Source: Carnobacteriaceae bacterium zg-C25
GTDB lineage: Bacteria > Bacillota > Bacilli > Lactobacillales > Aerococcaceae
DNA: 64,000 nucleotides
Reading direction: 5' to 3'
NCBI GenBank assembly: GCA_017945845.1
Contig: CP072828.1
Coordinates: 1,240,001 to 1,304,000 of the forward strand
Shown: positions 1-64,000 of the stretch, piece after piece
Layout of the letters: every line of letters begins with the position of its first letter
Numbering within the stretch: position 1 is the first letter of the stretch
Program-made: the position numbers and the translations under genes
The notes under the pieces: model-generated
Database searches by the model: none
The model's input: the letters and a program-made list of their open reading frames with translations, nothing else
What the model was told of the DNA's origin: nothing

Positions 1-53
1 GTCACTTCTTGTCCAACAAACTTTTTGGCTTGATCCATTGTGATTCTTTTCAT
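1..53 (-). CDS. asnS: Asparagine--tRNA ligase, N-terminal fragment (runs off left edge)
   Basis: Only the first 17 codons are in the window. They begin at an ATG (51-53 on the plus strand as CAT) preceded by a GGAG ribosome binding site six bases away. The peptide starts MKRITMDQAKKFVGQEV, which resembles the start of bacterial AsnS, where a short leader ending in a VGxEV motif opens the anticodon-binding OB fold. Position also fits: in Firmicutes dinG and the ypmB/tseB gene commonly lie just upstream of asnS. The gene has its own predicted promoter in the 66-bp gap after tseB. The call rests on a short peptide plus synteny, so it is tentative. Confidence 0.55.
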   Translation of the reverse strand, partial: MKRITMDQAKKFVGQEV

Positions 54-83
54 AATTTTCTCCGTTATTCAAATAGTAATATC

Positions 84-112
84 ATTGTATCATATCTATT
101 AAAAGACAACAA
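84..112 (-). promoter_or_regulatory. Predicted sigma-A promoter for asnS
   Basis: Read on the minus strand there is a TTGTTG -35 box (107-112), a 17-bp spacer and a TACAAT -10 box (84-89) that also carries the upstream TG of an extended -10. It lies between the tseB stop and the asnS ribosome binding site, so asnS can be transcribed independently of dinG-tseB. Confidence 0.5.
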
Positions 113-119
113 ACACGAG

Positions 120-599
120 TTATTCATTTGTTGCATTTTTGATTTCATGTAAAACGCTACCTGTTTTGGCATCAAAGACGATATAACTGTACTGACCATT
201 TAATCGATACGTCAATTCCCATATAACGCGATCATTTTCCAATCCCAATACCACACGACGAACCGTTGCACTAGGATATTGATTTAATGCACGTTGCATT
301 ACCGCATCACGAGATATAATTTCAGCATCATGATATACGTAACCGCGGTTTTGTTTCACATCCATCACAATATACACCAGCTGATTATCATTATTTCGAC
401 CGTATAATGTATACGTTTCGGTTTGACCACGGTACCAGTAAAACTCTTCTACTTGTTTTAACACATTGTATTCGGATACTAAACTAATTGCTTGCTGACG
501 CGCATGCTCTTCTTTTGAAAAACTTTTTTCTAAAACTCCAATTGTCAACAGTAATAAAACGACAAACACGCTTGACAAATAGATTAAAATTTTCTTCAT
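120..599 (-). CDS. tseB: TseB/YpmB-like membrane-anchored cell wall elongation regulator
   Basis: 159 aa. The N-terminus is a single hydrophobic segment (about residues 5-24) that anchors the protein, and the rest should be extracellular. The soluble part shows two related halves of the PepSY-like/DUF5590 type, ending in the pattern YIVFDAKTGSVLHEI near the C-terminus. In Bacillus subtilis the homologue YpmB (TseB) interacts with a class A/B penicillin-binding protein and affects cell elongation. The gene follows dinG by 49 bp and precedes asnS, the usual Firmicute order. An AGAGG ribosome binding site precedes the ATG. Family assignment is good; the exact role here is inferred. Confidence 0.75.
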   Translation of the reverse strand: MKKILIYLSSVFVVLLLLTIGVLEKSFSKEEHARQQAISLVSEYNVLKQVEEFYWYRGQTETYTLYGRNNDNQLVYIVMDVKQNRGYVYHDAEIISRDAVMQRALNQYPSATVRRVVLGLENDRVIWELTYRLNGQYSYIVFDAKTGSVLHEIKNATNE

Positions 600-648
600 G
601 AATGCCTCTTTTCAATCTTTGTACCTATTGATTTTAATGGTTTTTCGC

Positions 649-2826
649 CTACACTTCAACTATTTTCACTATTTGGGATAACCCCTCCATGAAGACATGT
701 CCGTAAGAATCGTGAAAAATGCGTTCATCCCATAACGTGATAGAACCTTTTTCATGTCGTGAAATAACCACTTGACTCATATCTAATAGCACCGAAACTA
801 CATCAATCGTTGTAAAATAATGTTGTCGTTTCGGTAAAAAATCTTTACTTGCTTGTACGTGTAAACTATCGGGTGTCGTAAAAGGTAGTTTAACAACAAT
901 TATCTCCATAGCATTTGTTAAATTCGTGTACTGTTCCGAAAATAAATGCCACGTTATTACCGCACTATTGTTTGATAACACACCGTCATTGTAACGATCA
1001 ATACTTCTTTCGTCATTGAGTATTGCCGTATCGCTACATTCACCAAGTGCTTGTGCAATTTGTTGATTCGGTACGACAATTAACGTTTTGTCATTCACCG
1101 TTTTAATGTACTGCGCTATTTTTTTGACCATTAAGTTGTCTTTCCAGTTTTGCGAATGATGTGCGCGTGATACACGTAATTCGCCATGTATCATCTCTTC
1201 GCCACTTGCCACATCGCACGCTAGATCAATCATGTTTGCCACATACGTTTTCACAGAACTTGTGTGCGGAATCGCATCTAAAAAAACAACTTTACGAAAC
1301 GCTTCAAAAACGTTGCGCGTTAAATACTCCGCCACAGAAAAAGGTTGTATCACAATTGTATAAAACGTTATCGCGTCCGTTTTGTGTACATTAACCCCGA
1401 CATAATCGACCGGAGACGGTTGCGTCAAGCACTCTTTAATATGCGCGATGAGTTCGTCCAACTCACTTTGATACCCACTACTCACTAAAGTCTTCATGTT
1501 TTCTAGCATGTTTTTCAATCGAATGAAAACATACCCGTCCATTTCCGATACTTTCGACAAGTAGTACTCTATCATACTACTTTGCTCCATTTTTTCAAGA
1601 CGTGTTGTTTGACCATTTTTCAAGAAATCCACAACCCAAAACAAATCCATTAATACATTATCAATGCTTTGTGTATCTTTCGATTGTTGTGTCCATTCTG
1701 ATTTTAAAGCAAATAGATGTGAAATCCATGTCGACAAAGACAGTCTTTTCGTTTGAACACGACGTGCGACACGTTGCAAAGCGTTGCGTTCATAAACCTG
1801 TAATGTTAGTTTAGAAACGTCAAAATGTTGTTGTAAACACGAAAAATATTTAATGAAATCGTAGTATGTGATATAAACATTTTCTTGTTTTCTCAACTGA
1901 TTAATCTGTTTTTGATAATAGGGGTTATTTGCATCTTTTGCGCCTAATTTTTTAAATAATTTTTGAGGCAGTTGCAACTCATTTAAATTCCCTGTTGCGT
2001 CTTCTTGTAATAAGCTGACAATGACACGACAAATTTGTCGCGCTTCTTGTATGGTTAATTGATTGGGGTGCTGCGTGAAATACTCTAGTATTTCCGTATC
2101 CACAAACATTTCATACGATTGGTATACAACCTCCTTTGGAAAACGTCTTGTAGACAATACAGCATGGATACGCCTCAAGTGATCATCCTCTTCATTCACA
2201 ATCACTTTAGGTAGCATGTGCAGACTACCAACACCAATATCTTTAAACAATTGCGCTAGTCCTTCGTTTTTACTATTCAATAAACTGTGGATTGCCTCAT
2301 TCACGTGATACGGTAATTGAGCAATTTGATCTCGTAAATACACGAATAAGTGCGCGGTCGCTTTTGAATCATCACCAGCTTGATGATGGTGGTTCAGTGA
2401 AATGTCCAATTGTTGTGAGAGTGTTTTTAAGGCGAAAGACGTCTGAGTTGGCATTACAATTTGTGCTAACTCAATCGTGTCTAGGCGTATTTTTTCGGAA
2501 AATTCAACGCCAACACGTCCCATCTCATTCACGAGTAAACCGTAATCAAACGCGACATTATGGGCAACAAAAACACACCCGTCTAAAAGTGTGGCAACGT
2601 ATTCAGCGACATCTTCAAATAAAGGGGCATCTGCGACTTGCTCATTGGTAATGCCCGTTAAGTTAGTAATTGCTTGAGAAATCGGAACAGGCGGTTTCAC
2701 ATCAAGTGTCAACGTGTCGCTAACCAGCCGATTTTCTACATAAGTAATTCCAATTTGAATAATGTATTTTTCGTTAGTTATCGGATGATTACTCGCTTCT
2801 AAATCAACAACGGCATACGTGGTCAT
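649..2826 (-). CDS. dinG: DinG-family protein with intact DEDDh exonuclease domain and degenerate helicase region
   Basis: 725 aa, clearly shorter than the roughly 900-residue DinG of Bacillus. Residues 1-165 form a DnaQ-like 3'-5' exonuclease with all catalytic residues visible: D8 and E10 (VVDLEAS), D94 (AHNVAFD), and H148 with D153 (HQAGDD). The remaining 550 residues align by pattern to the DinG/XPD-type helicase region, but no Walker A (GxGKT) and no DEAH box can be found. The region where TSATL is expected reads LDAIPHT. The C-terminal Q-x-x-GR-x-x-R motif is absent, although the following LWDERIFHDSYG still resembles the family's D-x-R...YG ending. Staphylococcus aureus DinG is reported to have lost helicase activity and to act as a nuclease; this looks like a further step. 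It starts at ATG after AAGGAGGTG. There is no frameshift, since one continuous frame covers both ends. Confidence 0.85.
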   Translation of the reverse strand: MTTYAVVDLEASNHPITNEKYIIQIGITYVENRLVSDTLTLDVKPPVPISQAITNLTGITNEQVADAPLFEDVAEYVATLLDGCVFVAHNVAFDYGLLVNEMGRVGVEFSEKIRLDTIELAQIVMPTQTSFALKTLSQQLDISLNHHHQAGDDSKATAHLFVYLRDQIAQLPYHVNEAIHSLLNSKNEGLAQLFKDIGVGSLHMLPKVIVNEEDDHLRRIHAVLSTRRFPKEVVYQSYEMFVDTEILEYFTQHPNQLTIQEARQICRVIVSLLQEDATGNLNELQLPQKLFKKLGAKDANNPYYQKQINQLRKQENVYITYYDFIKYFSCLQQHFDVSKLTLQVYERNALQRVARRVQTKRLSLSTWISHLFALKSEWTQQSKDTQSIDNVLMDLFWVVDFLKNGQTTRLEKMEQSSMIEYYLSKVSEMDGYVFIRLKNMLENMKTLVSSGYQSELDELIAHIKECLTQPSPVDYVGVNVHKTDAITFYTIVIQPFSVAEYLTRNVFEAFRKVVFLDAIPHTSSVKTYVANMIDLACDVASGEEMIHGELRVSRAHHSQNWKDNLMVKKIAQYIKTVNDKTLIVVPNQQIAQALGECSDTAILNDERSIDRYNDGVLSNNSAVITWHLFSEQYTNLTNAMEIIVVKLPFTTPDSLHVQASKDFLPKRQHYFTTIDVVSVLLDMSQVVISRHEKGSITLWDERIFHDSYGHVFMEGLSQIVKIVEV

Positions 2827-2843
2827 GTCGCACCTCCTTACAT

Positions 2844-2869
2844 TAAAAAATTGCCCTACGTTGTAGGGC
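2844..2869 (-). terminator. Rho-independent terminator after corA, in the dinG leader
   Basis: On the minus strand a perfect GCCCTAC/GTAGGGC stem with an AAC loop is followed by AATTTTTT. It sits between the corA stop and the dinG ribosome binding site, only about 20 bases from the dinG start. Confidence 0.75.
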
Positions 2870-2874
2870 GATCA

Positions 2875-3804
2875 TCATTTAACAAGTTTCATTTTCCAAA
2901 AGGCGTAGGCTGTTCCAACGACTAAAACTAATGCAATGATGATGGTATAAATCCAACCGAATGGATCATCTTGAAACGGAATACGTGTATTCACTCCGAA
3001 AAATCCAAAAACAATGGATGGAATTGTCAATAAAGCCGTAATGATGGTCAATGAACGCATCGTTGCATTTAAGTTATTGTCAATAATGGTAGAATACGTA
3101 CTTTTCTCTTTTTCAATTAACATCATATTGATTTCTGACACTTCAATTGCTTGAGATAATTCGACAAGTACATCTTCTATTTTTTCAGCTTCACCATCAG
3201 AAAATGCGGTAGCACCATATCCCCAACGACGACGCAATGTATTTAATGCAATTTTATTACTTCTTAAAGACGTTAATAAATACACTAACCCTTTTTCAAC
3301 ATTCATCAATCGGTAAATTTCTTTGTTGTCTGCATTTGTTCGAAACGCCTTTTCAATATTATCGCGTTCTTTATGTAATACGCGTAATTTCTCGTGATAC
3401 ATCATTGAAAAGTTGTACAATATTGAAAATATCATATGATACATGCTCAAATAGACACCATTTTGAACAGATCGATTTAACAGGTGATTAATTTGTGAAT
3501 AATCTCGTTCATCGTCCACAAATGTATACATCGTTGTATCTTTAATAATAAAGACAACTGGACGTGTCGTATAACTATTCGCAGGTGTGTCAAAATATGG
3601 AACGTCAAAACTGAGTAGGCGCGCCATATTGTCATTATCTTCTTCCACACGTGCATGTTCATCTAAGTCGATAGCATATTCCAAAAACTCATAAGATAGA
3701 TCATGCTTTTCATTCAATATTTTTTTATCTTCATTAGACAAACTAACAATATTCACCCATTCTACCGGTTCTTCTTGCGTGTCAATCGTTCTATAATGTA
3801 ACAC
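2875..3804 (-). CDS. corA: CorA-family divalent cation transporter, GVN variant
   Basis: 309 aa. The long soluble N-terminal domain includes an acidic, helix-rich region, and two transmembrane helices lie at the extreme C-terminus (about residues 250-300), the CorA/Mrs2 topology of a pentameric Mg2+ channel in the plasma membrane. The loop after the first helix reads GFFGVNTRIPF, so the signature GMN is GVN here. GMN forms the ion-selective entrance in characterised CorA, so substrate or activity may differ. The start is GTG, chosen because AAGGAGGAAG lies correctly upstream. It follows the HesB-like gene closely and is terminated before dinG. Confidence 0.85.
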   Translation of the reverse strand: MLHYRTIDTQEEPVEWVNIVSLSNEDKKILNEKHDLSYEFLEYAIDLDEHARVEEDNDNMARLLSFDVPYFDTPANSYTTRPVVFIIKDTTMYTFVDDERDYSQINHLLNRSVQNGVYLSMYHMIFSILYNFSMMYHEKLRVLHKERDNIEKAFRTNADNKEIYRLMNVEKGLVYLLTSLRSNKIALNTLRRRWGYGATAFSDGEAEKIEDVLVELSQAIEVSEINMMLIEKEKSTYSTIIDNNLNATMRSLTIITALLTIPSIVFGFFGVNTRIPFQDDPFGWIYTIIIALVLVVGTAYAFWKMKLVK

Positions 3805-3828
3805 ACGTCTTCCTCCTTATCTCACCAT

Positions 3829-4128
3829 TTAGTCATTGATTTTATTATAAACATAAATCGGTTCGTCACGTTTATCATCGTATTGAATTTCTAAATCATA
3901 CCCATCGAAAAACCACTCATCGCCATCTTCAACATAATACGGTATACCGTTAATGACGGTTTGAACAATTGGACGACTTGGCGTATTCACTTCCATGGCT
4001 AGCGAAAAGTTATCATGTATCGGTGAACACCCGTACACTTTTCCGTAAAATCGTACACCACGACCTTCACCAACACCTAATTCTCTTTCAAACCATGCTT
4101 GCGCATCTTTTAATACTATAATTTTCAT
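3829..4128 (-). CDS. HesB/YneR-family Fe-S biogenesis-like protein
   Basis: 99 aa. The whole length matches the HesB/YneR subgroup of the IscA-like fold: it opens with MKIIVLKDAQAWFERELG, has a central FYGKVYG...SPIHDNFSL stretch, and ends with a WFFDGYDLEIQYD segment. The three cysteines used by true IscA/SufA to hold Fe-S clusters are not conserved, since only one Cys is visible. This is usual for YneR-type members, whose role is unsettled. Its ATG overlaps the liaR stop codon as ATGA, so it is translationally coupled to the regulator. Confidence 0.75.
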   Translation of the reverse strand: MKIIVLKDAQAWFERELGVGEGRGVRFYGKVYGCSPIHDNFSLAMEVNTPSRPIVQTVINGIPYYVEDGDEWFFDGYDLEIQYDDKRDEPIYVYNKIND

Positions 4129-4745
4129 TTAATTAATCCTTTCTTAAAGGCGTAAATTGTCGCCTGCGTACGATCGTCTACCTCTAATTTCATTAACACA
4201 TTCGATACATGTGTTTTTACTGTTTTTAAAGCGATAAATAATTCCTCTGAAATTTCTTGATTGGATTTACCTTGTGCCATCAGCAATAACACTTCTAATT
4301 CACGATGCGTCAGTTCATCATGTTTTTGAGGTTGCTTATCCGCATTCATTTTTTCCAATACAGAAGCATCATAAATTTTCTCGCCATTGTACACTTGTTC
4401 AATGGCACGTACAATTTCAGGTGCCGGTGTTGTTTTTAACAAATAGCCACACGCACCACTTTGAATCGCGGGATACACTTTTTCATCATCGATGAAACTG
4501 GTCACAATAATAATTTTCACATCTGGTTGCTGTTGCAAAATGGTTTGAGTAGCAAGAATGCCATCAATTGGTTCCATGACCAAATCCATTAAAATAACAT
4601 CTGGTCGCAACGCTTGCGCCAATGCAATTCCTTCTTGCCCGTTACTCGCTTGCCCTACAACTTGAATGTGCTTGTGTACACTTAAAAATGTACTCACACC
4701 TAATCTGACCATTTCATGATCGTCTACAATTAATACAGAAATCAT
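4125..4745 (-). CDS. liaR: LiaR/VraR-type NarL-family response regulator
   Basis: 206 aa. The receiver domain has acidic pocket D8-D9, phosphoacceptor D54 (ILMDLV), T/S and K switch residues. A LuxR-type DNA-binding domain lies at about residues 140-200, with the sequence LTHRELEVLLLMAQGKSNQEI and the recognition region TVKTHVSNVLMKL. It is the cytoplasmic output of the LiaFSR cell-envelope stress system, phosphorylated by LiaS. The gene is 70 bp from liaS and overlaps the HesB-like gene by four bases. No LiaR box was identified by eye. Confidence 0.88.
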   Translation of the reverse strand: MISVLIVDDHEMVRLGVSTFLSVHKHIQVVGQASNGQEGIALAQALRPDVILMDLVMEPIDGILATQTILQQQPDVKIIIVTSFIDDEKVYPAIQSGACGYLLKTTPAPEIVRAIEQVYNGEKIYDASVLEKMNADKQPQKHDELTHRELEVLLLMAQGKSNQEISEELFIALKTVKTHVSNVLMKLEVDDRTQATIYAFKKGLIK

Positions 4746-4815
4746 ATTTTCACCTTTTCTTCGTGTTCTATCTTACCACAAAATTGTCGATTCGTTTCAT
4801 TTTACTCCCATTTGA

Positions 4816-5838
4816 CTAAATCGTAATATCAACACTTGTCCCTTCAAATGCCACACTCACAATCGACATTTGACCACCAACACCATGCACACGTTCTTTC
4901 ATGTTTTGTAAACCGTAATGCCCAATCATACTCTGTTTCACATCAAAACCTTGTCCATTATCAATAAATCGCAATTTGATTTTTTGATTATCCTTTTTTA
5001 AATACACTTCAATTCGTGTTGCTTTAGAATGTCGTAACGTATTGGATATGAGCTCTTGTACAATCCGGAACAAATGATTTTCAATTGTTGTTGGAACATC
5101 AAACGTATCAATATCCGAAATAACTTCTACATCTACTTTTTGACGAACTTCTTCTAACAAAAGCGTCAATCCTTGAGCAAGTGTTTTATTTTCTAACGTT
5201 ACCGGTCTCAAGTGCAATAAAAGCGCCCGCAATTCCCGTTGTGAAGCGTTAATGACATTTTCTAAAATAGTTAGTTGTTGATTTAAGGCACTCGAATCGT
5301 CGATAGTATATTTTGCCGAAGAAACAATCATGGCTGCGGCGTATAACTGTTGTGAAACAGAATCGTGTAAATCACGCGCTAATCGTTTTCTCTCTTGTGT
5401 AATAATTTCTTCTTCTTGTTCTAAAGCAATCGGCTGATGCTTTTCGCTAAACGCGAGTAAACTATCCGAAATATCTTTTAATTGGAAGCTGAGTGAATTG
5501 ATTTGTTCGTCAATAACCCCTAAATAATCTAAAGGAGCGTATGTTGTGTCTTGTTGCTTTTTAAAAATGTTATGTGTATATTGCCCTAAAATTAACCACT
5601 GTAATTTTTGAACGACACGTCGTTGGCTAGCACGCAGACCATAATACAAAAGCCCCGACACCACAATACTAATCACAAACAACATCACAAATAAAATACT
5701 AATAAGGCGTATCATTTCAGAGGTGGGACGCGTGAACGTCAAATGGCGACGCAACATAAAAACCGTAATGATCATAGCAAATAGTCCGGCTGAAAAAACA
5801 ACGCTAAATACATTAAGCCATTTAAATTGATTTTTCAT
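4816..5838 (-). CDS. liaS: LiaS/VraS-type sensor histidine kinase
   Basis: 340 aa. Two transmembrane helices (about residues 10-30 and 45-67) enclose a very short extracytoplasmic loop, as in intramembrane-sensing kinases. A linker is followed by a HisKA_3 dimerisation domain with phospho-accepting H158 in ERKRLARDLHDSVSQQL. The C-terminal ATPase carries N (ELISNTLRHS) and G boxes (DNGQGFD, GHYGLQNMKERV). It phosphorylates LiaR and is restrained by LiaF in characterised Firmicutes. The liaF stop overlaps its ATG as ATGA, indicating translational coupling. There is no separate promoter visible. Confidence 0.88.
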   Translation of the reverse strand: MKNQFKWLNVFSVVFSAGLFAMIITVFMLRRHLTFTRPTSEMIRLISILFVMLFVISIVVSGLLYYGLRASQRRVVQKLQWLILGQYTHNIFKKQQDTTYAPLDYLGVIDEQINSLSFQLKDISDSLLAFSEKHQPIALEQEEEIITQERKRLARDLHDSVSQQLYAAAMIVSSAKYTIDDSSALNQQLTILENVINASQRELRALLLHLRPVTLENKTLAQGLTLLLEEVRQKVDVEVISDIDTFDVPTTIENHLFRIVQELISNTLRHSKATRIEVYLKKDNQKIKLRFIDNGQGFDVKQSMIGHYGLQNMKERVHGVGGQMSIVSVAFEGTSVDITI

Positions 5839-6554
5839 ACATACATCACCTCGACATTTCCAATATACACCGTTGTGACAATTTTAATTTTTTTAGATGA
5901 CGTCACATAATTATTCGAATACATCGTTAATTTGGCATTTTTCAAAGTGTAATCTTCTTTTTCAAAAAGTACATTGCCGTATAACGTATGACAACTTAAC
6001 AAAATACCGACATCTAACGGTACAAGAATACGAATGTCACCAAAACCTTTATGCAAAACAATGACAGAATTGGTATCGGGTAAAATCGTCTGTGTTAAAT
6101 TAATAACGGTATCTCCAATTAAAGACGTATCGTGAATATCTTCAAAAGAAAAACTGCCATCCAAAGAGACGCTCGGATCTAACCACGTATCTTTCGTCAC
6201 TTGAGCGTGGTATTGCGTTGGCATATTATCAATCGTCAAATTTTGCATACGGTGCATCGTTTGAGCCATCATACTTTTGGTGAGTAAACTACCACAAATA
6301 ACTAACGCCACTAACGCAATAAAAAAATAGAGATGTTCACTCGTTAAAACGATATAGATGAATAAACTGATTGCTAATAGCACTTTACCGAAAAAGTGTT
6401 GTTTAAATAAATACCCAATGCCGATGAATAAAACACTCAATAGCACATAGGGTAGTCCCCAAAGCGAAATCAATTGCCCGATTGAAATACCAAACACAAC
6501 GCATGCAACGAGCAACATCACACTACTTGCTAGCAAAAGATTCTTTTTAAACAT
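5835..6554 (-). CDS. liaF: LiaF-like inhibitor of the LiaRS system
   Basis: 239 aa. The N-terminal half is a membrane domain with about four hydrophobic helices (residues 5-95). The C-terminal half is the beta-rich LiaF/DUF2154 type, with repeated short strands such as SVIVLHKGFGDIRILVPLDV and a GNVEVMYV ending. In Bacillus and streptococci LiaF inhibits LiaS unless the envelope is damaged, for example by bacitracin or daptomycin. Only 18 bp separate it from the mutS2 stop, so the liaFSR genes appear to be read from the mutS2 transcript here. Confidence 0.82.
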   Translation of the reverse strand: MFKKNLLLASSVMLLVACVVFGISIGQLISLWGLPYVLLSVLFIGIGYLFKQHFFGKVLLAISLFIYIVLTSEHLYFFIALVALVICGSLLTKSMMAQTMHRMQNLTIDNMPTQYHAQVTKDTWLDPSVSLDGSFSFEDIHDTSLIGDTVINLTQTILPDTNSVIVLHKGFGDIRILVPLDVGILLSCHTLYGNVLFEKEDYTLKNAKLTMYSNNYVTSSKKIKIVTTVYIGNVEVMYV

Positions 6555-6572
6555 CTCTATTCCCCTTTCTTA

Positions 6573-8933
6573 TTATCCTTTGAAACGTACAATCGTTGCA
6601 CCGTTTCCACCTTGATTAATCGGCGCAAATTCAAAACTGTCTACACTACGGTGTTTTCGCAACGCTTTCGTTACGCCATCACGAACAGCACCCGTTCCAC
6701 GTCCATGGACAATGGTCACTTGTGCATAACCGGCTAAAATCGCCGCATCTAAATAGCGATCTAGTTCCACTAACGCATTTTCGTAACGTTGCCCACGTAA
6801 ATCTAACTGACTGGTTACTTTTGTACGCGCGCCACGTAAACGTGGAATGTATTTTTGTTTTTCGTTCGTATCGCCATCTAATAAACGCAAATCTGCATCC
6901 GTAACTTTCATACGCAACATGCCCATTTTAACGATGAATTCTTCTTGGGATAGTTTTTGTTCAATGACACCACGTTGCCCGTATGACATCACTTCAACGT
7001 TATCTCCCACACTTAAATTCTTTTGTCGTTTAGCCCGTTGTAACACTTTATTTTTTTTCAACGATTCTTCGTGTTTCAACCGCTCAAGTTGTGTCCGTTT
7101 TTCAATAAATTCATGCTCTTTAACAACGGCATTCCCTTGTCTCAATTGCATTTGACGCACTTGCGACATAATTTCGTTAGCTTCTTCTTTTGTCTTTTCA
7201 ACTAACGCATTTGCCTCATCAAGCGCTTGTTGCATTATTTTTTCTTTTTGTGCTTCTAAAGTGTCTTTTTCTTTTTGCGCTTCTTTAAGCATCGCATTGG
7301 CTTGTTGCACATCACGCTCAACTTGCTCTTTTTCTTTTGTGAGGTGTTGTCGAAGCTCTTCCAATGCCGTAATCATATCATTCAGTTGTTGACTATCTTC
7401 ATGAACAAGGCTTCTAGCTTGTTGAATAATGGTTTCGTCTAATCCCAGCCGTTTAGAAATGTCAAACGCATTACTTTTACCTGGTATACCCAATAAAAAT
7501 TTATACGTTGGTGCCAACGTCACACTATCAAACTCCATGCTGGCATTGACGGTTCCTAAGCGATTATACCCATACATTTTCAACTCAGGATAATGTGTTG
7601 TTGCTACGACATAACTTTGCTTTTGTCCAATGTAATCTAAAATAGCAATTGCCAAAGATGAACCTTCTTGTGGATCCGTACCCGATCCCAACTCATCAAA
7701 TAACACTAAACTTTTCTCATCAATTTGATCTAAAATCGATACAATATTTGTCATGTGCGAAGAAAACGTACTTAAATTTTGTTCAATGGATTGCTCATCG
7801 CCAATATCTGCAAAAATTTGTGTGAAGACACCGATTTGGCTACCTTCTTCAACGGGTAAATGCAATCCCGATTGACCCATAATTTGTAATAAACCAAGCG
7901 TTTTTAATAAAATCGTTTTTCCACCGGTATTTGGACCTGTAATCACAATACTTTGGAAATCGCCACCAATTAAAATGTCATTTTTCACCACAACACGACG
8001 ATCAATTAACGGATGTCTTGCCGCGTAAAGTGCCACAACATTTGTGCTATCAACATCAACTTTTGTTGCTCGAATATCTCTAGCGTACAACGCCTTAGCA
8101 TTAATAAAGTCTAGTTCACCTAAAATACGGTTATTCAGTAAAATATCGACAGAATGTGGGGCGATTTTTTCACATAACTCCCATAAAATACGATTGATTT
8201 CGTCTTGTTCTTCTTCGTGTAAATGACGCAATTTTGTCGTGAGTGATTGAATTTCTTTTGGCTCAATATAGACGGTTTGACCACTACTACTTTGATCACG
8301 AATGACACCGCCAAACGTATAACGAAATTCTTGTTTAACGGGCAAGACGTAACTATCTCCGCGCATGGTAATAATGGCATCACTCAATTGAGAGGCTTTT
8401 GTACGAAGCAACTGATCCAACGTTTCACGAATGGCTTGTTCTTGCCGTTTAATGGACGTACGAATACCTTTTAACGCCGGACTAGCCTCATCTAGCACAC
8501 TACCCGTTTCATGAATACTGCGTATAATCGTTTGTAACAATGGATTTAACACGACTAAATTGCTTACCAATTTAGGCAAATGTGCCAATACAATTTTTTC
8601 TTCTTTAAGCATTGTAAAAAATTGCACCATTTCTTTTGTACTGCTTAACACTTTTCCAATTTGTGCAATTTCAAGTGCACTCAATATGCCTTGCATATCC
8701 AATCGTTTTAAATGTACGGTGACATCTTTTAATATTGGATTGGGTAGTCCGCCTTTTAAACGTAGTACCGTTACCGCATCTTGCGTTTGCTCCATCGCCA
8801 TAACGACTTGATTAGGACGTGTCAGCGGCATTAACTCTCTAACTTTTTGCACACCAATTTCACTTTTGGCAAACTGCGCCAACTGTTCCAACACTTTATC
8901 AAATTCTAATTTTTCTAAATATTTTTTTTGCAT
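6573..8933 (-). CDS. mutS2: MutS2 ATPase/endonuclease
   Basis: 786 aa, the normal MutS2 size. A coiled-coil MutS core region is followed by the ABC-type ATPase with Walker A GPNTGGKT (residues 333-340), Walker B VLFDELGSGTDP and the signature-like STFSSHM. A long charged coiled coil (about 480-600) follows, then a C-terminal Smr nuclease domain starting LDLRGQRYENAL with the HGRGTGAVR motif. MutS2 acts on branched DNA and, in Bacillus, on collided ribosomes. The start is the ATG at 8933, which has AAGGAA at proper distance; the frame is open 35 codons further upstream but no upstream start there has a well-spaced site. A terminator separates it from cvpA. Confidence 0.92.
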   Translation of the reverse strand: MQKKYLEKLEFDKVLEQLAQFAKSEIGVQKVRELMPLTRPNQVVMAMEQTQDAVTVLRLKGGLPNPILKDVTVHLKRLDMQGILSALEIAQIGKVLSSTKEMVQFFTMLKEEKIVLAHLPKLVSNLVVLNPLLQTIIRSIHETGSVLDEASPALKGIRTSIKRQEQAIRETLDQLLRTKASQLSDAIITMRGDSYVLPVKQEFRYTFGGVIRDQSSSGQTVYIEPKEIQSLTTKLRHLHEEEQDEINRILWELCEKIAPHSVDILLNNRILGELDFINAKALYARDIRATKVDVDSTNVVALYAARHPLIDRRVVVKNDILIGGDFQSIVITGPNTGGKTILLKTLGLLQIMGQSGLHLPVEEGSQIGVFTQIFADIGDEQSIEQNLSTFSSHMTNIVSILDQIDEKSLVLFDELGSGTDPQEGSSLAIAILDYIGQKQSYVVATTHYPELKMYGYNRLGTVNASMEFDSVTLAPTYKFLLGIPGKSNAFDISKRLGLDETIIQQARSLVHEDSQQLNDMITALEELRQHLTKEKEQVERDVQQANAMLKEAQKEKDTLEAQKEKIMQQALDEANALVEKTKEEANEIMSQVRQMQLRQGNAVVKEHEFIEKRTQLERLKHEESLKKNKVLQRAKRQKNLSVGDNVEVMSYGQRGVIEQKLSQEEFIVKMGMLRMKVTDADLRLLDGDTNEKQKYIPRLRGARTKVTSQLDLRGQRYENALVELDRYLDAAILAGYAQVTIVHGRGTGAVRDGVTKALRKHRSVDSFEFAPINQGGNGATIVRFKG

Positions 8934-8990
8934 ACAAATTTCCTTATATTTCATTCCTTTTATTTTACCACAAAGCAACGTCAAAACGAC

Positions 8991-9030
8991 AAAAAAAGGC
9001 GTTTTATCGCTTGATACGATAAAACACCTA
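8991..9030 (-). terminator. Rho-independent terminator after zapA-cvpA
   Basis: On the minus strand AGGTGTTTTATCG pairs with CGATAAAACGCCT (one mismatch) around a short loop, followed by TTTTTTTG. It lies between the cvpA stop and the mutS2 start. Confidence 0.75.
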
Positions 9031-9143
9031 ATTATCAATTGTCATCATTATTTTCTAAAATAACTCATCAATACATTCCACAAATATGCAAAAGTATTCT
9101 TTAATGGTATAGACGTTTTACAGTTTTCTATTATTCAAACTGA

Positions 9144-9686
9144 TTAACGCATAACAAGCCATTGATCTAAAATGTATTGTGAAAGGACTGGCGTTTGTTT
9201 CACAATAAATGTCGCTAAAGAATTTCCTGAAAACATATTTTGAATTGGTGCAATTGGTAACGTTGACAATAACGACAAGATAAAAAATAAACCTATCCAA
9301 TTACATAAAAACCCTAACACACCACCACCAATGCCGTTTAACTGTTTTAAAATTGGAATTTTCGTTAAATTATTTAACATTGCCGCAACAACACGTGTTG
9401 CTATCCAACCAATTAATAAAATCAAAACAAATGCTACCGCATTATAAAACGTTTGATCAAACTGTACGGCTTTCATCACATTATATAAATTTAAATCAGA
9501 CGCTGTCGTTCCTGTTGGGTACGGAATTAATGTTTCCAAGACATTCGCCACCGCTTTGAAATTAAACGAAGCTAAAATAAACGATACGATTAACCCTGCC
9601 GTATGCACCAATTGAACAATTAGACCACGCCTAGCACCAGAAAATGAACCTAATAATAAAATAGCAATAATCATTAAATTACTCAC
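9144..9686 (-). CDS. CvpA-family membrane protein
   Basis: 180 aa with four hydrophobic helices (about residues 3-20, 27-45, 75-98 and 118-142), the CvpA/colicin V production topology. The opening motif LGSFSGARRGLIVQLVHTAG is typical, with conserved glycines and the R-R-G turn. Biochemical function is not settled in any species; links to envelope integrity are known. It starts at GTG after AAGGAGAAAAGC. It follows zapA by 20 bp, the standard Firmicute pairing upstream of mutS2. Confidence 0.85.
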   Translation of the reverse strand: MSNLMIIAILLLGSFSGARRGLIVQLVHTAGLIVSFILASFNFKAVANVLETLIPYPTGTTASDLNLYNVMKAVQFDQTFYNAVAFVLILLIGWIATRVVAAMLNNLTKIPILKQLNGIGGGVLGFLCNWIGLFFILSLLSTLPIAPIQNMFSGNSLATFIVKQTPVLSQYILDQWLVMR

Positions 9687-9706
9687 GCTTTTCTCCTTAC
9701 CTTATA

Positions 9707-10081
9707 TCATGAAATCGTTTCTTTTGATGATACAAAATCATCAAAACTCATTTGTTGTGCATGCACACTCCGTCGAGTAGAATTTTTTGCAAACACACTT
9801 GTATTTTGCCCTTTAAGTGTGTGACTATCTTGAAAACGATTGTTTAATTGTTTTCGTAAATTCATGACTTCTTGCGTCAATTGTATTTGTTGTGACACCG
9901 TATTTAAAGCCAATAAAATCGCAACATCTTCATTTGTTACATTTTTCATTTCTTGTTTTAATTGACGAAACTGTTCATTTACAATTTCTTCTACTGTTCG
10001 AATATGTTGTGCGGTTTCAGTTGAAATTACTGTATATGCTTTACCGTCAACAGATACTTTCATTCGTTTTTTCTCACTCAT
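9707..10081 (-). CDS. zapA: Cell division protein ZapA
   Basis: 124 aa from the chosen ATG at 10081, which is preceded by GGTGAGG; the frame is open further upstream but without a ribosome binding site. It opens with MSEKKRMKVSVDGKAYTVIS followed by a helix rich in Q and E (residues 30-75), the ZapA globular head and coiled coil. ZapA binds FtsZ filaments and promotes Z-ring assembly. The C-terminal 40 residues are basic and apparently disordered, an extension relative to the roughly 85-residue Bacillus ZapA. It is first in the zapA-cvpA operon. Confidence 0.88.
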   Translation of the reverse strand: MSEKKRMKVSVDGKAYTVISTETAQHIRTVEEIVNEQFRQLKQEMKNVTNEDVAILLALNTVSQQIQLTQEVMNLRKQLNNRFQDSHTLKGQNTSVFAKNSTRRSVHAQQMSFDDFVSSKETIS

Positions 10082-10138
10082 ATAAACCTCACCTAGTGTG
10101 CTACCATTTAGATTTTTATTGAAATAATGGTTTTTCCA

Positions 10139-10149
10139 ATTATACCACA
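10139..10149 (-). promoter_or_regulatory. Extended -10 promoter for zapA-cvpA
   Basis: The minus strand reads TGGTATAAT, a full extended -10 (10139-10147), about 55 bp before the zapA ATG. No good -35 box is present, which is typical for extended -10 promoters. Confidence 0.5.
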
Positions 10150-10241
10150 CATTTTTAAAAACAGCATTTTCATTTTTTTGCATACTTTTTCAAAAAAATA
10201 TATGAAATTTTTTGAAAAAAGGTTTTCTTTTTTTGAAAATG

Positions 10242-10250
10242 TGTTATACT
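10242..10250 (+). promoter_or_regulatory. Extended -10 promoter for ldh
   Basis: The extended -10 TGTTATACT lies in a strongly T-rich and A-rich stretch 41 bp before the ldh start. A GGAGGA ribosome binding site follows at 10283-10288. The -35 region (around 10222-10227) is only a run of T. The AT-rich upstream DNA could act as an UP element. High expression would suit a glycolytic fermentation enzyme. Confidence 0.55.
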
Positions 10251-10261
10251 TACTTTGTTAA

Positions 10262-11254
<993 letters not shown>

Positions 11255-11265
11255 TAATAGAAGCT

Positions 11266-11295
11266 AAAAAACTGACCCAAAAAGGTCAGTTTTTT
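11266..11295 (+). terminator. Rho-independent terminator of ldh
   Basis: AAAAAACTGACC pairs with GGTCAGTTTTTT around a CAAAAA loop, giving a perfect 12-bp stem with T-run directly after the ldh stop. Confidence 0.85.
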
Positions 11296-11344
11296 GTATA
11301 AGCACTTAATCCGTATCACCTAATGCGAATGCGGCTATATCATT

Positions 11345-11376
11345 TTAGGGTTGATGGCACGAGCCATCAACCCTAA
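11345..11376. repeat. Perfect 14-bp inverted repeat between ldh and era
   Basis: TTAGGGTTGATGGC and GCCATCAACCCTAA flank a 4-base loop. It is followed by TTTT on the plus strand and could be a weak second terminator for ldh or, on the other strand, for era. The minus-strand T-run is poor. Confidence 0.6.
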
Positions 11377-11392
11377 TTTTATTGCGATTTCA

Positions 11393-12304
11393 TTATTTGT
11401 AGTCTTTTTTCTTGTAGCCGTAATCGTCTAGCATGGATTGTTTGTCGCGCCAATCTTTTTGAACTTTGACCCATAATTCCAAGAACACTTTTTCACCTAG
11501 CAAGTTTTCAATATCACGTCTTGCACGCGTTCCAATTTCTTTAAGTAATTTACCACCTTTACCGATAACAATACCTTTTTGAGAGGCGCGCTCTACAATG
11601 ATTGTGGCATAAACATGCACTTTACCTTGCTCATTTTTTTGCATTTGATCGACCACTACTGCAATCGAATGCGGAACTTCTTCTTTTGTCAGTTGCAATA
11701 CTTTTTCACGAATAAACTCTGACACAACAAAATATTCCGGGTGGTCAGTAACTTGATCCGCTGGATAATATTGTGGCCCTACAGGTAAATAACCTTTTAT
11801 CGTTTCTAATAAATGATCGACATTATTCCCTTGTAACGCTGAAATCGGAACAATTTGTGCAAATTCCATTTCTTTTTGATACGTTTCAATAATCGTGAAT
11901 AACTCATCTGGATGCACCAAATCAATTTTATTAATAATTAAAAAAACGGGTGTTTTTTGTTGCTTTAATCGCTCAATAATGAAGCGATCACCACGCCCAA
12001 TCGGTTCTCCGGCATTAATTAAAAACAAGACCAATTCAACTTCTTTTAAAGATGAATAGGCCGCATCTAACATAAATTCCCCTAACGCATGTTTTGGTTT
12101 ATGAATACCCGGTGTATCCATAAAAATAATTTGTGCTTGTTTATCCGTATAGACACCTTGTATTTTATTACGCGTTGTTTGCGCCTTATCGCTCATAATT
12201 GCGATTTTTTGACCTAACACACGATTAAGTAACGTTGATTTTCCCACGTTTGGACGGCCGACAATGGCTACAAACCCCGAACGAAAATTTGAATTGTGTT
12301 GCAT
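11393..12304 (-). CDS. era: GTPase Era
   Basis: 303 aa. The N-terminal GTPase domain has G1 GRPNVGKST (about residues 16-24), G2 T in the TTRNKIQG loop, G3 DTPG and G4 NKID. The C-terminal KH domain carries [13 protein letters not shown]. Era binds the 3' end of 16S rRNA and helps late 30S assembly. It is last in phoH-pgpH-ybeY-dgkA-era, a widely conserved Firmicute cluster, where YbeY also works on 16S rRNA. ATG with AAGGAG; 9 bp after dgkA. Confidence 0.95.
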
Positions 12305-12313
12305 GTTTTCTCC

Positions 12314-12697
12314 TTAAAATATAAATTCCATGACTCTCGGAACGAAAATAATCGCACCCACGCATACGGTATAAATGGCACTTACCAATACCGCGCCAGC
12401 AGCCATATCTTTCACGTGTTTTGCCCATGTGTAATACTGTTGTTGTGTTACGGCATCTACAATTTTTTCTAGCGCCGAATTGACTAATTCGGCGAATAAG
12501 ATGAATGCAATGCATTGTAATACCCACAACCATTCTTCTGCACTAATCTGAAATACAATACTTAGTGCAATAATTGTCGTAGCCATAACGCAATGGATAC
12601 GCATATTCGTTTCGTTTTTAACGCTATATACCACACCGTCAACGGCATGCTTTAACGCTTGAAAAAAAGATTTATTTTTATGTGTTTGTAAAACCAT
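12314..12697 (-). CDS. dgkA: DgkA-type undecaprenol/diacylglycerol kinase
   Basis: 127 aa. Three transmembrane helices and the family core ILFAELVNSALEKIVD (E and N residues for catalysis and metal) are visible. Gram-positive members mainly phosphorylate undecaprenol to recycle the lipid carrier for cell wall synthesis, in contrast to E. coli diacylglycerol kinase. The ATG overlaps the ybeY stop by one base (TAATG). Membrane protein; part of the era cluster. Confidence 0.9.
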   Translation of the reverse strand: MVLQTHKNKSFFQALKHAVDGVVYSVKNETNMRIHCVMATTIIALSIVFQISAEEWLWVLQCIAFILFAELVNSALEKIVDAVTQQQYYTWAKHVKDMAAGAVLVSAIYTVCVGAIIFVPRVMEFIF

Positions 12698-13167
12698 TAG
12701 CGCACCAACCCAAACGCTTCGAAAATTTCATTTTGTAAACCAAACATCTCTTTTTCGTCTGCTTCATTCATATGGTCGTAGCCATTTAAATGTAGGAACC
12801 CATGAACGGCTAAAAAACCTAACTCGCGTTCAAAAGAATGCCCATAATCTTCTGCTTGCTCTTTAGCTCGTTCAACAGAAATGATAATGTCGCCAATATG
12901 ATGAGCAAACGATGCATCCGTATTGATAGCAATTTGCGCGTCACTGTGATCGTCGTCAAGCGCAAAACTAATGACATCTGTCGGTACATCTTTATGACGA
13001 TAATCACGATTAATCACACGAATGGCTTCATTGTCTACCAAAGTAATGGCACACTCTATATTATCCGTCTGTTCCATATACTCGTTAGCAAATTGAACGA
13101 TTTTCTCCACCAACTCAATATGTTCACTCGAAACTTCTCCCGTTTCATCTATAATATCAACAATCAT
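12697..13167 (-). CDS. ybeY: Endoribonuclease YbeY
   Basis: 156 aa. The zinc-binding motif H-x3-H-x5-H is present as HGFLHLNGYDH (about residues 122-132), preceded by the TDVISFALDD stretch typical of the family. YbeY is involved in 16S rRNA 3' processing and ribosome quality control. It starts immediately after the pgpH stop and overlaps dgkA by one base, so it is tightly coupled within the operon. Confidence 0.93.
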   Translation of the reverse strand: MIVDIIDETGEVSSEHIELVEKIVQFANEYMEQTDNIECAITLVDNEAIRVINRDYRHKDVPTDVISFALDDDHSDAQIAINTDASFAHHIGDIIISVERAKEQAEDYGHSFERELGFLAVHGFLHLNGYDHMNEADEKEMFGLQNEIFEAFGLVR

Positions 13168-15312
13168 TTATTTGTCCTTTCTTAATTTCGGATATTTGAC
13201 ACGATTATGGTATGTACCTGATAAACCGGAAATTAATGATTCTTCAACAATTTTTAAATCTTTCATTGTAATTGGGCACTCATCGAATTGACCATCAATA
13301 ATACGTGATCTAATTGTTGACTGCACTAATGATATAATTGACTCTTGTGTTGGCTGACTCATTGAACGTGCTGCAGCTTCTACAGAATCGGCAATAGATA
13401 CAACTGCTGATTCAATCGTTTGTGGTTTTGGACCCGGATAACGAAAATCATCTTCGGTTACAGCATCATCCATTTCTTTTGCTTTTACATAAAAATATTT
13501 CATGACGGTTGTTCCATGATGTTGCGCACAAATATCAATAATCCCTTGTGGTAACTGTTCTTGCGTCAAACGTTTTACCCCGTCACTAACATGGTCAAAA
13601 ATAATGTCTCGACTTTGAAACGGCGTTAGCAAATCGTGTGGACTTTCCATACCTTTTGGCACGTTTTCAGTAAAAAATATTGGATCTTTCAATTTCCCAA
13701 TATCATGATAATAACATGCCACACGCGTGAATAATGAATCGCCACCAATCGCTTCAACGGCATTTGCACTCAAATTGGCAACCATAATGCTATGATGATA
13801 CGTTCCAGGTGCTTTCGAAATCAATTCTTTTAATAACGGTTGATTTGGATTGGATAACTCAATCATACGCAACATGGCTTTATCTTCAAATAATAAATCG
13901 AAATACGGTTGACCTAGTCGAATAATTGCGTAAGTTAACGCCACATTGACAACGGCGTAAGCCAACATACTGAAAAAGGTGTTTGAAAATAATTCGACGC
14001 CGTGTACAGTTGCCAACCCAACAATAAATCCGATGGATATAATGAGTAGCGTTAAAAAGTTTTCATTGCGTTTATGTAACGAACGCCCTGACACCACCGC
14101 CAACGACAACAATCCAATTAACGTATAAAATTTCCATACGAGTGGTACTTGAACCGAGCTACCACTATCTCCAACAAAGAAGAAAATGACGATTAAAAAG
14201 CTGACGAGTAATATAGCCAGTCGTCGCTTCGCTTTAGGGACTAATACAAATGGTACGACACCAATTGGAGCGACTAATCCAATATACTCCACTCCAGATG
14301 ATTGAATTGAATTTAGCGTGAAAGTGATGGCTAACATGAACAACATGAAAAAGGCGTACATGTTCACGTATAAATTACGTTTTGATTGTTCAACAGCTTG
14401 TTGGTGAATAAAATACCACACTAGTGCGAATTGAATCACGAGCACGACCACAAAACCTGTCACACTTTCAAAAAAGGCGGAGTTATTAATCATTCCTAAC
14501 AACGCAAGTTTATCGTAAGTCGTTTGTGTGATAACTTCACCTTGTCGAACAATAACGTCCCCTTGCAAAATTACAACTGCCGAAGTTTGTTGTTTAGTTG
14601 TTTCAATCAATTGATTGGTTGCTTCTTCATTGACGACCATAGTTGCCACAATAGCTGGTGTCATTAAATCATGCACAATATCACGTGTACTATCTGAATA
14701 CGTTTGTGTTAATAACATGCTGTTGGCTTTATCTTGCGCATTACGTGTATCCGTTGTCGTTGGATAAATATTGTCTTGTAAAATACTTTCAACGATTTTT
14801 TTTGTAATTCTTTCATAATTTGAAAAATCATAGTCGGTAGCGGTCAAAAGCGTACGAATGGTGTTTTCAGAAAAGGCATACGTGTAATTTTTTAAATTGG
14901 CATTTTCATTTTCTAAACTTTTGAAAAACTGTGTAACACGCGCATTAATTTGTTCGGCAATAGGCGTTTGCGTATCCGTTGTTGTCGCAATCGCTGAACG
15001 ATACGTGCTAATTACGGAGAAAAATTGCGATACAATTTGTAACGTTTGTGTAGCAATTTCATCATCACGCGCGTAGACTTTCGTCACGTTTTCAGCTGCT
15101 GCATCTTTTGCTTTTTGAGTTGCTGCTGTATCTTCAATCGTTTTATTGGCACGAATCGTTTGCGTGGCAATCGTATTAATATTGACTTGTGCAATATTTT
15201 GACGTAAAAACGGGTACGCTAATAGCAACGTCACTATAGATACAAGTAACAAAATAAACGGGACATATATTTTTCCAATTTTTTTATCTAATTGATTAAT
15301 CATCTTTTTCAT
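13168..15312 (-). CDS. pgpH: PgpH-type 7TM-HD cyclic-di-AMP phosphodiesterase
   Basis: 714 aa from the ATG at 15312, which has GAGGG five bases upstream; an in-frame start further upstream lacks a site. An N-terminal helix is followed by a large extracellular 7TMR-HDED domain (about residues 40-260), seven transmembrane helices (about 265-470) and a cytoplasmic HD domain with HHSIMVANL and CYYHDIGKLKDP (about 505-550). Homologues hydrolyse c-di-AMP to pApA. Its substrate is made by CdaA, encoded at 62.4-63.2 kb. It lies between phoH and ybeY in the conserved cluster. Confidence 0.92.
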   Translation of the reverse strand: MKKMINQLDKKIGKIYVPFILLLVSIVTLLLAYPFLRQNIAQVNINTIATQTIRANKTIEDTAATQKAKDAAAENVTKVYARDDEIATQTLQIVSQFFSVISTYRSAIATTTDTQTPIAEQINARVTQFFKSLENENANLKNYTYAFSENTIRTLLTATDYDFSNYERITKKIVESILQDNIYPTTTDTRNAQDKANSMLLTQTYSDSTRDIVHDLMTPAIVATMVVNEEATNQLIETTKQQTSAVVILQGDVIVRQGEVITQTTYDKLALLGMINNSAFFESVTGFVVVLVIQFALVWYFIHQQAVEQSKRNLYVNMYAFFMLFMLAITFTLNSIQSSGVEYIGLVAPIGVVPFVLVPKAKRRLAILLVSFLIVIFFFVGDSGSSVQVPLVWKFYTLIGLLSLAVVSGRSLHKRNENFLTLLIISIGFIVGLATVHGVELFSNTFFSMLAYAVVNVALTYAIIRLGQPYFDLLFEDKAMLRMIELSNPNQPLLKELISKAPGTYHHSIMVANLSANAVEAIGGDSLFTRVACYYHDIGKLKDPIFFTENVPKGMESPHDLLTPFQSRDIIFDHVSDGVKRLTQEQLPQGIIDICAQHHGTTVMKYFYVKAKEMDDAVTEDDFRYPGPKPQTIESAVVSIADSVEAAARSMSQPTQESIISLVQSTIRSRIIDGQFDECPITMKDLKIVEESLISGLSGTYHNRVKYPKLRKDK

Positions 15313-15335
15313 AATTCCCTCAACGATTAAGTGTA

Positions 15336-16388
15336 TCAATCCGTTTTTATGTCATCTTCTTGATTCACTTTATTTTCATCTTGTTTTTGTGGTGTTGTTG
15401 CATAAGCCTTAATAATACTTGCGACTAACGGATGGCGCACAACATCGTATTCATCAAAGGTAACAAATCGAATGGCATCTATCCCTTTTAATTTATGCAT
15501 AGCGTCCAACAAACCACTTTTTACATTTTTCCCTAAATCAATTTGGCTAATATCGCCATTGACAATCATTTTTGAACCAAAGCCTAGTCGTGTTAAAAAC
15601 ATTTTCATTTGTGCGACTGTTGTATTTTGCGCTTCATCTAAAATGACAAACGCTTGATCTAACGTTCTTCCGCGCATATACGCTAATGGCGCAATTTCAA
15701 TAATGTCACGTTCTAATAAGCGATTTGTATGTTCCACACCTAAAACGGCATGCAACGCATCATACACTGGACGTAAATAGGGATCTACTTTTTCTTTTAA
15801 ATCACCGGGTAAAAAACCTAAACTTTCTCCGGCTTCAACGGCTGGGCGAGTCAGTACAATTTTTTTAACTTCACCGTTGCGTAAAGCATTAACGGCTAAT
15901 ACAACCGCCAAAAACGTTTTACCCGTTCCAGCAGGTCCAATTCCAAAAACAATGTCGTGACGTTGAATTGCGCGAACGTATTGGCGTTGGCCAAACGTTT
16001 TTGCTTTAATGCTTTCACCTTTAATCGTGCGCCCTACTTCTTGGTCGTACAATTCATAAAATGTGTCTAATCGTCCCCGTTGCAATAACTTAATACCCGT
16101 CATCACATCGCTTTGTGTTAATGTATGTCCCCGTTTAATGAGCCAAACGAAACACTCTAAAAGCGATTTAACATTTTCAACTGCCGTAGCTTCTCCAGCA
16201 ATATGTACGGTTTCACCGCGACTTGTTACAACAACTGCACATTCTTCTTCAATATATTGAATAAATTGATTATGTGCGCCAAAGAGCGCTAATTGTTCAT
16301 CACTGTTCGGTATTTCAATTTTTTCTAGACGTTGATCCAATCCTTTGCCTACCTTTACAAAATAGTTAATTTGCCTATAGTTTAGCAT
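15336..16388 (-). CDS. phoH: PhoH-family ATPase
   Basis: 350 aa. Walker A GPAGTGKT lies at about residues 153-160, and Walker B FVILDEAQN with N at about 252-260. Upstream is a KH-like N-terminal domain (LALFGAHNQF...). PhoH proteins are P-loop ATPases, probably RNA-associated, whose precise role is unknown; they travel with ybeY. The listed ATG has no ribosome binding site, whereas an in-frame TTG at 16340 follows AAAGGTAGGCAAAGG, so the true start may be 16 codons shorter. The C-terminal 30 residues are charged and low-complexity. Confidence 0.9.
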   Translation of the reverse strand: MLNYRQINYFVKVGKGLDQRLEKIEIPNSDEQLALFGAHNQFIQYIEEECAVVVTSRGETVHIAGEATAVENVKSLLECFVWLIKRGHTLTQSDVMTGIKLLQRGRLDTFYELYDQEVGRTIKGESIKAKTFGQRQYVRAIQRHDIVFGIGPAGTGKTFLAVVLAVNALRNGEVKKIVLTRPAVEAGESLGFLPGDLKEKVDPYLRPVYDALHAVLGVEHTNRLLERDIIEIAPLAYMRGRTLDQAFVILDEAQNTTVAQMKMFLTRLGFGSKMIVNGDISQIDLGKNVKSGLLDAMHKLKGIDAIRFVTFDEYDVVRHPLVASIIKAYATTPQKQDENKVNQEDDIKTD

Positions 16389-16442
16389 ATTTTGCTTGAA
16401 ATATAAACGATATTCCCTTTAATACGCCTATTTGGGTACAAC

Positions 16443-16472
16443 AAAAAAGGTTAGACGATTCTCTAACCTTTA
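16443..16472 (-). terminator. Rho-independent terminator after the two-component/GNAT operon
   Basis: On the minus strand AAAGGTTAG pairs with CTAACCTTT around an 8-base loop, followed by a T-run into TGTTG. It lies upstream of phoH and downstream of the GNAT gene. Confidence 0.75.
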
Positions 16473-16528
16473 TCCTATTTCATTGAATCAATTGTAAAAC
16501 CTTACTTACTTTTTGAGTGCATTATTTT

Positions 16529-16559
16529 TAAGGTTGACAGTGTCAGTCCACAACCTTAA
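16529..16559 (-). terminator. Possible second hairpin at the end of the GNAT gene
   Basis: TTAAGGTTG and CAACCTTAA form a 9-bp stem with a 14-base loop immediately after the GNAT stop, with an AT-rich tail on the minus strand. It is weaker than the hairpin at 16443. Confidence 0.4.
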
Positions 16560-16562
16560 TTT

Positions 16563-17042
16563 CTACCTGGCTTGATTGTTTCTAACATACACATCAACGG
16601 CAAAACGTCCACCACGATACTCACTCATCATTCGTTCGCCTGTTTTCTTAAAGCCGTTTTTTTCATAAAAAGCATGCGCTACTGTATTTCCAACAATGAC
16701 ATGCGCTTTGACACTACGATTAGGCGGTAAAACAGTTAATAACCGTTTTCCAATGCCCTGTCTTTGTGCAGATTCTTTAACGCATAGCTGTTTCAAATGA
16801 ATGCCATCTTCCGTATCAAGCGCTTGTAAAACACCTACCAAAACATCGCCGTCATACGCACCGTACAAATAGCCGTCAGATTTGTCAATTTGACGCTTAA
16901 ATTTTTCGGTATGTGCATTTGGGGAAAGTTTCTGCAAAAACGACTGACTTAACAAGCCACGATAATGTTTTTTCCACACCGATACAACTAAACAAGATGC
17001 TTCATTGACGTCTTGACGCGTTAACGGTTTTAGTTCAATCAT
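16563..17042 (-). CDS. GNAT-family N-acetyltransferase
   Basis: 159 aa. The acetyl-CoA binding motif is R/Q-x-x-G-x-G/A, seen as QRQGIGKRLL (about residues 92-101), after the strand LKQLCVKES. The late motif FYEKNGFKKTGER is typical of RimI-like GNATs. The substrate cannot be told from sequence. It overlaps the 3' end of the upstream histidine kinase by eight bases and is last in that operon, so it may be controlled with it. Confidence 0.85.
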   Translation of the reverse strand: MIELKPLTRQDVNEASCLVVSVWKKHYRGLLSQSFLQKLSPNAHTEKFKRQIDKSDGYLYGAYDGDVLVGVLQALDTEDGIHLKQLCVKESAQRQGIGKRLLTVLPPNRSVKAHVIVGNTVAHAFYEKNGFKKTGERMMSEYRGGRFAVDVYVRNNQAR

Positions 17043-18219
17043 GGTATTTCTCCAAGACGATGGTAAACACGGTTTCTGTTTCGTTTGAATTTACCATTAA
17101 CTCTCCGTTGTGCGCGTGGACGATACTTTGTGCAATCGCCAAACCTAAACCCGACCCTTCTACACCACTGTTTCGAGACATGTCGGCGCGATAAAAACGT
17201 GTAAACAGTTGACTCAACGCCTGTTGTTCAATGGGTATCCCGTCATTTGAAATAGCCAAATGAATGTTATCGCCGTTTTGATGAGCGCGTAAGACAATGT
17301 GCGTGCCGTGCGAATACTTAACTGCATTATTAATAATATTGTCGTATACACGTGCTAACGCTTGTGCATCAACAAAAATAAAATAATCTTTTGGCATATC
17401 AACGCTAATGTGAAGTTGATTTTCTTTAACGAGCGTATCGTATTCAGCTGCAATTTGTGTTAAAAAACGAGAGACACTTACTTTTTGCTGATGTAAATTC
17501 ATCTCTGCTGATGTCATTTTAGTATATTCAAACAAATCATCGGCTAACCGTTTCATTTGTTGCGCTTTCGTATAGGCAATATGCACGTACTGTTTCAATT
17601 CATCTGCGTTATCATACGCTTCTTCTTCAATTAGCCCTAAATAACCAATAACAGACGTTAAGGGCGTGCGAATATCATGCGATACATTCGTTATCAATTC
17701 ATTTTTAGCTTGTTCAACAATCCGCTCTTCCACCATAGCACGCGTTGTCGAATCCACTAATTTATTAATACTGGAGACGACACTACTTAAACGACCAACT
17801 AAATCTTCTGAAATGCGGTGGTCATAATGCCCCGAAGCAATGTATTCCAATTCCATTAAAACGTGTTGCAACTCAATTTGCCAATACCGTCGGCTTAATC
17901 GCCAGTAAGTAAACCATACGGTGATGATAATCATGGCTAACGTAAAAATATGCCGTACAATTTGAATCTTTTGTTCGGTGATTCCCATCAATCGCCAAAC
18001 ATACCCTAATGTCGCACTATCATTTGGATACAACATTTTAGAAAATAAAAATAAAAACCCTAAATAAATGAGTATCATCGCCCCTAAAGTGATAATACCT
18101 TCTAATATTAACTTCCAAATTTCTTTTGGATCAAGTTGCACAATTAAATTATATTTTCGTTTAAGGTTGTGTAATTTTGTACCCAACACCCCATACCGTT
18201 TCGACAACTTTATCACCAC
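17035..18219 (-). CDS. Sensor histidine kinase, VanS-like, OmpR-type partner
   Basis: 394 codons as listed. Two transmembrane helices (about residues 40-60 and 90-104) flank a short extracellular loop of about 30 residues. A HAMP-like linker follows, then HisKA with the phospho-acceptor in NVSHDIRTPLTS (H181 in this numbering), and HATPase with NNAVKYS, G1 SNDGIP, F box LFTRFYRAD and G2 GSGLGLAI. No ATG exists near the start: the listed codon is GTG inside the 3' end of the regulator gene, and TTG or GTG codons further in (for example near 18207 or 18141) are alternatives. Signal unknown. Confidence 0.85.
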   Translation of the reverse strand: MVIKLSKRYGVLGTKLHNLKRKYNLIVQLDPKEIWKLILEGIITLGAMILIYLGFLFLFSKMLYPNDSATLGYVWRLMGITEQKIQIVRHIFTLAMIIITVWFTYWRLSRRYWQIELQHVLMELEYIASGHYDHRISEDLVGRLSSVVSSINKLVDSTTRAMVEERIVEQAKNELITNVSHDIRTPLTSVIGYLGLIEEEAYDNADELKQYVHIAYTKAQQMKRLADDLFEYTKMTSAEMNLHQQKVSVSRFLTQIAAEYDTLVKENQLHISVDMPKDYFIFVDAQALARVYDNIINNAVKYSHGTHIVLRAHQNGDNIHLAISNDGIPIEQQALSQLFTRFYRADMSRNSGVEGSGLGLAIAQSIVHAHNGELMVNSNETETVFTIVLEKYHD

Positions 18220-18856
18220 CTGTTGCTTTTTCTAGTTTATCCCGTAAATGACTCATATGGACCATCACCGTTTTCGCCGATACAATCGGCTCTTCTTTCC
18301 ATACTTGCTCAAAAATTTCTTCAGCACTATATACACGATTTGGATGACTTGCCAATAAATATAAAATCCCAAATTCAAGTGCCGTTAGCGCAACTTGTTT
18401 TCCTTGTGCCGTCACGACTTCATGCAACTCTTTTTTGATCATAATTTTACCCAAATCAATCATTTGTAAAGCGTCATCTGTTGCTTCAACTGGTGCTGTA
18501 CGTTTCAATAAACCTTTGACACGTGCGATAACTTCAAGTGGATGAAATGGCTTAATGACATAATCATCTGCACCGATTGTCAACCCTTTAATTTTATCCA
18601 TATCGCTACCTTTAGCACTCAATAATAAAATTGGCAGTTGTTCATTCGTTTCACGAATGGTTTTGACAACGGATAACCCATCCTTTTTAGGCATCATAAT
18701 GTCTAAAATCATCAATTGAATATCGTCATGTTCTTCTAGTTTTTTTAATGCCTGCACACCATCATACGCTTTAATAACTGAATAACCCTCTTTTCTTAAA
18801 TAGATGGATAATAAATCAACGATTTCGCGTTCATCGTCTACAACCAATATTCTCAT
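18161..18856 (-). CDS. OmpR-family response regulator
   Basis: 231 aa. The receiver domain has D7-D8, phosphoacceptor D52 (MILDIMMPKKDG), a switch S (LLLSAKG) and a K in YVIKPFHPLE. The C-terminal winged helix (about residues 130-228) includes LTALEFGILYLLASHPNRVYS and VMVHMSHLRDKLE. It pairs with the overlapping kinase gene, and the shape is VanR/VanS-like, but no resistance genes are adjacent. An AAAGGAAAAG ribosome binding site precedes the ATG. Targets unknown. Confidence 0.88.
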   Translation of the reverse strand: MRILVVDDEREIVDLLSIYLRKEGYSVIKAYDGVQALKKLEEHDDIQLMILDIMMPKKDGLSVVKTIRETNEQLPILLLSAKGSDMDKIKGLTIGADDYVIKPFHPLEVIARVKGLLKRTAPVEATDDALQMIDLGKIMIKKELHEVVTAQGKQVALTALEFGILYLLASHPNRVYSAEEIFEQVWKEEPIVSAKTVMVHMSHLRDKLEKATGGDKVVETVWGVGYKITQP

Positions 18857-19125
18857 CGCACTTTTCCTTTCTTTTTCAGTTTCAAAAAACGAGAAAGATA
18901 CCTAAAATCTGGACTCGTCCCATTTTAAATCTGTGTTCATTTACGTGTTTTTGCAAAAGTTATTGCACACCAAAATAATCAATCTGTTTTTATATCGATT
19001 AATGTTAAACAATACCCCTATCCTATCATATCTTGTATCAATAAAGGCAATGTTTAAACTTTTTTAAATAAACATTTTAATAGCACTCACTAGGTGTACC
19101 GCAATCCCTTTTTAACACTACACAA
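18857..19125. other. Intergenic region between the response regulator and rsmA
   Basis: About 270 bp without a credible reading frame. It must hold the promoter of the two-component operon, read leftwards, but I could not pick a convincing -35/-10 pair. It is AT-rich with no obvious repeats apart from the rsmA-side hairpin. Confidence 0.4.
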
Positions 19126-19149
19126 ATAGCGCTCTTAACAGAACGCTAT
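19121..19149 (-). terminator. Hairpin, probable terminator of the tatD-rnmV-rsmA operon
   Basis: ATAGCGCTCT and AGAACGCTAT pair with one mismatch around a 4-base loop, 16 bp past the rsmA stop. The minus-strand tail TTTGTGT is only a moderate T-run. Confidence 0.5.
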
Positions 19150-19164
19150 CTCATCTTGTTTCGT

Positions 19165-20046
19165 TTATTTTGTTGCATGCAGTGCATTCGCTAATCGTGC
19201 AAAGTCTGCAATACTTAACGCCTCGCCACGTACACTCGGCTCAATTTTAGCTAAAGATAGTGCATTTTCTAACCACGCTTTTTCGCTCTCACCTTTTCCA
19301 AAAAATTGCGTTAAATTATTCCATAATGTTTTACGGCGTTGAGTGAAACTTGCTTTTACGACGTTGAAAAATAACGTCTCATCAGACACATCCACTAACG
19401 GTTTATCACGACGCGTTAATTTTAAAATCGCCGAATCCACATTTGGTTGCGGTGAAAAAACGGTTTTCGGTACAATAAACGCCAATTCTGCATGCATGTA
19501 ATATTGAATGGCTACGGTCAATGATCCATAGGCTTTACTTGCCGGTTTAGCCGTCATACGTTGTGCCACTTCTTTTTGCATCATCATCACAAAGGTATCA
19601 ATCGGTAATTGACTATCTAAAAAATGCATAATGATGGGTGTCGTAATGTAATATGGCAAATTGGCTACAACACTTAACGGTTTTGTCATATCCAATCGCG
19701 TCGTCACATCTTCGGGTAATTTTGCTTTTAAAATATCTTCATGTACAACCGTTATATTATTATACGGAGAAAGCGTATCTGCTAATACGGGCAACAGACG
19801 TTGATCAATTTCAAACGCTAACACGTGATTGGCGACACGTGCAATCCGTTCAGTGAGCGCCCCGATACCCGGACCGACCTCAATGACGTTAGTCTGTTTA
19901 TCAATGCCAGACGCTTCAATAATTTTGGTTAAAATATTCGGTTCAATCAAAAAATTTTGGCCTAAACTTTTTTTCATTGACAACCCGTATTTTTTCACGA
20001 TTTCAGCAGTTCGTGTCGGTGTTGCAATGTCTCTAAAATGTTCCAT
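19165..20046 (-). CDS. rsmA: 16S rRNA dimethyladenosine transferase RsmA (KsgA)
   Basis: 293 aa from the ATG at 20046, preceded by GGGAGGAAAATT; the open frame extends 21 codons upstream without a site. The SAM-binding motif is [12 protein letters not shown] (about residues 45-56). The catalytic motif is NLPYYITTP (about 118-126), and a C-terminal helical domain follows. It dimethylates two adjacent adenines in helix 45 of 16S rRNA, and its loss gives kasugamycin resistance. It overlaps the rnmV stop by 14 bases, the classic tatD-rnmV-rsmA arrangement. Confidence 0.94.
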
Positions 20047-20596
20047 AATTTTCCTCCCATACGATTGCCATCGTGTCCATAATTTGTTCGGGTGTATAGC
20101 CAAATGCATTCAATCGTTTTTCTAACTGTTTCCCATTCACATGCCCAATACCCATTTTTTTCGCTAACGCCTCACGTCGTTTAGCAGATTGATTTAAGCC
20201 AACAAGTCCAATACGCATTAAAAATGACTTAGTAATAGGCGTTTGACTTTCGTAGTCTTGAACACTTTTCACGTCATTTAACGCGCGCAAAATCGCCGCG
20301 TCACTCGCGTGTTCTACACCAAGAGAACCTTTATGCTTTGGCGTCGCTTCGGCAACGGTTAAAAAAGCGTGTTTAACGGTCGGTATATATTGTGTAATGG
20401 TTTTTCTAATTTTTTCACCCGGAAAATCGGGGTCACACAAGACAATAACGCCACGAAACTCGTGCGCCTTTTTAATCAACTCTAATGTTTCTTGATTAAT
20501 TGCCGATCCACGTGTTTCAATCGTATCCACCACACCCAAAACCTCTTTTAAACGGCGCGTATCATCTCGTCCTTCTACAACAATGATTTCTTTCAT
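20033..20596 (-). CDS. rnmV: Ribonuclease M5
   Basis: 187 aa. An N-terminal TOPRIM domain carries the catalytic glutamate in [11 protein letters not shown] (E8) and the metal-binding DPDFPG. The C-terminal part (about residues 125-185) is the DUF4093 region that contacts L18-bound 5S rRNA precursor. RNase M5 matures 5S rRNA in low-GC Gram-positives. The ATG overlaps the tatD stop as ATGA, and the 3' end overlaps rsmA. Confidence 0.93.
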
Positions 20597-21351
20597 AGTC
20601 TAAATAACTTTCTAGCGTTTTGCGTCGTCGCAGTTGCAATGTCTTCAATCGAACACTCACGTAATTGCGCGATTTTCTCCGCCACGTGATACACATAACT
20701 TGGCTCGTTACGCTTACCACGATACGGAACAGGCGATAAATACGGGGCATCCGTTTCAATCAACAATCGATCTAACGGAACGACTTTTGCAACTTCTTGT
20801 AAATCCAGTGACTTTTTGAACGTCACCACGCCACTTAGCGAAATGTACATTCCTAAATCAAGAAAACGTTGCATATCGGAAATATTCCCAGAAAAACTGT
20901 GCATAATCCCACCCTGAAATGACGAAGATTTCAAAATGCGGTACGTGTCTTCCAGAGCTTCTCGCGTGTGAATCACAATCGGTAAATTCATCTCATTTGC
21001 AATGGCGATTTGACGTCTAAATACTTTTTCTTGGTTTTGTGGTGTATCGGTATTCCAATGATAATCCAATCCAATTTCGCCAAGTGCCACCACTTTATCG
21101 TGCGTTAGCCATTCTTGCAATTGTTTTTCAAGTGCCATTGTATAGCTGGGCGTTTCAACCGGGTGCCACCCAACAATACTGTAAATATTGTCGTATTGTT
21201 TCGATAATTCTAAACTTTTTAAAATGGTTGGTTCATCAAAACCAACAACCGCCATTTGTGTCACACCATGTTCTTTTGCGCGCAAAATGGTCGCATCTAA
21301 ATCATCTTGAAATTGCGGTGTATTTATATGTGTATGTGTATCAAATAACAT
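20593..21351 (-). CDS. TatD-family metal-dependent DNase/hydrolase
   Basis: 252 aa from the second ATG (21351), which sits eight bases after AGGA; an ATG two codons upstream is too close. Metal ligands of the amidohydrolase barrel are all visible: HTHINTPQF, the glutamate in GEIGLDYHW, HTRE, HSFSG and ETDAPYL. It is YcfH-like, a 3'-5' exonuclease or D-aminoacyl hydrolase fold. First gene of the tatD-rnmV-rsmA operon. Confidence 0.9.
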   Translation of the reverse strand: MLFDTHTHINTPQFQDDLDATILRAKEHGVTQMAVVGFDEPTILKSLELSKQYDNIYSIVGWHPVETPSYTMALEKQLQEWLTHDKVVALGEIGLDYHWNTDTPQNQEKVFRRQIAIANEMNLPIVIHTREALEDTYRILKSSSFQGGIMHSFSGNISDMQRFLDLGMYISLSGVVTFKKSLDLQEVAKVVPLDRLLIETDAPYLSPVPYRGKRNEPSYVYHVAEKIAQLRECSIEDIATATTQNARKLFRL

Positions 21352-21378
21352 GGTCATCTTCCTTTTTAATCTCGCTTC

Positions 21379-21387
21379 ATTGTATCA
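21379..21387 (-). promoter_or_regulatory. Extended -10 promoter for tatD-rnmV-rsmA
   Basis: The minus strand reads TGATACAAT, an extended -10 (21379-21387), 28 bp before the tatD ATG. The -35 region is weak. Confidence 0.5.
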
Positions 21388-21520
21388 TAAATGGGTATAA
21401 TGAAAAAGATAGCGCGTTAAGACACCAACTTTTTGCGTCTGCAACGTAACTAATGACACATGGCAAAGCATACAACCACCTACTTTTATTACACCCTATT
21501 TTTGTTCGATACCATTTAAA

Positions 21521-21964
21521 TTATTCAGCCGTATCCAATATAATCGTTACCGGTCCATCATTAACTAAAGATACTTGCATATTCGCTCCAAACACACCCG
21601 TTTCAACAGGAATATCATATTGTCTTAAAGTATCGTTAAAATAGTGATATAGCGGAATCGCAATATCCGGTTTGGCAGCTTTTATAAAACTAGGACGATT
21701 TCCCTTTTTTGTATCGGCAAATAATGTAAATTGTGAAACGGATAAGATTGAACCGCCTACAGATTGAATATTTTGATTCATTTTACCGTCTTCATCTTCA
21801 AACACACGCAAATTCACAATTTTTTTAGCTAGGTAATCCGCTTCTTTTGTTGTATCCGTTTCAGCAATTCCCACTAACAAAACATAGCCGTTTTCAATTT
21901 GTCCATGTACTTTTCCATCAATGCTCACACTCGCACAACGAGCACGTTGTAATACTACTTTCAT
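21521..21964 (-). CDS. dtd: D-aminoacyl-tRNA deacylase
   Basis: 147 aa from the ATG at 21964, which follows AAAGGAG; an upstream in-frame start lacks a site. Catalytic signature SQFTLFAD lies at about residues 77-84. The GPV motif lies near the C-terminus ([10 protein letters not shown]), and these two form the cross-subunit chiral-proofreading site. It removes D-amino acids mischarged onto tRNA. It follows rel, the usual order in Firmicutes, but a terminator hairpin sits between the two. Confidence 0.93.
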
Positions 21965-21976
21965 ACTTTCTCCTTT

Positions 21977-22006
21977 AAAAAAGCCTTTGGCACGAAGACC
22001 AAAGGC
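21977..22006 (-). terminator. Rho-independent terminator between rel and dtd
   Basis: On the minus strand GCCTTTGG pairs with CCAAAGGC around an 8-base loop and runs into TTTTTT, directly followed by the dtd ribosome binding site. Confidence 0.78.
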
Positions 22007-22018
22007 GATCATTTTACA

Positions 22019-24217
22019 TTATGAAATGACACGTTGTACACGGTACACTTCTGTTATCATACGTAATTTATCGAGTAATCGATTTAACTCTTGAATATTT
22101 TCAATCCCTACTCGCAATGTAATGGTTGCAATGTGGTCGTTGATTTTTGCGTTAATCCCATTCATTTTTTTAACGGTACTATTTGCCGTTGTAATGATGT
22201 CGTTAATTAAACCGTTTCGATCATATGCGGTAATAATAATTTCGGTATCATAATCTTTATGTACTTTTTTATTCGCCATATCCCATTCAACATCAATCAG
22301 CCTTGCTTCATCTGCATGTGGCAACTGGACATTAGGGCAGTCTTGTCGATGGACAGTAATGCCGTGGCCTTTTGTAATATACCCCGTCACCGTATCTCCT
22401 GGAACCGGTCTACAACACCGCGCCAAACGAATTAATAAATTATCGCCACCACTCACAATTAAACCATTTTCATCACGAATGGTCATCACAGTGCGCTTCG
22501 GTTCTGGCTTGGCTAAAAGTTGCTGAATTTCTAATTCTTTTTCTTTTTGACGGCGTTCTTTTTCGGTTAAACGATTGGCTACCGCTAGAGAGGACTGTTC
22601 ACCAAAACCAACCATCGCATACATATCATCGATTGTATGTACATTTAGGCGTTCCAATACGTCATCGATACGTTCTTTCGTCAAAATTTCTTTCGGATCA
22701 AATTCTAACTCAACAATCGCTTTTTCCAATAAGTCGCGTCCGCGCGCAATACTGGCATCACGTTCTTGAGATTTTAAATACCGTTTAATTTTATTTTTGG
22801 CACGGCTAGTCACAACCATCTTTAACCAATCGGGTGATGGATTTGCACTACTACTTGTACGAATATCAATAATATCGCCATTCACTAAAACCGTATCTAA
22901 TCCAACATTTTTACCGTTGACGGTTGCACCGACCGTTTTATTCCCAAGTTCAGTATGCACACTATAGGCAAAGTCTAACGGACCTGACCCGCTTGGCAAT
23001 TCCGTCACATCACCTTTTGGTGTAAAGACATAAACACGATCATTAAATAAATCGGTTTTAACGGATTCAATAAATTCGCTGGCGTTTGTTGCATCACTTT
23101 GCAACTCCATCATATCTTTGAACCAATTCATCCGTTCTTGCAAAGGCGTTGAGGCAACTTTACTCGTCACACCCTCTTTATACGCCCAATGCGCAGCAAC
23201 CCCGTTTTCAGCAATACGATGCATTTCATACGTTCTAATTTGAATTTCAATCGGTGTCCCACCCGGACCAATAATGGTTGTGTGTAACGACTGATACATA
23301 TTTGGTTTAGGCATGGCAATATAATCTTTAAACCGCCCTGGAAGTGGTGTCCATTTAGTATGCACCAACCCTAACACCGCGTAACAATCTTTAATATCAT
23401 TGACCAACACACGAACTGCCAGCAAGTCATAAATTTCGCTAAACTCTTTTTTCTTATTTACCATTTTTTTGTAAATAGAATAAATGTGTTTCGGACGACC
23501 TTTAATTTCTGCTTTAATGTGCATCTCATCAAGTAAATGTTGAATCTCATCGATTGTCTCATTTACCCACGCCTCACGCTCTTCACGTTTTGAGCTCATC
23601 AGCGACACAATATTATAATACGCCTGTGTTTCCAAGTAACGTAACGATAAATCTTCCAACTCCCACTTAATTTTACTCATCCCTAAGCGATGCGCTAAAG
23701 GCGCGTAAATTTCAAGCGTTTCTTCTGATTTTTGTTGCTGTTTATGTTCCGTCTGGTACTCCATTGTACGCATGTTGTGTAATCTATCTGCCAATTTGAC
23801 AATAATGACACGAAAATCTTGCGCCATAGCCAAAAGCATTTTGCGGTGATTTTCCGCCTTATTTTCTGCTTTTGATTGGTACTCTACTTGCCCAATTTTT
23901 GTGACACCCTCAATAATGTCGGCTACGCTTTGTGAAAAATGTGTCACCATATCATCATAAGTGTATTCTGTATCTTCAACAACATCGTGTAAAAAACCTG
24001 CTGCTACCGTATGCGGATCCATATGCAAATTTGCTAAAATACCCGCTACTTGAATTGGGTGAATAATATACGGTTCTCCCGATTTACGTTGCATGGAACG
24101 GTGGGCGTGTTCAGCAAACTCATAGGCTTTTTTTACAAATGTAACGTGCTCTTCATTCATATACGTCCGACATAAATCAAGCACATCTTGTGCTGTATAG
24201 TCCTTTTGTTTTGCCAT
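22019..24217 (-). CDS. rel: Bifunctional (p)ppGpp synthetase/hydrolase Rel
   Basis: 732 aa from the ATG at 24217 with GGGAGGTGAG upstream. Domain order: HD hydrolase with HPIQVAGI and LHDVVEDT (about residues 45-80), synthetase with RFKDYIAMPKPNMYQSLHT (about 260-280), TGS (about 385-450) and a C-terminal ACT domain after the conserved cysteines of the zinc-finger-like RCCRPVPGD region. The intact HDVVED motif indicates that hydrolase activity is kept. It is the ribosome-associated stringent response enzyme, with its own promoter and a terminator before dtd. Confidence 0.94.
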   Translation of the reverse strand: MAKQKDYTAQDVLDLCRTYMNEEHVTFVKKAYEFAEHAHRSMQRKSGEPYIIHPIQVAGILANLHMDPHTVAAGFLHDVVEDTEYTYDDMVTHFSQSVADIIEGVTKIGQVEYQSKAENKAENHRKMLLAMAQDFRVIIVKLADRLHNMRTMEYQTEHKQQQKSEETLEIYAPLAHRLGMSKIKWELEDLSLRYLETQAYYNIVSLMSSKREEREAWVNETIDEIQHLLDEMHIKAEIKGRPKHIYSIYKKMVNKKKEFSEIYDLLAVRVLVNDIKDCYAVLGLVHTKWTPLPGRFKDYIAMPKPNMYQSLHTTIIGPGGTPIEIQIRTYEMHRIAENGVAAHWAYKEGVTSKVASTPLQERMNWFKDMMELQSDATNASEFIESVKTDLFNDRVYVFTPKGDVTELPSGSGPLDFAYSVHTELGNKTVGATVNGKNVGLDTVLVNGDIIDIRTSSSANPSPDWLKMVVTSRAKNKIKRYLKSQERDASIARGRDLLEKAIVELEFDPKEILTKERIDDVLERLNVHTIDDMYAMVGFGEQSSLAVANRLTEKERRQKEKELEIQQLLAKPEPKRTVMTIRDENGLIVSGGDNLLIRLARCCRPVPGDTVTGYITKGHGITVHRQDCPNVQLPHADEARLIDVEWDMANKKVHKDYDTEIIITAYDRNGLINDIITTANSTVKKMNGINAKINDHIATITLRVGIENIQELNRLLDKLRMITEVYRVQRVIS

Positions 24218-24246
24218 AAACTCACCTCCCATTCATTATGAATACA

Positions 24247-24275
24247 ATATTACTTTAATATGGCGTTTTTATCAA
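24247..24275 (-). promoter_or_regulatory. Predicted sigma-A promoter for rel
   Basis: Minus strand: TTGATA (-35, 24270-24275), 17-bp spacer, TAATAT (-10, 24247-24252), about 30 bp before the rel start. Confidence 0.6.
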
Positions 24276-24317
24276 GTTTACTACCCGTTGTGACGAACAT
24301 CTAAGTTATGCCATCAA

Positions 24318-24360
24318 TGCAAAAGTGACCGTCAACGCATCATCAACCGCCACTTTTGCA
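24318..24360. repeat. Perfect 10-bp inverted repeat downstream of cysS
   Basis: TGCAAAAGTG and CACTTTTGCA enclose 23 bases rich in CATCAACC-like words. It lies between cysS and the rel promoter. Neither strand has a clear T-run, so a terminator role is only possible. Confidence 0.5.
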
Positions 24361-24383
24361 ACTATCTATCTGTTTACCACTCA

Positions 24384-25793
24384 CTACACTCGTTTATAAC
24401 GTGTACCTTGTGGTGTATCGTCTAAAATAATCCCTTGTGATTTTAAGTAATCACGAATTTCATCACTACGTTTAAAATCTTTAATTAAACGCGCTTGAGT
24501 CCGTTCTTCAATTAACGAAACAATATCTTCATCTAATAATGTTTCTTCCTCTTCTAACACCATACCAAATACATCGCACATGGCTAAAAGTCGCGTTTTC
24601 ACAATACCTAAAACGGATGCGTTAACCGTTTCACGTTGTGTGTAGACGTTAATATCACGCAATAATTCATACAACACTTTCATGCCGTTTGGTGCATTAA
24701 TGTCATCGTCCATGGCTTCTTTAAAAGCATTTTCCTGTGTACGCATCGTTTCTAACATTGTTTCATCACTAACACACATATCCGTTACCGCCGTATTTAA
24801 ACGGAATTGAATTTGTCGAAGTGTCGCTTTAAATTTCTCTAAATTAACGGTTGCTTCAGCAATAATATCTTCTTTAAATTCTAGCGGTTTACGATAATGG
24901 GCTGTTGCAAGTAAAAAGCGAACAACTTGAGGGTCAACTTGTTGAATCAAATCATGCACCAACACAAAATTACCAAGTGATTTACTCATTTTTTCGCCAT
25001 CAAACGTTACAAACCCATTATGCAACCAATAGTTTGCAAATGGTTTACCTGTTTTTGCTTGGGATTGTGCAATTTCATTTTCGTGATGCGGAAACGTTAA
25101 ATCGTGTCCACCGGCATGAATATCAATGGTGTCGCCTAAAAATTTAGTTGCCATTACAGAACATTCAATATGCCAGCCGGGACGACCACATCCCCATGGA
25201 GAATGCCAATGAATTTCATTTTCTTTAGCCCTTTTCCAAAGCGCAAAATCTAATGGGTCGTGCTTTTGTGCGGTATCATCGTCAACCCGTTGGCTTGCTC
25301 CGGCAATTAAATCATCAATCGATTGCCCACTTAATTGACCGTACTGTTCAAAATGACGTGTTTTAAAATAGACATCGCCATCTACCACATACGCAAAGCC
25401 TTTATCGATTAGCACTTGAATAAACGCGATAATGTCATCAATACTATCCATTACGCGGGGGTTAAGTGTCGCTTTTTTCACGTTTAACGCCGCCGTATCT
25501 TCATAAAAAGCGTGAATAAATCGATCAGCCACTTCACGTGGTGAAATGTCCATTTCGTTTGCCGCACGAATAATTTTATCATCTACATCGGTAAAATTAG
25601 AAACGTAATTGACTGTAAAGCCACGATATTCTAAATAGCGACGGACAACATCAAACGCAACCGTACTACGTGCATTACCAATATGGATGTAGTTATAAAC
25701 CGTTGGACCACACACGTACATGCTCACTTGATCATCGACTAACGGTTTAAACGGTTCTTTTTGATTGGTTAATGTATTATAAAATTGAATCAT
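24384..25793 (-). CDS. cysS: Cysteine--tRNA ligase
   Basis: 469 aa from the ATG at 25793; the frame is open 12 codons upstream, but this ATG follows the purine-rich GGGAGAGAAG. Class I motifs are present: HIGH as HIGN (YIHIGNARS, about residues 31-39) and KMSKSLGNF (about 265-273). Zinc-binding residues include C28, the cysteine in WHIECSVM, and HHENE. It charges tRNA-Cys in the cytoplasm. Its 5' end overlaps the last codons of yfhO by 17 bases. The common Bacillus partners (serine acetyltransferase, MrnC, RlmB) are not adjacent. Confidence 0.95.
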   Translation of the reverse strand: MIQFYNTLTNQKEPFKPLVDDQVSMYVCGPTVYNYIHIGNARSTVAFDVVRRYLEYRGFTVNYVSNFTDVDDKIIRAANEMDISPREVADRFIHAFYEDTAALNVKKATLNPRVMDSIDDIIAFIQVLIDKGFAYVVDGDVYFKTRHFEQYGQLSGQSIDDLIAGASQRVDDDTAQKHDPLDFALWKRAKENEIHWHSPWGCGRPGWHIECSVMATKFLGDTIDIHAGGHDLTFPHHENEIAQSQAKTGKPFANYWLHNGFVTFDGEKMSKSLGNFVLVHDLIQQVDPQVVRFLLATAHYRKPLEFKEDIIAEATVNLEKFKATLRQIQFRLNTAVTDMCVSDETMLETMRTQENAFKEAMDDDINAPNGMKVLYELLRDINVYTQRETVNASVLGIVKTRLLAMCDVFGMVLEEEETLLDEDIVSLIEERTQARLIKDFKRSDEIRDYLKSQGIILDDTPQGTRYKRV

Positions 25794-28443
25794 TTTTTCT
25801 TCTCTCCCATATTGTATAAATGCCAACAATGACTAAACTTGCTGCCGTCACACTCACGCCAATCCACCACCCAACAGGTGTATACACCAGTTTGACAGTG
25901 TGCATACCAGACGTCATTGGCACAGCGAGTAAACTATTCCATACTTGTCGTGTGTTGACTTCTTTATCATCAACATACGCTTTCCAACCCGGACTATACG
26001 GAATACTTGTCATCATATGTGTCTGTTCGCTTGACAATGTAATCGTCCCTTCGATACGATTATCACTCCATTGCGTAACAGTTAACCCATTTTCTTTCGT
26101 TTTAGCAATCGCTTCACGCGTCAACACTTCATTCAACCGCCACAATTGCACGTTATAAATTGTCAATTCGTCTAAAGATGACGTTGAAATTTTAAATTCA
26201 ATCGGTTCTCCTTTATTGCCATAGGCGACATTGAACAATTGTCGTTGATCATACGTACGATAATATTCATATACTTGCCCGTTCAATTCAAACGTAATAT
26301 CATTTTTGCTTAGGTTTGTACTTGCCGGTAAAGAAATGTAATACGCTTCATTGGTTTGTGGTGTAAAGCGATACGTTATTGTTGCACTGCGATTCTTATC
26401 AATACGCTTCAAAGCAACACTGCTTAAATTATTCGGATTGTCTGTTTCAAAATTATCGAGTGTAATATTTGAAAAGGCGAATTGCTCAAAATATTTTGTA
26501 TCACTTGGCTGTAAAGCATTTAACACTTGATTTTGATTATACGCAGGCGCATTGCGCTCCATTCTCAAATTAACTAACGCATCACTAGATGCAAACCCAA
26601 TCGGTAAAACATTATCGTTTTGATACACGCGTAATCGACTGCTTTCAAACGTTGGGTGATAATACGCATTTAAATCTTTACGTGTCGATTCTCGCGTAAA
26701 CGCATAAATATTTTCATCATTTTGCAAATCCACAGGCAAGTTACGCATTTGTACGATATATTTCACACTAAATAACGCATCCGTCAATGCCGTTCCATTC
26801 CCATAATTCGTCGCTGCATTTGCGCCGGCATCACCAAAATAATCAAATAAATCGAGCGTTGAGGCTTCCATCGTCGAACTGAAATTTGTTAATCCCGGAA
26901 AATCAAACATAAACGGATCGTTTTTAGTGCGGTTAAACAGTTTTGCAGTGCGATAAAATTGTGTGTTGTCCGGTCGAATTTTATCAATCACTTCTTTTTG
27001 GACAGAGTACGCATTTAAAAACGAGCCAGCATGGGCATACCCAATACGTGATTGGACAATATTCGCATTCACACCTAACTCTGCAACCGTAAAAAGAAGT
27101 ATTAACGGTAACGCTCTTTCTTTAGAGATTTGTACCAGCAACAGTAACGCCACTAGCCAAAATGCCATTGACAACAGTTGTTGTGGTAGCGTCATAAATG
27201 AATGTTGCTGCGTCAATGCGCTACTCATAAGCCCTAACAATACGGCTACAATACCGATGATTCGGCGCTTGGATAGTTTTTGCAGACCGACAACACCACG
27301 ATAGGCGAGTAACACCATAAAAAAGCAGGTTAAGTACGTGAAACGGTGATAAAACCACGCCGGCGTTTGACCGAGATGCCAAATTTTATTCGTAAAATCA
27401 TGCACCATCGATAAAACAAACACCAAAAGCACAAAAAAGGCAGCAAATCGTTCGCTTTTTCGAATGGATTGATTTGAAAAATAGAGCATTAAACCGATTA
27501 AGGCAACTGCCCCAACATAAACATTTGGCAAACCTGCTGGCATTTGGTCATAATCAAACGCACCAATAAACAATTTAGAAATAATTTCTAACGGATTAAA
27601 TTCAAATGCCCATTGAAAACGAACGACTTCTGTATACGTTCCTTTCGTAATCAACAAGTTTTGCACAACTGGATATAAAATAATGGCGCTAATGCCTACT
27701 GCTACTAACGACCATATGGCTAAACGTAATAGCGGTTTAAAATAACTCACTAGCTTTTGCTTAATCGTATTTCCAAAAGAAAGACGTGTGGCATAAAACA
27801 ATGCATATAAAATGATGAATAAACACATCATATATGCCATGTAATATTGCATAATGATCATCGCACCTAATAAAAGCACGTAATGATATACATTTTTTCG
27901 CCCGTCCATCACTTGCTCTACACCAATGATAATGAGTGGTAAAAAAACAAGTGCATCGTACCATAGTGGATTCATTTGATACGCAATGGCAAACCCACTT
28001 AACGCATACAACGTTGCAAATATTGGAATCAATAATGGCTTGTGACGCAAACCGTTGTAACGTTTAATGAGCAAATGTCCAAATGTTAATCCCATCGCAC
28101 TATATCGCGCCAAAATGGTCAATGTTGCCGAAATACGTAACGCTTCAAAAGGTAATATAACATAAATCAAATTAAATGGACTGAGTAAATAGTACCCCCA
28201 TAATCCGACCATATCCCCACCGAGCGATTTGGAAAAGGAATAAAAAAAGCTATCCACGTCTAGTGATAATACTGCGCGTTTTAAATAAGCAAACAAATCG
28301 ATATATTGCGATGCAAAATCAATTGCCATAACTGTTGTATTCCCAAATGGATACATACCCAAAATAATAAAGTTGACAATCATAATAGCTAATGGTATCA
28401 CCGCACACAATATATAAATTTGTCTAATTGATTGCTTGTTCAT
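25777..28443 (-). CDS. YfhO-family membrane protein (probable lipoteichoic acid glycosylation)
   Basis: 888 aa. About twelve or more transmembrane helices occupy residues 10-440, and a large extracellular beta-rich domain covers about 450-850. A last helix (VGWWIGVSVTAASLVIVGIYTIW) ends the protein. This is the YfhO/GT-C-like architecture; in Bacillus and Listeria YfhO-family proteins are needed to decorate lipoteichoic acid or wall teichoic acid with sugars. AAAGAGGG precedes the ATG. It overlaps both its upstream neighbour (20 bases) and cysS (17 bases), so the three are co-transcribed. Confidence 0.85.
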   Translation of the reverse strand: MNKQSIRQIYILCAVIPLAIMIVNFIILGMYPFGNTTVMAIDFASQYIDLFAYLKRAVLSLDVDSFFYSFSKSLGGDMVGLWGYYLLSPFNLIYVILPFEALRISATLTILARYSAMGLTFGHLLIKRYNGLRHKPLLIPIFATLYALSGFAIAYQMNPLWYDALVFLPLIIIGVEQVMDGRKNVYHYVLLLGAMIIMQYYMAYMMCLFIILYALFYATRLSFGNTIKQKLVSYFKPLLRLAIWSLVAVGISAIILYPVVQNLLITKGTYTEVVRFQWAFEFNPLEIISKLFIGAFDYDQMPAGLPNVYVGAVALIGLMLYFSNQSIRKSERFAAFFVLLVFVLSMVHDFTNKIWHLGQTPAWFYHRFTYLTCFFMVLLAYRGVVGLQKLSKRRIIGIVAVLLGLMSSALTQQHSFMTLPQQLLSMAFWLVALLLLVQISKERALPLILLFTVAELGVNANIVQSRIGYAHAGSFLNAYSVQKEVIDKIRPDNTQFYRTAKLFNRTKNDPFMFDFPGLTNFSSTMEASTLDLFDYFGDAGANAATNYGNGTALTDALFSVKYIVQMRNLPVDLQNDENIYAFTRESTRKDLNAYYHPTFESSRLRVYQNDNVLPIGFASSDALVNLRMERNAPAYNQNQVLNALQPSDTKYFEQFAFSNITLDNFETDNPNNLSSVALKRIDKNRSATITYRFTPQTNEAYYISLPASTNLSKNDITFELNGQVYEYYRTYDQRQLFNVAYGNKGEPIEFKISTSSLDELTIYNVQLWRLNEVLTREAIAKTKENGLTVTQWSDNRIEGTITLSSEQTHMMTSIPYSPGWKAYVDDKEVNTRQVWNSLLAVPMTSGMHTVKLVYTPVGWWIGVSVTAASLVIVGIYTIWERRKNDSIL

Positions 28444-29191
28444 AATCCCTCTTTATATAATGATCTAACACATGAATAAATAAATAAAATCGTTCGATAT
28501 TAACAATCGGTTCCATAAACACCGTTTGAAGTGCCGTATCCTTTATGGTCAACATCCCTGAATACGAAAATTCATATCGTGACAATTGGTGCCATTGATA
28601 AAATTGATTGTAACAGATAATACCTTCATGCGATAAAATCAATGTTTTATCGTCATCATTGCCATGTACTTTCATTTTAAAAGATGTGACATCTTCATCA
28701 ACATCAAAAGAAATGATACGTTTGGCTTCAATTTGTTTCACAACAAACTTTGCCCAAATACGCGCATGCCCTTCTTGAAATAAGCGAAAGGCATCTTTAT
28801 CTAACAATGCGCTTAACGTTTCTTCTTTGTCGTCATCTGTTTCAAAATAGAGTTGATTGGCTGATTTATTACTTTGTGGTATAAAGCTATACGTCATAAT
28901 ATCGTGATAAAAATAAAAAACATTTGTTTTTTGATTGAGTACACCATTTTCATAAAATGCAAATACGCCTGCTTTTTGATGTTGTAACCACACAATAACA
29001 ACTAATCCAATAATCAACACAATACAAAGTAGTTGCAAAACATTAAGCACTTGCGCTACAGATTGATACATTGAAAAAAATTCTTTAGTGTAGTGAAATA
29101 TAAACCATACCATTCCCGTAATGATGGCTAACGCAGCATGAATCACGTATATTTCCCAACGCATGCGACAGACTTTAATCAGATTCCCCAT
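28424..29191 (-). CDS. Membrane protein with two PH-like segments, unknown function
   Basis: 255 aa, not recognised as a named family. Two hydrophobic helices lie at about residues 14-32 and 46-66. After them, two similar stretches look like paired PH/bPH-type repeats: [20 protein letters not shown] and later [19 protein letters not shown], each followed by beta-strand-like sequence. It overlaps yidD (17 bases) upstream and yfhO (20 bases) downstream, so it belongs to one transcript with them. A helper role in envelope polymer or membrane protein handling is only a guess by association. Confidence 0.65.
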
Positions 29192-29456
29192 GACTTTCCT
29201 CCGCTTGTTTTTCGTGTTTAAATGTGTTTCGTCGTAACGTAAAATAGTCCGGAACAGGATCTACCCCGCCTTTAATAAACGGATGACACCGACAAATTCT
29301 TCCCACCGCCATTAAACTGCCTTTCAATGCACCATGTTTTTCGACCGCTTCTAAAGCATAATGTGAGCACGTCGGTTCATAGCGACAACTTGGTGGCGTT
29401 GCCGGTGAAATATATTTTTGATAGCCTTTTATAGCTTTTTTAATTATTTTTTTCAT
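29175..29456 (-). CDS. yidD: Membrane protein insertion efficiency factor YidD
   Basis: 93 aa from the ATG at 29456 (GTGGAGTG upstream; the frame opens earlier without a site). The family core is complete: an N-terminal amphipathic helix [18 protein letters not shown], then [22 protein letters not shown] with three conserved cysteines overall, and [17 protein letters not shown]. YidD assists YidC-dependent membrane insertion at the inner face of the membrane. The acidic tail after residue 80 is variable in the family. Confidence 0.93.
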
Positions 29457-29504
29457 GTTTGTACACTCCACGCTCATTATATCACACATTTCACAAGCAC
29501 AAAC

Positions 29505-29581
29505 AAAAAGTGCCATCTTTTATTGCGTTACGTCACAGAAAATTTTGTTTCCGTTCCTTGCAATTTAACAAAGATAGCACT
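29505..29581 (-). terminator. Large hairpin, terminator of ecfA1-ecfA2-ecfT
   Basis: On the minus strand AGTGCTATCTTT pairs with AAAGATGGCACT (one mismatch), with 49 bases between the arms, and runs into TTTTTGTTTG. It starts just past the ecfT stop. Confidence 0.6.
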
Positions 29582-29589
29582 GTTATTCA

Positions 29590-30381
29590 TTATGTAAAAT
29601 AGAGTATAACATACAATAAAACAAGTACGACAAACACACTCGTGTCATTAAATGTCCATTTTAATTGACGATATTTAGTACGTGTATCGCCACCTTGATA
29701 CCCTCTAGCTTCCATGGCATTCGCCAATTCATCTGCTCGACGAATGGCATTGGCAAATAGTGGAATCAATATCGGAATAATCGTTTTAATGCGTTTAAGC
29801 AATGAACCTTCATTAAAATCCACACCCCGAGAACGCTGTGCGTTCATAATGGTACTTGCTTCGTTTAAAATGGTCGGTACAAATCGCATTGCAATGGATA
29901 AAATTAATGCAATTTCATGTACGGGTAATCCAAAACGACGAAATGGAGATAATAAACTTTCTACCGCATCGCTTAACCCTAACGGATTAGTGGTCAACGT
30001 GAGTAAAGTCGACATGCCAATAATAATGGTAAACCGTAGCGTGACAATAAACGCTTGCCACAACCCTTCATCCGTTACTTTAATAATCCACAATGACGTA
30101 TACACTTCACCTGTTTGCACAAATAAAATTTGGAAAAAGGCTGTAAATAAAATTAGCCAAATCATTGGCTTAATGCCTTGAAAAAAATAACCTAGCGTGA
30201 TACGTGACATCAACACGCACACTAATAAAAATACCACTAAAATGCCGTAATCCGCAAGTGTGCTAGCAGAAAACACCACCACAAAAAAAGCCATAATAAA
30301 TAATAACTTCGCTCGCGAATCGAGTTTGTGGACAAACGAATCGCCCGGTAAGAAGCGGCCTAACAAAACATTATCTAACAT
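29590..30381 (-). CDS. ecfT: ECF transporter T component EcfT
   Basis: 263 aa with five to six transmembrane helices. The two coupling motifs that contact the ATPases are visible as ARG-type sequences: NAQRSRG (about residues 165-171) and NAMEARGYQGGDTR (about 215-228). EcfT is the scaffold that links ATPases to interchangeable vitamin or metal S components, none of which is encoded nearby. It overlaps ecfA2 by 11 bases. Confidence 0.92.
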   Translation of the reverse strand: MLDNVLLGRFLPGDSFVHKLDSRAKLLFIMAFFVVVFSASTLADYGILVVFLLVCVLMSRITLGYFFQGIKPMIWLILFTAFFQILFVQTGEVYTSLWIIKVTDEGLWQAFIVTLRFTIIIGMSTLLTLTTNPLGLSDAVESLLSPFRRFGLPVHEIALILSIAMRFVPTILNEASTIMNAQRSRGVDFNEGSLLKRIKTIIPILIPLFANAIRRADELANAMEARGYQGGDTRTKYRQLKWTFNDTSVFVVLVLLYVILYFT

Positions 30382-31237
30382 TGTCGCCTCCTAAGCGTAA
30401 AACGAGTTCATCAACCAACGTTTCCGTCGTGTAGTAGTTTTTCGAAAAATGAACCCCTTTTTCTTTTAAATTTTTCACAAATTGTAACGAATGCGGTAAA
30501 CCAATATGATGTTCTTTCAAAAACGCTTCATTGGCAAATAATGCATCAACCGGACCGTCAAACATTAAATTCCCTTGATTTAACAATATCACACGATTGG
30601 CATACGTCACCACATCATTCATTTGGTGCGTTACCAATACAATCGTTAATTCACGTTCACGGTGTAGGCGATGAAATAAATTCATCATGTAATCTCGGGT
30701 TTTAGGATCCAATCCTGCGGTTGGTTCATCTAGCACTAAAACATCTGGTTGAATGGCTAAAATCCCTGCAATCGCCACGCGACGCATTTGACCACCGGAT
30801 AATTCAAACGGCGAACGTTCGAATAATGTTTCATCAATCCCGACCAACTGCAAAGCATCAATCGCCTTTTGTTTCGCCATTTCGGGTGTATCTCCAAAAT
30901 TTAGCGGGCCAAACATAACATCTTTTAAAACCGTTTCTTCAAACAATTGTGCTTCTGGAAACTGAAACACAATGCCGACTTTTTGACGAAGCGGTTTAAG
31001 TTGTTTATCTTTCGTTTCGGGCGTAATTTGAAACGCATCAATACTCACTGCGCCTTGCGATGGTTTTAATAGCGCATTCATATGTTGAATTAATGTCGAT
31101 TTCCCACTTCCCGTATGTCCCACTACCGCAACAAAATCTTTTTCTGAAATCGTCAAAGACACATCATTTAAACTTTTATGTTCAAACGGTGTATTAGGTT
31201 GATAAATGTAACTTACTTGGTCAAAAGTGATTGACAT
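30371..31237 (-). CDS. ecfA2: ECF transporter ATPase EcfA2
   Basis: 288 aa from the second ATG (31237), seven bases after GGAGG. Walker A GHTGSGKST, Q-loop FQFPEAQLFEE, signature ELSGGQMRR, Walker B VLVLDEPTAGLD and H-loop VTHQ are all present. The FPE motif and C-terminal extension are typical of the A2 subunit. It forms a heterodimer with EcfA1 to drive vitamin uptake. Its start overlaps ecfA1 by 25 bases. Confidence 0.92.
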   Translation of the reverse strand: MSITFDQVSYIYQPNTPFEHKSLNDVSLTISEKDFVAVVGHTGSGKSTLIQHMNALLKPSQGAVSIDAFQITPETKDKQLKPLRQKVGIVFQFPEAQLFEETVLKDVMFGPLNFGDTPEMAKQKAIDALQLVGIDETLFERSPFELSGGQMRRVAIAGILAIQPDVLVLDEPTAGLDPKTRDYMMNLFHRLHRERELTIVLVTHQMNDVVTYANRVILLNQGNLMFDGPVDALFANEAFLKEHHIGLPHSLQFVKNLKEKGVHFSKNYYTTETLVDELVLRLGGDNVR

Positions 31238-32046
31238 AGCCATTCCTCCAACTCTTCCATTGTCATGTACGCTTTTGGTAATGCGACACCTTTTTCTTGT
31301 AACAATTCATAAATTTGGCGCTCATACGGTTTCGCTAACCCAAGAAAATCAACATCATATTGTCCACTAAATAGTGTTTTGGGATCGCCGTCATATTGCA
31401 ACGTTCCTTTTTGTAACACAATGGCACGATCTGCCATTAACACTTCTTCAATGTCGTGCGTAATGGACAATACCGTTAAATCAAACTGTTGTTTTAGTTC
31501 TTTCACAACACGTAACACTTGTTGTCTACCTTTAGGGTCAAGCATTGCCGTCGCCTCATCTAAAATTATAATTTTTGGTTGTTGTGCCAACACACTAGCA
31601 ATCGCGACACGTTGTTTTTGCCCACCGGATAAACGTGACGGCTCTTTACCTGCAAATTGCTTCATGCTCACTAATTCTAATGCACTATCAATTTTTTCTT
31701 GCATTTCTTTTGGATCCACACCTTGATTTTCCAAACCAAACGCGACATCATCTTCAACGGTCACACCAACAAATTGGTTATCTGGGTTTTGAAAAACCAT
31801 TCCAATTTTACTGCGCACATCATACACCGTCTCATGTGAAAGTGTCAGTCCATCAATTTCAATAACACCTGATCGCGCCTCTAACAAACCATCCAATAGT
31901 TTAGCCAACGTTGATTTCCCCGAACCGTTATGACCACACACAGCAACCCACTGCCCTTTCGGTATCGTAAACGACAAATCACGTAGTGCCTCTACTTTTT
32001 CTTCGCCATTGTTATAGGCGTAACTCAAATTTTTAACTACAATCAT
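31213..32046 (-). CDS. ecfA1: ECF transporter ATPase EcfA1
   Basis: 277 aa from the ATG at 32046 (GTGGAG upstream; a TTG two codons earlier is unlikely). Walker A GHNGSGKST, Q-loop FQNPDNQFVG, signature RLSGGQKQR, Walker B IIILDEATAMLDP and H-loop ITHD are complete. The FQNPDNQ sequence marks the A1 subunit. First of the three ecf genes. In many Firmicutes this trio sits between rplQ and truA-rplM-rpsI; here it does not. Confidence 0.92.
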   Translation of the reverse strand: MIVVKNLSYAYNNGEEKVEALRDLSFTIPKGQWVAVCGHNGSGKSTLAKLLDGLLEARSGVIEIDGLTLSHETVYDVRSKIGMVFQNPDNQFVGVTVEDDVAFGLENQGVDPKEMQEKIDSALELVSMKQFAGKEPSRLSGGQKQRVAIASVLAQQPKIIILDEATAMLDPKGRQQVLRVVKELKQQFDLTVLSITHDIEEVLMADRAIVLQKGTLQYDGDPKTLFSGQYDVDFLGLAKPYERQIYELLQEKGVALPKAYMTMEELEEWLCQSLLTK

Positions 32047-32059
32047 GTTCAAACTCCAC

Positions 32060-32692
32060 TTATCCGACTAAACCTGCGATTACCACAAAGCCTAACGCAT
32101 TTGTAAAAGCATGATACCCATACGAATATTCAATCCCTTTAAAATAATATGCAAGAAAACCTAAAATCATGCCTGGTAAAAAATAGGTCACAAACTCTGT
32201 AAAAGTCGTTCCACTGTGCGCAAAAGCAAAAAGTACACTAGATAAAACAATGGCAATGACAGGATGTTTTGGTAACAATAAATTTAAAAACACCCCGCGA
32301 AAAACAATTTCTTCTAAAAATGGCACAACAACAATGACAATCATTGCCCCGTTTAACAAAGTTGACCCTTGTAATAATTGTTCAACTGACGCTTGATTAC
32401 GCATCACCACTTTCGGCAATAATTGCATAATGAGATTGGCAACAATCGTTAAGGCGTACCCCATTCCAATTGCTAGCAACATATTTTTTATTTTTACTTT
32501 TCTAAAATTGAATAACTCCAGATGAGTTGCTTTTAAAAGGGCAACAATACAGAATACTACCGCACTTGATGCAAACAAAATAGCTACATCTTCCCTAAAG
32601 CCAAACGAGTGAAATGCCATGTTCCCAAACATTTCTAAACCTAAAATATAAAGCGCAATAATACTTAGTCCTACAAATCTTCTTTTTGCCAT
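32060..32692 (-). CDS. CPBP-family intramembrane glutamic protease
   Basis: 210 aa, six or so transmembrane helices. The family motifs are EEIVFRG (about residues 125-131, catalytic E-E), a conserved FAHS (about 150) and a late HAFTNALG. Members include Rce1-like enzymes and bacteriocin self-immunity proteins in lactic acid bacteria; substrate unknown. It is 13 bp upstream of ecfA1 and may share a transcript. AAGGAG precedes the ATG, and an extended -10 (TGATATAAT) lies upstream near 32735. Confidence 0.85.
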   Translation of the reverse strand: MAKRRFVGLSIIALYILGLEMFGNMAFHSFGFREDVAILFASSAVVFCIVALLKATHLELFNFRKVKIKNMLLAIGMGYALTIVANLIMQLLPKVVMRNQASVEQLLQGSTLLNGAMIVIVVVPFLEEIVFRGVFLNLLLPKHPVIAIVLSSVLFAFAHSGTTFTEFVTYFLPGMILGFLAYYFKGIEYSYGYHAFTNALGFVVIAGLVG

Positions 32693-32769
32693 TTTTTACT
32701 CCTTATGCGATAATGATACAGAAAAGATTATATCACTTTTAGACCAATTTATATAGGAAAAATATTGTA

Positions 32770-33342
32770 ATGACCATTCGACACGCCACTTTAGACGACA
32801 TTTCTAGCATCTACCCACTCATTCGCATAATTTGGGAAGATATGTCACACCCACTACTCACACTTTTAGACGATGCAACATTCAAACACACCATGTGCGA
32901 TTTAATGCGACGCGACGAGAGTAAATTCTCATATCGTAACGCACTCGTCTACGAAATCAATCATCGGATTGTTGGGGTGTTGTATGGCTATGACGGACAT
33001 AAAGAGCCTGCGTACGATAAACAACTCATCGATTATATTCGCAAACGTTTCCCGAATGTAGACACCACACCATTACACATGGAACGTGAAAGTTGTGATG
33101 ATGAATGGTATTTAGATAGTTTAGTGGTCGCTCCACAACATCGTAGTCAAGGCATCGCTAAAGCTTTTTTCAATTATTTGCACGCTAATGCCTCACAATC
33201 CATCATCGGATTAAATTGTGAATACGGTAACGATAACGCTTTTGCACTCTATCAAAAAATGGGCTACAAAAACGTCTGTTCTACAACATTTTTAGGCCAC
33301 ACCTATCGACATATGCAACGAACAAGCGTATCATTTAATTAA
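32770..33342 (+). CDS. GNAT-family N-acetyltransferase
   Basis: 190 aa. The acetyl-CoA motif lies in VVAPQHRSQGIAKAFF (about residues 118-133), after strand YLDSL. A later YQKMGYKNV completes the fold. The substrate cannot be assigned. Transcribed away from the CPBP gene with a 77-bp divergent gap; the ribosome binding site (AGGAAA) is distant from the ATG, so expression may be modest. Confidence 0.82.
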   Translation: MTIRHATLDDISSIYPLIRIIWEDMSHPLLTLLDDATFKHTMCDLMRRDESKFSYRNALVYEINHRIVGVLYGYDGHKEPAYDKQLIDYIRKRFPNVDTTPLHMERESCDDEWYLDSLVVAPQHRSQGIAKAFFNYLHANASQSIIGLNCEYGNDNAFALYQKMGYKNVCSTTFLGHTYRHMQRTSVSFN

Positions 33343-33377
33343 AAATCATTTGTCGTACAACAAAGGGGGACGTCATC

Positions 33378-33689
33378 ATGGAATTTGAAAAACAAAAAAT
33401 CGGTAAATTGCTACAAAAATTATCTAAATTCGCTATATTATCAGGGGCTATTGGGCTACTATTTATAGCCATTATGTTTATATTACAAGTCAAAGCACCC
33501 GACCCACTATTTTCTGTTTTAGGCACTTTAGCAGTGGCTGGACTAGCAGTATTTTTACTTTTAGCATTAAGCGTATTCGCTCTAACGATCACCTACCGTA
33601 CAAAAACCAAAGACAACACCTATAATCAGTACATATGGTTTGGATTGTTTATAGTCGTCCTTTACGTTGTTCGCTTTACTTTAAAATAA
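33378..33689 (+). CDS. Small three-helix membrane protein, unknown function
   Basis: 103 aa. A charged N-terminus (MEFEKQKIGKLLQKLSK) is followed by three hydrophobic helices (about residues 19-37, 45-70 and 83-100). No family is recognised. AAAGGGGG precedes the ATG, the gene follows the GNAT gene by 35 bp, and a strong bidirectional terminator follows, which supports it as a real gene. Confidence 0.6.
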   Translation: MEFEKQKIGKLLQKLSKFAILSGAIGLLFIAIMFILQVKAPDPLFSVLGTLAVAGLAVFLLLALSVFALTITYRTKTKDNTYNQYIWFGLFIVVLYVVRFTLK

Positions 33690-33694
33690 ATCGT

Positions 33695-33724
33695 AAAACC
33701 TCACCGAATCCGGTGAGGTTTTTT
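33695..33724. terminator. Bidirectional terminator between the small membrane protein gene and clpB
   Basis: AAAACCTCACCG and CGGTGAGGTTTT form a perfect 12-bp stem with a 4-base loop. T-runs occur on both strands, so it can serve both convergent genes. Confidence 0.85.
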
Positions 33725-33729
33725 GTTAC

Positions 33730-36327
33730 TTATGCAATGACTTTAAACGCGATTTCTCCGTTTTCCAAATACCCTTGAATTGTTGCTTGCGATGAAATAC
33801 GTCCTGCTATCACTTCACGGGCTAAAGGTGTTTCAATATGATGTGTCATAAAGCGTTTTAATGGACGCGCACCATAGGCGACATCGTATCCATTGTCAAC
33901 AATCCAATCTACCACCTCATCACTCAATTGCAACAGTAGATTTTGTTGTTGTAACCGTTTGTTTAAATCAGCTACCAATTTATGCACAATGCTTTTTACA
34001 AATTGCTCACTTAACGGTGTAAACATCACAATGTCATCAATACGGTTTAAAAACTCTGGTTTAAACTGTGCTTTTAATAGTGCATTCACACCATCTTGTG
34101 ATACTTGTGTCAATTGACCACTACTATCCAATCCGTCTAACAACAAATGCGAACCAATATTACTTGTCATGATCAACACCGTATTTTTAAAATCAACCGT
34201 ACGTCCTTTAGAATCGGTTAAGCGCCCATCATCAAGCACTTGCAATAAAATATTAAACACATCGGGATGCGCTTTTTCAATTTCATCTAGTAACACAATC
34301 GTATACGGACTACGACGCACCGCTTCGGTTAATTGCCCACCTTCTTCGTAGCCAATATACCCCGGAGGAGCTCCCACTAAACGAGAAACCGTATGTTTTT
34401 CCATGTACTCACTCATATCAATGCGAACCATATGTGTGTCGCTATCAAATAGTTGTTGCGCTAACGCTTTAGCCAACTCTGTTTTACCAACACCCGTTGG
34501 TCCTAAAAATAGGAATGAGCCAATCGGTTTATTTGGATCTTGTAATCCAGCACGAGAACGCAACACCGCATCACTCACACGTTGAACCGCATCATCTTGA
34601 CCAATCACACGTTCATGTAAACGTGAAGATAGTTGTAATAATTTTTCGCGTTCACCTTGTACTAAACGTGTTACGGGAATACCGGTTAATCGACCAACGA
34701 CTTGTGCAATTTGTTCAGATGTTACCGCCTCTTGTGTTAAACGTTCGGTGTCATTGTTTAATGAACGACTTTCTAACACTTTCAATTGCGCTTCTAATTC
34801 TGGAATTAAACCGTGACGTAAACGGGCTGCTTTTTCTAAATCGTAGTCGCCTTCAGCCGTTTCCAGATCATGTTTAGCACGTTCTAATTCTTGACGTTTA
34901 TTACTCAATTCACTTAAAGATTCTTTTTCTGTTTCCCATTGCAATTTCAACGCCGTACTAGCTTCACGTAAATTTGCTAATTCTTCACGTAACGTCACTA
35001 ATCGTTTTTGTGACGCGTCATCTGTTTCTTTTTTCAACGCTTCTTCTTCAATTTCTAACTGCATTAAACGACGTGTTGCCTGATCTAATTCCGTTGGCAT
35101 CGAATTTAATTCCACACGAATCGTCGCACACGCTTCATCAACCAAATCAATCGCTTTATCCGGCAAAAATCGATCCGTAATATAGCGGTTGGACAACACC
35201 GCCGCACTCACTAGCGCATTATCATGAATATTCACCCCGTGATGAATTTCAAAACGCTCTTTTAACCCACGTAAAATACTAATCGTATCTTCAACGGTTG
35301 GCTCGTTGACCATTACCTTTTGGAAACGACGTTCTAACGCTTTATCTTTTTCAACATTTTCGCGGTACTCATCTAATGTCGTCGCACCAATACAACGTAA
35401 CTCGCCACGTGCAAGCATCGGTTTTAATAAGTTTCCGGCGTCCATGCTACCTTCCGTTTTACCCGCACCAACAATGGTATGCATCTCATCAATGAACAAA
35501 ATAATTTGTCCATCAGCTTGTTGCACTTCTTTTAACACCGCTTTTAAACGTTCTTCAAACTCACCACGATATTTTGCCCCCGCAATTAAAGCACCCATAT
35601 CTAGCGACATCAACGTTTTATCTTTTAAATTTTCAGGCACATCGCGACGCACAATACGTTGCGCTAACCCTTCCACAATAGCCGTTTTACCGACACCCGG
35701 CTCACCAATTAATACGGGGTTATTTTTTGTTTTTCGCGACAAAATGCGAATCACATCTCGAATTTCTTCATCGCGCCCAATAACAGGATCCATTTTACCT
35801 TCACGCACCGCTTGCGTTAAATCGACACCATATTTTTTCAACGCTTCATACTGTTGTTCTTGATTTTGTGACATCACTTTTTGCCCTCCTCTTAACGTTT
35901 CAATCCGTTCTTGCAACATCTCTTTTGTTAGGTGTGATTGTTGCAAATGCATGGTTATCGCATCATTTTTCAGTTCATATATCGCCAATAAAAACACTTC
36001 AGTGGATAAAAATTCATCGCCGAATGTTTTGGCAATTTCATTGGCATGAGCAAACAATTGGAATAACGACGCACTCATTGCTTCTCCATACCGCATATTG
36101 TTTCCGCTCACTACGGGAATACTATCTAATTGTTTATCGACAACGCCTTCTAAATCGGTTAAATGAACACCCAACTCTTCGTATAACCCACGCACAAAAT
36201 GCCCTTGCGTTAAAAATACTTTCCATAAATGCGCAATCCCGATTTCTTGATGTTGCCGTACAATCGCGATTTGTTGCGCTTGGGCAAGGGATTCTTGCAT
36301 TGTCGTTGTTAATTTTTCTATATTCAT
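33730..36327 (-). CDS. clpB: Disaggregase chaperone ClpB
   Basis: 865 aa. A Clp N-domain (residues 1-145) precedes AAA-1 with Walker A GEPGVGKT (about 205) and Walker [10 protein letters not shown]. The long coiled-coil middle domain covers about 400-520. AAA-2 follows with GPTGVGKT (about 605) and VLLDEIEKA. The coiled-coil length identifies ClpB rather than ClpC. It works with DnaK to dissolve aggregates. GTGAGGTG precedes the ATG. Two CIRCE operators around its promoter indicate HrcA control. Confidence 0.95.
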
Positions 36328-36365
36328 CTTATCAACACCTCACTTGTTTCATAACTTCTGTATAA

Positions 36366-36392
36366 TTAGCACTCTGTGCCTTATAGTGCTAA
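36366..36392 (-). promoter_or_regulatory. CIRCE operator 1 (HrcA binding site), downstream of the clpB -10 box
   Basis: TTAGCACTC, nine bases, TAGTGCTAA: one mismatch to the CIRCE consensus. It directly abuts the -10 box of the clpB promoter, so HrcA bound here would block initiation. Confidence 0.85.
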
Positions 36393-36419
36393 TTATACAC
36401 TTTCCAAATGCAGTGTCAA
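36392..36419 (-). promoter_or_regulatory. Sigma-A promoter of clpB
   Basis: Minus strand TTGACA (36414-36419), 16-bp spacer, TATAAT (36392-36397). Both boxes match the consensus exactly. It lies between the two CIRCE elements. Confidence 0.85.
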
Positions 36420-36426
36420 TACTTTT

Positions 36427-36453
36427 TTAGCACTCTTTTTTGACGAGTGCTAA
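36427..36453 (-). promoter_or_regulatory. CIRCE operator 2 (HrcA binding site), upstream of the clpB -35 box
   Basis: A perfect CIRCE: TTAGCACTC, nine bases, GAGTGCTAA. It ends eight bases before the -35 hexamer. Confidence 0.9.
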
Positions 36454-36502
36454 AAAAGTTTTAAAGAGTTAATGACATTAGCCGTCTATATATAGACATC
36501 GT

Positions 36503-36614
36503 GTACATCACTTTGTGGCTCAAAAATCATTTGTCACTTACCTTACGGTGCGTGACGGACTAAAGTCATAAACGAAAAGATAGCGACTTAACATCTGTTA
36601 AATCACTACCTTTA
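36503..36614. repeat. Dispersed intergenic repeat, copy 1
   Basis: Two blocks, at 36503-36525 (GTACATCACTTTGTG core) and 36570-36614, recur nearly unchanged at 59106-59171. Here they are separated by about 44 extra bases. The second block can fold with TTAAC-ATCT-GTTAA as its tip. It lies between clpB and the metal transporter operon. Confidence 0.7.
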
Positions 36615-36663
36615 TGAGCCTTTGACATAGAGCCGTAAGTTCTACAATTTAACATGAGATACG

Positions 36664-36700
36664 AAAAAAGACTGCCAACACGTTACTGTGTCAACAGTCT
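36664..36700 (-). terminator. Rho-independent terminator of the metal ABC transporter operon
   Basis: On the minus strand AGACTGTTGACAC pairs with GTGTTGGCAGTCT (three G-U pairs) around a 6-base loop, followed by TTTTT. Confidence 0.75.
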
Positions 36701-36731
36701 GAATGCTCAACAATTGTCAGCATTATCTTCT

Positions 36732-37565
36732 TTATCCATTTCTTTTTAAACGTTTCAATATGGCTGGTAAAACAAGCACTGTTACTAACGCAACCGTTGT
36801 TGTCGTTCCTGCTACAGTTAAATCAAATACACTCGCCACATAATACCCGATTAATGAAACAATAATGGCCACTAAACTACTTAAGTACAAAAATGCACCA
36901 TAATGCTTCACATAATGCAACACACATAAACTCGGCGCAACGAAAAATGCAATCACACTAATCGAACCGACTGAATCAAATGACATGACGGTCGTAAAAG
37001 CCACTAATAACATCACACTGATTGATAATACCGACGTATTGACACCCGATAATTTGGCATGTGTTGGATTACTTAAATACAACTTGAGCGGTTGATACGC
37101 CACACATAAAAAGATAATGACACCGATAAAGTTTATCAATACTTTCACTAACGTTACCGATACATCAATCCCAAAAACGTCCATACGCGATAGTGGAGCA
37201 AAAATAATTTCCCCCATCAATACCATATCCATATCCAAATGTACATTATTCGCATACATTGTAATTAAAATGACGGCAATGGCAAAAAACAAAGGAAATA
37301 CTAATCCCGTCGCCGTATCGTGATTGATTTTAACTGATTGATTTAATCGGCTAATCAATAAAATCGTCAACACACCAAACAGTGCTGCAAACACCACTAA
37401 AAGTGGCGAATTTAATTGTCTTACCGTAAAAAAACCTAATACAATCCCTAATAAAATCGAATGTGACAACGCATCAGCAATCATGGATTCATTACGCATC
37501 ACTAAAATATGTCCGACTAAATGACAATTGAGTGCCGTTAAAATCAAAATTATTGCGACTTCCAT
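36732..37565 (-). CDS. mntD: Metal ABC transporter permease (second)
   Basis: 277 aa with about eight transmembrane helices of the ABC-3 (zinc/manganese) family. The cytoplasmic coupling motif lies in ADALSHSILLGIVLGF (about residues 30-45), and a conserved SFDSVGSISVIAFFVAPSL occurs about residues 195-215. It is last of an SBP-ATPase-permease-permease operon, the layout of mntABCD and troABCD; zinc systems usually have one permease. It overlaps the first permease by 16 bases. The symbol is by layout only. Confidence 0.82.
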   Translation of the reverse strand: MEVAIILILTALNCHLVGHILVMRNESMIADALSHSILLGIVLGFFTVRQLNSPLLVVFAALFGVLTILLISRLNQSVKINHDTATGLVFPLFFAIAVILITMYANNVHLDMDMVLMGEIIFAPLSRMDVFGIDVSVTLVKVLINFIGVIIFLCVAYQPLKLYLSNPTHAKLSGVNTSVLSISVMLLVAFTTVMSFDSVGSISVIAFFVAPSLCVLHYVKHYGAFLYLSSLVAIIVSLIGYYVASVFDLTVAGTTTTVALVTVLVLPAILKRLKRNG

Positions 37566-38416
37566 GTGCCACCTCCTTTTTCACGGCGTGTATGGTATAC
37601 AAAAGTGACTAACGCTATAAATGACATTACGATAATAATCGCTGGTCCGGTAGATAACCCTTTGACAGTCGAACTGGCATATGTCCCAATAAATGCACTT
37701 ACTACCGCCGTAATCGAAGCGATTACTAACGATTGTTTAAAGTGCTTGCTTGGCAACATTCCCGTTACCGCAGGGGCAACTAAGAAACTACTCATTAAAA
37801 TTGCACCTACCACTTTTAAACCAACACTAATGAGTAAAACAACCATAAACGTACTTAAATGCTTCATTAGCGAAACATTGACACCTTGTAATTTGGCAAA
37901 TGTTTTATCACTTAAATATAAACAAAACGATTCATAATAGCGGATAAAAATAGCAATGGTTATAAACGATACAATAACAATTAGCCAAATATCATCTTCT
38001 TGAATAAAGGCTGCTTGTCCAAACAAATAATTTTTCAATCCCGCTTGTGCCGCTTTCGAAAAATGCGCATTCCCTTGCAGAAATTGATTTAACACCATCC
38101 CTAATCCAAAAAAACTAGACGATATAATGGTCAATGCATTTGTATAAGAATGGTTTAATTTATCCGTTAAATAATGCACTAAATAATACGATACATACCC
38201 AGAAAATATTGCGCCGCACATTAAAATGATGGGCGCTCTATCTTGGGTCAACATGTACGCAAAAATGACACCGGGATATGATGCATGAGCAAGCGTATCT
38301 CCAATTAAACTTTGGTTCGACAACACACTCAAAGAGCCAACTAAAGCACCACAAAACGCTAATAAACACGCGCCAATTGCGACTGTCACAAATGAATAAT
38401 CAAATAAAATCGACAT
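37550..38416 (-). CDS. mntC: Metal ABC transporter permease (first)
   Basis: 288 aa from the ATG at 38416, preceded by GAGGGG; the frame opens earlier but would run into the ATPase gene. About eight helices, with the ABC-3 motif GDTLAHASYPGVIFAYM (about residues 37-53) that contacts the ATPase and the later VGAILMSSFLVAPAVTG. It starts five bases after the ATPase stop and pairs with the second permease as a heterodimer. Symbol by layout only. Confidence 0.82.
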   Translation of the reverse strand: MSILFDYSFVTVAIGACLLAFCGALVGSLSVLSNQSLIGDTLAHASYPGVIFAYMLTQDRAPIILMCGAIFSGYVSYYLVHYLTDKLNHSYTNALTIISSSFFGLGMVLNQFLQGNAHFSKAAQAGLKNYLFGQAAFIQEDDIWLIVIVSFITIAIFIRYYESFCLYLSDKTFAKLQGVNVSLMKHLSTFMVVLLISVGLKVVGAILMSSFLVAPAVTGMLPSKHFKQSLVIASITAVVSAFIGTYASSTVKGLSTGPAIIIVMSFIALVTFVYHTRREKGGGTWKSQ

Positions 38417-38420
38417 ATCG

Positions 38421-39170
38421 CTACCCCTCGTTAAAAAAGATGGTGTCAGTGGAAATGTGGTACGTTTGTTGGTAAAGTTGTGCATTAAAAACGTCTTCCA
38501 ACGACCCGTCGGCAATCACCGTTTGATTAATCCAAACCACGTGATCAAAATATTTTTGAACGGTGTTTAAATCGTGGTGAATTGTGATCGACGTCTTGCC
38601 TTCTTGTTGAAATTCTTTGAGCGTTTCCATAATGAGTTGCTCACTGACAACGTCCACACCTGCTAATGGCTCATCCAAAATGTAAATATCTGCCTGTTGT
38701 GCGATAGCACGCGCGATTAAAACACGTTGCTTTTGCCCACCAGACAATTGTGTAATGTGTCTGTCTTTCAATTCAAGCAACTGCATGCGTTCTAAAGCGT
38801 TCAAAGCAATTTGTTTATCTTCTTGAGTTGGTCGTTTTAAAAAATGTGTGCTAAACGCAAAACGTCCCATCAAAACAATATCAAAAATGGTTGCTGGAAA
38901 TTGCACATTCGTATTAGACGATTGTGGGACATAAGCAACTTTTTGACTAATTTGTTTCAATGAAATCGGTTTTCCATTTAATGTGATTTTGCCACATTTA
39001 ATTTTTTCTAATTGTAATATCGCTTTGACTAACGAACTTTTCCCAGCTCCGTTAGGACCAAGAACTGCCGTTCTTGATCCTTTAGGAATCGCTAGGTGAA
39101 CATCGGAAAGTGCAACAACACTTCCATATTCTAAGCTGACGCCATCAAGCGTAATAACGCTTTCTTGCAT
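38421..39170 (-). CDS. mntB: Metal ABC transporter ATP-binding protein
   Basis: 249 aa. Walker A GPNGAGKSS, Q-loop VPQSS, signature QLSGGQKQR, Walker B IYILDEPLAGVD and H-loop IHHD are all present. The VPQSSNTNVQFPATIFDIVLMGR stretch is characteristic of zinc/manganese family ATPases. It energises uptake by the two permeases encoded next. TAGGAG lies upstream; 20 bp after the lipoprotein gene. Confidence 0.88.
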   Translation of the reverse strand: MQESVITLDGVSLEYGSVVALSDVHLAIPKGSRTAVLGPNGAGKSSLVKAILQLEKIKCGKITLNGKPISLKQISQKVAYVPQSSNTNVQFPATIFDIVLMGRFAFSTHFLKRPTQEDKQIALNALERMQLLELKDRHITQLSGGQKQRVLIARAIAQQADIYILDEPLAGVDVVSEQLIMETLKEFQQEGKTSITIHHDLNTVQKYFDHVVWINQTVIADGSLEDVFNAQLYQQTYHISTDTIFFNEG

Positions 39171-39190
39171 GTTTGCTTGCTCCTAAATGT

Positions 39191-40117
39191 TTATTTTAAA
39201 TATTTTACCATTAAATTAATGTTATGTTTATACATTTCGATGTATGTATCTCCCTTTTCGCCTTCTGGGGCTAATGAATCAGACAATAACTCTTCGCCGT
39301 CTCCACGAACAACCGTTACGCTACCACCTTTAGCTTCGACCGCCGCTTTTAATTTTTCCATACGTTCAGGATTTGTTGTGGATTCAGCAAAAATGGCTTT
39401 AACTTTTTTAGCAATAATTAAATCAACGGTTTCAATCATTGCTTTGTTATCAACTTCAGAGTCCGTGCTGACACCTTGTGGTGCGTGTACACTCACACCG
39501 TATGCTTTTGAAAAGTAATTAAATGCATCGTGCGGTGTAATTAAATAACGTGTTTCTTCTGGAATTTTTGCTAATTCTGCTTTAATCCACGCATCTAATT
39601 CATCCAATTGTTTCAAGTATGCCGTTGTATTAGCTTTAATTTTATCTGCTTCATTCGGCAATAATTTCACCAATTCTTTACTTGCAGTTTCTACAGCTAG
39701 TTTATATAACTTAATATTAAACCAGAAATGTGGGTCAGTTACAACTTCGCCATCTTCGTCTAACGTTTGCAATTGGTCTTTTGGAAATTCTTTTGATACC
39801 GCCGTACCTGATTTTTCTAACGCGTCTACCATTTTTCCTTCAAAATGTAACCCATGATACAACACTAATTTAGCATTTTGTAATTTTTTCAAATCGCTTG
39901 CTTTAGCAATGTATAAATGTGGGTCTTCTCCCGCCGGAATTAACGACTCTACCGTTACCGCATCGCCTGCCAGTTGCTTCACCATATCTTTTAAAAACGA
40001 TGTCGTTACAGTTACATTTGGCTTTGTTGATTGATTTGATGTGTTAGCTGGTGCATTTTGAGTGGTACATCCTACTAATAATAACACACCTGCTAATATT
40101 AACCATATTTTTTTCAT
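39191..40117 (-). CDS. mntA: Metal-binding lipoprotein of the ABC transporter (TroA/MntA-like)
   Basis: 308 aa. The lipoprotein signal ends in LLVGC with lipidation at C17, so the protein is membrane-anchored outside. Metal-binding residues of the cluster A-1 family can be picked out: H in EDPHLY, H in TDPHFWFN, H in TPHDAFNYF and D in LLSDSL. That is the three-His-one-Asp set of TroA; the manganese-specific PsaA group has Glu at the third position. Zinc or manganese are both possible. It is first of four genes, behind a strong promoter with a palindromic operator. Confidence 0.85.
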   Translation of the reverse strand: MKKIWLILAGVLLLVGCTTQNAPANTSNQSTKPNVTVTTSFLKDMVKQLAGDAVTVESLIPAGEDPHLYIAKASDLKKLQNAKLVLYHGLHFEGKMVDALEKSGTAVSKEFPKDQLQTLDEDGEVVTDPHFWFNIKLYKLAVETASKELVKLLPNEADKIKANTTAYLKQLDELDAWIKAELAKIPEETRYLITPHDAFNYFSKAYGVSVHAPQGVSTDSEVDNKAMIETVDLIIAKKVKAIFAESTTNPERMEKLKAAVEAKGGSVTVVRGDGEELLSDSLAPEGEKGDTYIEMYKHNINLMVKYLK

Positions 40118-40140
40118 AAATCTATCCTCCTATATCTAAA

Positions 40141-40158
40141 AGTTAAGTATGCTTAACT
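40141..40158 (-). promoter_or_regulatory. Palindromic operator, probable metalloregulator site
   Basis: AGTTAAG-TATG-CTTAACT is a perfect 7-bp inverted repeat around four bases. It lies just after the -10 box and 24 bases before the lipoprotein ATG, so it covers the transcription start region. Shape and place suit a DtxR/MntR-type repressor, by inference. Confidence 0.6.
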
Positions 40159-40166
40159 GTGATTGT

Positions 40167-40195
40167 AGTGTACATTAATAATTTAAAAGTGTCAA
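40167..40195 (-). promoter_or_regulatory. Sigma-A promoter of the metal ABC transporter operon
   Basis: Minus strand TTGACA (perfect -35, about 40190-40195), 17-bp spacer, TACACT (-10, about 40167-40172). The palindrome follows eight bases later. Confidence 0.7.
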
Positions 40196-40213
40196 CACTT
40201 TTTTGCAATAAAA

Positions 40214-40248
40214 GAAAAAAAGGTTAGAGCCTACACTCCAACCTTTTC
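40214..40248 (-). terminator. Rho-independent terminator after mfd
   Basis: On the minus strand AAAAGGTTGGAG pairs with CTCTAACCTTTT (one mismatch) around a short loop, followed by a long T-run. It closes the pth-mfd transcript. Confidence 0.72.
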
Positions 40249-40382
40249 AACAGGATTCAAAAAACGAAAATATTTCTTTACGCTATTGTAAAATCATACG
40301 GTGATCACACCGTATACACGCTAATCATAACTGACTGTTTAAACGTCATTTTTCACTAAATTTTGTAGCGCCTGTATTTTGA

Positions 40383-43300
40383 TTAATCTATGGTCAAATA
40401 GCGCATCAATTCATCTAAATAGGCATAACTTTCCATGCCAGTGACCGTCAGCTGAATCACGAATTGCTGATTATTTTGTTCAACACTCGCCTTTAACTTC
40501 GTTTTAGACAGTTGTTCAAAAATATTTGGCCCCGTTAAACGAGAAGATGTTTCTTTATCGTACGTCACGCGAATGGCATTGCCTAAACGTTTAATTTTTT
40601 CAACACCTTGTTTTTCGGCATAATATTTAATCATGCCAATCGCCATTAAATCGGCAACTTCTTGCGGGTAATCACCAAAACGATCAATAAAATCATCTTG
40701 TAAACTGTGATAATCTTCTACGGATTGAATGGTACGAATCCGTTTGTATAAATCAATTTTTTGGCGTTCGTCACTAACGTATGTAGACGGAATGTATGCC
40801 GTTATCCCTAAATCAATTTCCACTGATTTTTCTACCTTTTGCACACCCGTCTTTTTAAATTCAACTGCCTCTTGCAACATTTGCGAGTACAAGTCAAAAC
40901 CAACCGAATCAATAAAACCACTTTGTTGTTGCCCGAGTAAATTACCCGCACCACGAATCGATAAATCGCGCATGGCAATTTTAAAGCCGGCACCAAGTTG
41001 CGTAAATTCTTTAATGGCTTCTAATCGTTTCTCACCTGTTTCACTCATTGCCTTGTCTTCTTGATACATAAAGTAGGCGTACGCAATTCGATTGGTACGA
41101 CCGACACGACCACGTAATTGATACAACTGCGACAATCCCATGCGGTCTGCGTGTTCAATAAACAGCGTGTTGACATTTGGCAGGTCGACACCTGTTTCAA
41201 TAATGGTAGTTGTCACTAACACATCATAAACACCGTTCATAAAATCCATGAGTACATTTTCAAGTTCCAATTCGCTCATCTGCCCGTGTGCATGTGCGAC
41301 GCGTGCTTGGGGAACAAGGTTGCGAATCGTTTCTGCCGTTTTCGTAATCGTATCGACGCGGTTGTGTAAATAAAATACTTGACCATTTCGAGCCAATTCA
41401 CGCTCAATGCCATCTTTAACAAGCGACCAATTGTGTTCTAAAACGTACGTTTGTACGGGGAAGCGGTTAGCCGGCGGTGTTTCAATAACGGATAAATCGC
41501 GAACACCAAGCATGGACATGTGTAACGTACGCGGAATTGGTGTTGCGGTTAGCGTCAACACATCAACTTGCGTTTTCAGTTGTTTTAAACGTTCCTTATG
41601 TTTAACACCGAATCGTTGTTCTTCGTCAATGACAACCAAACCTAAATCTTTGAAATCAACGTCTTTTGAAACAACACGATGTGTACCTACAACAATATCT
41701 ACCGTTCCTTTTTTCAATCGTTCAATCGTTTCATCTTGTTGCTTTTTCGTACGGAAACGACTTAATAAACCAATATTAACGGGGTAATTTTCAAAACGTT
41801 GTTGCAACGTCATAAAATGTTGTTGCGCTAAAACGGTTGTGGGTACAAGAAGTGCTACTTGTTTACCATCTTGTACCGCTTTAAACATCGCACGAATGGC
41901 AACTTCTGTTTTACCATAACCGACATCTCCAACTAACAAGCGATCCATTGGCTTGTTACTTTCCATATCCTTTTTAATTTCAGCAACACTGCGCAACTGA
42001 TCTGGCGTTTCCGCATAGGCAAACGACTCTTCAAACTCTCTTTGTTGCGTATCATCTTTTGAAAAAGCGAAACCAACTTGCTTTTCACGTTCGGCATAAA
42101 GCGCAATCAACTCATCGGCAATATCTTCAATTTTTTTCGCGACTTTTTTCTTCGTTTTTGCCCATTCGGTACCACCCAATTTATTCACTTTCGGGTCTTT
42201 TCCATCACTAGCAACATATTTTTGTACTAAGTGAATTTGTGTTACCGGAATAAACAAACTCGCACCATCTTGATACACAATAGACATGTAATCTTGTTTG
42301 ACGCCGTTAATATCTAGCGTCTCCATACCTTTATATTGACCCACACCATGCGAAACATGCACAACATAATCACCAACGGATAACTCCGAATAGCTTTTCA
42401 ACCGTTCCGCATTATTTAAGTTTTGGCGTTTTGCCACTGATTTTGTCACTTTGTTAAATAACTCTCGATCCGTAAATAGCGCAAATTTATCTTGCGGCAA
42501 TTCGAACCCGTTATGCAGTGGTCCCACTACTAAATTGATGGTTTGTGGTGTTAACTGCGTATAGTCAGACAGTACGTGTGACATACCAAAATCATCAAAA
42601 ATAGCCGCTACTTTTTCTACCCGCTTATGATCACTCAACGGAATTGTAACGGTGTAGCCTTGTTTGACTAACCGCTCCAATTCGGTTTTAATTAAGGGCA
42701 TTTGTGAGAAAAATTGCGGTACGCTACGGTAGGCACATTCAATAATTTGTGAAAATTTTAAACGGCCTAGCCCTTTTGACAAATGGGATAAGTATATTTT
42801 TCGTAAAGTGTTTGTCGATAATACCTCTTTAATACTTTTCTTTAACCGCTGTGTTGGCAGAGCAATCGCATCGTTTACTTTTTGCGTTAAAAACTCTGCT
42901 ACTTCCATTTGTTCCGCTTTATCTTGTTCGATAATACGGGCGTAGTCATCAATAATGATTAATGCTTTGTTAGGTGCATAATCTAATAACGTTGCTGGTT
43001 TTTCAAATAAAATATCGGTATACAACTCTACATTTTCCGGTAATTCGCCAAGTGACAATCTTGTTGCTAGATGGGTCAAAAAGACATCTAAACTAGATGC
43101 AACTTGTTCATCTTTTATTTTCGTTAAGGCGGTGTCTTTTACCGTATTTAACCGCGTTGAAGCTTTCTTTAAGGAATCCGCATTCCACACAATTTCACGA
43201 GCGGGTAAAATGGTAACGTCTTGTAACGTTTGAATTGATTTTTGTGTTTGCGGATCAAATTGACGAATGGAATCAATTTCAATATCAAAAAACTCAATAC

Positions 43301-43847
43301 GTAACGGCGTGTCACTAGACAATTCATAAATATCGACAATGCCACCACGCACACTAAATTGCCCCGGCGATTCCACCATTGCTTCTTTATGGTATCCCAT
43401 CTCAATTAATTGACGTTGCAATGCGGTAACGTCATAATCTTGGCCAACGCTTAACTGAACGTTATGTTTTTTAACATTTTCTACGGGAGACAACAATTGT
43501 GTCACACCCGCTTGCGGTACAATGACGATTCCGGGTTCATTTGACAATAAAAAATGTAACACTTGAATACGTTGGGCTTTTAATTCCGGAGATGCCACAC
43601 TATATTGTGCAAACACACTCTCTTCAACAGGGTATAACATGACGGGTAAATCCCCCGCCATTTGATTAAAGTCATCATACGCTTGCGTAGCTGATAACAT
43701 ATTGGGGGTAATGTACACCACCGTTTCACGTTTTTGTTGTAAAGTTTCACAAACAGCAAAAACCTTAGCGCTGCCACTTAAGCCAGTCACTAAGAGTCCA
43801 TCTTGCTGTAAGCCAACTTTTTTAAATTGTTCTAATCCAGTTGACAT
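40383..43847 (-). CDS. mfd: Transcription-repair coupling factor Mfd
   Basis: 1154 aa. Order: UvrB-homology region (residues 1-330), RNA polymerase interaction domain with the SVGDYVVHVSHGVGQYKG core (about 480-500), RecG-like translocase with Walker A GDVGYGKTE (about 640) and Walker B VVIDEEQRFGV (about 745), motif III TATPIPRT, motif VI QLRGRVGR, and the C-terminal TRCF domain. It removes stalled RNA polymerase and recruits UvrA. It follows pth by 10 bp, a common Firmicute pair. GGAGAAATT precedes the ATG. Confidence 0.95.
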   Translation of the reverse strand: MSTGLEQFKKVGLQQDGLLVTGLSGSAKVFAVCETLQQKRETVVYITPNMLSATQAYDDFNQMAGDLPVMLYPVEESVFAQYSVASPELKAQRIQVLHFLLSNEPGIVIVPQAGVTQLLSPVENVKKHNVQLSVGQDYDVTALQRQLIEMGYHKEAMVESPGQFSVRGGIVDIYELSSDTPLRIEFFDIEIDSIRQFDPQTQKSIQTLQDVTILPAREIVWNADSLKKASTRLNTVKDTALTKIKDEQVASSLDVFLTHLATRLSLGELPENVELYTDILFEKPATLLDYAPNKALIIIDDYARIIEQDKAEQMEVAEFLTQKVNDAIALPTQRLKKSIKEVLSTNTLRKIYLSHLSKGLGRLKFSQIIECAYRSVPQFFSQMPLIKTELERLVKQGYTVTIPLSDHKRVEKVAAIFDDFGMSHVLSDYTQLTPQTINLVVGPLHNGFELPQDKFALFTDRELFNKVTKSVAKRQNLNNAERLKSYSELSVGDYVVHVSHGVGQYKGMETLDINGVKQDYMSIVYQDGASLFIPVTQIHLVQKYVASDGKDPKVNKLGGTEWAKTKKKVAKKIEDIADELIALYAEREKQVGFAFSKDDTQQREFEESFAYAETPDQLRSVAEIKKDMESNKPMDRLLVGDVGYGKTEVAIRAMFKAVQDGKQVALLVPTTVLAQQHFMTLQQRFENYPVNIGLLSRFRTKKQQDETIERLKKGTVDIVVGTHRVVSKDVDFKDLGLVVIDEEQRFGVKHKERLKQLKTQVDVLTLTATPIPRTLHMSMLGVRDLSVIETPPANRFPVQTYVLEHNWSLVKDGIERELARNGQVFYLHNRVDTITKTAETIRNLVPQARVAHAHGQMSELELENVLMDFMNGVYDVLVTTTIIETGVDLPNVNTLFIEHADRMGLSQLYQLRGRVGRTNRIAYAYFMYQEDKAMSETGEKRLEAIKEFTQLGAGFKIAMRDLSIRGAGNLLGQQQSGFIDSVGFDLYSQMLQEAVEFKKTGVQKVEKSVEIDLGITAYIPSTYVSDERQKIDLYKRIRTIQSVEDYHSLQDDFIDRFGDYPQEVADLMAIGMIKYYAEKQGVEKIKRLGNAIRVTYDKETSSRLTGPNIFEQLSKTKLKASVEQNNQQFVIQLTVTGMESYAYLDELMRYLTID

Positions 43848-43857
43848 AATTTCTCCA

Positions 43858-44430
43858 TTAATTAAAGTGATTCATCGTATTTAAAAAGGCGTTATCTTGC
43901 TTCGTTTTAGCAAAATAGCTCATGGCATCAATCGTTTTATCAATTGACACGTCTACATCATTTTTGTAAATGCCTAAAAATTTAGACAATACGTGCTGAA
44001 TAACCGTTTCAAATTCTAATGGGCGCCCAATTCCCATGCGTACGCGATTAAATTCTTGCGTACCAAGGTGTTGAATTAAACTTTTAATTCCATTGTGCCC
44101 ACCCGCAGAACCTTTTTGGCGTAAACGAATTTTGCCGATTGGTAAATCCATATCGTCATAAATAACGACCATATCGTCTTTATCGATTTTGAAATAGTCC
44201 ATCAACGGTTTGACACATTCTCCCGATAAATTCATGTACGTTTGTGGTTTGACTAAAAGGACTTTTTCACCATTTATAAAAAGTTCGGCGAATAACCCTT
44301 TATGTTTGGAATGATTAAACGTCACACCTTCACGTTTTGCCCATTCATCCAATACCATAAAGCCAATATTGTGTTTTGTTTCGTGATATTTTTCTCCGGG
44401 ATTCCCTAATCCCACAATCATTTTTACCAT
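43858..44430 (-). CDS. pth: Peptidyl-tRNA hydrolase
   Basis: 190 aa from the ATG at 44430 (TAGGAG upstream). Family motifs: MIVGLGNPGEKYHETKHNIGF with catalytic histidine in HNIG, KPQTYMNLSGE, the D in IYDDMDLPIGKIRLR, and GSAGGHNGIKSL. It releases peptides from peptidyl-tRNA after drop-off. Its leader holds a strong promoter and then a terminator-like hairpin before the start. Confidence 0.94.
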   Translation of the reverse strand: MVKMIVGLGNPGEKYHETKHNIGFMVLDEWAKREGVTFNHSKHKGLFAELFINGEKVLLVKPQTYMNLSGECVKPLMDYFKIDKDDMVVIYDDMDLPIGKIRLRQKGSAGGHNGIKSLIQHLGTQEFNRVRMGIGRPLEFETVIQHVLSKFLGIYKNDVDVSIDKTIDAMSYFAKTKQDNAFLNTMNHFN

Positions 44431-44454
44431 ATATCTCCTAGCGTGCATACGCAC

Positions 44455-44478
44455 AAAAAAGCAAGGTTCGCTTGCTTT
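44455..44478 (-). terminator. Terminator-like hairpin in the pth leader
   Basis: On the minus strand AAAGCAAG and CTTGCTTT form an 8-bp stem with a 5-base loop, running into TTTTTTG. It lies between the predicted pth promoter and the pth start, so it may act as an attenuator. Confidence 0.6.
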
Positions 44479-44504
44479 CCTTTTTATCATTTTATTATTG
44501 TCAC

Positions 44505-44533
44505 ATTATACGTTAATTTGAACGACATGACAA
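44505..44533 (-). promoter_or_regulatory. Sigma-A promoter of pth-mfd
   Basis: Minus strand TTGTCA (44528-44533), 17-bp spacer, TATAAT (44505-44510). It interleaves with the divergent promoter of the permease gene. Confidence 0.7.
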
Positions 44534-44541
44534 TGTTTGTA

Positions 44542-44550
44542 TGCTATAAT
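44542..44550 (+). promoter_or_regulatory. Extended -10 promoter of the AI-2E-family permease gene
   Basis: TGCTATAAT is a perfect extended -10, 34 bp before the ATG. Its upstream region overlaps the -35 box of the divergent pth promoter. Confidence 0.6.
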
Positions 44551-44583
44551 TAGGCTAACAAAACGTTGAGGTATTTATTTTCT

Positions 44584-45741
44584 ATGGAACATCAAAACAA
44601 AAAAACAACGCCTTTCATTGAATTTCTAGGTGGCATCAATTTACTGTTCGGATTAGTGGCGCTCGTTCTTTTGAGCATTTCACTCTATTTGCTTAGTACC
44701 ATTTCGTACATCTTTTCACCAATCGCTGTCGTGATGGCATCCATCGGAACGCCACTCATTTTAGCCATCGTTTTTTATTATATGTTTGTACCGTTAGTGG
44801 ATAAATTAGAATCCTTTAAAGTATCACGTTCTCTGGGTGCTAGTTTATCACTCCTCATTTTACTCAGTATCGCCCTATTATTAATCGGTATCGCCATTCC
44901 AACAATCGTCGAACAAGTCGTCGCTTTCGCACAAGCGTTACCGACAATGATTAATAACTTTTCAGAAGTGTTGCAACGTATCAGTTCCACTTATGAATTT
45001 CAATCTTACTACAATCAAATTATTGAATTTGTAAGTAACAGTTTATCCGATATTGTGAATCAATTTTTATCCACTCTAGGTTCAACAATACAAGGGCTAT
45101 CCGCTATTTTATCAGCGGTTTCAAGTGTCGTCATTGCCTTATTAACATTCCCTATTTTTCTGTTTTTCTTATTGATTGACGGACGCCGTTTTAAAAATAC
45201 GTTTTTAAAACTTTTTCCTCATCATAACCGTTCCGAACTCAACACGGTATTTCGAAAAATCAACCAACAAGTTGGGGGATACATTAAAGGTCGTTTATTA
45301 ACCAGTTTTCTGATTGGCGTTTACTTTTTCATCGCCTTCTCCATTTGCGGATTAAACTACGCCTTTGTATTGGCGTTCTTATCCGGATTGTTGAGTTTAA
45401 TTCCATACATTGGCGCTTTAATCGCGCTCATACCAGCGCTTATCGTTGCCATTACACAATCCACACTCATTACGATTGGTGTTCTCATCGTATGGGCAAT
45501 CGGACAAGTGCTAGACGGTAACATTTTAGGGCCACTGATTATTGGTAAAAACTTAAACATGCACCCATTAACGATTATTATTGTGTTATTGGCTGCCGGT
45601 ACAACAATGGGTATTGTCGGTATGATTATTGGTATTCCAATTTATGCCATTATGCGTATTTTCGTTGAATTTGTATTTAATAAATTTAAAAAACGCTACA
45701 ACCATTATTTTGGATCAAGCAAATCAGCATATGATGACTAG
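44584..45741 (+). CDS. AI-2E-family (PerM/YdiK) membrane transporter
   Basis: 385 aa from the ATG at 44584 (GAGG 11 to 12 bases upstream; a TTG six codons earlier overlaps that site). About eight transmembrane helices with an extended central soluble region (about residues 125-200). The family signature occurs near the end: FLSGLLSLIPYIGALIALIPA and DGNILGPLIIGKNLNMHPL. Members are implicated in autoinducer-2 or Na+/H+ transport, so the substrate is not predictable. Monocistronic, with a hairpin terminator. Confidence 0.86.
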   Translation: MEHQNKKTTPFIEFLGGINLLFGLVALVLLSISLYLLSTISYIFSPIAVVMASIGTPLILAIVFYYMFVPLVDKLESFKVSRSLGASLSLLILLSIALLLIGIAIPTIVEQVVAFAQALPTMINNFSEVLQRISSTYEFQSYYNQIIEFVSNSLSDIVNQFLSTLGSTIQGLSAILSAVSSVVIALLTFPIFLFFLLIDGRRFKNTFLKLFPHHNRSELNTVFRKINQQVGGYIKGRLLTSFLIGVYFFIAFSICGLNYAFVLAFLSGLLSLIPYIGALIALIPALIVAITQSTLITIGVLIVWAIGQVLDGNILGPLIIGKNLNMHPLTIIIVLLAAGTTMGIVGMIIGIPIYAIMRIFVEFVFNKFKKRYNHYFGSSKSAYDD

Positions 45742-45763
45742 TCATGCAATCTAAACCATTATG

Positions 45764-45817
45764 AAAAGGACAACCATTCTAGTGATGCACGCATCATTTT
45801 TGAAAGTTGTCCTTTTT
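45764..45817 (+). terminator. Rho-independent terminator of the AI-2E-family gene
   Basis: AAAAGGACAAC pairs with GTTGTCCTTTTT. A second small hairpin TGATGC-AC-GCATCA lies inside the loop. Confidence 0.7.
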
Positions 45818-46023
45818 AATTTTATAACATTCCATTGCCCCTACCATTTAATAAAATAGAATCTCCTTTTTCTTTTTTATCAAATAGGGGAAATGGCAAA
45901 TGATTTCACACAAATTGTCTCACGACCTTTTTGTTTAGCAAATAAAGTTAGCACCTTATGTCATCCGTCTAAATCGCACTAAAAAGGCGACTAACCTTTC
46001 ATTTGGTCTGTCTTGGTCAAACG
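45818..46023. other. Intergenic region between two convergent genes
   Basis: About 200 bp with no supported gene. It contains CCATT-GCCCCTA and TAGGGG-AAATGG words that could pair at a distance. Nothing else was recognised. Confidence 0.35.
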
Positions 46024-46060
46024 TAAAAAAGCAACTTGTCAATTATTCCGACAAGTTGCT
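46024..46060 (-). terminator. Rho-independent terminator of the CapA-like gene
   Basis: AGCAACTTGTC and GACAAGTTGCT form a perfect 11-bp stem around a 9-base loop, with TTTTTT following on the minus strand. Confidence 0.82.
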
Positions 46061-46112
46061 CAAAACGTTGTTATATCAACGTTTCATAACTTTATACAAT
46101 GATTATGATTAG

Positions 46113-47387
46113 TTAACGTTTAAATTGTAAATTTAAAAACTCTAATGTAGCGTGATATGCATGACGAATACGTTCTAATGTTTCTGAATCCACACTATCT
46201 ACATATTCTCCGTCTTCTAAATAATTTTTACCTAGCACGACTTGATAATCATAGGCAGGCAGACCATTCTGACGCACTTTACCCGGGATTGCTACTCTTG
46301 AAACCCAAGTCGGATGCAAGACAATGTCACTGATTTTCGTTTGATCGTTTGCCTTTTCAACTGAAACCTCAACGATAACACCCCGTTCAGTCCATTCCTT
46401 ATTAGCCGTATCGTCCATCGATTCCACGCGTTGATTCGACAACAAGTTTCCCATCGAATAAATGATAAATTTCTGTTCGCCGTCTTTATGAATAATTTCA
46501 GTCGGCTCCATAACGTGCGGGTGCCCACCAAAAATAATATCCGCTCCCCACTCAATCATTTGACGATACAAACGTTGTTGCTCGCTAGTGGGAGAAAGCA
46601 TATACTCTATTCCCATTTGCGGCATCACCACCGTAATATCAGCCAATTTTTCTGCTTTTTCTAAATCTTCTTTTATTTTGGGTTCATTTAAATCACGTAA
46701 ATGTGTTTGGTATTCAGCATCAGTGAGTTGTGCCTCCAAGCCGTTAAAGCCGTAAGCATATCCCAAAATAGCAATTTTAATGCCATTAACTTCTTTAATC
46801 AAAATATCACGTGAACCATCAACACTCACTCCGAACGGTTGTAATCCCGCAGATTCAAACGCCTGATACGTCGTTTTCAAACCCGACAATCCACTGTCTA
46901 AAATATGATTGTGTGCCAAATCAATCACATCGTATCCGGCATCTTTAATAGCAGATACGACTTCTTTTGGAGCGTTAAATAACGGATACCCGCCTAATGG
47001 ATAATCTTCATTAATCGTTCCTTCAAAATCTCCCAACGCCAAATCTGCCGATGAAATCAAGGATTTGATTTGCTTGTAATTGTTTGAAAAATCGTATGTT
47101 CCATCACTCTGTAACGCACTTTCATAAATAGGTATATGATACAACATGTCCCCACTCGCCATAATCCGTGCTTTTTGCACTTGTTGATTTGGTGTGTTCG
47201 TTTCATTTGTATTAGACACCTTGTTATCATTAGTTTGTACCGGCCTTGAAGGCGCGGACAAATCAACTAATTGTGATACTAAAAATGCTACAATTATTGC
47301 TAACACCATGACTACGGAAAAATGAATGATATTTTTTCGTTTTTGTTGTCTCTTTCTTTTTTGAAGCCGCCCCTGTTCTCTTCTCAT
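46113..47387 (-). CDS. CapA-family (PGA_cap) metallophosphatase-like membrane-anchored protein
   Basis: 424 aa. A very basic N-terminus (about 18 residues) and one transmembrane helix (about 20-43) anchor it, and the catalytic-type domain is outside. Calcineurin-like motifs are visible: ASGDMLYH, LALGDFEGTI, DLAHNHILDSG and FGGHPHVMEPTE. CapA-like proteins are named for poly-gamma-glutamate capsule synthesis, but capB/capC partners are absent here, so a capsule role is not supported. Single gene with its own terminator. AGGGGA precedes the ATG. Confidence 0.85.
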   Translation of the reverse strand: MRREQGRLQKRKRQQKRKNIIHFSVVMVLAIIVAFLVSQLVDLSAPSRPVQTNDNKVSNTNETNTPNQQVQKARIMASGDMLYHIPIYESALQSDGTYDFSNNYKQIKSLISSADLALGDFEGTINEDYPLGGYPLFNAPKEVVSAIKDAGYDVIDLAHNHILDSGLSGLKTTYQAFESAGLQPFGVSVDGSRDILIKEVNGIKIAILGYAYGFNGLEAQLTDAEYQTHLRDLNEPKIKEDLEKAEKLADITVVMPQMGIEYMLSPTSEQQRLYRQMIEWGADIIFGGHPHVMEPTEIIHKDGEQKFIIYSMGNLLSNQRVESMDDTANKEWTERGVIVEVSVEKANDQTKISDIVLHPTWVSRVAIPGKVRQNGLPAYDYQVVLGKNYLEDGEYVDSVDSETLERIRHAYHATLEFLNLQFKR

Positions 47388-47555
47388 AATAATCCCCTAG
47401 TATTTAATACGCTTATTGTCTCAAAAAAAGGCATGTTTTTCAAACAAAGCCCTTTATATCAATTAAAATCATCTCATTTTCATACGAATAATCCATATCG
47501 CAATTTTGAAACTATTTTTAACATCATTTCGTGTCCTTCAAGATACAATGACCCA

Positions 47556-47584
47556 TTGATTTTTTAAAATGATTCCATTATAGT
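47556..47584 (+). promoter_or_regulatory. Sigma-A promoter of the aromatic-acid-exporter-like gene
   Basis: TTGATT (47556-47561), 17-bp spacer, TATAGT (47579-47584), then GGAGGA before the ATG at 47610. Confidence 0.65.
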
Positions 47585-47609
47585 AAAATTATCTTTTTGG
47601 AGGAAAAAC

Positions 47610-48086
47610 ATGCATCACTTTAAAATTGGTTGGCGTACGTTTAAAACCGCCCTTTCCGTATTCATTTGTCTATTATTAACTTACTCATTACAACGAGAAA
47701 CACCCGTACTAGCCTGCTTGGCCACAGTGTATTGTTTACGAACTGACCACGCTAGCACATTAAATTTTAGTGTCCATCGACTCATCGGTACTTTTGTCGG
47801 TGTATTAGTATCCATGCTTGCAATTAGTGTACAAATGCAAGTTGATTCTCACATTTTATGGCAAGCCACTATCGGCGCGCTAGGCACCATTTTGCTCATT
47901 GTCATTTGTAACGCAACTAAACACCCCGAAGGTATTATTACAGGCGTCTCTACCTTTTTTATCATTTGCTTTAATACACCTTTTACGGAAACATTCGGTT
48001 ATGCTGCCAACCGATTAATCGACGTAGCAATCGGCGCTGCCGTCGCCATCGTTGTGAATTTTATTATGCCCGGCAAAAAAAATTAA
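47610..48086 (+). CDS. Aromatic acid exporter (ArAE_1/FUSC-like) N-terminal membrane domain protein
   Basis: 158 aa. Four or five transmembrane helices and the ArAE_1 pattern are visible: MHHFKIGWRTFKTALSVFIC, then LRTDHASTLNFSVHRLIGT and the closing NRLIDVAIGAAVAIVVNFIM. Full FUSC-family exporters carry a further C-terminal cytoplasmic domain that is missing, so this is a stand-alone membrane domain, as in many Firmicutes. A decayed copy of its last 28 codons lies 220 bp downstream. Function in export is inferred only from the family. Confidence 0.8.
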   Translation: MHHFKIGWRTFKTALSVFICLLLTYSLQRETPVLACLATVYCLRTDHASTLNFSVHRLIGTFVGVLVSMLAISVQMQVDSHILWQATIGALGTILLIVICNATKHPEGIITGVSTFFIICFNTPFTETFGYAANRLIDVAIGAAVAIVVNFIMPGKKN

Positions 48087-48115
48087 CCGTGCATCAACAT
48101 ATTGTTGATAAACTT

Positions 48116-48154
48116 AAGACTGTTGACAGATTTATTTTGTCAACAGTCTTTTTA
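48116..48154 (+). terminator. Rho-independent terminator of the aromatic-acid-exporter-like gene
   Basis: AGACTGTTGACA pairs perfectly with TGTCAACAGTCT, followed by TTTTTA. A second palindrome, ATCAACA-TAT-TGTTGAT, lies just before it. Confidence 0.82.
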
Positions 48155-48169
48155 GTTTACGGTAGTTCA

Positions 48170-48318
48170 TAAAACGTATTCAAAATGGAACTCTATGCCA
48201 AATAACGTTGATAACTTATGCTACCAACCCTAAAAATGATACACTCTAATAAATTATAAGCGTACGGTTCTATATCAAATGGTGTGAGCTTTGATGAAGA
48301 ACACAAAAAACACCCCAT
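48170..48318. repeat. Intergenic sequence related to that at 51473-51608 (copy A)
   Basis: Three blocks match in the same order and orientation: 48170-48184 with 51473-51487 (15 identical), 48189-48204 with 51532-51547 (15 of 16), and 48279-48318 with 51568-51608 (both ends conserved). The two copies bracket the regulator/ABC exporter module. Confidence 0.6.
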
Positions 48319-48395
48319 TTACTAAAACCTTTGGCTACGCTGTCAATCGATTAATTGATGTCGCCATCGTTGTCAATTGTGTCATAAACGGGTAA
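48309..48395 (+). pseudogene. Decayed 3' fragment of an aromatic-acid-exporter-like gene
   Basis: Translated in one frame this gives 28 residues that start NTPFTKTFGYAVNRLIDVAI and then lose six residues relative to the intact gene's C-terminus (NTPFTETFGYAANRLIDVAIGA...), ending in a stop at the equivalent place. There is no start codon or ribosome binding site for it. It is a remnant of a tandem duplication or of a lost paralogue. Confidence 0.7.
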
Positions 48396-48460
48396 AAGAG
48401 TTAAAAGGGTGTCAACGGACTATTGATAACCTTTTTTATATTAAAATAGCACCTTATCAC

Positions 48461-48506
48461 AAAAGCCACGCCTTGATTAAACGAGACGTGGCTTACCTAT
48501 TTTTTG
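48461..48506. terminator. Hairpin between the exporter module and the pseudogene
   Basis: AAGCCACG pairs with CGTGGCTT over a 16-base loop. It has T-rich tails on both sides (ATTTTTTGC on plus, TTTTGTG on minus), so it probably ends the ABC exporter transcript. Confidence 0.55.
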
Positions 48507-48579
48507 CGATTTAATATATAATAAAATTTCTGAATTATGACATTTAAGCAAAATCGCATAATTTTATATTTTTTAAATA

Positions 48580-50181
48580 TTATTTAAATAGTTTACTGTC
48601 AATCAACTGATCAAATTTATTGATGACGTTAGGATCCGTATGATGACTCACATAAATAAGACCCACATTTTCTAAATCTAAAACAGTTTGCTCAATGGCG
48701 ACACGTGTTTCTTTATCCAACTGCGAAGTAGACTCATCAATAATAATAAAGGCAACGTTTTTAATTAAAGCACGTGCTAATGCAATTCTTTGCTTTTCTC
48801 CACCTGAAATATATTGACCATTTGAATTAAGCATCGTATCCAACCCAAATTCTTGTTTATTTATAAATGACTGTAATTTTACCGCCTGAATGATTTGATT
48901 TAAACGTTTTTCAGAAACATTTTCTCCTAACGTAATATTATCTTTAATCGTACCATTCATTAAATAAACTGACTGATCGATATACGAAATATTTTTATAA
49001 TAGGTTTTTAAATCAATTGTATGAAGATCGATATCGTTAATCTGCACTTGCCCAAATTGTGGTTTAGTTAATCCTAATATCAATTTTAACAAAGTAGATT
49101 TACCACTCCCTGATTCTCCAACAATAATGTATTTTTGATTTTTATAAAATTCAAAAGAAAAATCATCAAATAGTTTGTTATCATTATATTGTAATGCAAT
49201 ATTTTTTAATGTAATAGTCGTTAATTGTTCACTAAACGCTGGTTTTTCTTCTTTCACATACTCAAATTTGTTTAACAAAACATCTGCCGCTTTAAACGTT
49301 GACATTGCTTTTATGAAACCTTGTGCACCATTAAATAAATTACCTGCCAATGAAGCCACACTCAAAATACTACCCGCACTTGTCCAACCAATACTAACAA
49401 GAAATAAAGCGAAAGCAAGCAACCCAATTTGTGACATCAATGACATCAAAAGCATAATGCTACCAACTTTTGCTTGTGTCATTGAAAAACTAAAATATTG
49501 TTTTTCTCTTAATTCAATTGCTTTTTGCACATTATTTTTAAATTGAGTTAATGCACCACCAATAAAAAACACTCCCAAACCTTCAAAATTATCTCTAATC
49601 GATTCAGTATATTTCTCATTAGCGTCAGTATATTCACTTTGTGCCTTAACAATATAGCGCTGTGTGACATTTGGAAGAATTAAAATAACACAAAGAAATA
49701 CTAATGACACTACAGCAATAATCCAATGCAATAAAAATAAAGATGCAATCGCGCTAATTACAATTGTGAAAAGATAAATAGCACTAATAAAATTAGAAAA
49801 TGCCTGTGATTCTATTTGACCAGCATCATTAATAAACCATGACATTGCTTTACCGGTATCCCGTATCGCTATTAAATCATAAGAATGATCCATAACACTA
49901 TCCGCCATTTTTAATTTTAGTGTCCGATTTGTTTTTCTAATGTATTTTGCTTTAAAATAATCCGATAAAAATGATAATAAAATGGTCACCGCCACAATAA
50001 CACCTACCAACATCATCGCATTATAAAATTCATATTGATTCGACTGATAAGCATCAAATAAAAATGTTAAAGAATACGATACTAATGTGACTGACAGTGC
50101 GTATAAAATATTGAACAGTATCGCTAAAGTCGTTTCTTTACTATTTTCCTTAATAATACGAATAAAAAGTTTATTGGTCAT
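48580..50181 (-). CDS. ABC exporter, fused membrane and ATPase domains
   Basis: 533 aa half-transporter. Six transmembrane helices lie within residues 15-290 and the nucleotide-binding domain within 320-530. Walker A is GESGSGKST, the signature ISGGEKQR, Walker B FIIIDEST with catalytic Glu, and the H-loop VSHH. No peptidase C39 domain is present. Such ABC exporters move drugs, lipids or peptides; nothing shows which. AT-rich compared with neighbours (many AAA/TTA/ATT codons), suggesting acquisition. Its ATG overlaps the upstream regulator gene by 11 bases. Confidence 0.85.
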   Translation of the reverse strand: MTNKLFIRIIKENSKETTLAILFNILYALSVTLVSYSLTFLFDAYQSNQYEFYNAMMLVGVIVAVTILLSFLSDYFKAKYIRKTNRTLKLKMADSVMDHSYDLIAIRDTGKAMSWFINDAGQIESQAFSNFISAIYLFTIVISAIASLFLLHWIIAVVSLVFLCVILILPNVTQRYIVKAQSEYTDANEKYTESIRDNFEGLGVFFIGGALTQFKNNVQKAIELREKQYFSFSMTQAKVGSIMLLMSLMSQIGLLAFALFLVSIGWTSAGSILSVASLAGNLFNGAQGFIKAMSTFKAADVLLNKFEYVKEEKPAFSEQLTTITLKNIALQYNDNKLFDDFSFEFYKNQKYIIVGESGSGKSTLLKLILGLTKPQFGQVQINDIDLHTIDLKTYYKNISYIDQSVYLMNGTIKDNITLGENVSEKRLNQIIQAVKLQSFINKQEFGLDTMLNSNGQYISGGEKQRIALARALIKNVAFIIIDESTSQLDKETRVAIEQTVLDLENVGLIYVSHHTDPNVINKFDQLIDSKLFK

Positions 50182-51256
50182 AGTCGTTTCCTCCTAGATG
50201 TTTCAAAAATAGACTCATTCTATTTAATTCTAATGAATTGATACTATAGTAAATTCTCTTCCCTCTAATTTCTGAATTAATCATTTTTTCCTGTAATAAA
50301 TTAGATAGATGATAACTAATTGTCCCCGATGACACTGATAGTTTTTCTGAAATTTCGCGACCAAACATTGCTCTTTTTGATAAAAGAATCAGAATATTAA
50401 AACGTGTCATATCTGAAAGTAATGTAAATTTAGTAAGCATATCATCTTGTTCTTCAGATATAGGTTTAAATTCGTTATACACCAAAAACGGTATCGCTCC
50501 TAAAAATAAAAAGCCTTGTTTTTCATTTTTGTTATCAAAAACCACACTAAATCCATAAAATTCTGTAAATTGAAGAAATACTGTCGTTTCTAGATAATCA
50601 ATTTCATAACTCTCTATAACTGACTTTAAATTGATTTCTGGATTTATATCCATGAAATTTATATTTTCCATTTGTGAGTATAATGTCTTTAAATTTTCGC
50701 GAATAATATGTTCATGTTTTTTAATTATATTTTCTAATTTTAAAAGTAAATCGTATACATCATCAAAAAAACCATTAATATTATGTATTAATTTATAAAT
50801 GGCATATCTCTGTTGTTCGCTAAATAAAGATAATTTGTCGAGTTCTTCAAAAGTAAATTTTTCTGTTATATCAAATCCTAATGCCTGCATATTTTTTATA
50901 AAATCTTCCTTAATTTTATAAAACAACTCTATATGCGAGTATTCTTTAATGCTCTGTTTAAATTTTGAATACGTTAAAAAATAAACAACTTCGGGTGTTT
51001 TGTGAGTTTCAAAATTTTGAAATAATAAATCAATACCTAAAAAATTTTTTAATAGTTTTCTAGCTTCAAATCTAATAGATTTTAAAAACATGATAAATTC
51101 TTGATTCTTTTGATTTATCGTAGCTTTAGATACTCCAATTTTATTATACTCTATAGATAACTCGGCATCTTTCTCTTCGCTAGTATTACAAATATATGTC
51201 GCTAATAGTAAAGCTTCATTTAAATAATTAATTTTAGTATTGAAAATAACGTTCAT
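50171..51256 (-). CDS. Large ArsR-type winged-helix regulator with unknown N-terminal domain
   Basis: 361 aa. The last 80 residues are an ArsR/HTH_5 winged helix: LLSDMTRFNILILLSKRAMFGREISEKLSVSSGTISYHLSNLL, then a wing with EIRGKRIYYSI. The first 270 residues are predicted mostly helical and match no domain I can name; they are lysine- and isoleucine-rich. Typical ArsR proteins are about 100 residues, so this is a fused form that may sense a ligand. Co-transcribed with the ABC exporter (11-base overlap), so it probably controls export. The ribosome binding site is weak. Confidence 0.78.
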   Translation of the reverse strand: MNVIFNTKINYLNEALLLATYICNTSEEKDAELSIEYNKIGVSKATINQKNQEFIMFLKSIRFEARKLLKNFLGIDLLFQNFETHKTPEVVYFLTYSKFKQSIKEYSHIELFYKIKEDFIKNMQALGFDITEKFTFEELDKLSLFSEQQRYAIYKLIHNINGFFDDVYDLLLKLENIIKKHEHIIRENLKTLYSQMENINFMDINPEINLKSVIESYEIDYLETTVFLQFTEFYGFSVVFDNKNEKQGFLFLGAIPFLVYNEFKPISEEQDDMLTKFTLLSDMTRFNILILLSKRAMFGREISEKLSVSSGTISYHLSNLLQEKMINSEIRGKRIYYSINSLELNRMSLFLKHLGGNDYDQ

Positions 51257-51337
51257 TTCAACTCATAAAAGGCTATTCTAATTCAAATTTGTATCAGTGA
51301 TATTGAGAATCATAAATATCCCTTTTTCCTCTCTAAA

Positions 51338-51383
51338 TTTTATATTTATAAAATTTTAATTCCTTATTTTTATAAATATAAAA
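51338..51383. promoter_or_regulatory. Perfect 16-bp inverted repeat over the regulator/exporter promoter, candidate operator
   Basis: Arms 51338-51353 and 51368-51383 are exact reverse complements (TTTTATATTTATAAAA and partner) with a 14-base spacer. The right arm runs into the predicted -10 box, so a repressor bound here would cover the start site. The product of the first gene is the natural candidate. Confidence 0.6.
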
Positions 51384-51408
51384 TAACATAACATTCTATG
51401 GTCGTCAA
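51380..51408 (-). promoter_or_regulatory. Predicted promoter of the regulator/ABC exporter operon
   Basis: Minus strand TTGACG (51403-51408), 17-bp spacer, TATTTT (51380-51385). It is 124 bp before the regulator ATG. Confidence 0.5.
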
Positions 51409-51472
51409 ACAAAACAGTTTAATTTTTATAAAACTCAAAAAACTAACTTTTAAAATAAGTAACGACCGTATT

Positions 51473-51608
51473 TAAAACGTATTCAAACACAACAAGCACC
51501 TTTCCCAAAATTGAGAAAAGTGCTTGAAATTAACTCTATGTCAAATAGTGTAAATTTGGTGTAAAAAATGGTATGAACTTTCCTAAAAATCAGCAAAAAA
51601 CACCCCAT
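51473..51608. repeat. Intergenic sequence related to that at 48170-48318 (copy B)
   Basis: Contains the same three ordered blocks as copy A. Here a hairpin (AAGCAC...GTGCTT, about 51495-51524) is inserted between the first two blocks, and the third block forms one arm of the rpsI terminator. Confidence 0.6.
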
Positions 51609-51629
51609 GGTGTGAACCATGGGGTGTTT
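51595..51629 (-). terminator. Rho-independent terminator of rplM-rpsI
   Basis: AAACACCCCATGG pairs perfectly with CCATGGGGTGTTT around a 6-base loop, followed by T-run on the minus strand. Confidence 0.88.
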
Positions 51630-51653
51630 GAAACTGTTGATATAAAAATAATA

Positions 51654-52046
51654 TTAACGTTTTGAGAACTGGCTAGCTTTACGAGCTGCTTTAAGACCTG
51701 GTTTTTTACGTTCTTTCATACGTGGGTCACGTGTTAATAAGCCTGCAGCTTTTAACACGCCACGGAAATCTGGGTCTACTTGTAACAACGCGCGTGAAAT
51801 ACCGTGACGAGCTGCTCCAGCTTGTCCAGTGAATCCACCACCGTTTACGTTAACGAAAACGTCGTAGTTACCTAAAGTTTGTGTTAAGTTTAATGGTTGT
51901 TTAACCACTTCATGTAAGTAAGCGAATGGGATGTATTCTTCGATGTCTTTTTTGTTGAAGACGATTTTCCCTGTTCCTGGTACTAAACGTACACGAGCAG
52001 TTGAATGTTTACGGCGACCAGTGCCGATGTATTGAACAGTTGCCAA
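51654..52046 (-). CDS. rpsI: 30S ribosomal protein S9
   Basis: 130 aa, full length. It opens [23 protein letters not shown] and ends with the basic tail [17 protein letters not shown] that reaches the P-site tRNA. The start codon is TTG: the sequence is AGGAGG, eight bases, TTG GCA ACT, and no ATG occurs in frame upstream before the rplM stop. It follows rplM by 25 bp. Confidence 0.96.
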
Positions 52047-52071
52047 TGTTTTTTCCTCCTGTATCGTTTGA

Positions 52072-52515
52072 TTAAATTAAGTTAGTAATGTCTAACACTT
52101 CTGGTTGTTGTGCAGCATGTGGGTGCTCAGCGCCACCGTATACGTGTAATTTCGTAAATTGACGACGACCTAATGAGTTTTTACCTAACATACCTTTAAC
52201 AGATAATTCAACTAAACGACGTGAGTTATTAGCACGTAAGTCACCTGCTGTACGAGCTTTTAATCCACCTGGGTGGTTTGAGTGACGGTAGTAAATTTTA
52301 TCTGATGCTTTTTTACCTGTTAATTTCACTTGATCAGCATTGATAACGATAACGAAATCACCTGTATCAACGTGTGGTGTGTATTGTGGTTTCATTTTTC
52401 CACGTAAAGCGTTCGCTACGACAGTTGATAAACGACCTAATGGAACATCTGTTGCATCAACTACGTACCATTTACGTTCCACTTCGCCTGGCTTAGCCAT
52501 GTATGTTGTACGCAT
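52072..52515 (-). CDS. rplM: 50S ribosomal protein L13
   Basis: 147 aa, full length. Family sequence throughout: [38 protein letters not shown], and the late [21 protein letters not shown]. An early-assembly 50S protein. First in the rplM-rpsI operon. GGAGG lies before the ATG, and a structured leader and consensus promoter precede it. The common upstream truA and ecf genes are not adjacent. Confidence 0.97.
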
Positions 52516-52545
52516 TTTATTTCCTCCAAAGTTCTACTTCTTTTC

Positions 52546-52593
52546 TTGTTTGTTAACATAATAAGTTTCCGGGGCCTATCATGGGGCAAACAA
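52546..52593 (-). promoter_or_regulatory. Structured leader of rplM-rpsI, possible L13 autoregulatory leader
   Basis: Between the promoter and the rplM start, TTGTTTG (52587-52593 read on minus) pairs with CAAACAA (52546-52552) and closes a 34-base interior containing GCCCCATGATAGGCCCCGG. Firmicutes often have an L13-binding leader here; I could not match the Rfam consensus by eye. Confidence 0.4.
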
Positions 52594-52604
52594 TACCGTT
52601 GTTA

Positions 52605-52633
52605 ATATTACAGCGTTTAGGGGCTAATGTCAA
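52605..52633 (-). promoter_or_regulatory. Sigma-A promoter of rplM-rpsI
   Basis: Minus strand TTGACA (52628-52633), 17-bp spacer, TAATAT (52605-52610), about 90 bp before rplM. Confidence 0.75.
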
Positions 52634-52877
52634 TGTTTTTTTGGGACTTTTTCATTACAAATCGGTTACTAATCGTTAGTGTAACAGCATTTTTTGTTCC
52701 TAGTTATTTAAAAATATGTTGCCTGTTTCTCATCAGTTTAACGAGAGGCTACTTTTAAAATTTTCCTAGCCTATTTTCCGTATCCACTCACTCAAAAACC
52801 ATTATATAACCATGCAAATGATTAAGTGGTCACAAATAATTTTTATACTCCGCCACAACCATCAATCAATCTATCAA
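52634..52877. other. Intergenic region between rplM promoter and phoU
   Basis: About 240 bp, AT-rich, without a supported gene. A GTTAC...GTAAC pair near 52665-52685 is the only small symmetry seen. No clear phoU terminator was found. Confidence 0.35.
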
Positions 52878-53531
52878 TTAATTTAACGTCAAAATTTGTC
52901 CTGTTTCCATGTAGACGATACGTTCACAAATATTTGTGATGTAATCTCCGATACGTTCTAAGTATCCAGCAACTAAAACGTACTCCACGCCACCTTTGGC
53001 TGCGCTCGGATTTTCGACAATTCCCTCAACAACTTCATGATGAATTTGCGTTAAATAGTTATCGACTTTTTCATCTTCTAACACAATTTGTCGAGCTGCG
53101 TCCACGTCAACCGTAACATACGCACTCAACACCCGACTCAACATATCTTCAACAACGCTTGCCATTTCTTCCAATTTACCTTCGATTGTCAATAAACGTT
53201 CATTCCCCTTCACGTTAATTGTCGCGTTCGAAATACTCACCGCATGGTCTGCGATACGTTCCAAGTCGTTTGTTGATTTCATCATTGCCACAATTTTCCG
53301 CAAATCGCTAGATACGGGTTGTTGTAAGGCGATTAAAGTAAAACTATCTTTTTCAATTTTCACTTCTTCTTCATTGATTGCTACGTCGGCATCAATCACT
53401 TCTTTCGCGAGCGACACATCGTGCAACACAAATCCCTTCACCGATTTGGCAACCGCATCGTTGACCGCCGTCCCCATATTCATGAATCGCGTATACAATC
53501 CATGTAATTCTTCGTCAAAAATTCGTTTCAT
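52878..53531 (-). CDS. phoU: Phosphate signalling protein PhoU
   Basis: 217 aa, all-helical with two PhoU repeats (about residues 15-105 and 115-210), each with the E/D-x3-D metal-binding pattern (DLERIADHAVSISN and YLERIGDYITNICER). PhoU tunes the PstSCAB transporter and its kinase. No pst genes are in this window, so it is separated from its usual operon or is a stand-alone paralogue. AAAGGAG precedes the ATG. Confidence 0.92.
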   Translation of the reverse strand: MKRIFDEELHGLYTRFMNMGTAVNDAVAKSVKGFVLHDVSLAKEVIDADVAINEEEVKIEKDSFTLIALQQPVSSDLRKIVAMMKSTNDLERIADHAVSISNATINVKGNERLLTIEGKLEEMASVVEDMLSRVLSAYVTVDVDAARQIVLEDEKVDNYLTQIHHEVVEGIVENPSAAKGGVEYVLVAGYLERIGDYITNICERIVYMETGQILTLN

Positions 53532-53793
53532 TCATTCTCCTTTTGTTGTGTTGAAAAGACAGCCACCCTATTTTCTGCTAAAAAACAGCATTAGCGGATA
53601 TTATGATACGCTATATTTTACATGATCTGCACATTTCGATTATATCAAGCATATCCCCTTATATTTTCAACACACTTAAACTATTTGTCTGTCTTATTAT
53701 AACCTAAAACAAATCTTAATCACACAAGAAAACCACTTTAAATGCGTTAAAGTCGCTTTGCTGACGAAACATTTCCTTCAACAATACGAAAAC
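53532..53793. other. Intergenic region between phoU and the pta terminator
   Basis: About 260 bp, AT-rich, no supported reading frame. It should contain the phoU promoter; no clear pair of boxes was picked. Confidence 0.35.
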
Positions 53794-53822
53794 AAAAAAG
53801 AAGCACCACAAAAGGTACTCCT
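53794..53822 (-). terminator. Rho-independent terminator of pta
   Basis: On the minus strand GGAGTACC pairs with GGTGCTTC (including G-U pairs) around a 6-base loop, then TTTTTT. It lies 70 bp past the pta stop. Confidence 0.65.
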
Positions 53823-53890
53823 ATTTTTAAGTTACATCACTTTTAAAATCGATGATCGATACCATCAACCTTATTTGACATAAATGGTGA

Positions 53891-54868
53891 TTAGTCAATT
53901 AACGCTTGGTTTGCTGTAATGATAGCTAATTTGTAGACATCTTCTTCATTACATCCACGTGAAAGGTCAGAAATTGGTTTGTTCAAACCTTGTAAAATAG
54001 GTCCAATAGCTTCAAAACCACCTAAACGTTGTGCAATTTTGTAACCAATGTTTCCTGATTGAATTTCTGGGAATACAAATACAGAAGCTTTACCAGCAAC
54101 CGTTGAATTTGGTGCTTTTTGCTCACCAACACTTGGTACAAACGCTGCGTCAAATTGTAATTCGCCATCAATGTTATATTGTGGCGCCATTTCTTGAGCA
54201 ATTTTTGTTGCTTCAATAACACGATCTGCATCCACACCTGTTGCTGATCCTTTTGTTGAATAACTTAAAATCGCAACATTTGGTTCAATATCAAAAATTT
54301 CAGCTGTTTTTGCACTTTCTACTGCGATTTCTGCCAATTCTTGTGCTGTTGGCGCAATATTAATGGCACAATCAGAGAAAACATAACGTTCGCGGTCTCC
54401 ACGCATCATAATAAACGCACCCGATGTACGTGTAATGCCCGGTTTAGTTTTTACAATTTGTAACGCTGGTAAAATCGTTTCACCTGTTGTATGAATAGCA
54501 CCAGACACTAAACCGTCTACTTTATCCATGTATACTAACATTGTTCCAAAGTAGTTTCCGTTTAATAAAATGTCACGCGCTTTTTCTTCTGTCACTTTAC
54601 CTTTACGACGCTCTACAAAGACTTTCACCATTTCATCAAATTCGTCGTAGTTTGCAGGATCAATAATTTCAACATCTGAAATATCAATGCGACGTTTTTT
54701 AGCAATGTTTTTCACTTCTTCAACGTTACCTAATAATACCGGCTCCATCAATCCATCCGCTTTTAAACGCACAACCGCACCTAAAATACGCACATCTGTT
54801 GCTTCCGGAAAGACAATACGAATACCTTTTCCGCTAATCTTTCCTTTTAAACTTTCAAATAAACTCAT
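53891..54868 (-). CDS. pta: Phosphate acetyltransferase
   Basis: 325 aa from the ATG at 54868 (AAAGGAGATTAG upstream); the open frame extends 53 codons upstream without a site. Short single-domain Pta as in Bacillus and streptococci. Family motifs include IVFPEATDVRILGA at the start, VDGLVSGAIHTTGETILPALQ and FVFPEIQSGNIGYKIAQRLG. It converts acetyl-CoA and phosphate to acetyl phosphate, giving ATP through acetate kinase. Monocistronic with its own terminator. Confidence 0.94.
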   Translation of the reverse strand: MSLFESLKGKISGKGIRIVFPEATDVRILGAVVRLKADGLMEPVLLGNVEEVKNIAKKRRIDISDVEIIDPANYDEFDEMVKVFVERRKGKVTEEKARDILLNGNYFGTMLVYMDKVDGLVSGAIHTTGETILPALQIVKTKPGITRTSGAFIMMRGDRERYVFSDCAINIAPTAQELAEIAVESAKTAEIFDIEPNVAILSYSTKGSATGVDADRVIEATKIAQEMAPQYNIDGELQFDAAFVPSVGEQKAPNSTVAGKASVFVFPEIQSGNIGYKIAQRLGGFEAIGPILQGLNKPISDLSRGCNEEDVYKLAIITANQALID

Positions 54869-55053
54869 CGCTAATCTCCTTTTATTTTCGTTACACTCAT
54901 CATACACCTTTAAACATGACAATTCAAAGGTTTTTTCACAAAAATAGTACAGTTTTTGACGCTGTACTACTCTTAAAATTATTTTATTGTCGTTTTCTGT
55001 TGTGTTGTTATGGTACAGGCAAACCATATCATTAGTACAAGTTATTTATGCTA

Positions 55054-56268
55054 TTAAAATAAATTATCTAACGCATTGTCATCTACATCATTAAAATTCG
55101 ATAACGCATCAATAGCATACACTTTCACATGATCAACCGCTTCTTGAACAAGCGCTTCAACATTTAATCGTGCTTCGTATTCAATAACCTTGTCTAAATT
55201 TGGTTTCGTTTTCGGTGAAGGCGGTGCAAAAACCGTACAGCAATCTTCAAAAGGTTGAATCGACAATTCAAATGTCCCAATTTCTTCTGCTACTTTAATA
55301 ATATCTAGTTTATCCATAGCAGCAACTGGACGAATAATCGGTGTATTCGTTACCGCATTAATGGCAATCATACTATGTAACGTTTGTGATGCCACTTGCC
55401 CCACAGATTCACCATTTAAAATCACTAACCCTTTACGTTTTTCACGCAATGCGTCCGTAATACGTAACATAAAACGTCTTGTAATGGTCATTAAATAAGC
55501 ATCTGGACAATTTTCTTTGATGGCCTCTTGAATTTTGGCAAAAGGCACTTCGATAAATTGAATTGCACCACCAAATTTTGTCAACACCTTTGTTAATTCT
55601 TGTGTTTTACGAAGCGATTGCGGACTAGTATATGGCGGACTGTAAAAATGCACCATTTCAATATCCATACCACGTTTTAACGCTAAATAACTAGCAACTG
55701 GTGAGTCAATCCCACCCGATAACATCATCATCCCACGTCCACTTGTCCCTACCGGCAATCCGCCAGCACCTTTATATGTTTTAGTTGAAACATATATGGC
55801 TTCTAAACGAACGTCTACTTTAATGTTTATATCCGGATTTTTCACTTGAACGCGTAACATTGGATAAGCATCCAACACCACACCACCAAGATAACGATTT
55901 AATTCTTGCGTATCCAATTCAAACTGATGGTCACTCCGTTTAGCTGTAATTTTAAACGTTTTTCCATCAAGATTTTCGTCTTTCAACATCGACACGATGT
56001 GTGATGACAACGCCTCTAACGATTTTTCAACTGTATAAACAGGCGAGTAACTTTGAATGCCAAATACATTCGCCAATCTATCAATAATCGCGTCTTCATA
56101 AACATTCGGAAACTCAATGTACATAAAATCAAATTCCGGCTTCACCTTAATATCCGTTAAATCTTTCAATACCGCCTTAACGTTATGCGCCAAGCGCTGT
56201 GTAAACATTTTCTTATTTTTTCCTTTGGTCGATAACTCACCGTACCGCACCATCATTTTCATTTGCAT
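55054..56268 (-). CDS. thiI: tRNA 4-thiouridine synthetase ThiI
   Basis: 404 aa. An N-terminal ferredoxin-like and THUMP region (residues 1-165) precedes the PP-loop ATPase [17 protein letters not shown] (about 182-198). The C-terminal rhodanese domain of E. coli ThiI is absent, as is normal in Firmicutes. A conserved cysteine pair lies in [15 protein letters not shown]. It needs a cysteine desulfurase partner (NifZ-like in Bacillus), not found adjacent. AAGGAG before the first ATG. Confidence 0.93.
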
Positions 56269-56299
56269 AGAAAACTCCTTAAATCAGTGGACTATTACC

Positions 56300-56324
56300 A
56301 AAAAGACACGCCTTTCGTCTTTTT
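56300..56324 (-). terminator. Terminator-like hairpin in the thiI leader
   Basis: AAAAAGAC pairs with GTCTTTTT around a 9-base loop about 30 bp before the thiI start. It may add to termination after lysS or act as an attenuator. Confidence 0.5.
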
Positions 56325-56335
56325 GGCACAATAGA

Positions 56336-56361
56336 TAAAAAGGCCGATAAAACAGCCTTTT
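56336..56361 (-). terminator. Rho-independent terminator of dusB-lysS
   Basis: On the minus strand AAAAGGC pairs with GCCTTTT around a 10-base loop, followed by TATC, directly after lysS. Confidence 0.65.
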
Positions 56362-56372
56362 CATCTTGTTTA

Positions 56373-58891
<2,519 letters not shown>

Positions 58892-58921
58892 ACTTCCTCC
58901 ATACACACAATTAGACACTTT

Positions 58922-58930
58922 ACTATACCA
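58922..58930 (-). promoter_or_regulatory. Extended -10 promoter of dusB-lysS
   Basis: Minus strand reads TGGTATAGT, an extended -10 (58922-58930), 31 bp before the dusB ATG. Confidence 0.5.
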
Positions 58931-58962
58931 TAAAAACAACGCTTTCGCACCTAATTCGTCTA

Positions 58963-58998
58963 AAAAAGTCTCCAACACTTTTGTATTCGAGACTTTTT
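58963..58998 (-). terminator. Rho-independent terminator upstream of dusB
   Basis: AAAAGTCTC pairs with GAGACTTTT around a 16-base loop, followed on the minus strand by TTTTTTAG. It closes the transcript that comes from the VanY-like gene. Confidence 0.7.
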
Positions 58999-59105
58999 AT
59001 TCATTACTTTTAATGAGTTGCCTATTTTTTATGTTCACTACGAAATAAGGCTGACGGATGATGCCATCAACTCTAAAAATTAAATAGGCTCCATTTCGGT
59101 GAGCC

Positions 59106-59171
59106 GTACATCACTTTGTGACTTAAAACGAAAAGATAGTGACTTAACATCTGTTAAACCACTACCTTTAT
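59106..59171. repeat. Dispersed intergenic repeat, copy 2
   Basis: Carries the same two blocks found at 36503-36525 and 36570-36614, here joined without the 44-base insert. The second block folds as TAGTG-AC-TTAAC-ATCT-GTTAA-AC-CACTA. The rest of the 58999-59203 gap holds CCATCAAC-type words but no gene. Confidence 0.7.
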
Positions 59172-59203
59172 ACGTCATCAACCCTATTTAACTTAAAACC
59201 TTT

Positions 59204-60010
59204 TTAATTGGCGTAATCGCCACCGTCAACATGTAAATACTCTTCTAGCGTTAAACCTGAACGATAAATTTCTTCGGCAACTTCACCAACATAGCGTACA
59301 TGCCACGCTTCTGCCATATACCCTGTAATATGTTCCTTACCCGGTAAATAGCGCACAATAAAACCATACTCATGCGCATGTTGCGCTAACCATTCTGTTG
59401 CATCGTGTTTAACGCCATCTCCTAACAACTGTCCTGTTGCATCAGTAAAATCAAACGCTAATCCTGTTTGGTGTTCAGAGTGCCCCGGTCTAGCAGAATA
59501 ACGATCTGCCTTTTCTTTTCCGTCTGTACGAACATAATTGTTGTACACTTGCTCTTGATAAGTGTAACTTCTAAACCCACTATATTGATCACCTACTGCA
59601 AACCCTTTATCTTGCATTGCTTTTTTTAATTTTAAAAATGCCTGTTTAGCCGTTGGATCTTCTCCGGGATTATAATCTTTTGGTAAAGCGTATTTTTTAT
59701 TTACAACAATGATACCATTCACACGTTTAATGCCGTCCGATTGTGTATTTTCGTGTTGCGTTGTTTGTTGTGTTGTTTGTTCTGTCGTTTGCTGCGTTAC
59801 CGATTCTTTCATTGTGGATTGCGCTGTTTCTTTAGCTTGTGATGATACAACTGGTTCATTACTCATATCATTTTGTTTATTTTCCCACGGTTTAAACACA
59901 AACAATCCAGCAATGACTAACACAACCAAAGGTATTAGCGCAATGATTACCGTTTTATTTTGTTGTTTTTTATTTTTTTGTTGCCGTCGTAATTGATTTC
60001 CTCGTTCCAT
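59204..60010 (-). CDS. VanY/DacY-type D-alanyl-D-alanine carboxypeptidase, membrane anchored
   Basis: 268 aa. A basic N-terminus and one transmembrane helix (about residues 20-40) anchor it outside. A Q/T-rich low-complexity linker (about 65-90) follows. The peptidase M15 domain has SGFRSYTYQEQVYNNY, ARPGHSEHQTGLAFDF with zinc ligands H and D, and EAWHVRYVG with catalytic Glu and third zinc His. It trims the terminal D-Ala of peptidoglycan stem peptides. It follows glmM by 50 bp and probably shares that transcript. No van resistance genes accompany it. Confidence 0.88.
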   Translation of the reverse strand: MERGNQLRRQQKNKKQQNKTVIIALIPLVVLVIAGLFVFKPWENKQNDMSNEPVVSSQAKETAQSTMKESVTQQTTEQTTQQTTQHENTQSDGIKRVNGIIVVNKKYALPKDYNPGEDPTAKQAFLKLKKAMQDKGFAVGDQYSGFRSYTYQEQVYNNYVRTDGKEKADRYSARPGHSEHQTGLAFDFTDATGQLLGDGVKHDATEWLAQHAHEYGFIVRYLPGKEHITGYMAEAWHVRYVGEVAEEIYRSGLTLEEYLHVDGGDYAN

Positions 60011-60060
60011 AAAGTCTATAGCCCCCTATTTCCAAAAACACTCATCCAAACTTAAAAATA

Positions 60061-61422
60061 CTACTTGATGCCAATTGTTGCACGCACCACATCAGCAATT
60101 GTTTCCACATAGTAGTGACACAATTCATCTGTCGGCGCTTCTGCCATAACACGTAATAATGGTTCTGTTCCTGATGGACGCACTAAAATGCGACCTTGAC
60201 CGTTCATTTCTGATTCCATTTTTTCAACGATTGCTTTAATTTCTGGAACCTCCATTGCAGTATCTTTTTGTGATACTTTAATGTTTACAAGCAATTGTGG
60301 ATAAATGGTTACTTCGTCAGCTAATTCAGATAATTTTTTACCCGTTTGTTTCATGACATTTAATAATTGTACTCCGGATAAAATACCATCTCCTGTAGTG
60401 TTCAAGTCTAAAAAGACAATATGTCCAGATTGCTCTCCACCTAATGTGTACCCGTTTTTACGCATTTCTTCAACGACGTAGCGATCGCCTACTGCTGTTT
60501 TTACAGTATTTAAATCCGCCTCTTCAATCGCTTTATGGAAACCTAAGTTACTCATAACGGTTGAAACGATTGTGTTTTTCGCTAAACGGCCTTGACTAGC
60601 TAAATATTTACCGCAGATAAACATAATTTTATCGCCATCTACAATGCGACCCAATTCATCTACCGCAATTAATCGATCGCCGTCACCATCAAACGCCAAA
60701 CCAACATCAGAGCCATTTTCTAACACAAACGCTTGTAATTGTTCTGGATGTGTCGAACCAACACCATCATTGATATTTGTTCCATTTGGACGATGTCCCA
60801 TCATGTGAAATTCCGTATTTAAATCTGCAAATAAACTTGGCAATAATGGCGTTGTTGCTCCATTCGCTGCATCTAAACTCACTTTAATACCAGATAAGTC
60901 CCCAACAATCGTACTTTTAATAAACTCTGTATATTTCAATCCACCTTCTAAGTACATTTCTAATCGACCTAGTCCTTGTGCACTTGGGCGTGGTAGTGTA
61001 TCTTCTGGTGCATCTAATAACGCTTCAATTTCTAATTCTTGATCATCAGATAATTTAAATCCATCTGCACCAAAAAACTTAATTCCGTTATCTTGTGCTG
61101 GATTGTGTGAGGCTGAAATCATGACACCTGCCGCAAATCCTTGCGTACGCGTAATGTAAGCGACAGCTGGCGTTGAAACCACACCTAACTGTAACACATC
61201 AATCCCTACGGATAATAACCCTGAAATCAATGCTTGTTCTAATAATTGCCCTGAAATACGTGGATCTCTTGCTACGACTACACGAGGTGCTTCGTCTGTT
61301 TGTGTTTGCTTGTGTTGTAATAAGACATACCCACCAAATCGACCTAATTTAAATGCTAATTCCGGCGTTAATTCTACGTTAGCTTCGCCACGTACACCGT
61401 CTGTTCCAAAATATTTTCCCAT
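60061..61422 (-). CDS. glmM: Phosphoglucosamine mutase GlmM
   Basis: 453 aa, the usual size. Motifs: substrate-start FGTDGVRG (residues 5-12), catalytic phosphoserine S105 in ISASHNP, metal loop DGDGDR (DFDGDGDRL region about 243-248), sugar loop GGEQSGH and phosphate loop [11 protein letters not shown]. It makes glucosamine-1-phosphate for peptidoglycan precursors. Third in cdaA-cdaR-glmM; the GlmM protein binds and restrains CdaA in other Firmicutes. Confidence 0.95.
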
Positions 61423-61455
61423 CTATCTCGAGAACTCCTTGTTTAATTACTTTTA

Positions 61456-62403
61456 TTATTTTTTGATCACATCAACAATCACTTTCAATTCACGAATTTG
61501 TGAAAGTGTCACACCGTACGGCGTTAAAATTGGAACGGTTAATTCGTGCGTTCCCTCACTTAATGCAGAAACATCAACCAACGCCGTCAATACAGGCGTT
61601 CCACCCGACGTATTTACAACAGGTGTTTCAGTAGGTGTCTGTAAAGCAATGTTATAATTGTACGCATCTTGTTTATTGATGAGCGACGCAACAATTGGCG
61701 CTTTAACTTCTGCCAATACAATTTGTGCAGAAACAGAAACTTTTCGAGAAACTTTAACGTCTAACAGATTACCAACCGCATCTTTTACAACTACCGTTAC
61801 ATTGCTTTGTGTATACGTTTGTGATTGCGATTGGACGTTTGACGGTATCGCAGCCGTTACGCTATCCACTTTCGCTATCGTGTCTGAACTTCCACTAAGA
61901 ACAACTTTTTCAGGGCTAGCCGTCACATTCCCAACGCGATACCCTTCAGCCGCTAAACCTTCAGGAGCAATCGCTTGAACGGCAACTTCTGATGTCGCTA
62001 AATTTTGTACATTTACCTCTGTAGTCGTCGGTGTCACCGCACCCGTTACGCTAGTCGGCAATCCAACCACCGTAAAATGAATGGTTCTTTTTCCGTTTGA
62101 TACATCACTTAAATCGGTTGTTTCAACGGTCAACGTTTGTTCTGTCAACTGTGACAACAAATTACGCGGACCTGTCAAATGAACCGTTACCGTTTCAGGC
62201 ATACCCGATACGTATTTTGCATTCGATGTATCTTTAATTTTAACTGGCACATTGACAACATCTTTTGTCATAATGACACTGGCTGGATTGGATTGTGTAG
62301 TAGATAACGCTGCAACATTCGCATAGACATAAGCGCAAAGTACAATTGATGCCATAAGCGACAACAACAGAATCATCACTTTTTTTCGTAATAATTTCAT
62401 CAT
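61456..62403 (-). CDS. cdaR: CdaR (YbbR-domain) regulator of CdaA
   Basis: 315 aa. One N-terminal transmembrane helix (about residues 8-28), then three to four extracytoplasmic YbbR repeats visible as recurring VPVKI..., VNVQNLA..., TAAIPSNVQ... strands with P-x-x-V patterns. CdaR modulates the cyclase CdaA at the membrane. The first ATG overlaps the cdaA stop, and GGAGG lies in the end of cdaA. A second ATG immediately follows the first, so the start is uncertain by one codon. Confidence 0.9.
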   Translation of the reverse strand: MMKLLRKKVMILLLSLMASIVLCAYVYANVAALSTTQSNPASVIMTKDVVNVPVKIKDTSNAKYVSGMPETVTVHLTGPRNLLSQLTEQTLTVETTDLSDVSNGKRTIHFTVVGLPTSVTGAVTPTTTEVNVQNLATSEVAVQAIAPEGLAAEGYRVGNVTASPEKVVLSGSSDTIAKVDSVTAAIPSNVQSQSQTYTQSNVTVVVKDAVGNLLDVKVSRKVSVSAQIVLAEVKAPIVASLINKQDAYNYNIALQTPTETPVVNTSGGTPVLTALVDVSALSEGTHELTVPILTPYGVTLSQIRELKVIVDVIKK

Positions 62404-63236
62404 TTTTTACGACCTCCAAACTTAACCAATACCGTTTTTAATCGTTCTTTAAACGGCTGTTGACCCGTTTGCATGCCATCGTCAATCACAACTTGTCGAA
62501 TGAGTTGTGTCAATTCCTCGGGTGTTAGCTGTCTGTGCAACTCGTGGTGATGTGTTGCGCTAATATGTCCTGTTTCTTCAGAGACAATAATTGTCAGCGC
62601 ATCTGTGAGTTCACTTAACCCAATCGCCGCACGATGTCGTGTCCCTAACTCTTGCGGAATCGCTGTGTTTTCAGATAACGGCAACACACAACTCGCCGCA
62701 GCTAATTGATTATCTTGAATTATGACCGCTCCGTCGTGAAGTGGTGTATTGGGCGTAAAAATATTGATCAGTAATTGCGAACTAATTTTTGCATTTAACG
62801 GTACACCCGTATTCGCATAAGCGTTCAATGAAGATTTATATTCAATACAAATCAATGCCCCAATATAACGTTTTGCCAAATAGGTAATTGCTTCTACCAT
62901 CGCTTCGATATTATCTTGCGCAATATCGTCTTTTTTACTATTAAACAGCGGGTTTTGACCGAGTTTTTCCAATGAACGTCTAATTTCGGGTTGGAAAATA
63001 ATTAACATGGCAATCACTCCCCAGTTAATCACTTGATCAATAATCCAATTTAACGCGTACAATTGCACCGTTTGCGAAATAATTTTAATACCGACAATGG
63101 AGACAACCCCCTTCAAAACCGAAACGGCTTGCGATTGTCTGGCAAAATTAATTAATATGTATATAATATATGTAACAATGAGAATATCCACCGTTATTAA
63201 AACGGGATGACTCATCAATTGTGTTAGAAAATCCAT
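62400..63236 (-). CDS. cdaA: Diadenylate cyclase CdaA
   Basis: 278 aa. Three transmembrane helices at the N-terminus (within residues 10-85) are followed by the DAC domain with the DGA motif (NTPLHDGAVIIQ, about 160-170) and the RHR motif (LGTRHRAAIGLSE, about 190-202). It makes c-di-AMP from two ATP. First in the cdaA-cdaR-glmM operon, with an extended -10 promoter upstream. AAAGGTGTGAG before the ATG. Confidence 0.95.
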   Translation of the reverse strand: MDFLTQLMSHPVLITVDILIVTYIIYILINFARQSQAVSVLKGVVSIVGIKIISQTVQLYALNWIIDQVINWGVIAMLIIFQPEIRRSLEKLGQNPLFNSKKDDIAQDNIEAMVEAITYLAKRYIGALICIEYKSSLNAYANTGVPLNAKISSQLLINIFTPNTPLHDGAVIIQDNQLAAASCVLPLSENTAIPQELGTRHRAAIGLSELTDALTIIVSEETGHISATHHHELHRQLTPEELTQLIRQVVIDDGMQTGQQPFKERLKTVLVKFGGRKK

Positions 63237-63266
63237 GTACTCACACCTTTATTAAAATTCATTTCA

Positions 63267-63275
63267 AGTATACCA
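63267..63275 (-). promoter_or_regulatory. Extended -10 promoter of cdaA-cdaR-glmM
   Basis: Minus strand TGGTATACT (63267-63275), about 30 bp before cdaA. Confidence 0.5.
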
Positions 63276-63331
63276 CATAAATCGTGAAAGGGCACAACAT
63301 TCCTAACGCAACATGACAATTAGGAGGCTAT

Positions 63332-64000
63332 ATGACAACAACATTTTTAGATTATATTGATTGGCGCGGGGATTTATCTTTTGAAAATAGCCCATTTAAT
63401 ATTGTGGACAGTTTAATTTTAACGCGATTCACTTATTTACCACTCGACAATTTAGCCGATTACTCTACACCACATACCATCAAAACGTTATACGACACTT
63501 ACCAAACAACACAAGAACACCCATTCGACTTTTTATTCGAAAATGATGCGGTGTTATTTGAGAAAATGGCGAACGCACCACGTTTTCAACATTTAACGGT
63601 TCAACACTTTACACACGTCATACACGAAGAAAAAGAAGTTCAATTTTGTGCGATGCTCATTCACTTAGACGAAAAAACAACCTATGTTGGATTTCGCGGG
63701 ACAGACACTTCGCTAGTTGGTTGGAAAGAAGATTTTAATATGGCGTTTCAAACCGTTGTGCCAGCGCAAAATTTAAGCCGGGCGTTTATGGAAAGTTATT
63801 CAAGAGATTGTCACGAAAACATTATCGTCGGCGGACATTCAAAAGGTGGGAACCTTGCCATTTATAGCGCGTTATTTACAAGTGAATCTGTCCAAGATAA
63901 AATTGTCGCTATTCACAATTTTGATGGCCCGGGATTTAACGCGCATTTAAAAACAAGCGGGCACTATCCATTATTAAAGGATAAAATTTTATCGTTTGTG
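63332..64000 (+). CDS. Mbeg1-like (DUF2974) alpha/beta hydrolase, 5' part
   Basis: 223 codons are in the window and the gene continues past the right edge. It starts at ATG after TAGGAGG. Early sequence reads FLDYIDWRGDLSFENSPFN. An oxyanion-side YVGFRGTDTSLVGWKEDFNM and the nucleophile elbow GGHSKGGNLAIYSAL place it in the DUF2974/lipase-3-like group common in Lactobacillales. Substrate unknown. It is divergent from cdaA with a 95-bp gap. Confidence 0.85.
   Translation, partial: MTTTFLDYIDWRGDLSFENSPFNIVDSLILTRFTYLPLDNLADYSTPHTIKTLYDTYQTTQEHPFDFLFENDAVLFEKMANAPRFQHLTVQHFTHVIHEEKEVQFCAMLIHLDEKTTYVGFRGTDTSLVGWKEDFNMAFQTVVPAQNLSRAFMESYSRDCHENIIVGGHSKGGNLAIYSALFTSESVQDKIVAIHNFDGPGFNAHLKTSGHYPLLKDKILSFV

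Follow-up and report, generated by a model that had tools for sequence, protein, structure and literature searches.

ArsR/SmtB repressors such as SmtB, CzrA and SrnR combine a winged-helix fold with a palindromic site at the promoter, and the DNA sites recognised by dimers of the ArsR type are palindromes, in many cases with 2 bp at the centre. DUF5937 (PF19361)-ArsR proteins carry an N-terminal region of about 260 residues followed by an ArsR-type winged helix, and some of them adjoin exporters (EamA, ABC-2, MFS). The sole full-text literature match for DUF5937 was a machine-learning assessment of salmonellosis severity (PMC12440251), in which the term occurs twice, and no paper on the long ArsR-type group considered below was among the matches listed for ArsR and exporter literature. 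For the exporters of Rgg-controlled systems, passages of PMC9765709 name PptAB as the SHP exporter and give no description of adjacent exporters.

The locus analysed here lies in a 64-kb window (the whole stretch of DNA under analysis), carried on a single contig of 1.42 Mb. It pairs an ArsR-type regulator with an ABC exporter:

48580-50181, minus strand: ABC protein gene, 533 aa, predicted ABCB-type half-exporter
50171-51256, minus strand: regulator gene, 361 aa, helical N-terminal region and C-terminal ArsR-type winged helix
50432-51256, minus strand: N-terminal region of the regulator (residues 1-275), for which a low-confidence model shows mainly helices, and three strands ahead of the winged helix
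50207-50431, minus strand: ArsR-type winged helix (residues 276-350), from Pfam, NCBIfam and structure search

Both ORFs are as the original prediction described them, a 361-residue ArsR-type regulator and an ABC exporter (ORF list, Pfam), and the predicted 11-base overlap of the two genes is found at 50171-50181. On the minus strand the regulator gene comes first and the exporter gene then. The pair is flanked upstream by rpsI, named by eye from its sequence, and at the other side by a FUSC-family gene on the opposite strand. Each part of the module is of a known kind, and a pump together with its controlling regulator is a familiar arrangement.

The HTH_5 winged helix is the sole recognised domain of the regulator (Pfam, E 1.8e-7 at residues 283-327; 31.3 bits against a cut-off of 22). 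In the NCBIfam SdpR and metalloregulator models the protein scored below cut-off, at 51.9 against 55 for the metalloregulator. The winged helix begins near residue 276. Over residues 1-275 Pfam gave nothing below E 0.42 and NCBIfam listed no match, in keeping with the expectation of an unrecognised stretch before the winged helix. Mean pLDDT of the predicted structure is 62, with blocks of 81-96 over residues 271-350 and low confidence in the N-terminal part. The modelled winged helix matches ArsR-family structures, e.g. 2oqg and 7p6f (for 2oqg_C, rmsd 1.7 over 89 columns, Foldseek E 3.8e-4). An Alkaliphilus relative (L069) was predicted with a pLDDT of 81.9 as a mostly helical region, three strands and a winged helix, and in its structure search the winged helix likewise matched ArsR-family structures. 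In these searches the winged helix filled the matches listed; the N-terminal fold was thus barely tested and is not to be called new. This region is presumed to be the ligand-sensing part. Unlike the ArsR/SmtB repressors, the regulator is about three times longer and has no cysteine in the winged helix (residues 276-350) and one in the whole protein; the lack in the winged helix makes a metal sensor of the classical kind less likely.

A search of the phylum at E 1e-8 matched the regulator in 33 of 398 genomes, its own included. Most of the other matches are ordinary proteins of approximately 90-130 aa, and 11 have open frames of 339-407 codons. Additionally, 73 loci came from scanning named genomes; long members were judged to be present at 15 of them, including those of Halanaerobium, Alkaliphilus peptidifermentans and Lutispora thermophila. 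The N-terminal region of the window protein matches that of 20 other long members when these are pooled (profile match probability 93.1). The pooled N-terminal regions in turn match seven DUF5937 proteins, with a probability of 93.4 over 226 columns when the window protein is included and 96.3 when it is not (reversed controls 0.1 and 0.3). The window protein alone gave 0.1 against the DUF5937 alignment, and 0.8 with its three allies L059, L062 and L061; the DUF5937 link therefore rests on the pooled alignment. Single-protein testing covered part of the 20 long members. Against the Halanaerobium-type subset, the four-row alignment of the window protein and its allies gave a weak 3.1 and the window protein alone 16.1. 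Pfam PF19361 did not list the window protein at E 1, had no match in its genome and was found in 1 of the 14 members of set A3 (E 0.0043).

Judged by these comparisons, the regulator belongs, as a divergent member, to a broad and poorly annotated group of Bacillota proteins of approximately 340-400 aa with a C-terminal ArsR-type winged helix, and the group appears related to DUF5937 when pooled. It resembles the DUF5937-ArsR proteins in size and layout, yet joins them only through other long members. The proposed search of domains and structures with the N-terminal region thus yielded no library match for the protein alone, but a match to DUF5937 for the pooled long relatives. Likewise, the extension of about 270 residues, put forward as an oddity, does make the protein longer than a usual ArsR, but is not peculiar to it, being shared with a widespread group whose pooled sequences match DUF5937. 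A one-off fusion can be set aside for this regulator.

Genomic neighbours were inspected for 16 groups of long members formed at 50 % identity, the window included. In 7 of them the regulator has a transporter of efflux type as its neighbour: an ABC transporter in the window and in L059/L062, L060/L061 and L038, and an MFS transporter in L041, L069 and L042. The other nine (Halanaerobium, L066, L018/L024, L071/L082, L092/L095, L033, L020, L039 and L065) are without such a neighbour, on neighbours scanned or judged by eye; L039 is counted here as a presumed relative. The Halanaerobium member adjoins a small protein with no Pfam match, and those of L092/L095 are divergent from the gene of an SBP_bac_5 solute-binding protein, of importer type. 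The pairing of regulator and exporter across genomes was therefore recovered in part of the group and not seen in the rest. Since the relatives were gathered with the window protein as query, they form a biased sample, and 7 of 16 is a count for this sample. For the DUF5937 proteins, with one neighbour scanned each, 3 of 6 lie beside an EamA, ABC-2 or MFS gene. One DUF5937-ArsR protein from the same order (L132, 760-2729) is located directly after an EamA transporter gene. In L059 (6769-8683) and L062 (6648-8454) the ABC gene that directly follows the regulator is broken into two ORFs, at much the same position in both, through a frameshift, a split gene or an assembly effect.

The exporter carries ABC_membrane and ABC_tran domains on one chain (Pfam), with complete Walker A, signature, Walker B and H-loop motifs. 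ABCB chains are among its best PDB matches, and CydD/CydC thiol-exporter models among its best NCBIfam matches, far below cut-offs. By sequence it is an ABCB-type half-transporter. PADLOC matches that might have indicated a defence system fall on the winged helix and mainly on the ATPase part of the exporter (mad3, E 1.4e-23) and were read as generic.

At 1e-50, exporter matches were found in 54 of the 295 genomes of the order, its own included, and neighbourhoods were inspected at 29 loci from the best other genomes. The exporter relatives there are approximately 530 aa long and 26–31 % identical to the window exporter. An Rgg-like regulator is located within 1.5 kb of the exporter relative at 21 of the 29 loci, with that of L139 a weaker match; Rgg_C was confirmed by Pfam in all 10 of the Rgg-like proteins tested. 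The profile that detects them was built from nine of these same loci; when it was divided into two half-models, one found 17 of the 25 loci outside its own set and the other 16 of 24. As a control, 23 loci of the same order taken for other reasons (124 kb, some overlapping) gave one place, a 106-aa XRE-like protein. Of 20 Rgg-exporter pairs whose orientation was measured, 16 are divergent, 3 lie on one strand and 1 is convergent. The exporter relative of L160 has a short ArsR-type regulator instead of Rgg.

Exporter relatives also occur in eight plasmid records. All three that were opened have a gene or fragment for RamC_N (class III lanthipeptide synthetase) nearby, and two of the three an annotated Rgg/GadR/MutR gene. 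RamC_N has no match in the genome of the window, where no synthetase gene lies beside the module, so class III lanthipeptide genes were discarded as a candidate for this genome. No Rgg-like ORF is present in the 64-kb window. The window exporter is thus similar in size to the Rgg-associated half-exporters of Lactobacillales, but its partner is an N-extended ArsR protein whose gene overlaps its own. The N-extended regulator sits where Rgg is usually found next to the closest-matching exporters in the order. Because identity to the relatives is only 26–31 %, a substrate cannot be transferred from them; our best guess is a peptide or peptide-like drug.

Ahead of the regulator gene the following features were located:

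51278-51313, minus strand: possible 11-codon leader ORF, MILNITDTNLN (candidate)
51335-51356: palindrome 10-2-10 (AAATTTTATA TT TATAAAATTT) lying downstream of the -10 box, candidate operator half 1
51368-51384: upstream arm of a 17-bp inverted repeat, proposed operator half 2, overlapping the putative -10 box
51408-51380, minus strand: promoter-like site TTGACG-17 nt-TATTTT, with TG before the second hexamer (extended -10 type)

The two 17-bp arms of the inverted repeat, 51337-51353 and 51368-51384, match perfectly and are separated by 14 nt. Arms of 17 bp were reached in 0 of 300 dinucleotide shuffles, in which the longest perfect arm was 13. The promoter-like site runs into the upstream arm. 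Of the promoter with a -10 box entering a perfect 16-bp repeat that had been predicted, the perfection of the repeat and its overlap with the putative -10 box hold, but the arms are 17 bp and the promoter match taken alone is at chance level, with 25 matches of such strength in 48000-51700 against 24.3 expected from shuffles. Within the upstream arm a second palindrome, 7-2-7 (TTTTATA AA TATAAAA), was read by eye at 51368-51383. The centres of the two palindromes are approximately 30 bp apart, about three helix turns; given this spacing and the palindromes with a 2-bp centre that ArsR dimers bind, two regulator dimers on one DNA face would be a natural guess. A purine-rich stretch resembling a ribosome-binding site at 51321-51333 could serve the possible leader ORF, and no clear ribosome-binding site was seen by eye for the regulator ATG at 51256. 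A leader RNA acting as a structured switch was rejected (z -0.67; 48 of 200 shuffles fold as well).

Fifteen upstream regions of relatives were compared in the same way. L059, the best-scoring relative, has a perfect 16-bp inverted repeat upstream of its regulator-ABC-ABC row, and L041 a 12-bp inverted repeat upstream of its MFS-regulator pair (0 of 100 shuffles in both cases). The only others to beat all 100 shuffles, L071 and L082, have their repeats between the long regulator and an hrcA gene that is divergent from it (Pfam identifies HrcA in L071). These are presumably HrcA-type CIRCE elements, and for that reason are not to be counted for the long regulator. The remaining 11 of the 15 regions showed no repeat clearly above shuffles, L042 being the nearest miss (8 of 100). 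With 4 of 15 beating shuffles and two of these CIRCE-like, an inverted repeat was rejected as a general rule of the group.

In base composition the two genes stand apart from their surroundings. GC is 0.249 for the regulator gene and 0.298 for the exporter gene, both under every other ORF of 150 aa or more in the window (49 ORFs; mean 0.379, sd 0.023, minimum 0.308), and GC3 is 0.188 and 0.221, respectively. The possibility that GC would equal that of the surroundings is thereby set aside. The A+T-richness claimed for the pair is borne out by GC. Its synonymous codon usage deviates as well, but is not unique: when 51 genes are ordered by how far they depart from the remainder of the window, these two come 3rd and 6th. 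Codon usage is thus a weak argument for foreign origin, as other window genes deviate as much.

Distribution of the regulator is patchy. At E 1e-10 it was found in its own genome alone among 76 genomes of the family, and at E 1e-8 in 5 of 395 genomes of the order, its own included. In one of these five (G029, same family) the match is a long relative of 27 % identity, immediately next to an MFS transporter. Neither of the two other genomes of the genus has a regulator match, although rpsI is present in both; different genes adjoin rpsI there and the FUSC gene is located elsewhere. Synteny is accordingly not conserved in all relatives. No confirmed relative of the regulator was found in viral contigs, or in genome contigs searched with single-protein patterns. 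A phage search gave no match to the regulator and a plasmid search one weak match, over the winged helix. Base composition together with the patchy distribution suggests that the operon was probably acquired horizontally, at a rearranged site; loss in relatives is the alternative.

Several repeated sequences are apparent around the module. Beside it, at 48306-48386, the 3′ end of the FUSC gene is present a second time in decayed form (74 % protein identity over residues 121-153), and the DNA repeats 48042-48115 and 48360-48433 are 72 % identical. The palindrome AAGACTGTTGACA...TGTCAACAGTCTT at 48116-48150 recurs in both orientations at no fewer than 24 other places in the genome, a lower bound as 40 of 95 candidates were scored, and may be a dispersed terminator or a REP-like element. 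In the same intergenic region, 48182-48255 is 76–95 % identical over short stretches to at least 12 other genome places, which suggests a second dispersed extragenic repeat.

The reading that we favour, with moderate confidence and from sequence, is a two-gene operon, probably acquired horizontally, in which an exporter of peptides or drugs is controlled by an autorepressor that a substrate-like ligand releases. The regulator, probably as a dimer through its ArsR-type winged helix, would bind the two AT-rich palindromes over the -10 box and start region and repress its own operon. A toxic amphipathic compound, the peptide or drug carried by the exporter, would enter the cell and be bound by the helical N-terminal domain; the ligand-bound regulator would leave the DNA, both genes would be made, and a homodimer of the half-exporter would expel the compound. 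Dimer binding, repression rather than activation, the ligand, the substrate and the direction of transport are all elements that we infer. The original prediction of a self-regulated export system survives as the best reading, because the genes overlap, an exceptional repeat lies on a promoter-like site and exporters recur as neighbours.

Many Rgg proteins are ligand-dependent activators at their own promoter, and the regulator could act in the same way, with bound inducer recruiting polymerase there. The prevalence of Rgg-type regulators beside the exporter relatives (21 of 29 loci) is consistent with this, as is HlyU, an ArsR-type winged-helix protein named an activator, among the PDB matches. 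However, the repeat covers the -10 box and continues downstream from it, which is a repressor position, and the N-terminal region compared with the C-terminal part of Rgg gave probabilities of 0.1 (pooled), 0.1 (window) and 0.3 (one subset), with 0.2-1.3 for reversed sequences. In the absence of any profile match, an Rgg-type helical repeat was rejected for this region, and activation is considered unlikely. It is quite unlikely, too, that the regulator controls other genes, the exporter being a chance downstream neighbour and the repeat a DNA or RNA structural element. The 9 of 16 groups lacking an efflux-type neighbour and the possible small ORF in the leader would fit such an arrangement; the 11-base overlap, a leader RNA that folds no better than shuffles (z -0.67) and the recurrence of ABC, MFS and, for DUF5937 proteins, EamA exporters in different groups argue against it.

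A metal or thiol stress operon, governed by a metalloregulator of the usual ArsR/SmtB kind to which an odd tail is attached N-terminally, would account for the ArsR-type winged helix, the near-threshold NCBIfam metalloregulator score (51.9 against 55) and the distant CydD/CydC matches of the exporter. We regard it as very improbable: the winged helix has no cysteine and the whole protein one, although histidine/carboxylate metal sites could be present, and the partner is an ABCB-type exporter, neither a metal P-type ATPase nor a diffusion facilitator. A bolder and improbable suggestion is that the helical N-terminal domain serves in the cytoplasm as a receptor for a peptide or lanthipeptide, having taken over from Rgg before a peptide-type exporter; the family would then be an undescribed class of direct peptide sensors. 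If true, such a peptide-receptor unit would give immunity or resistance to the antimicrobial peptide of a neighbour.

What may prove useful is the group to which the locus points: ArsR-type regulators of extended length whose helical domain is uncharacterised, present in many genomes of Bacillota and often beside exporters of drug or peptide type. A structure or a ligand for one long member would inform many.
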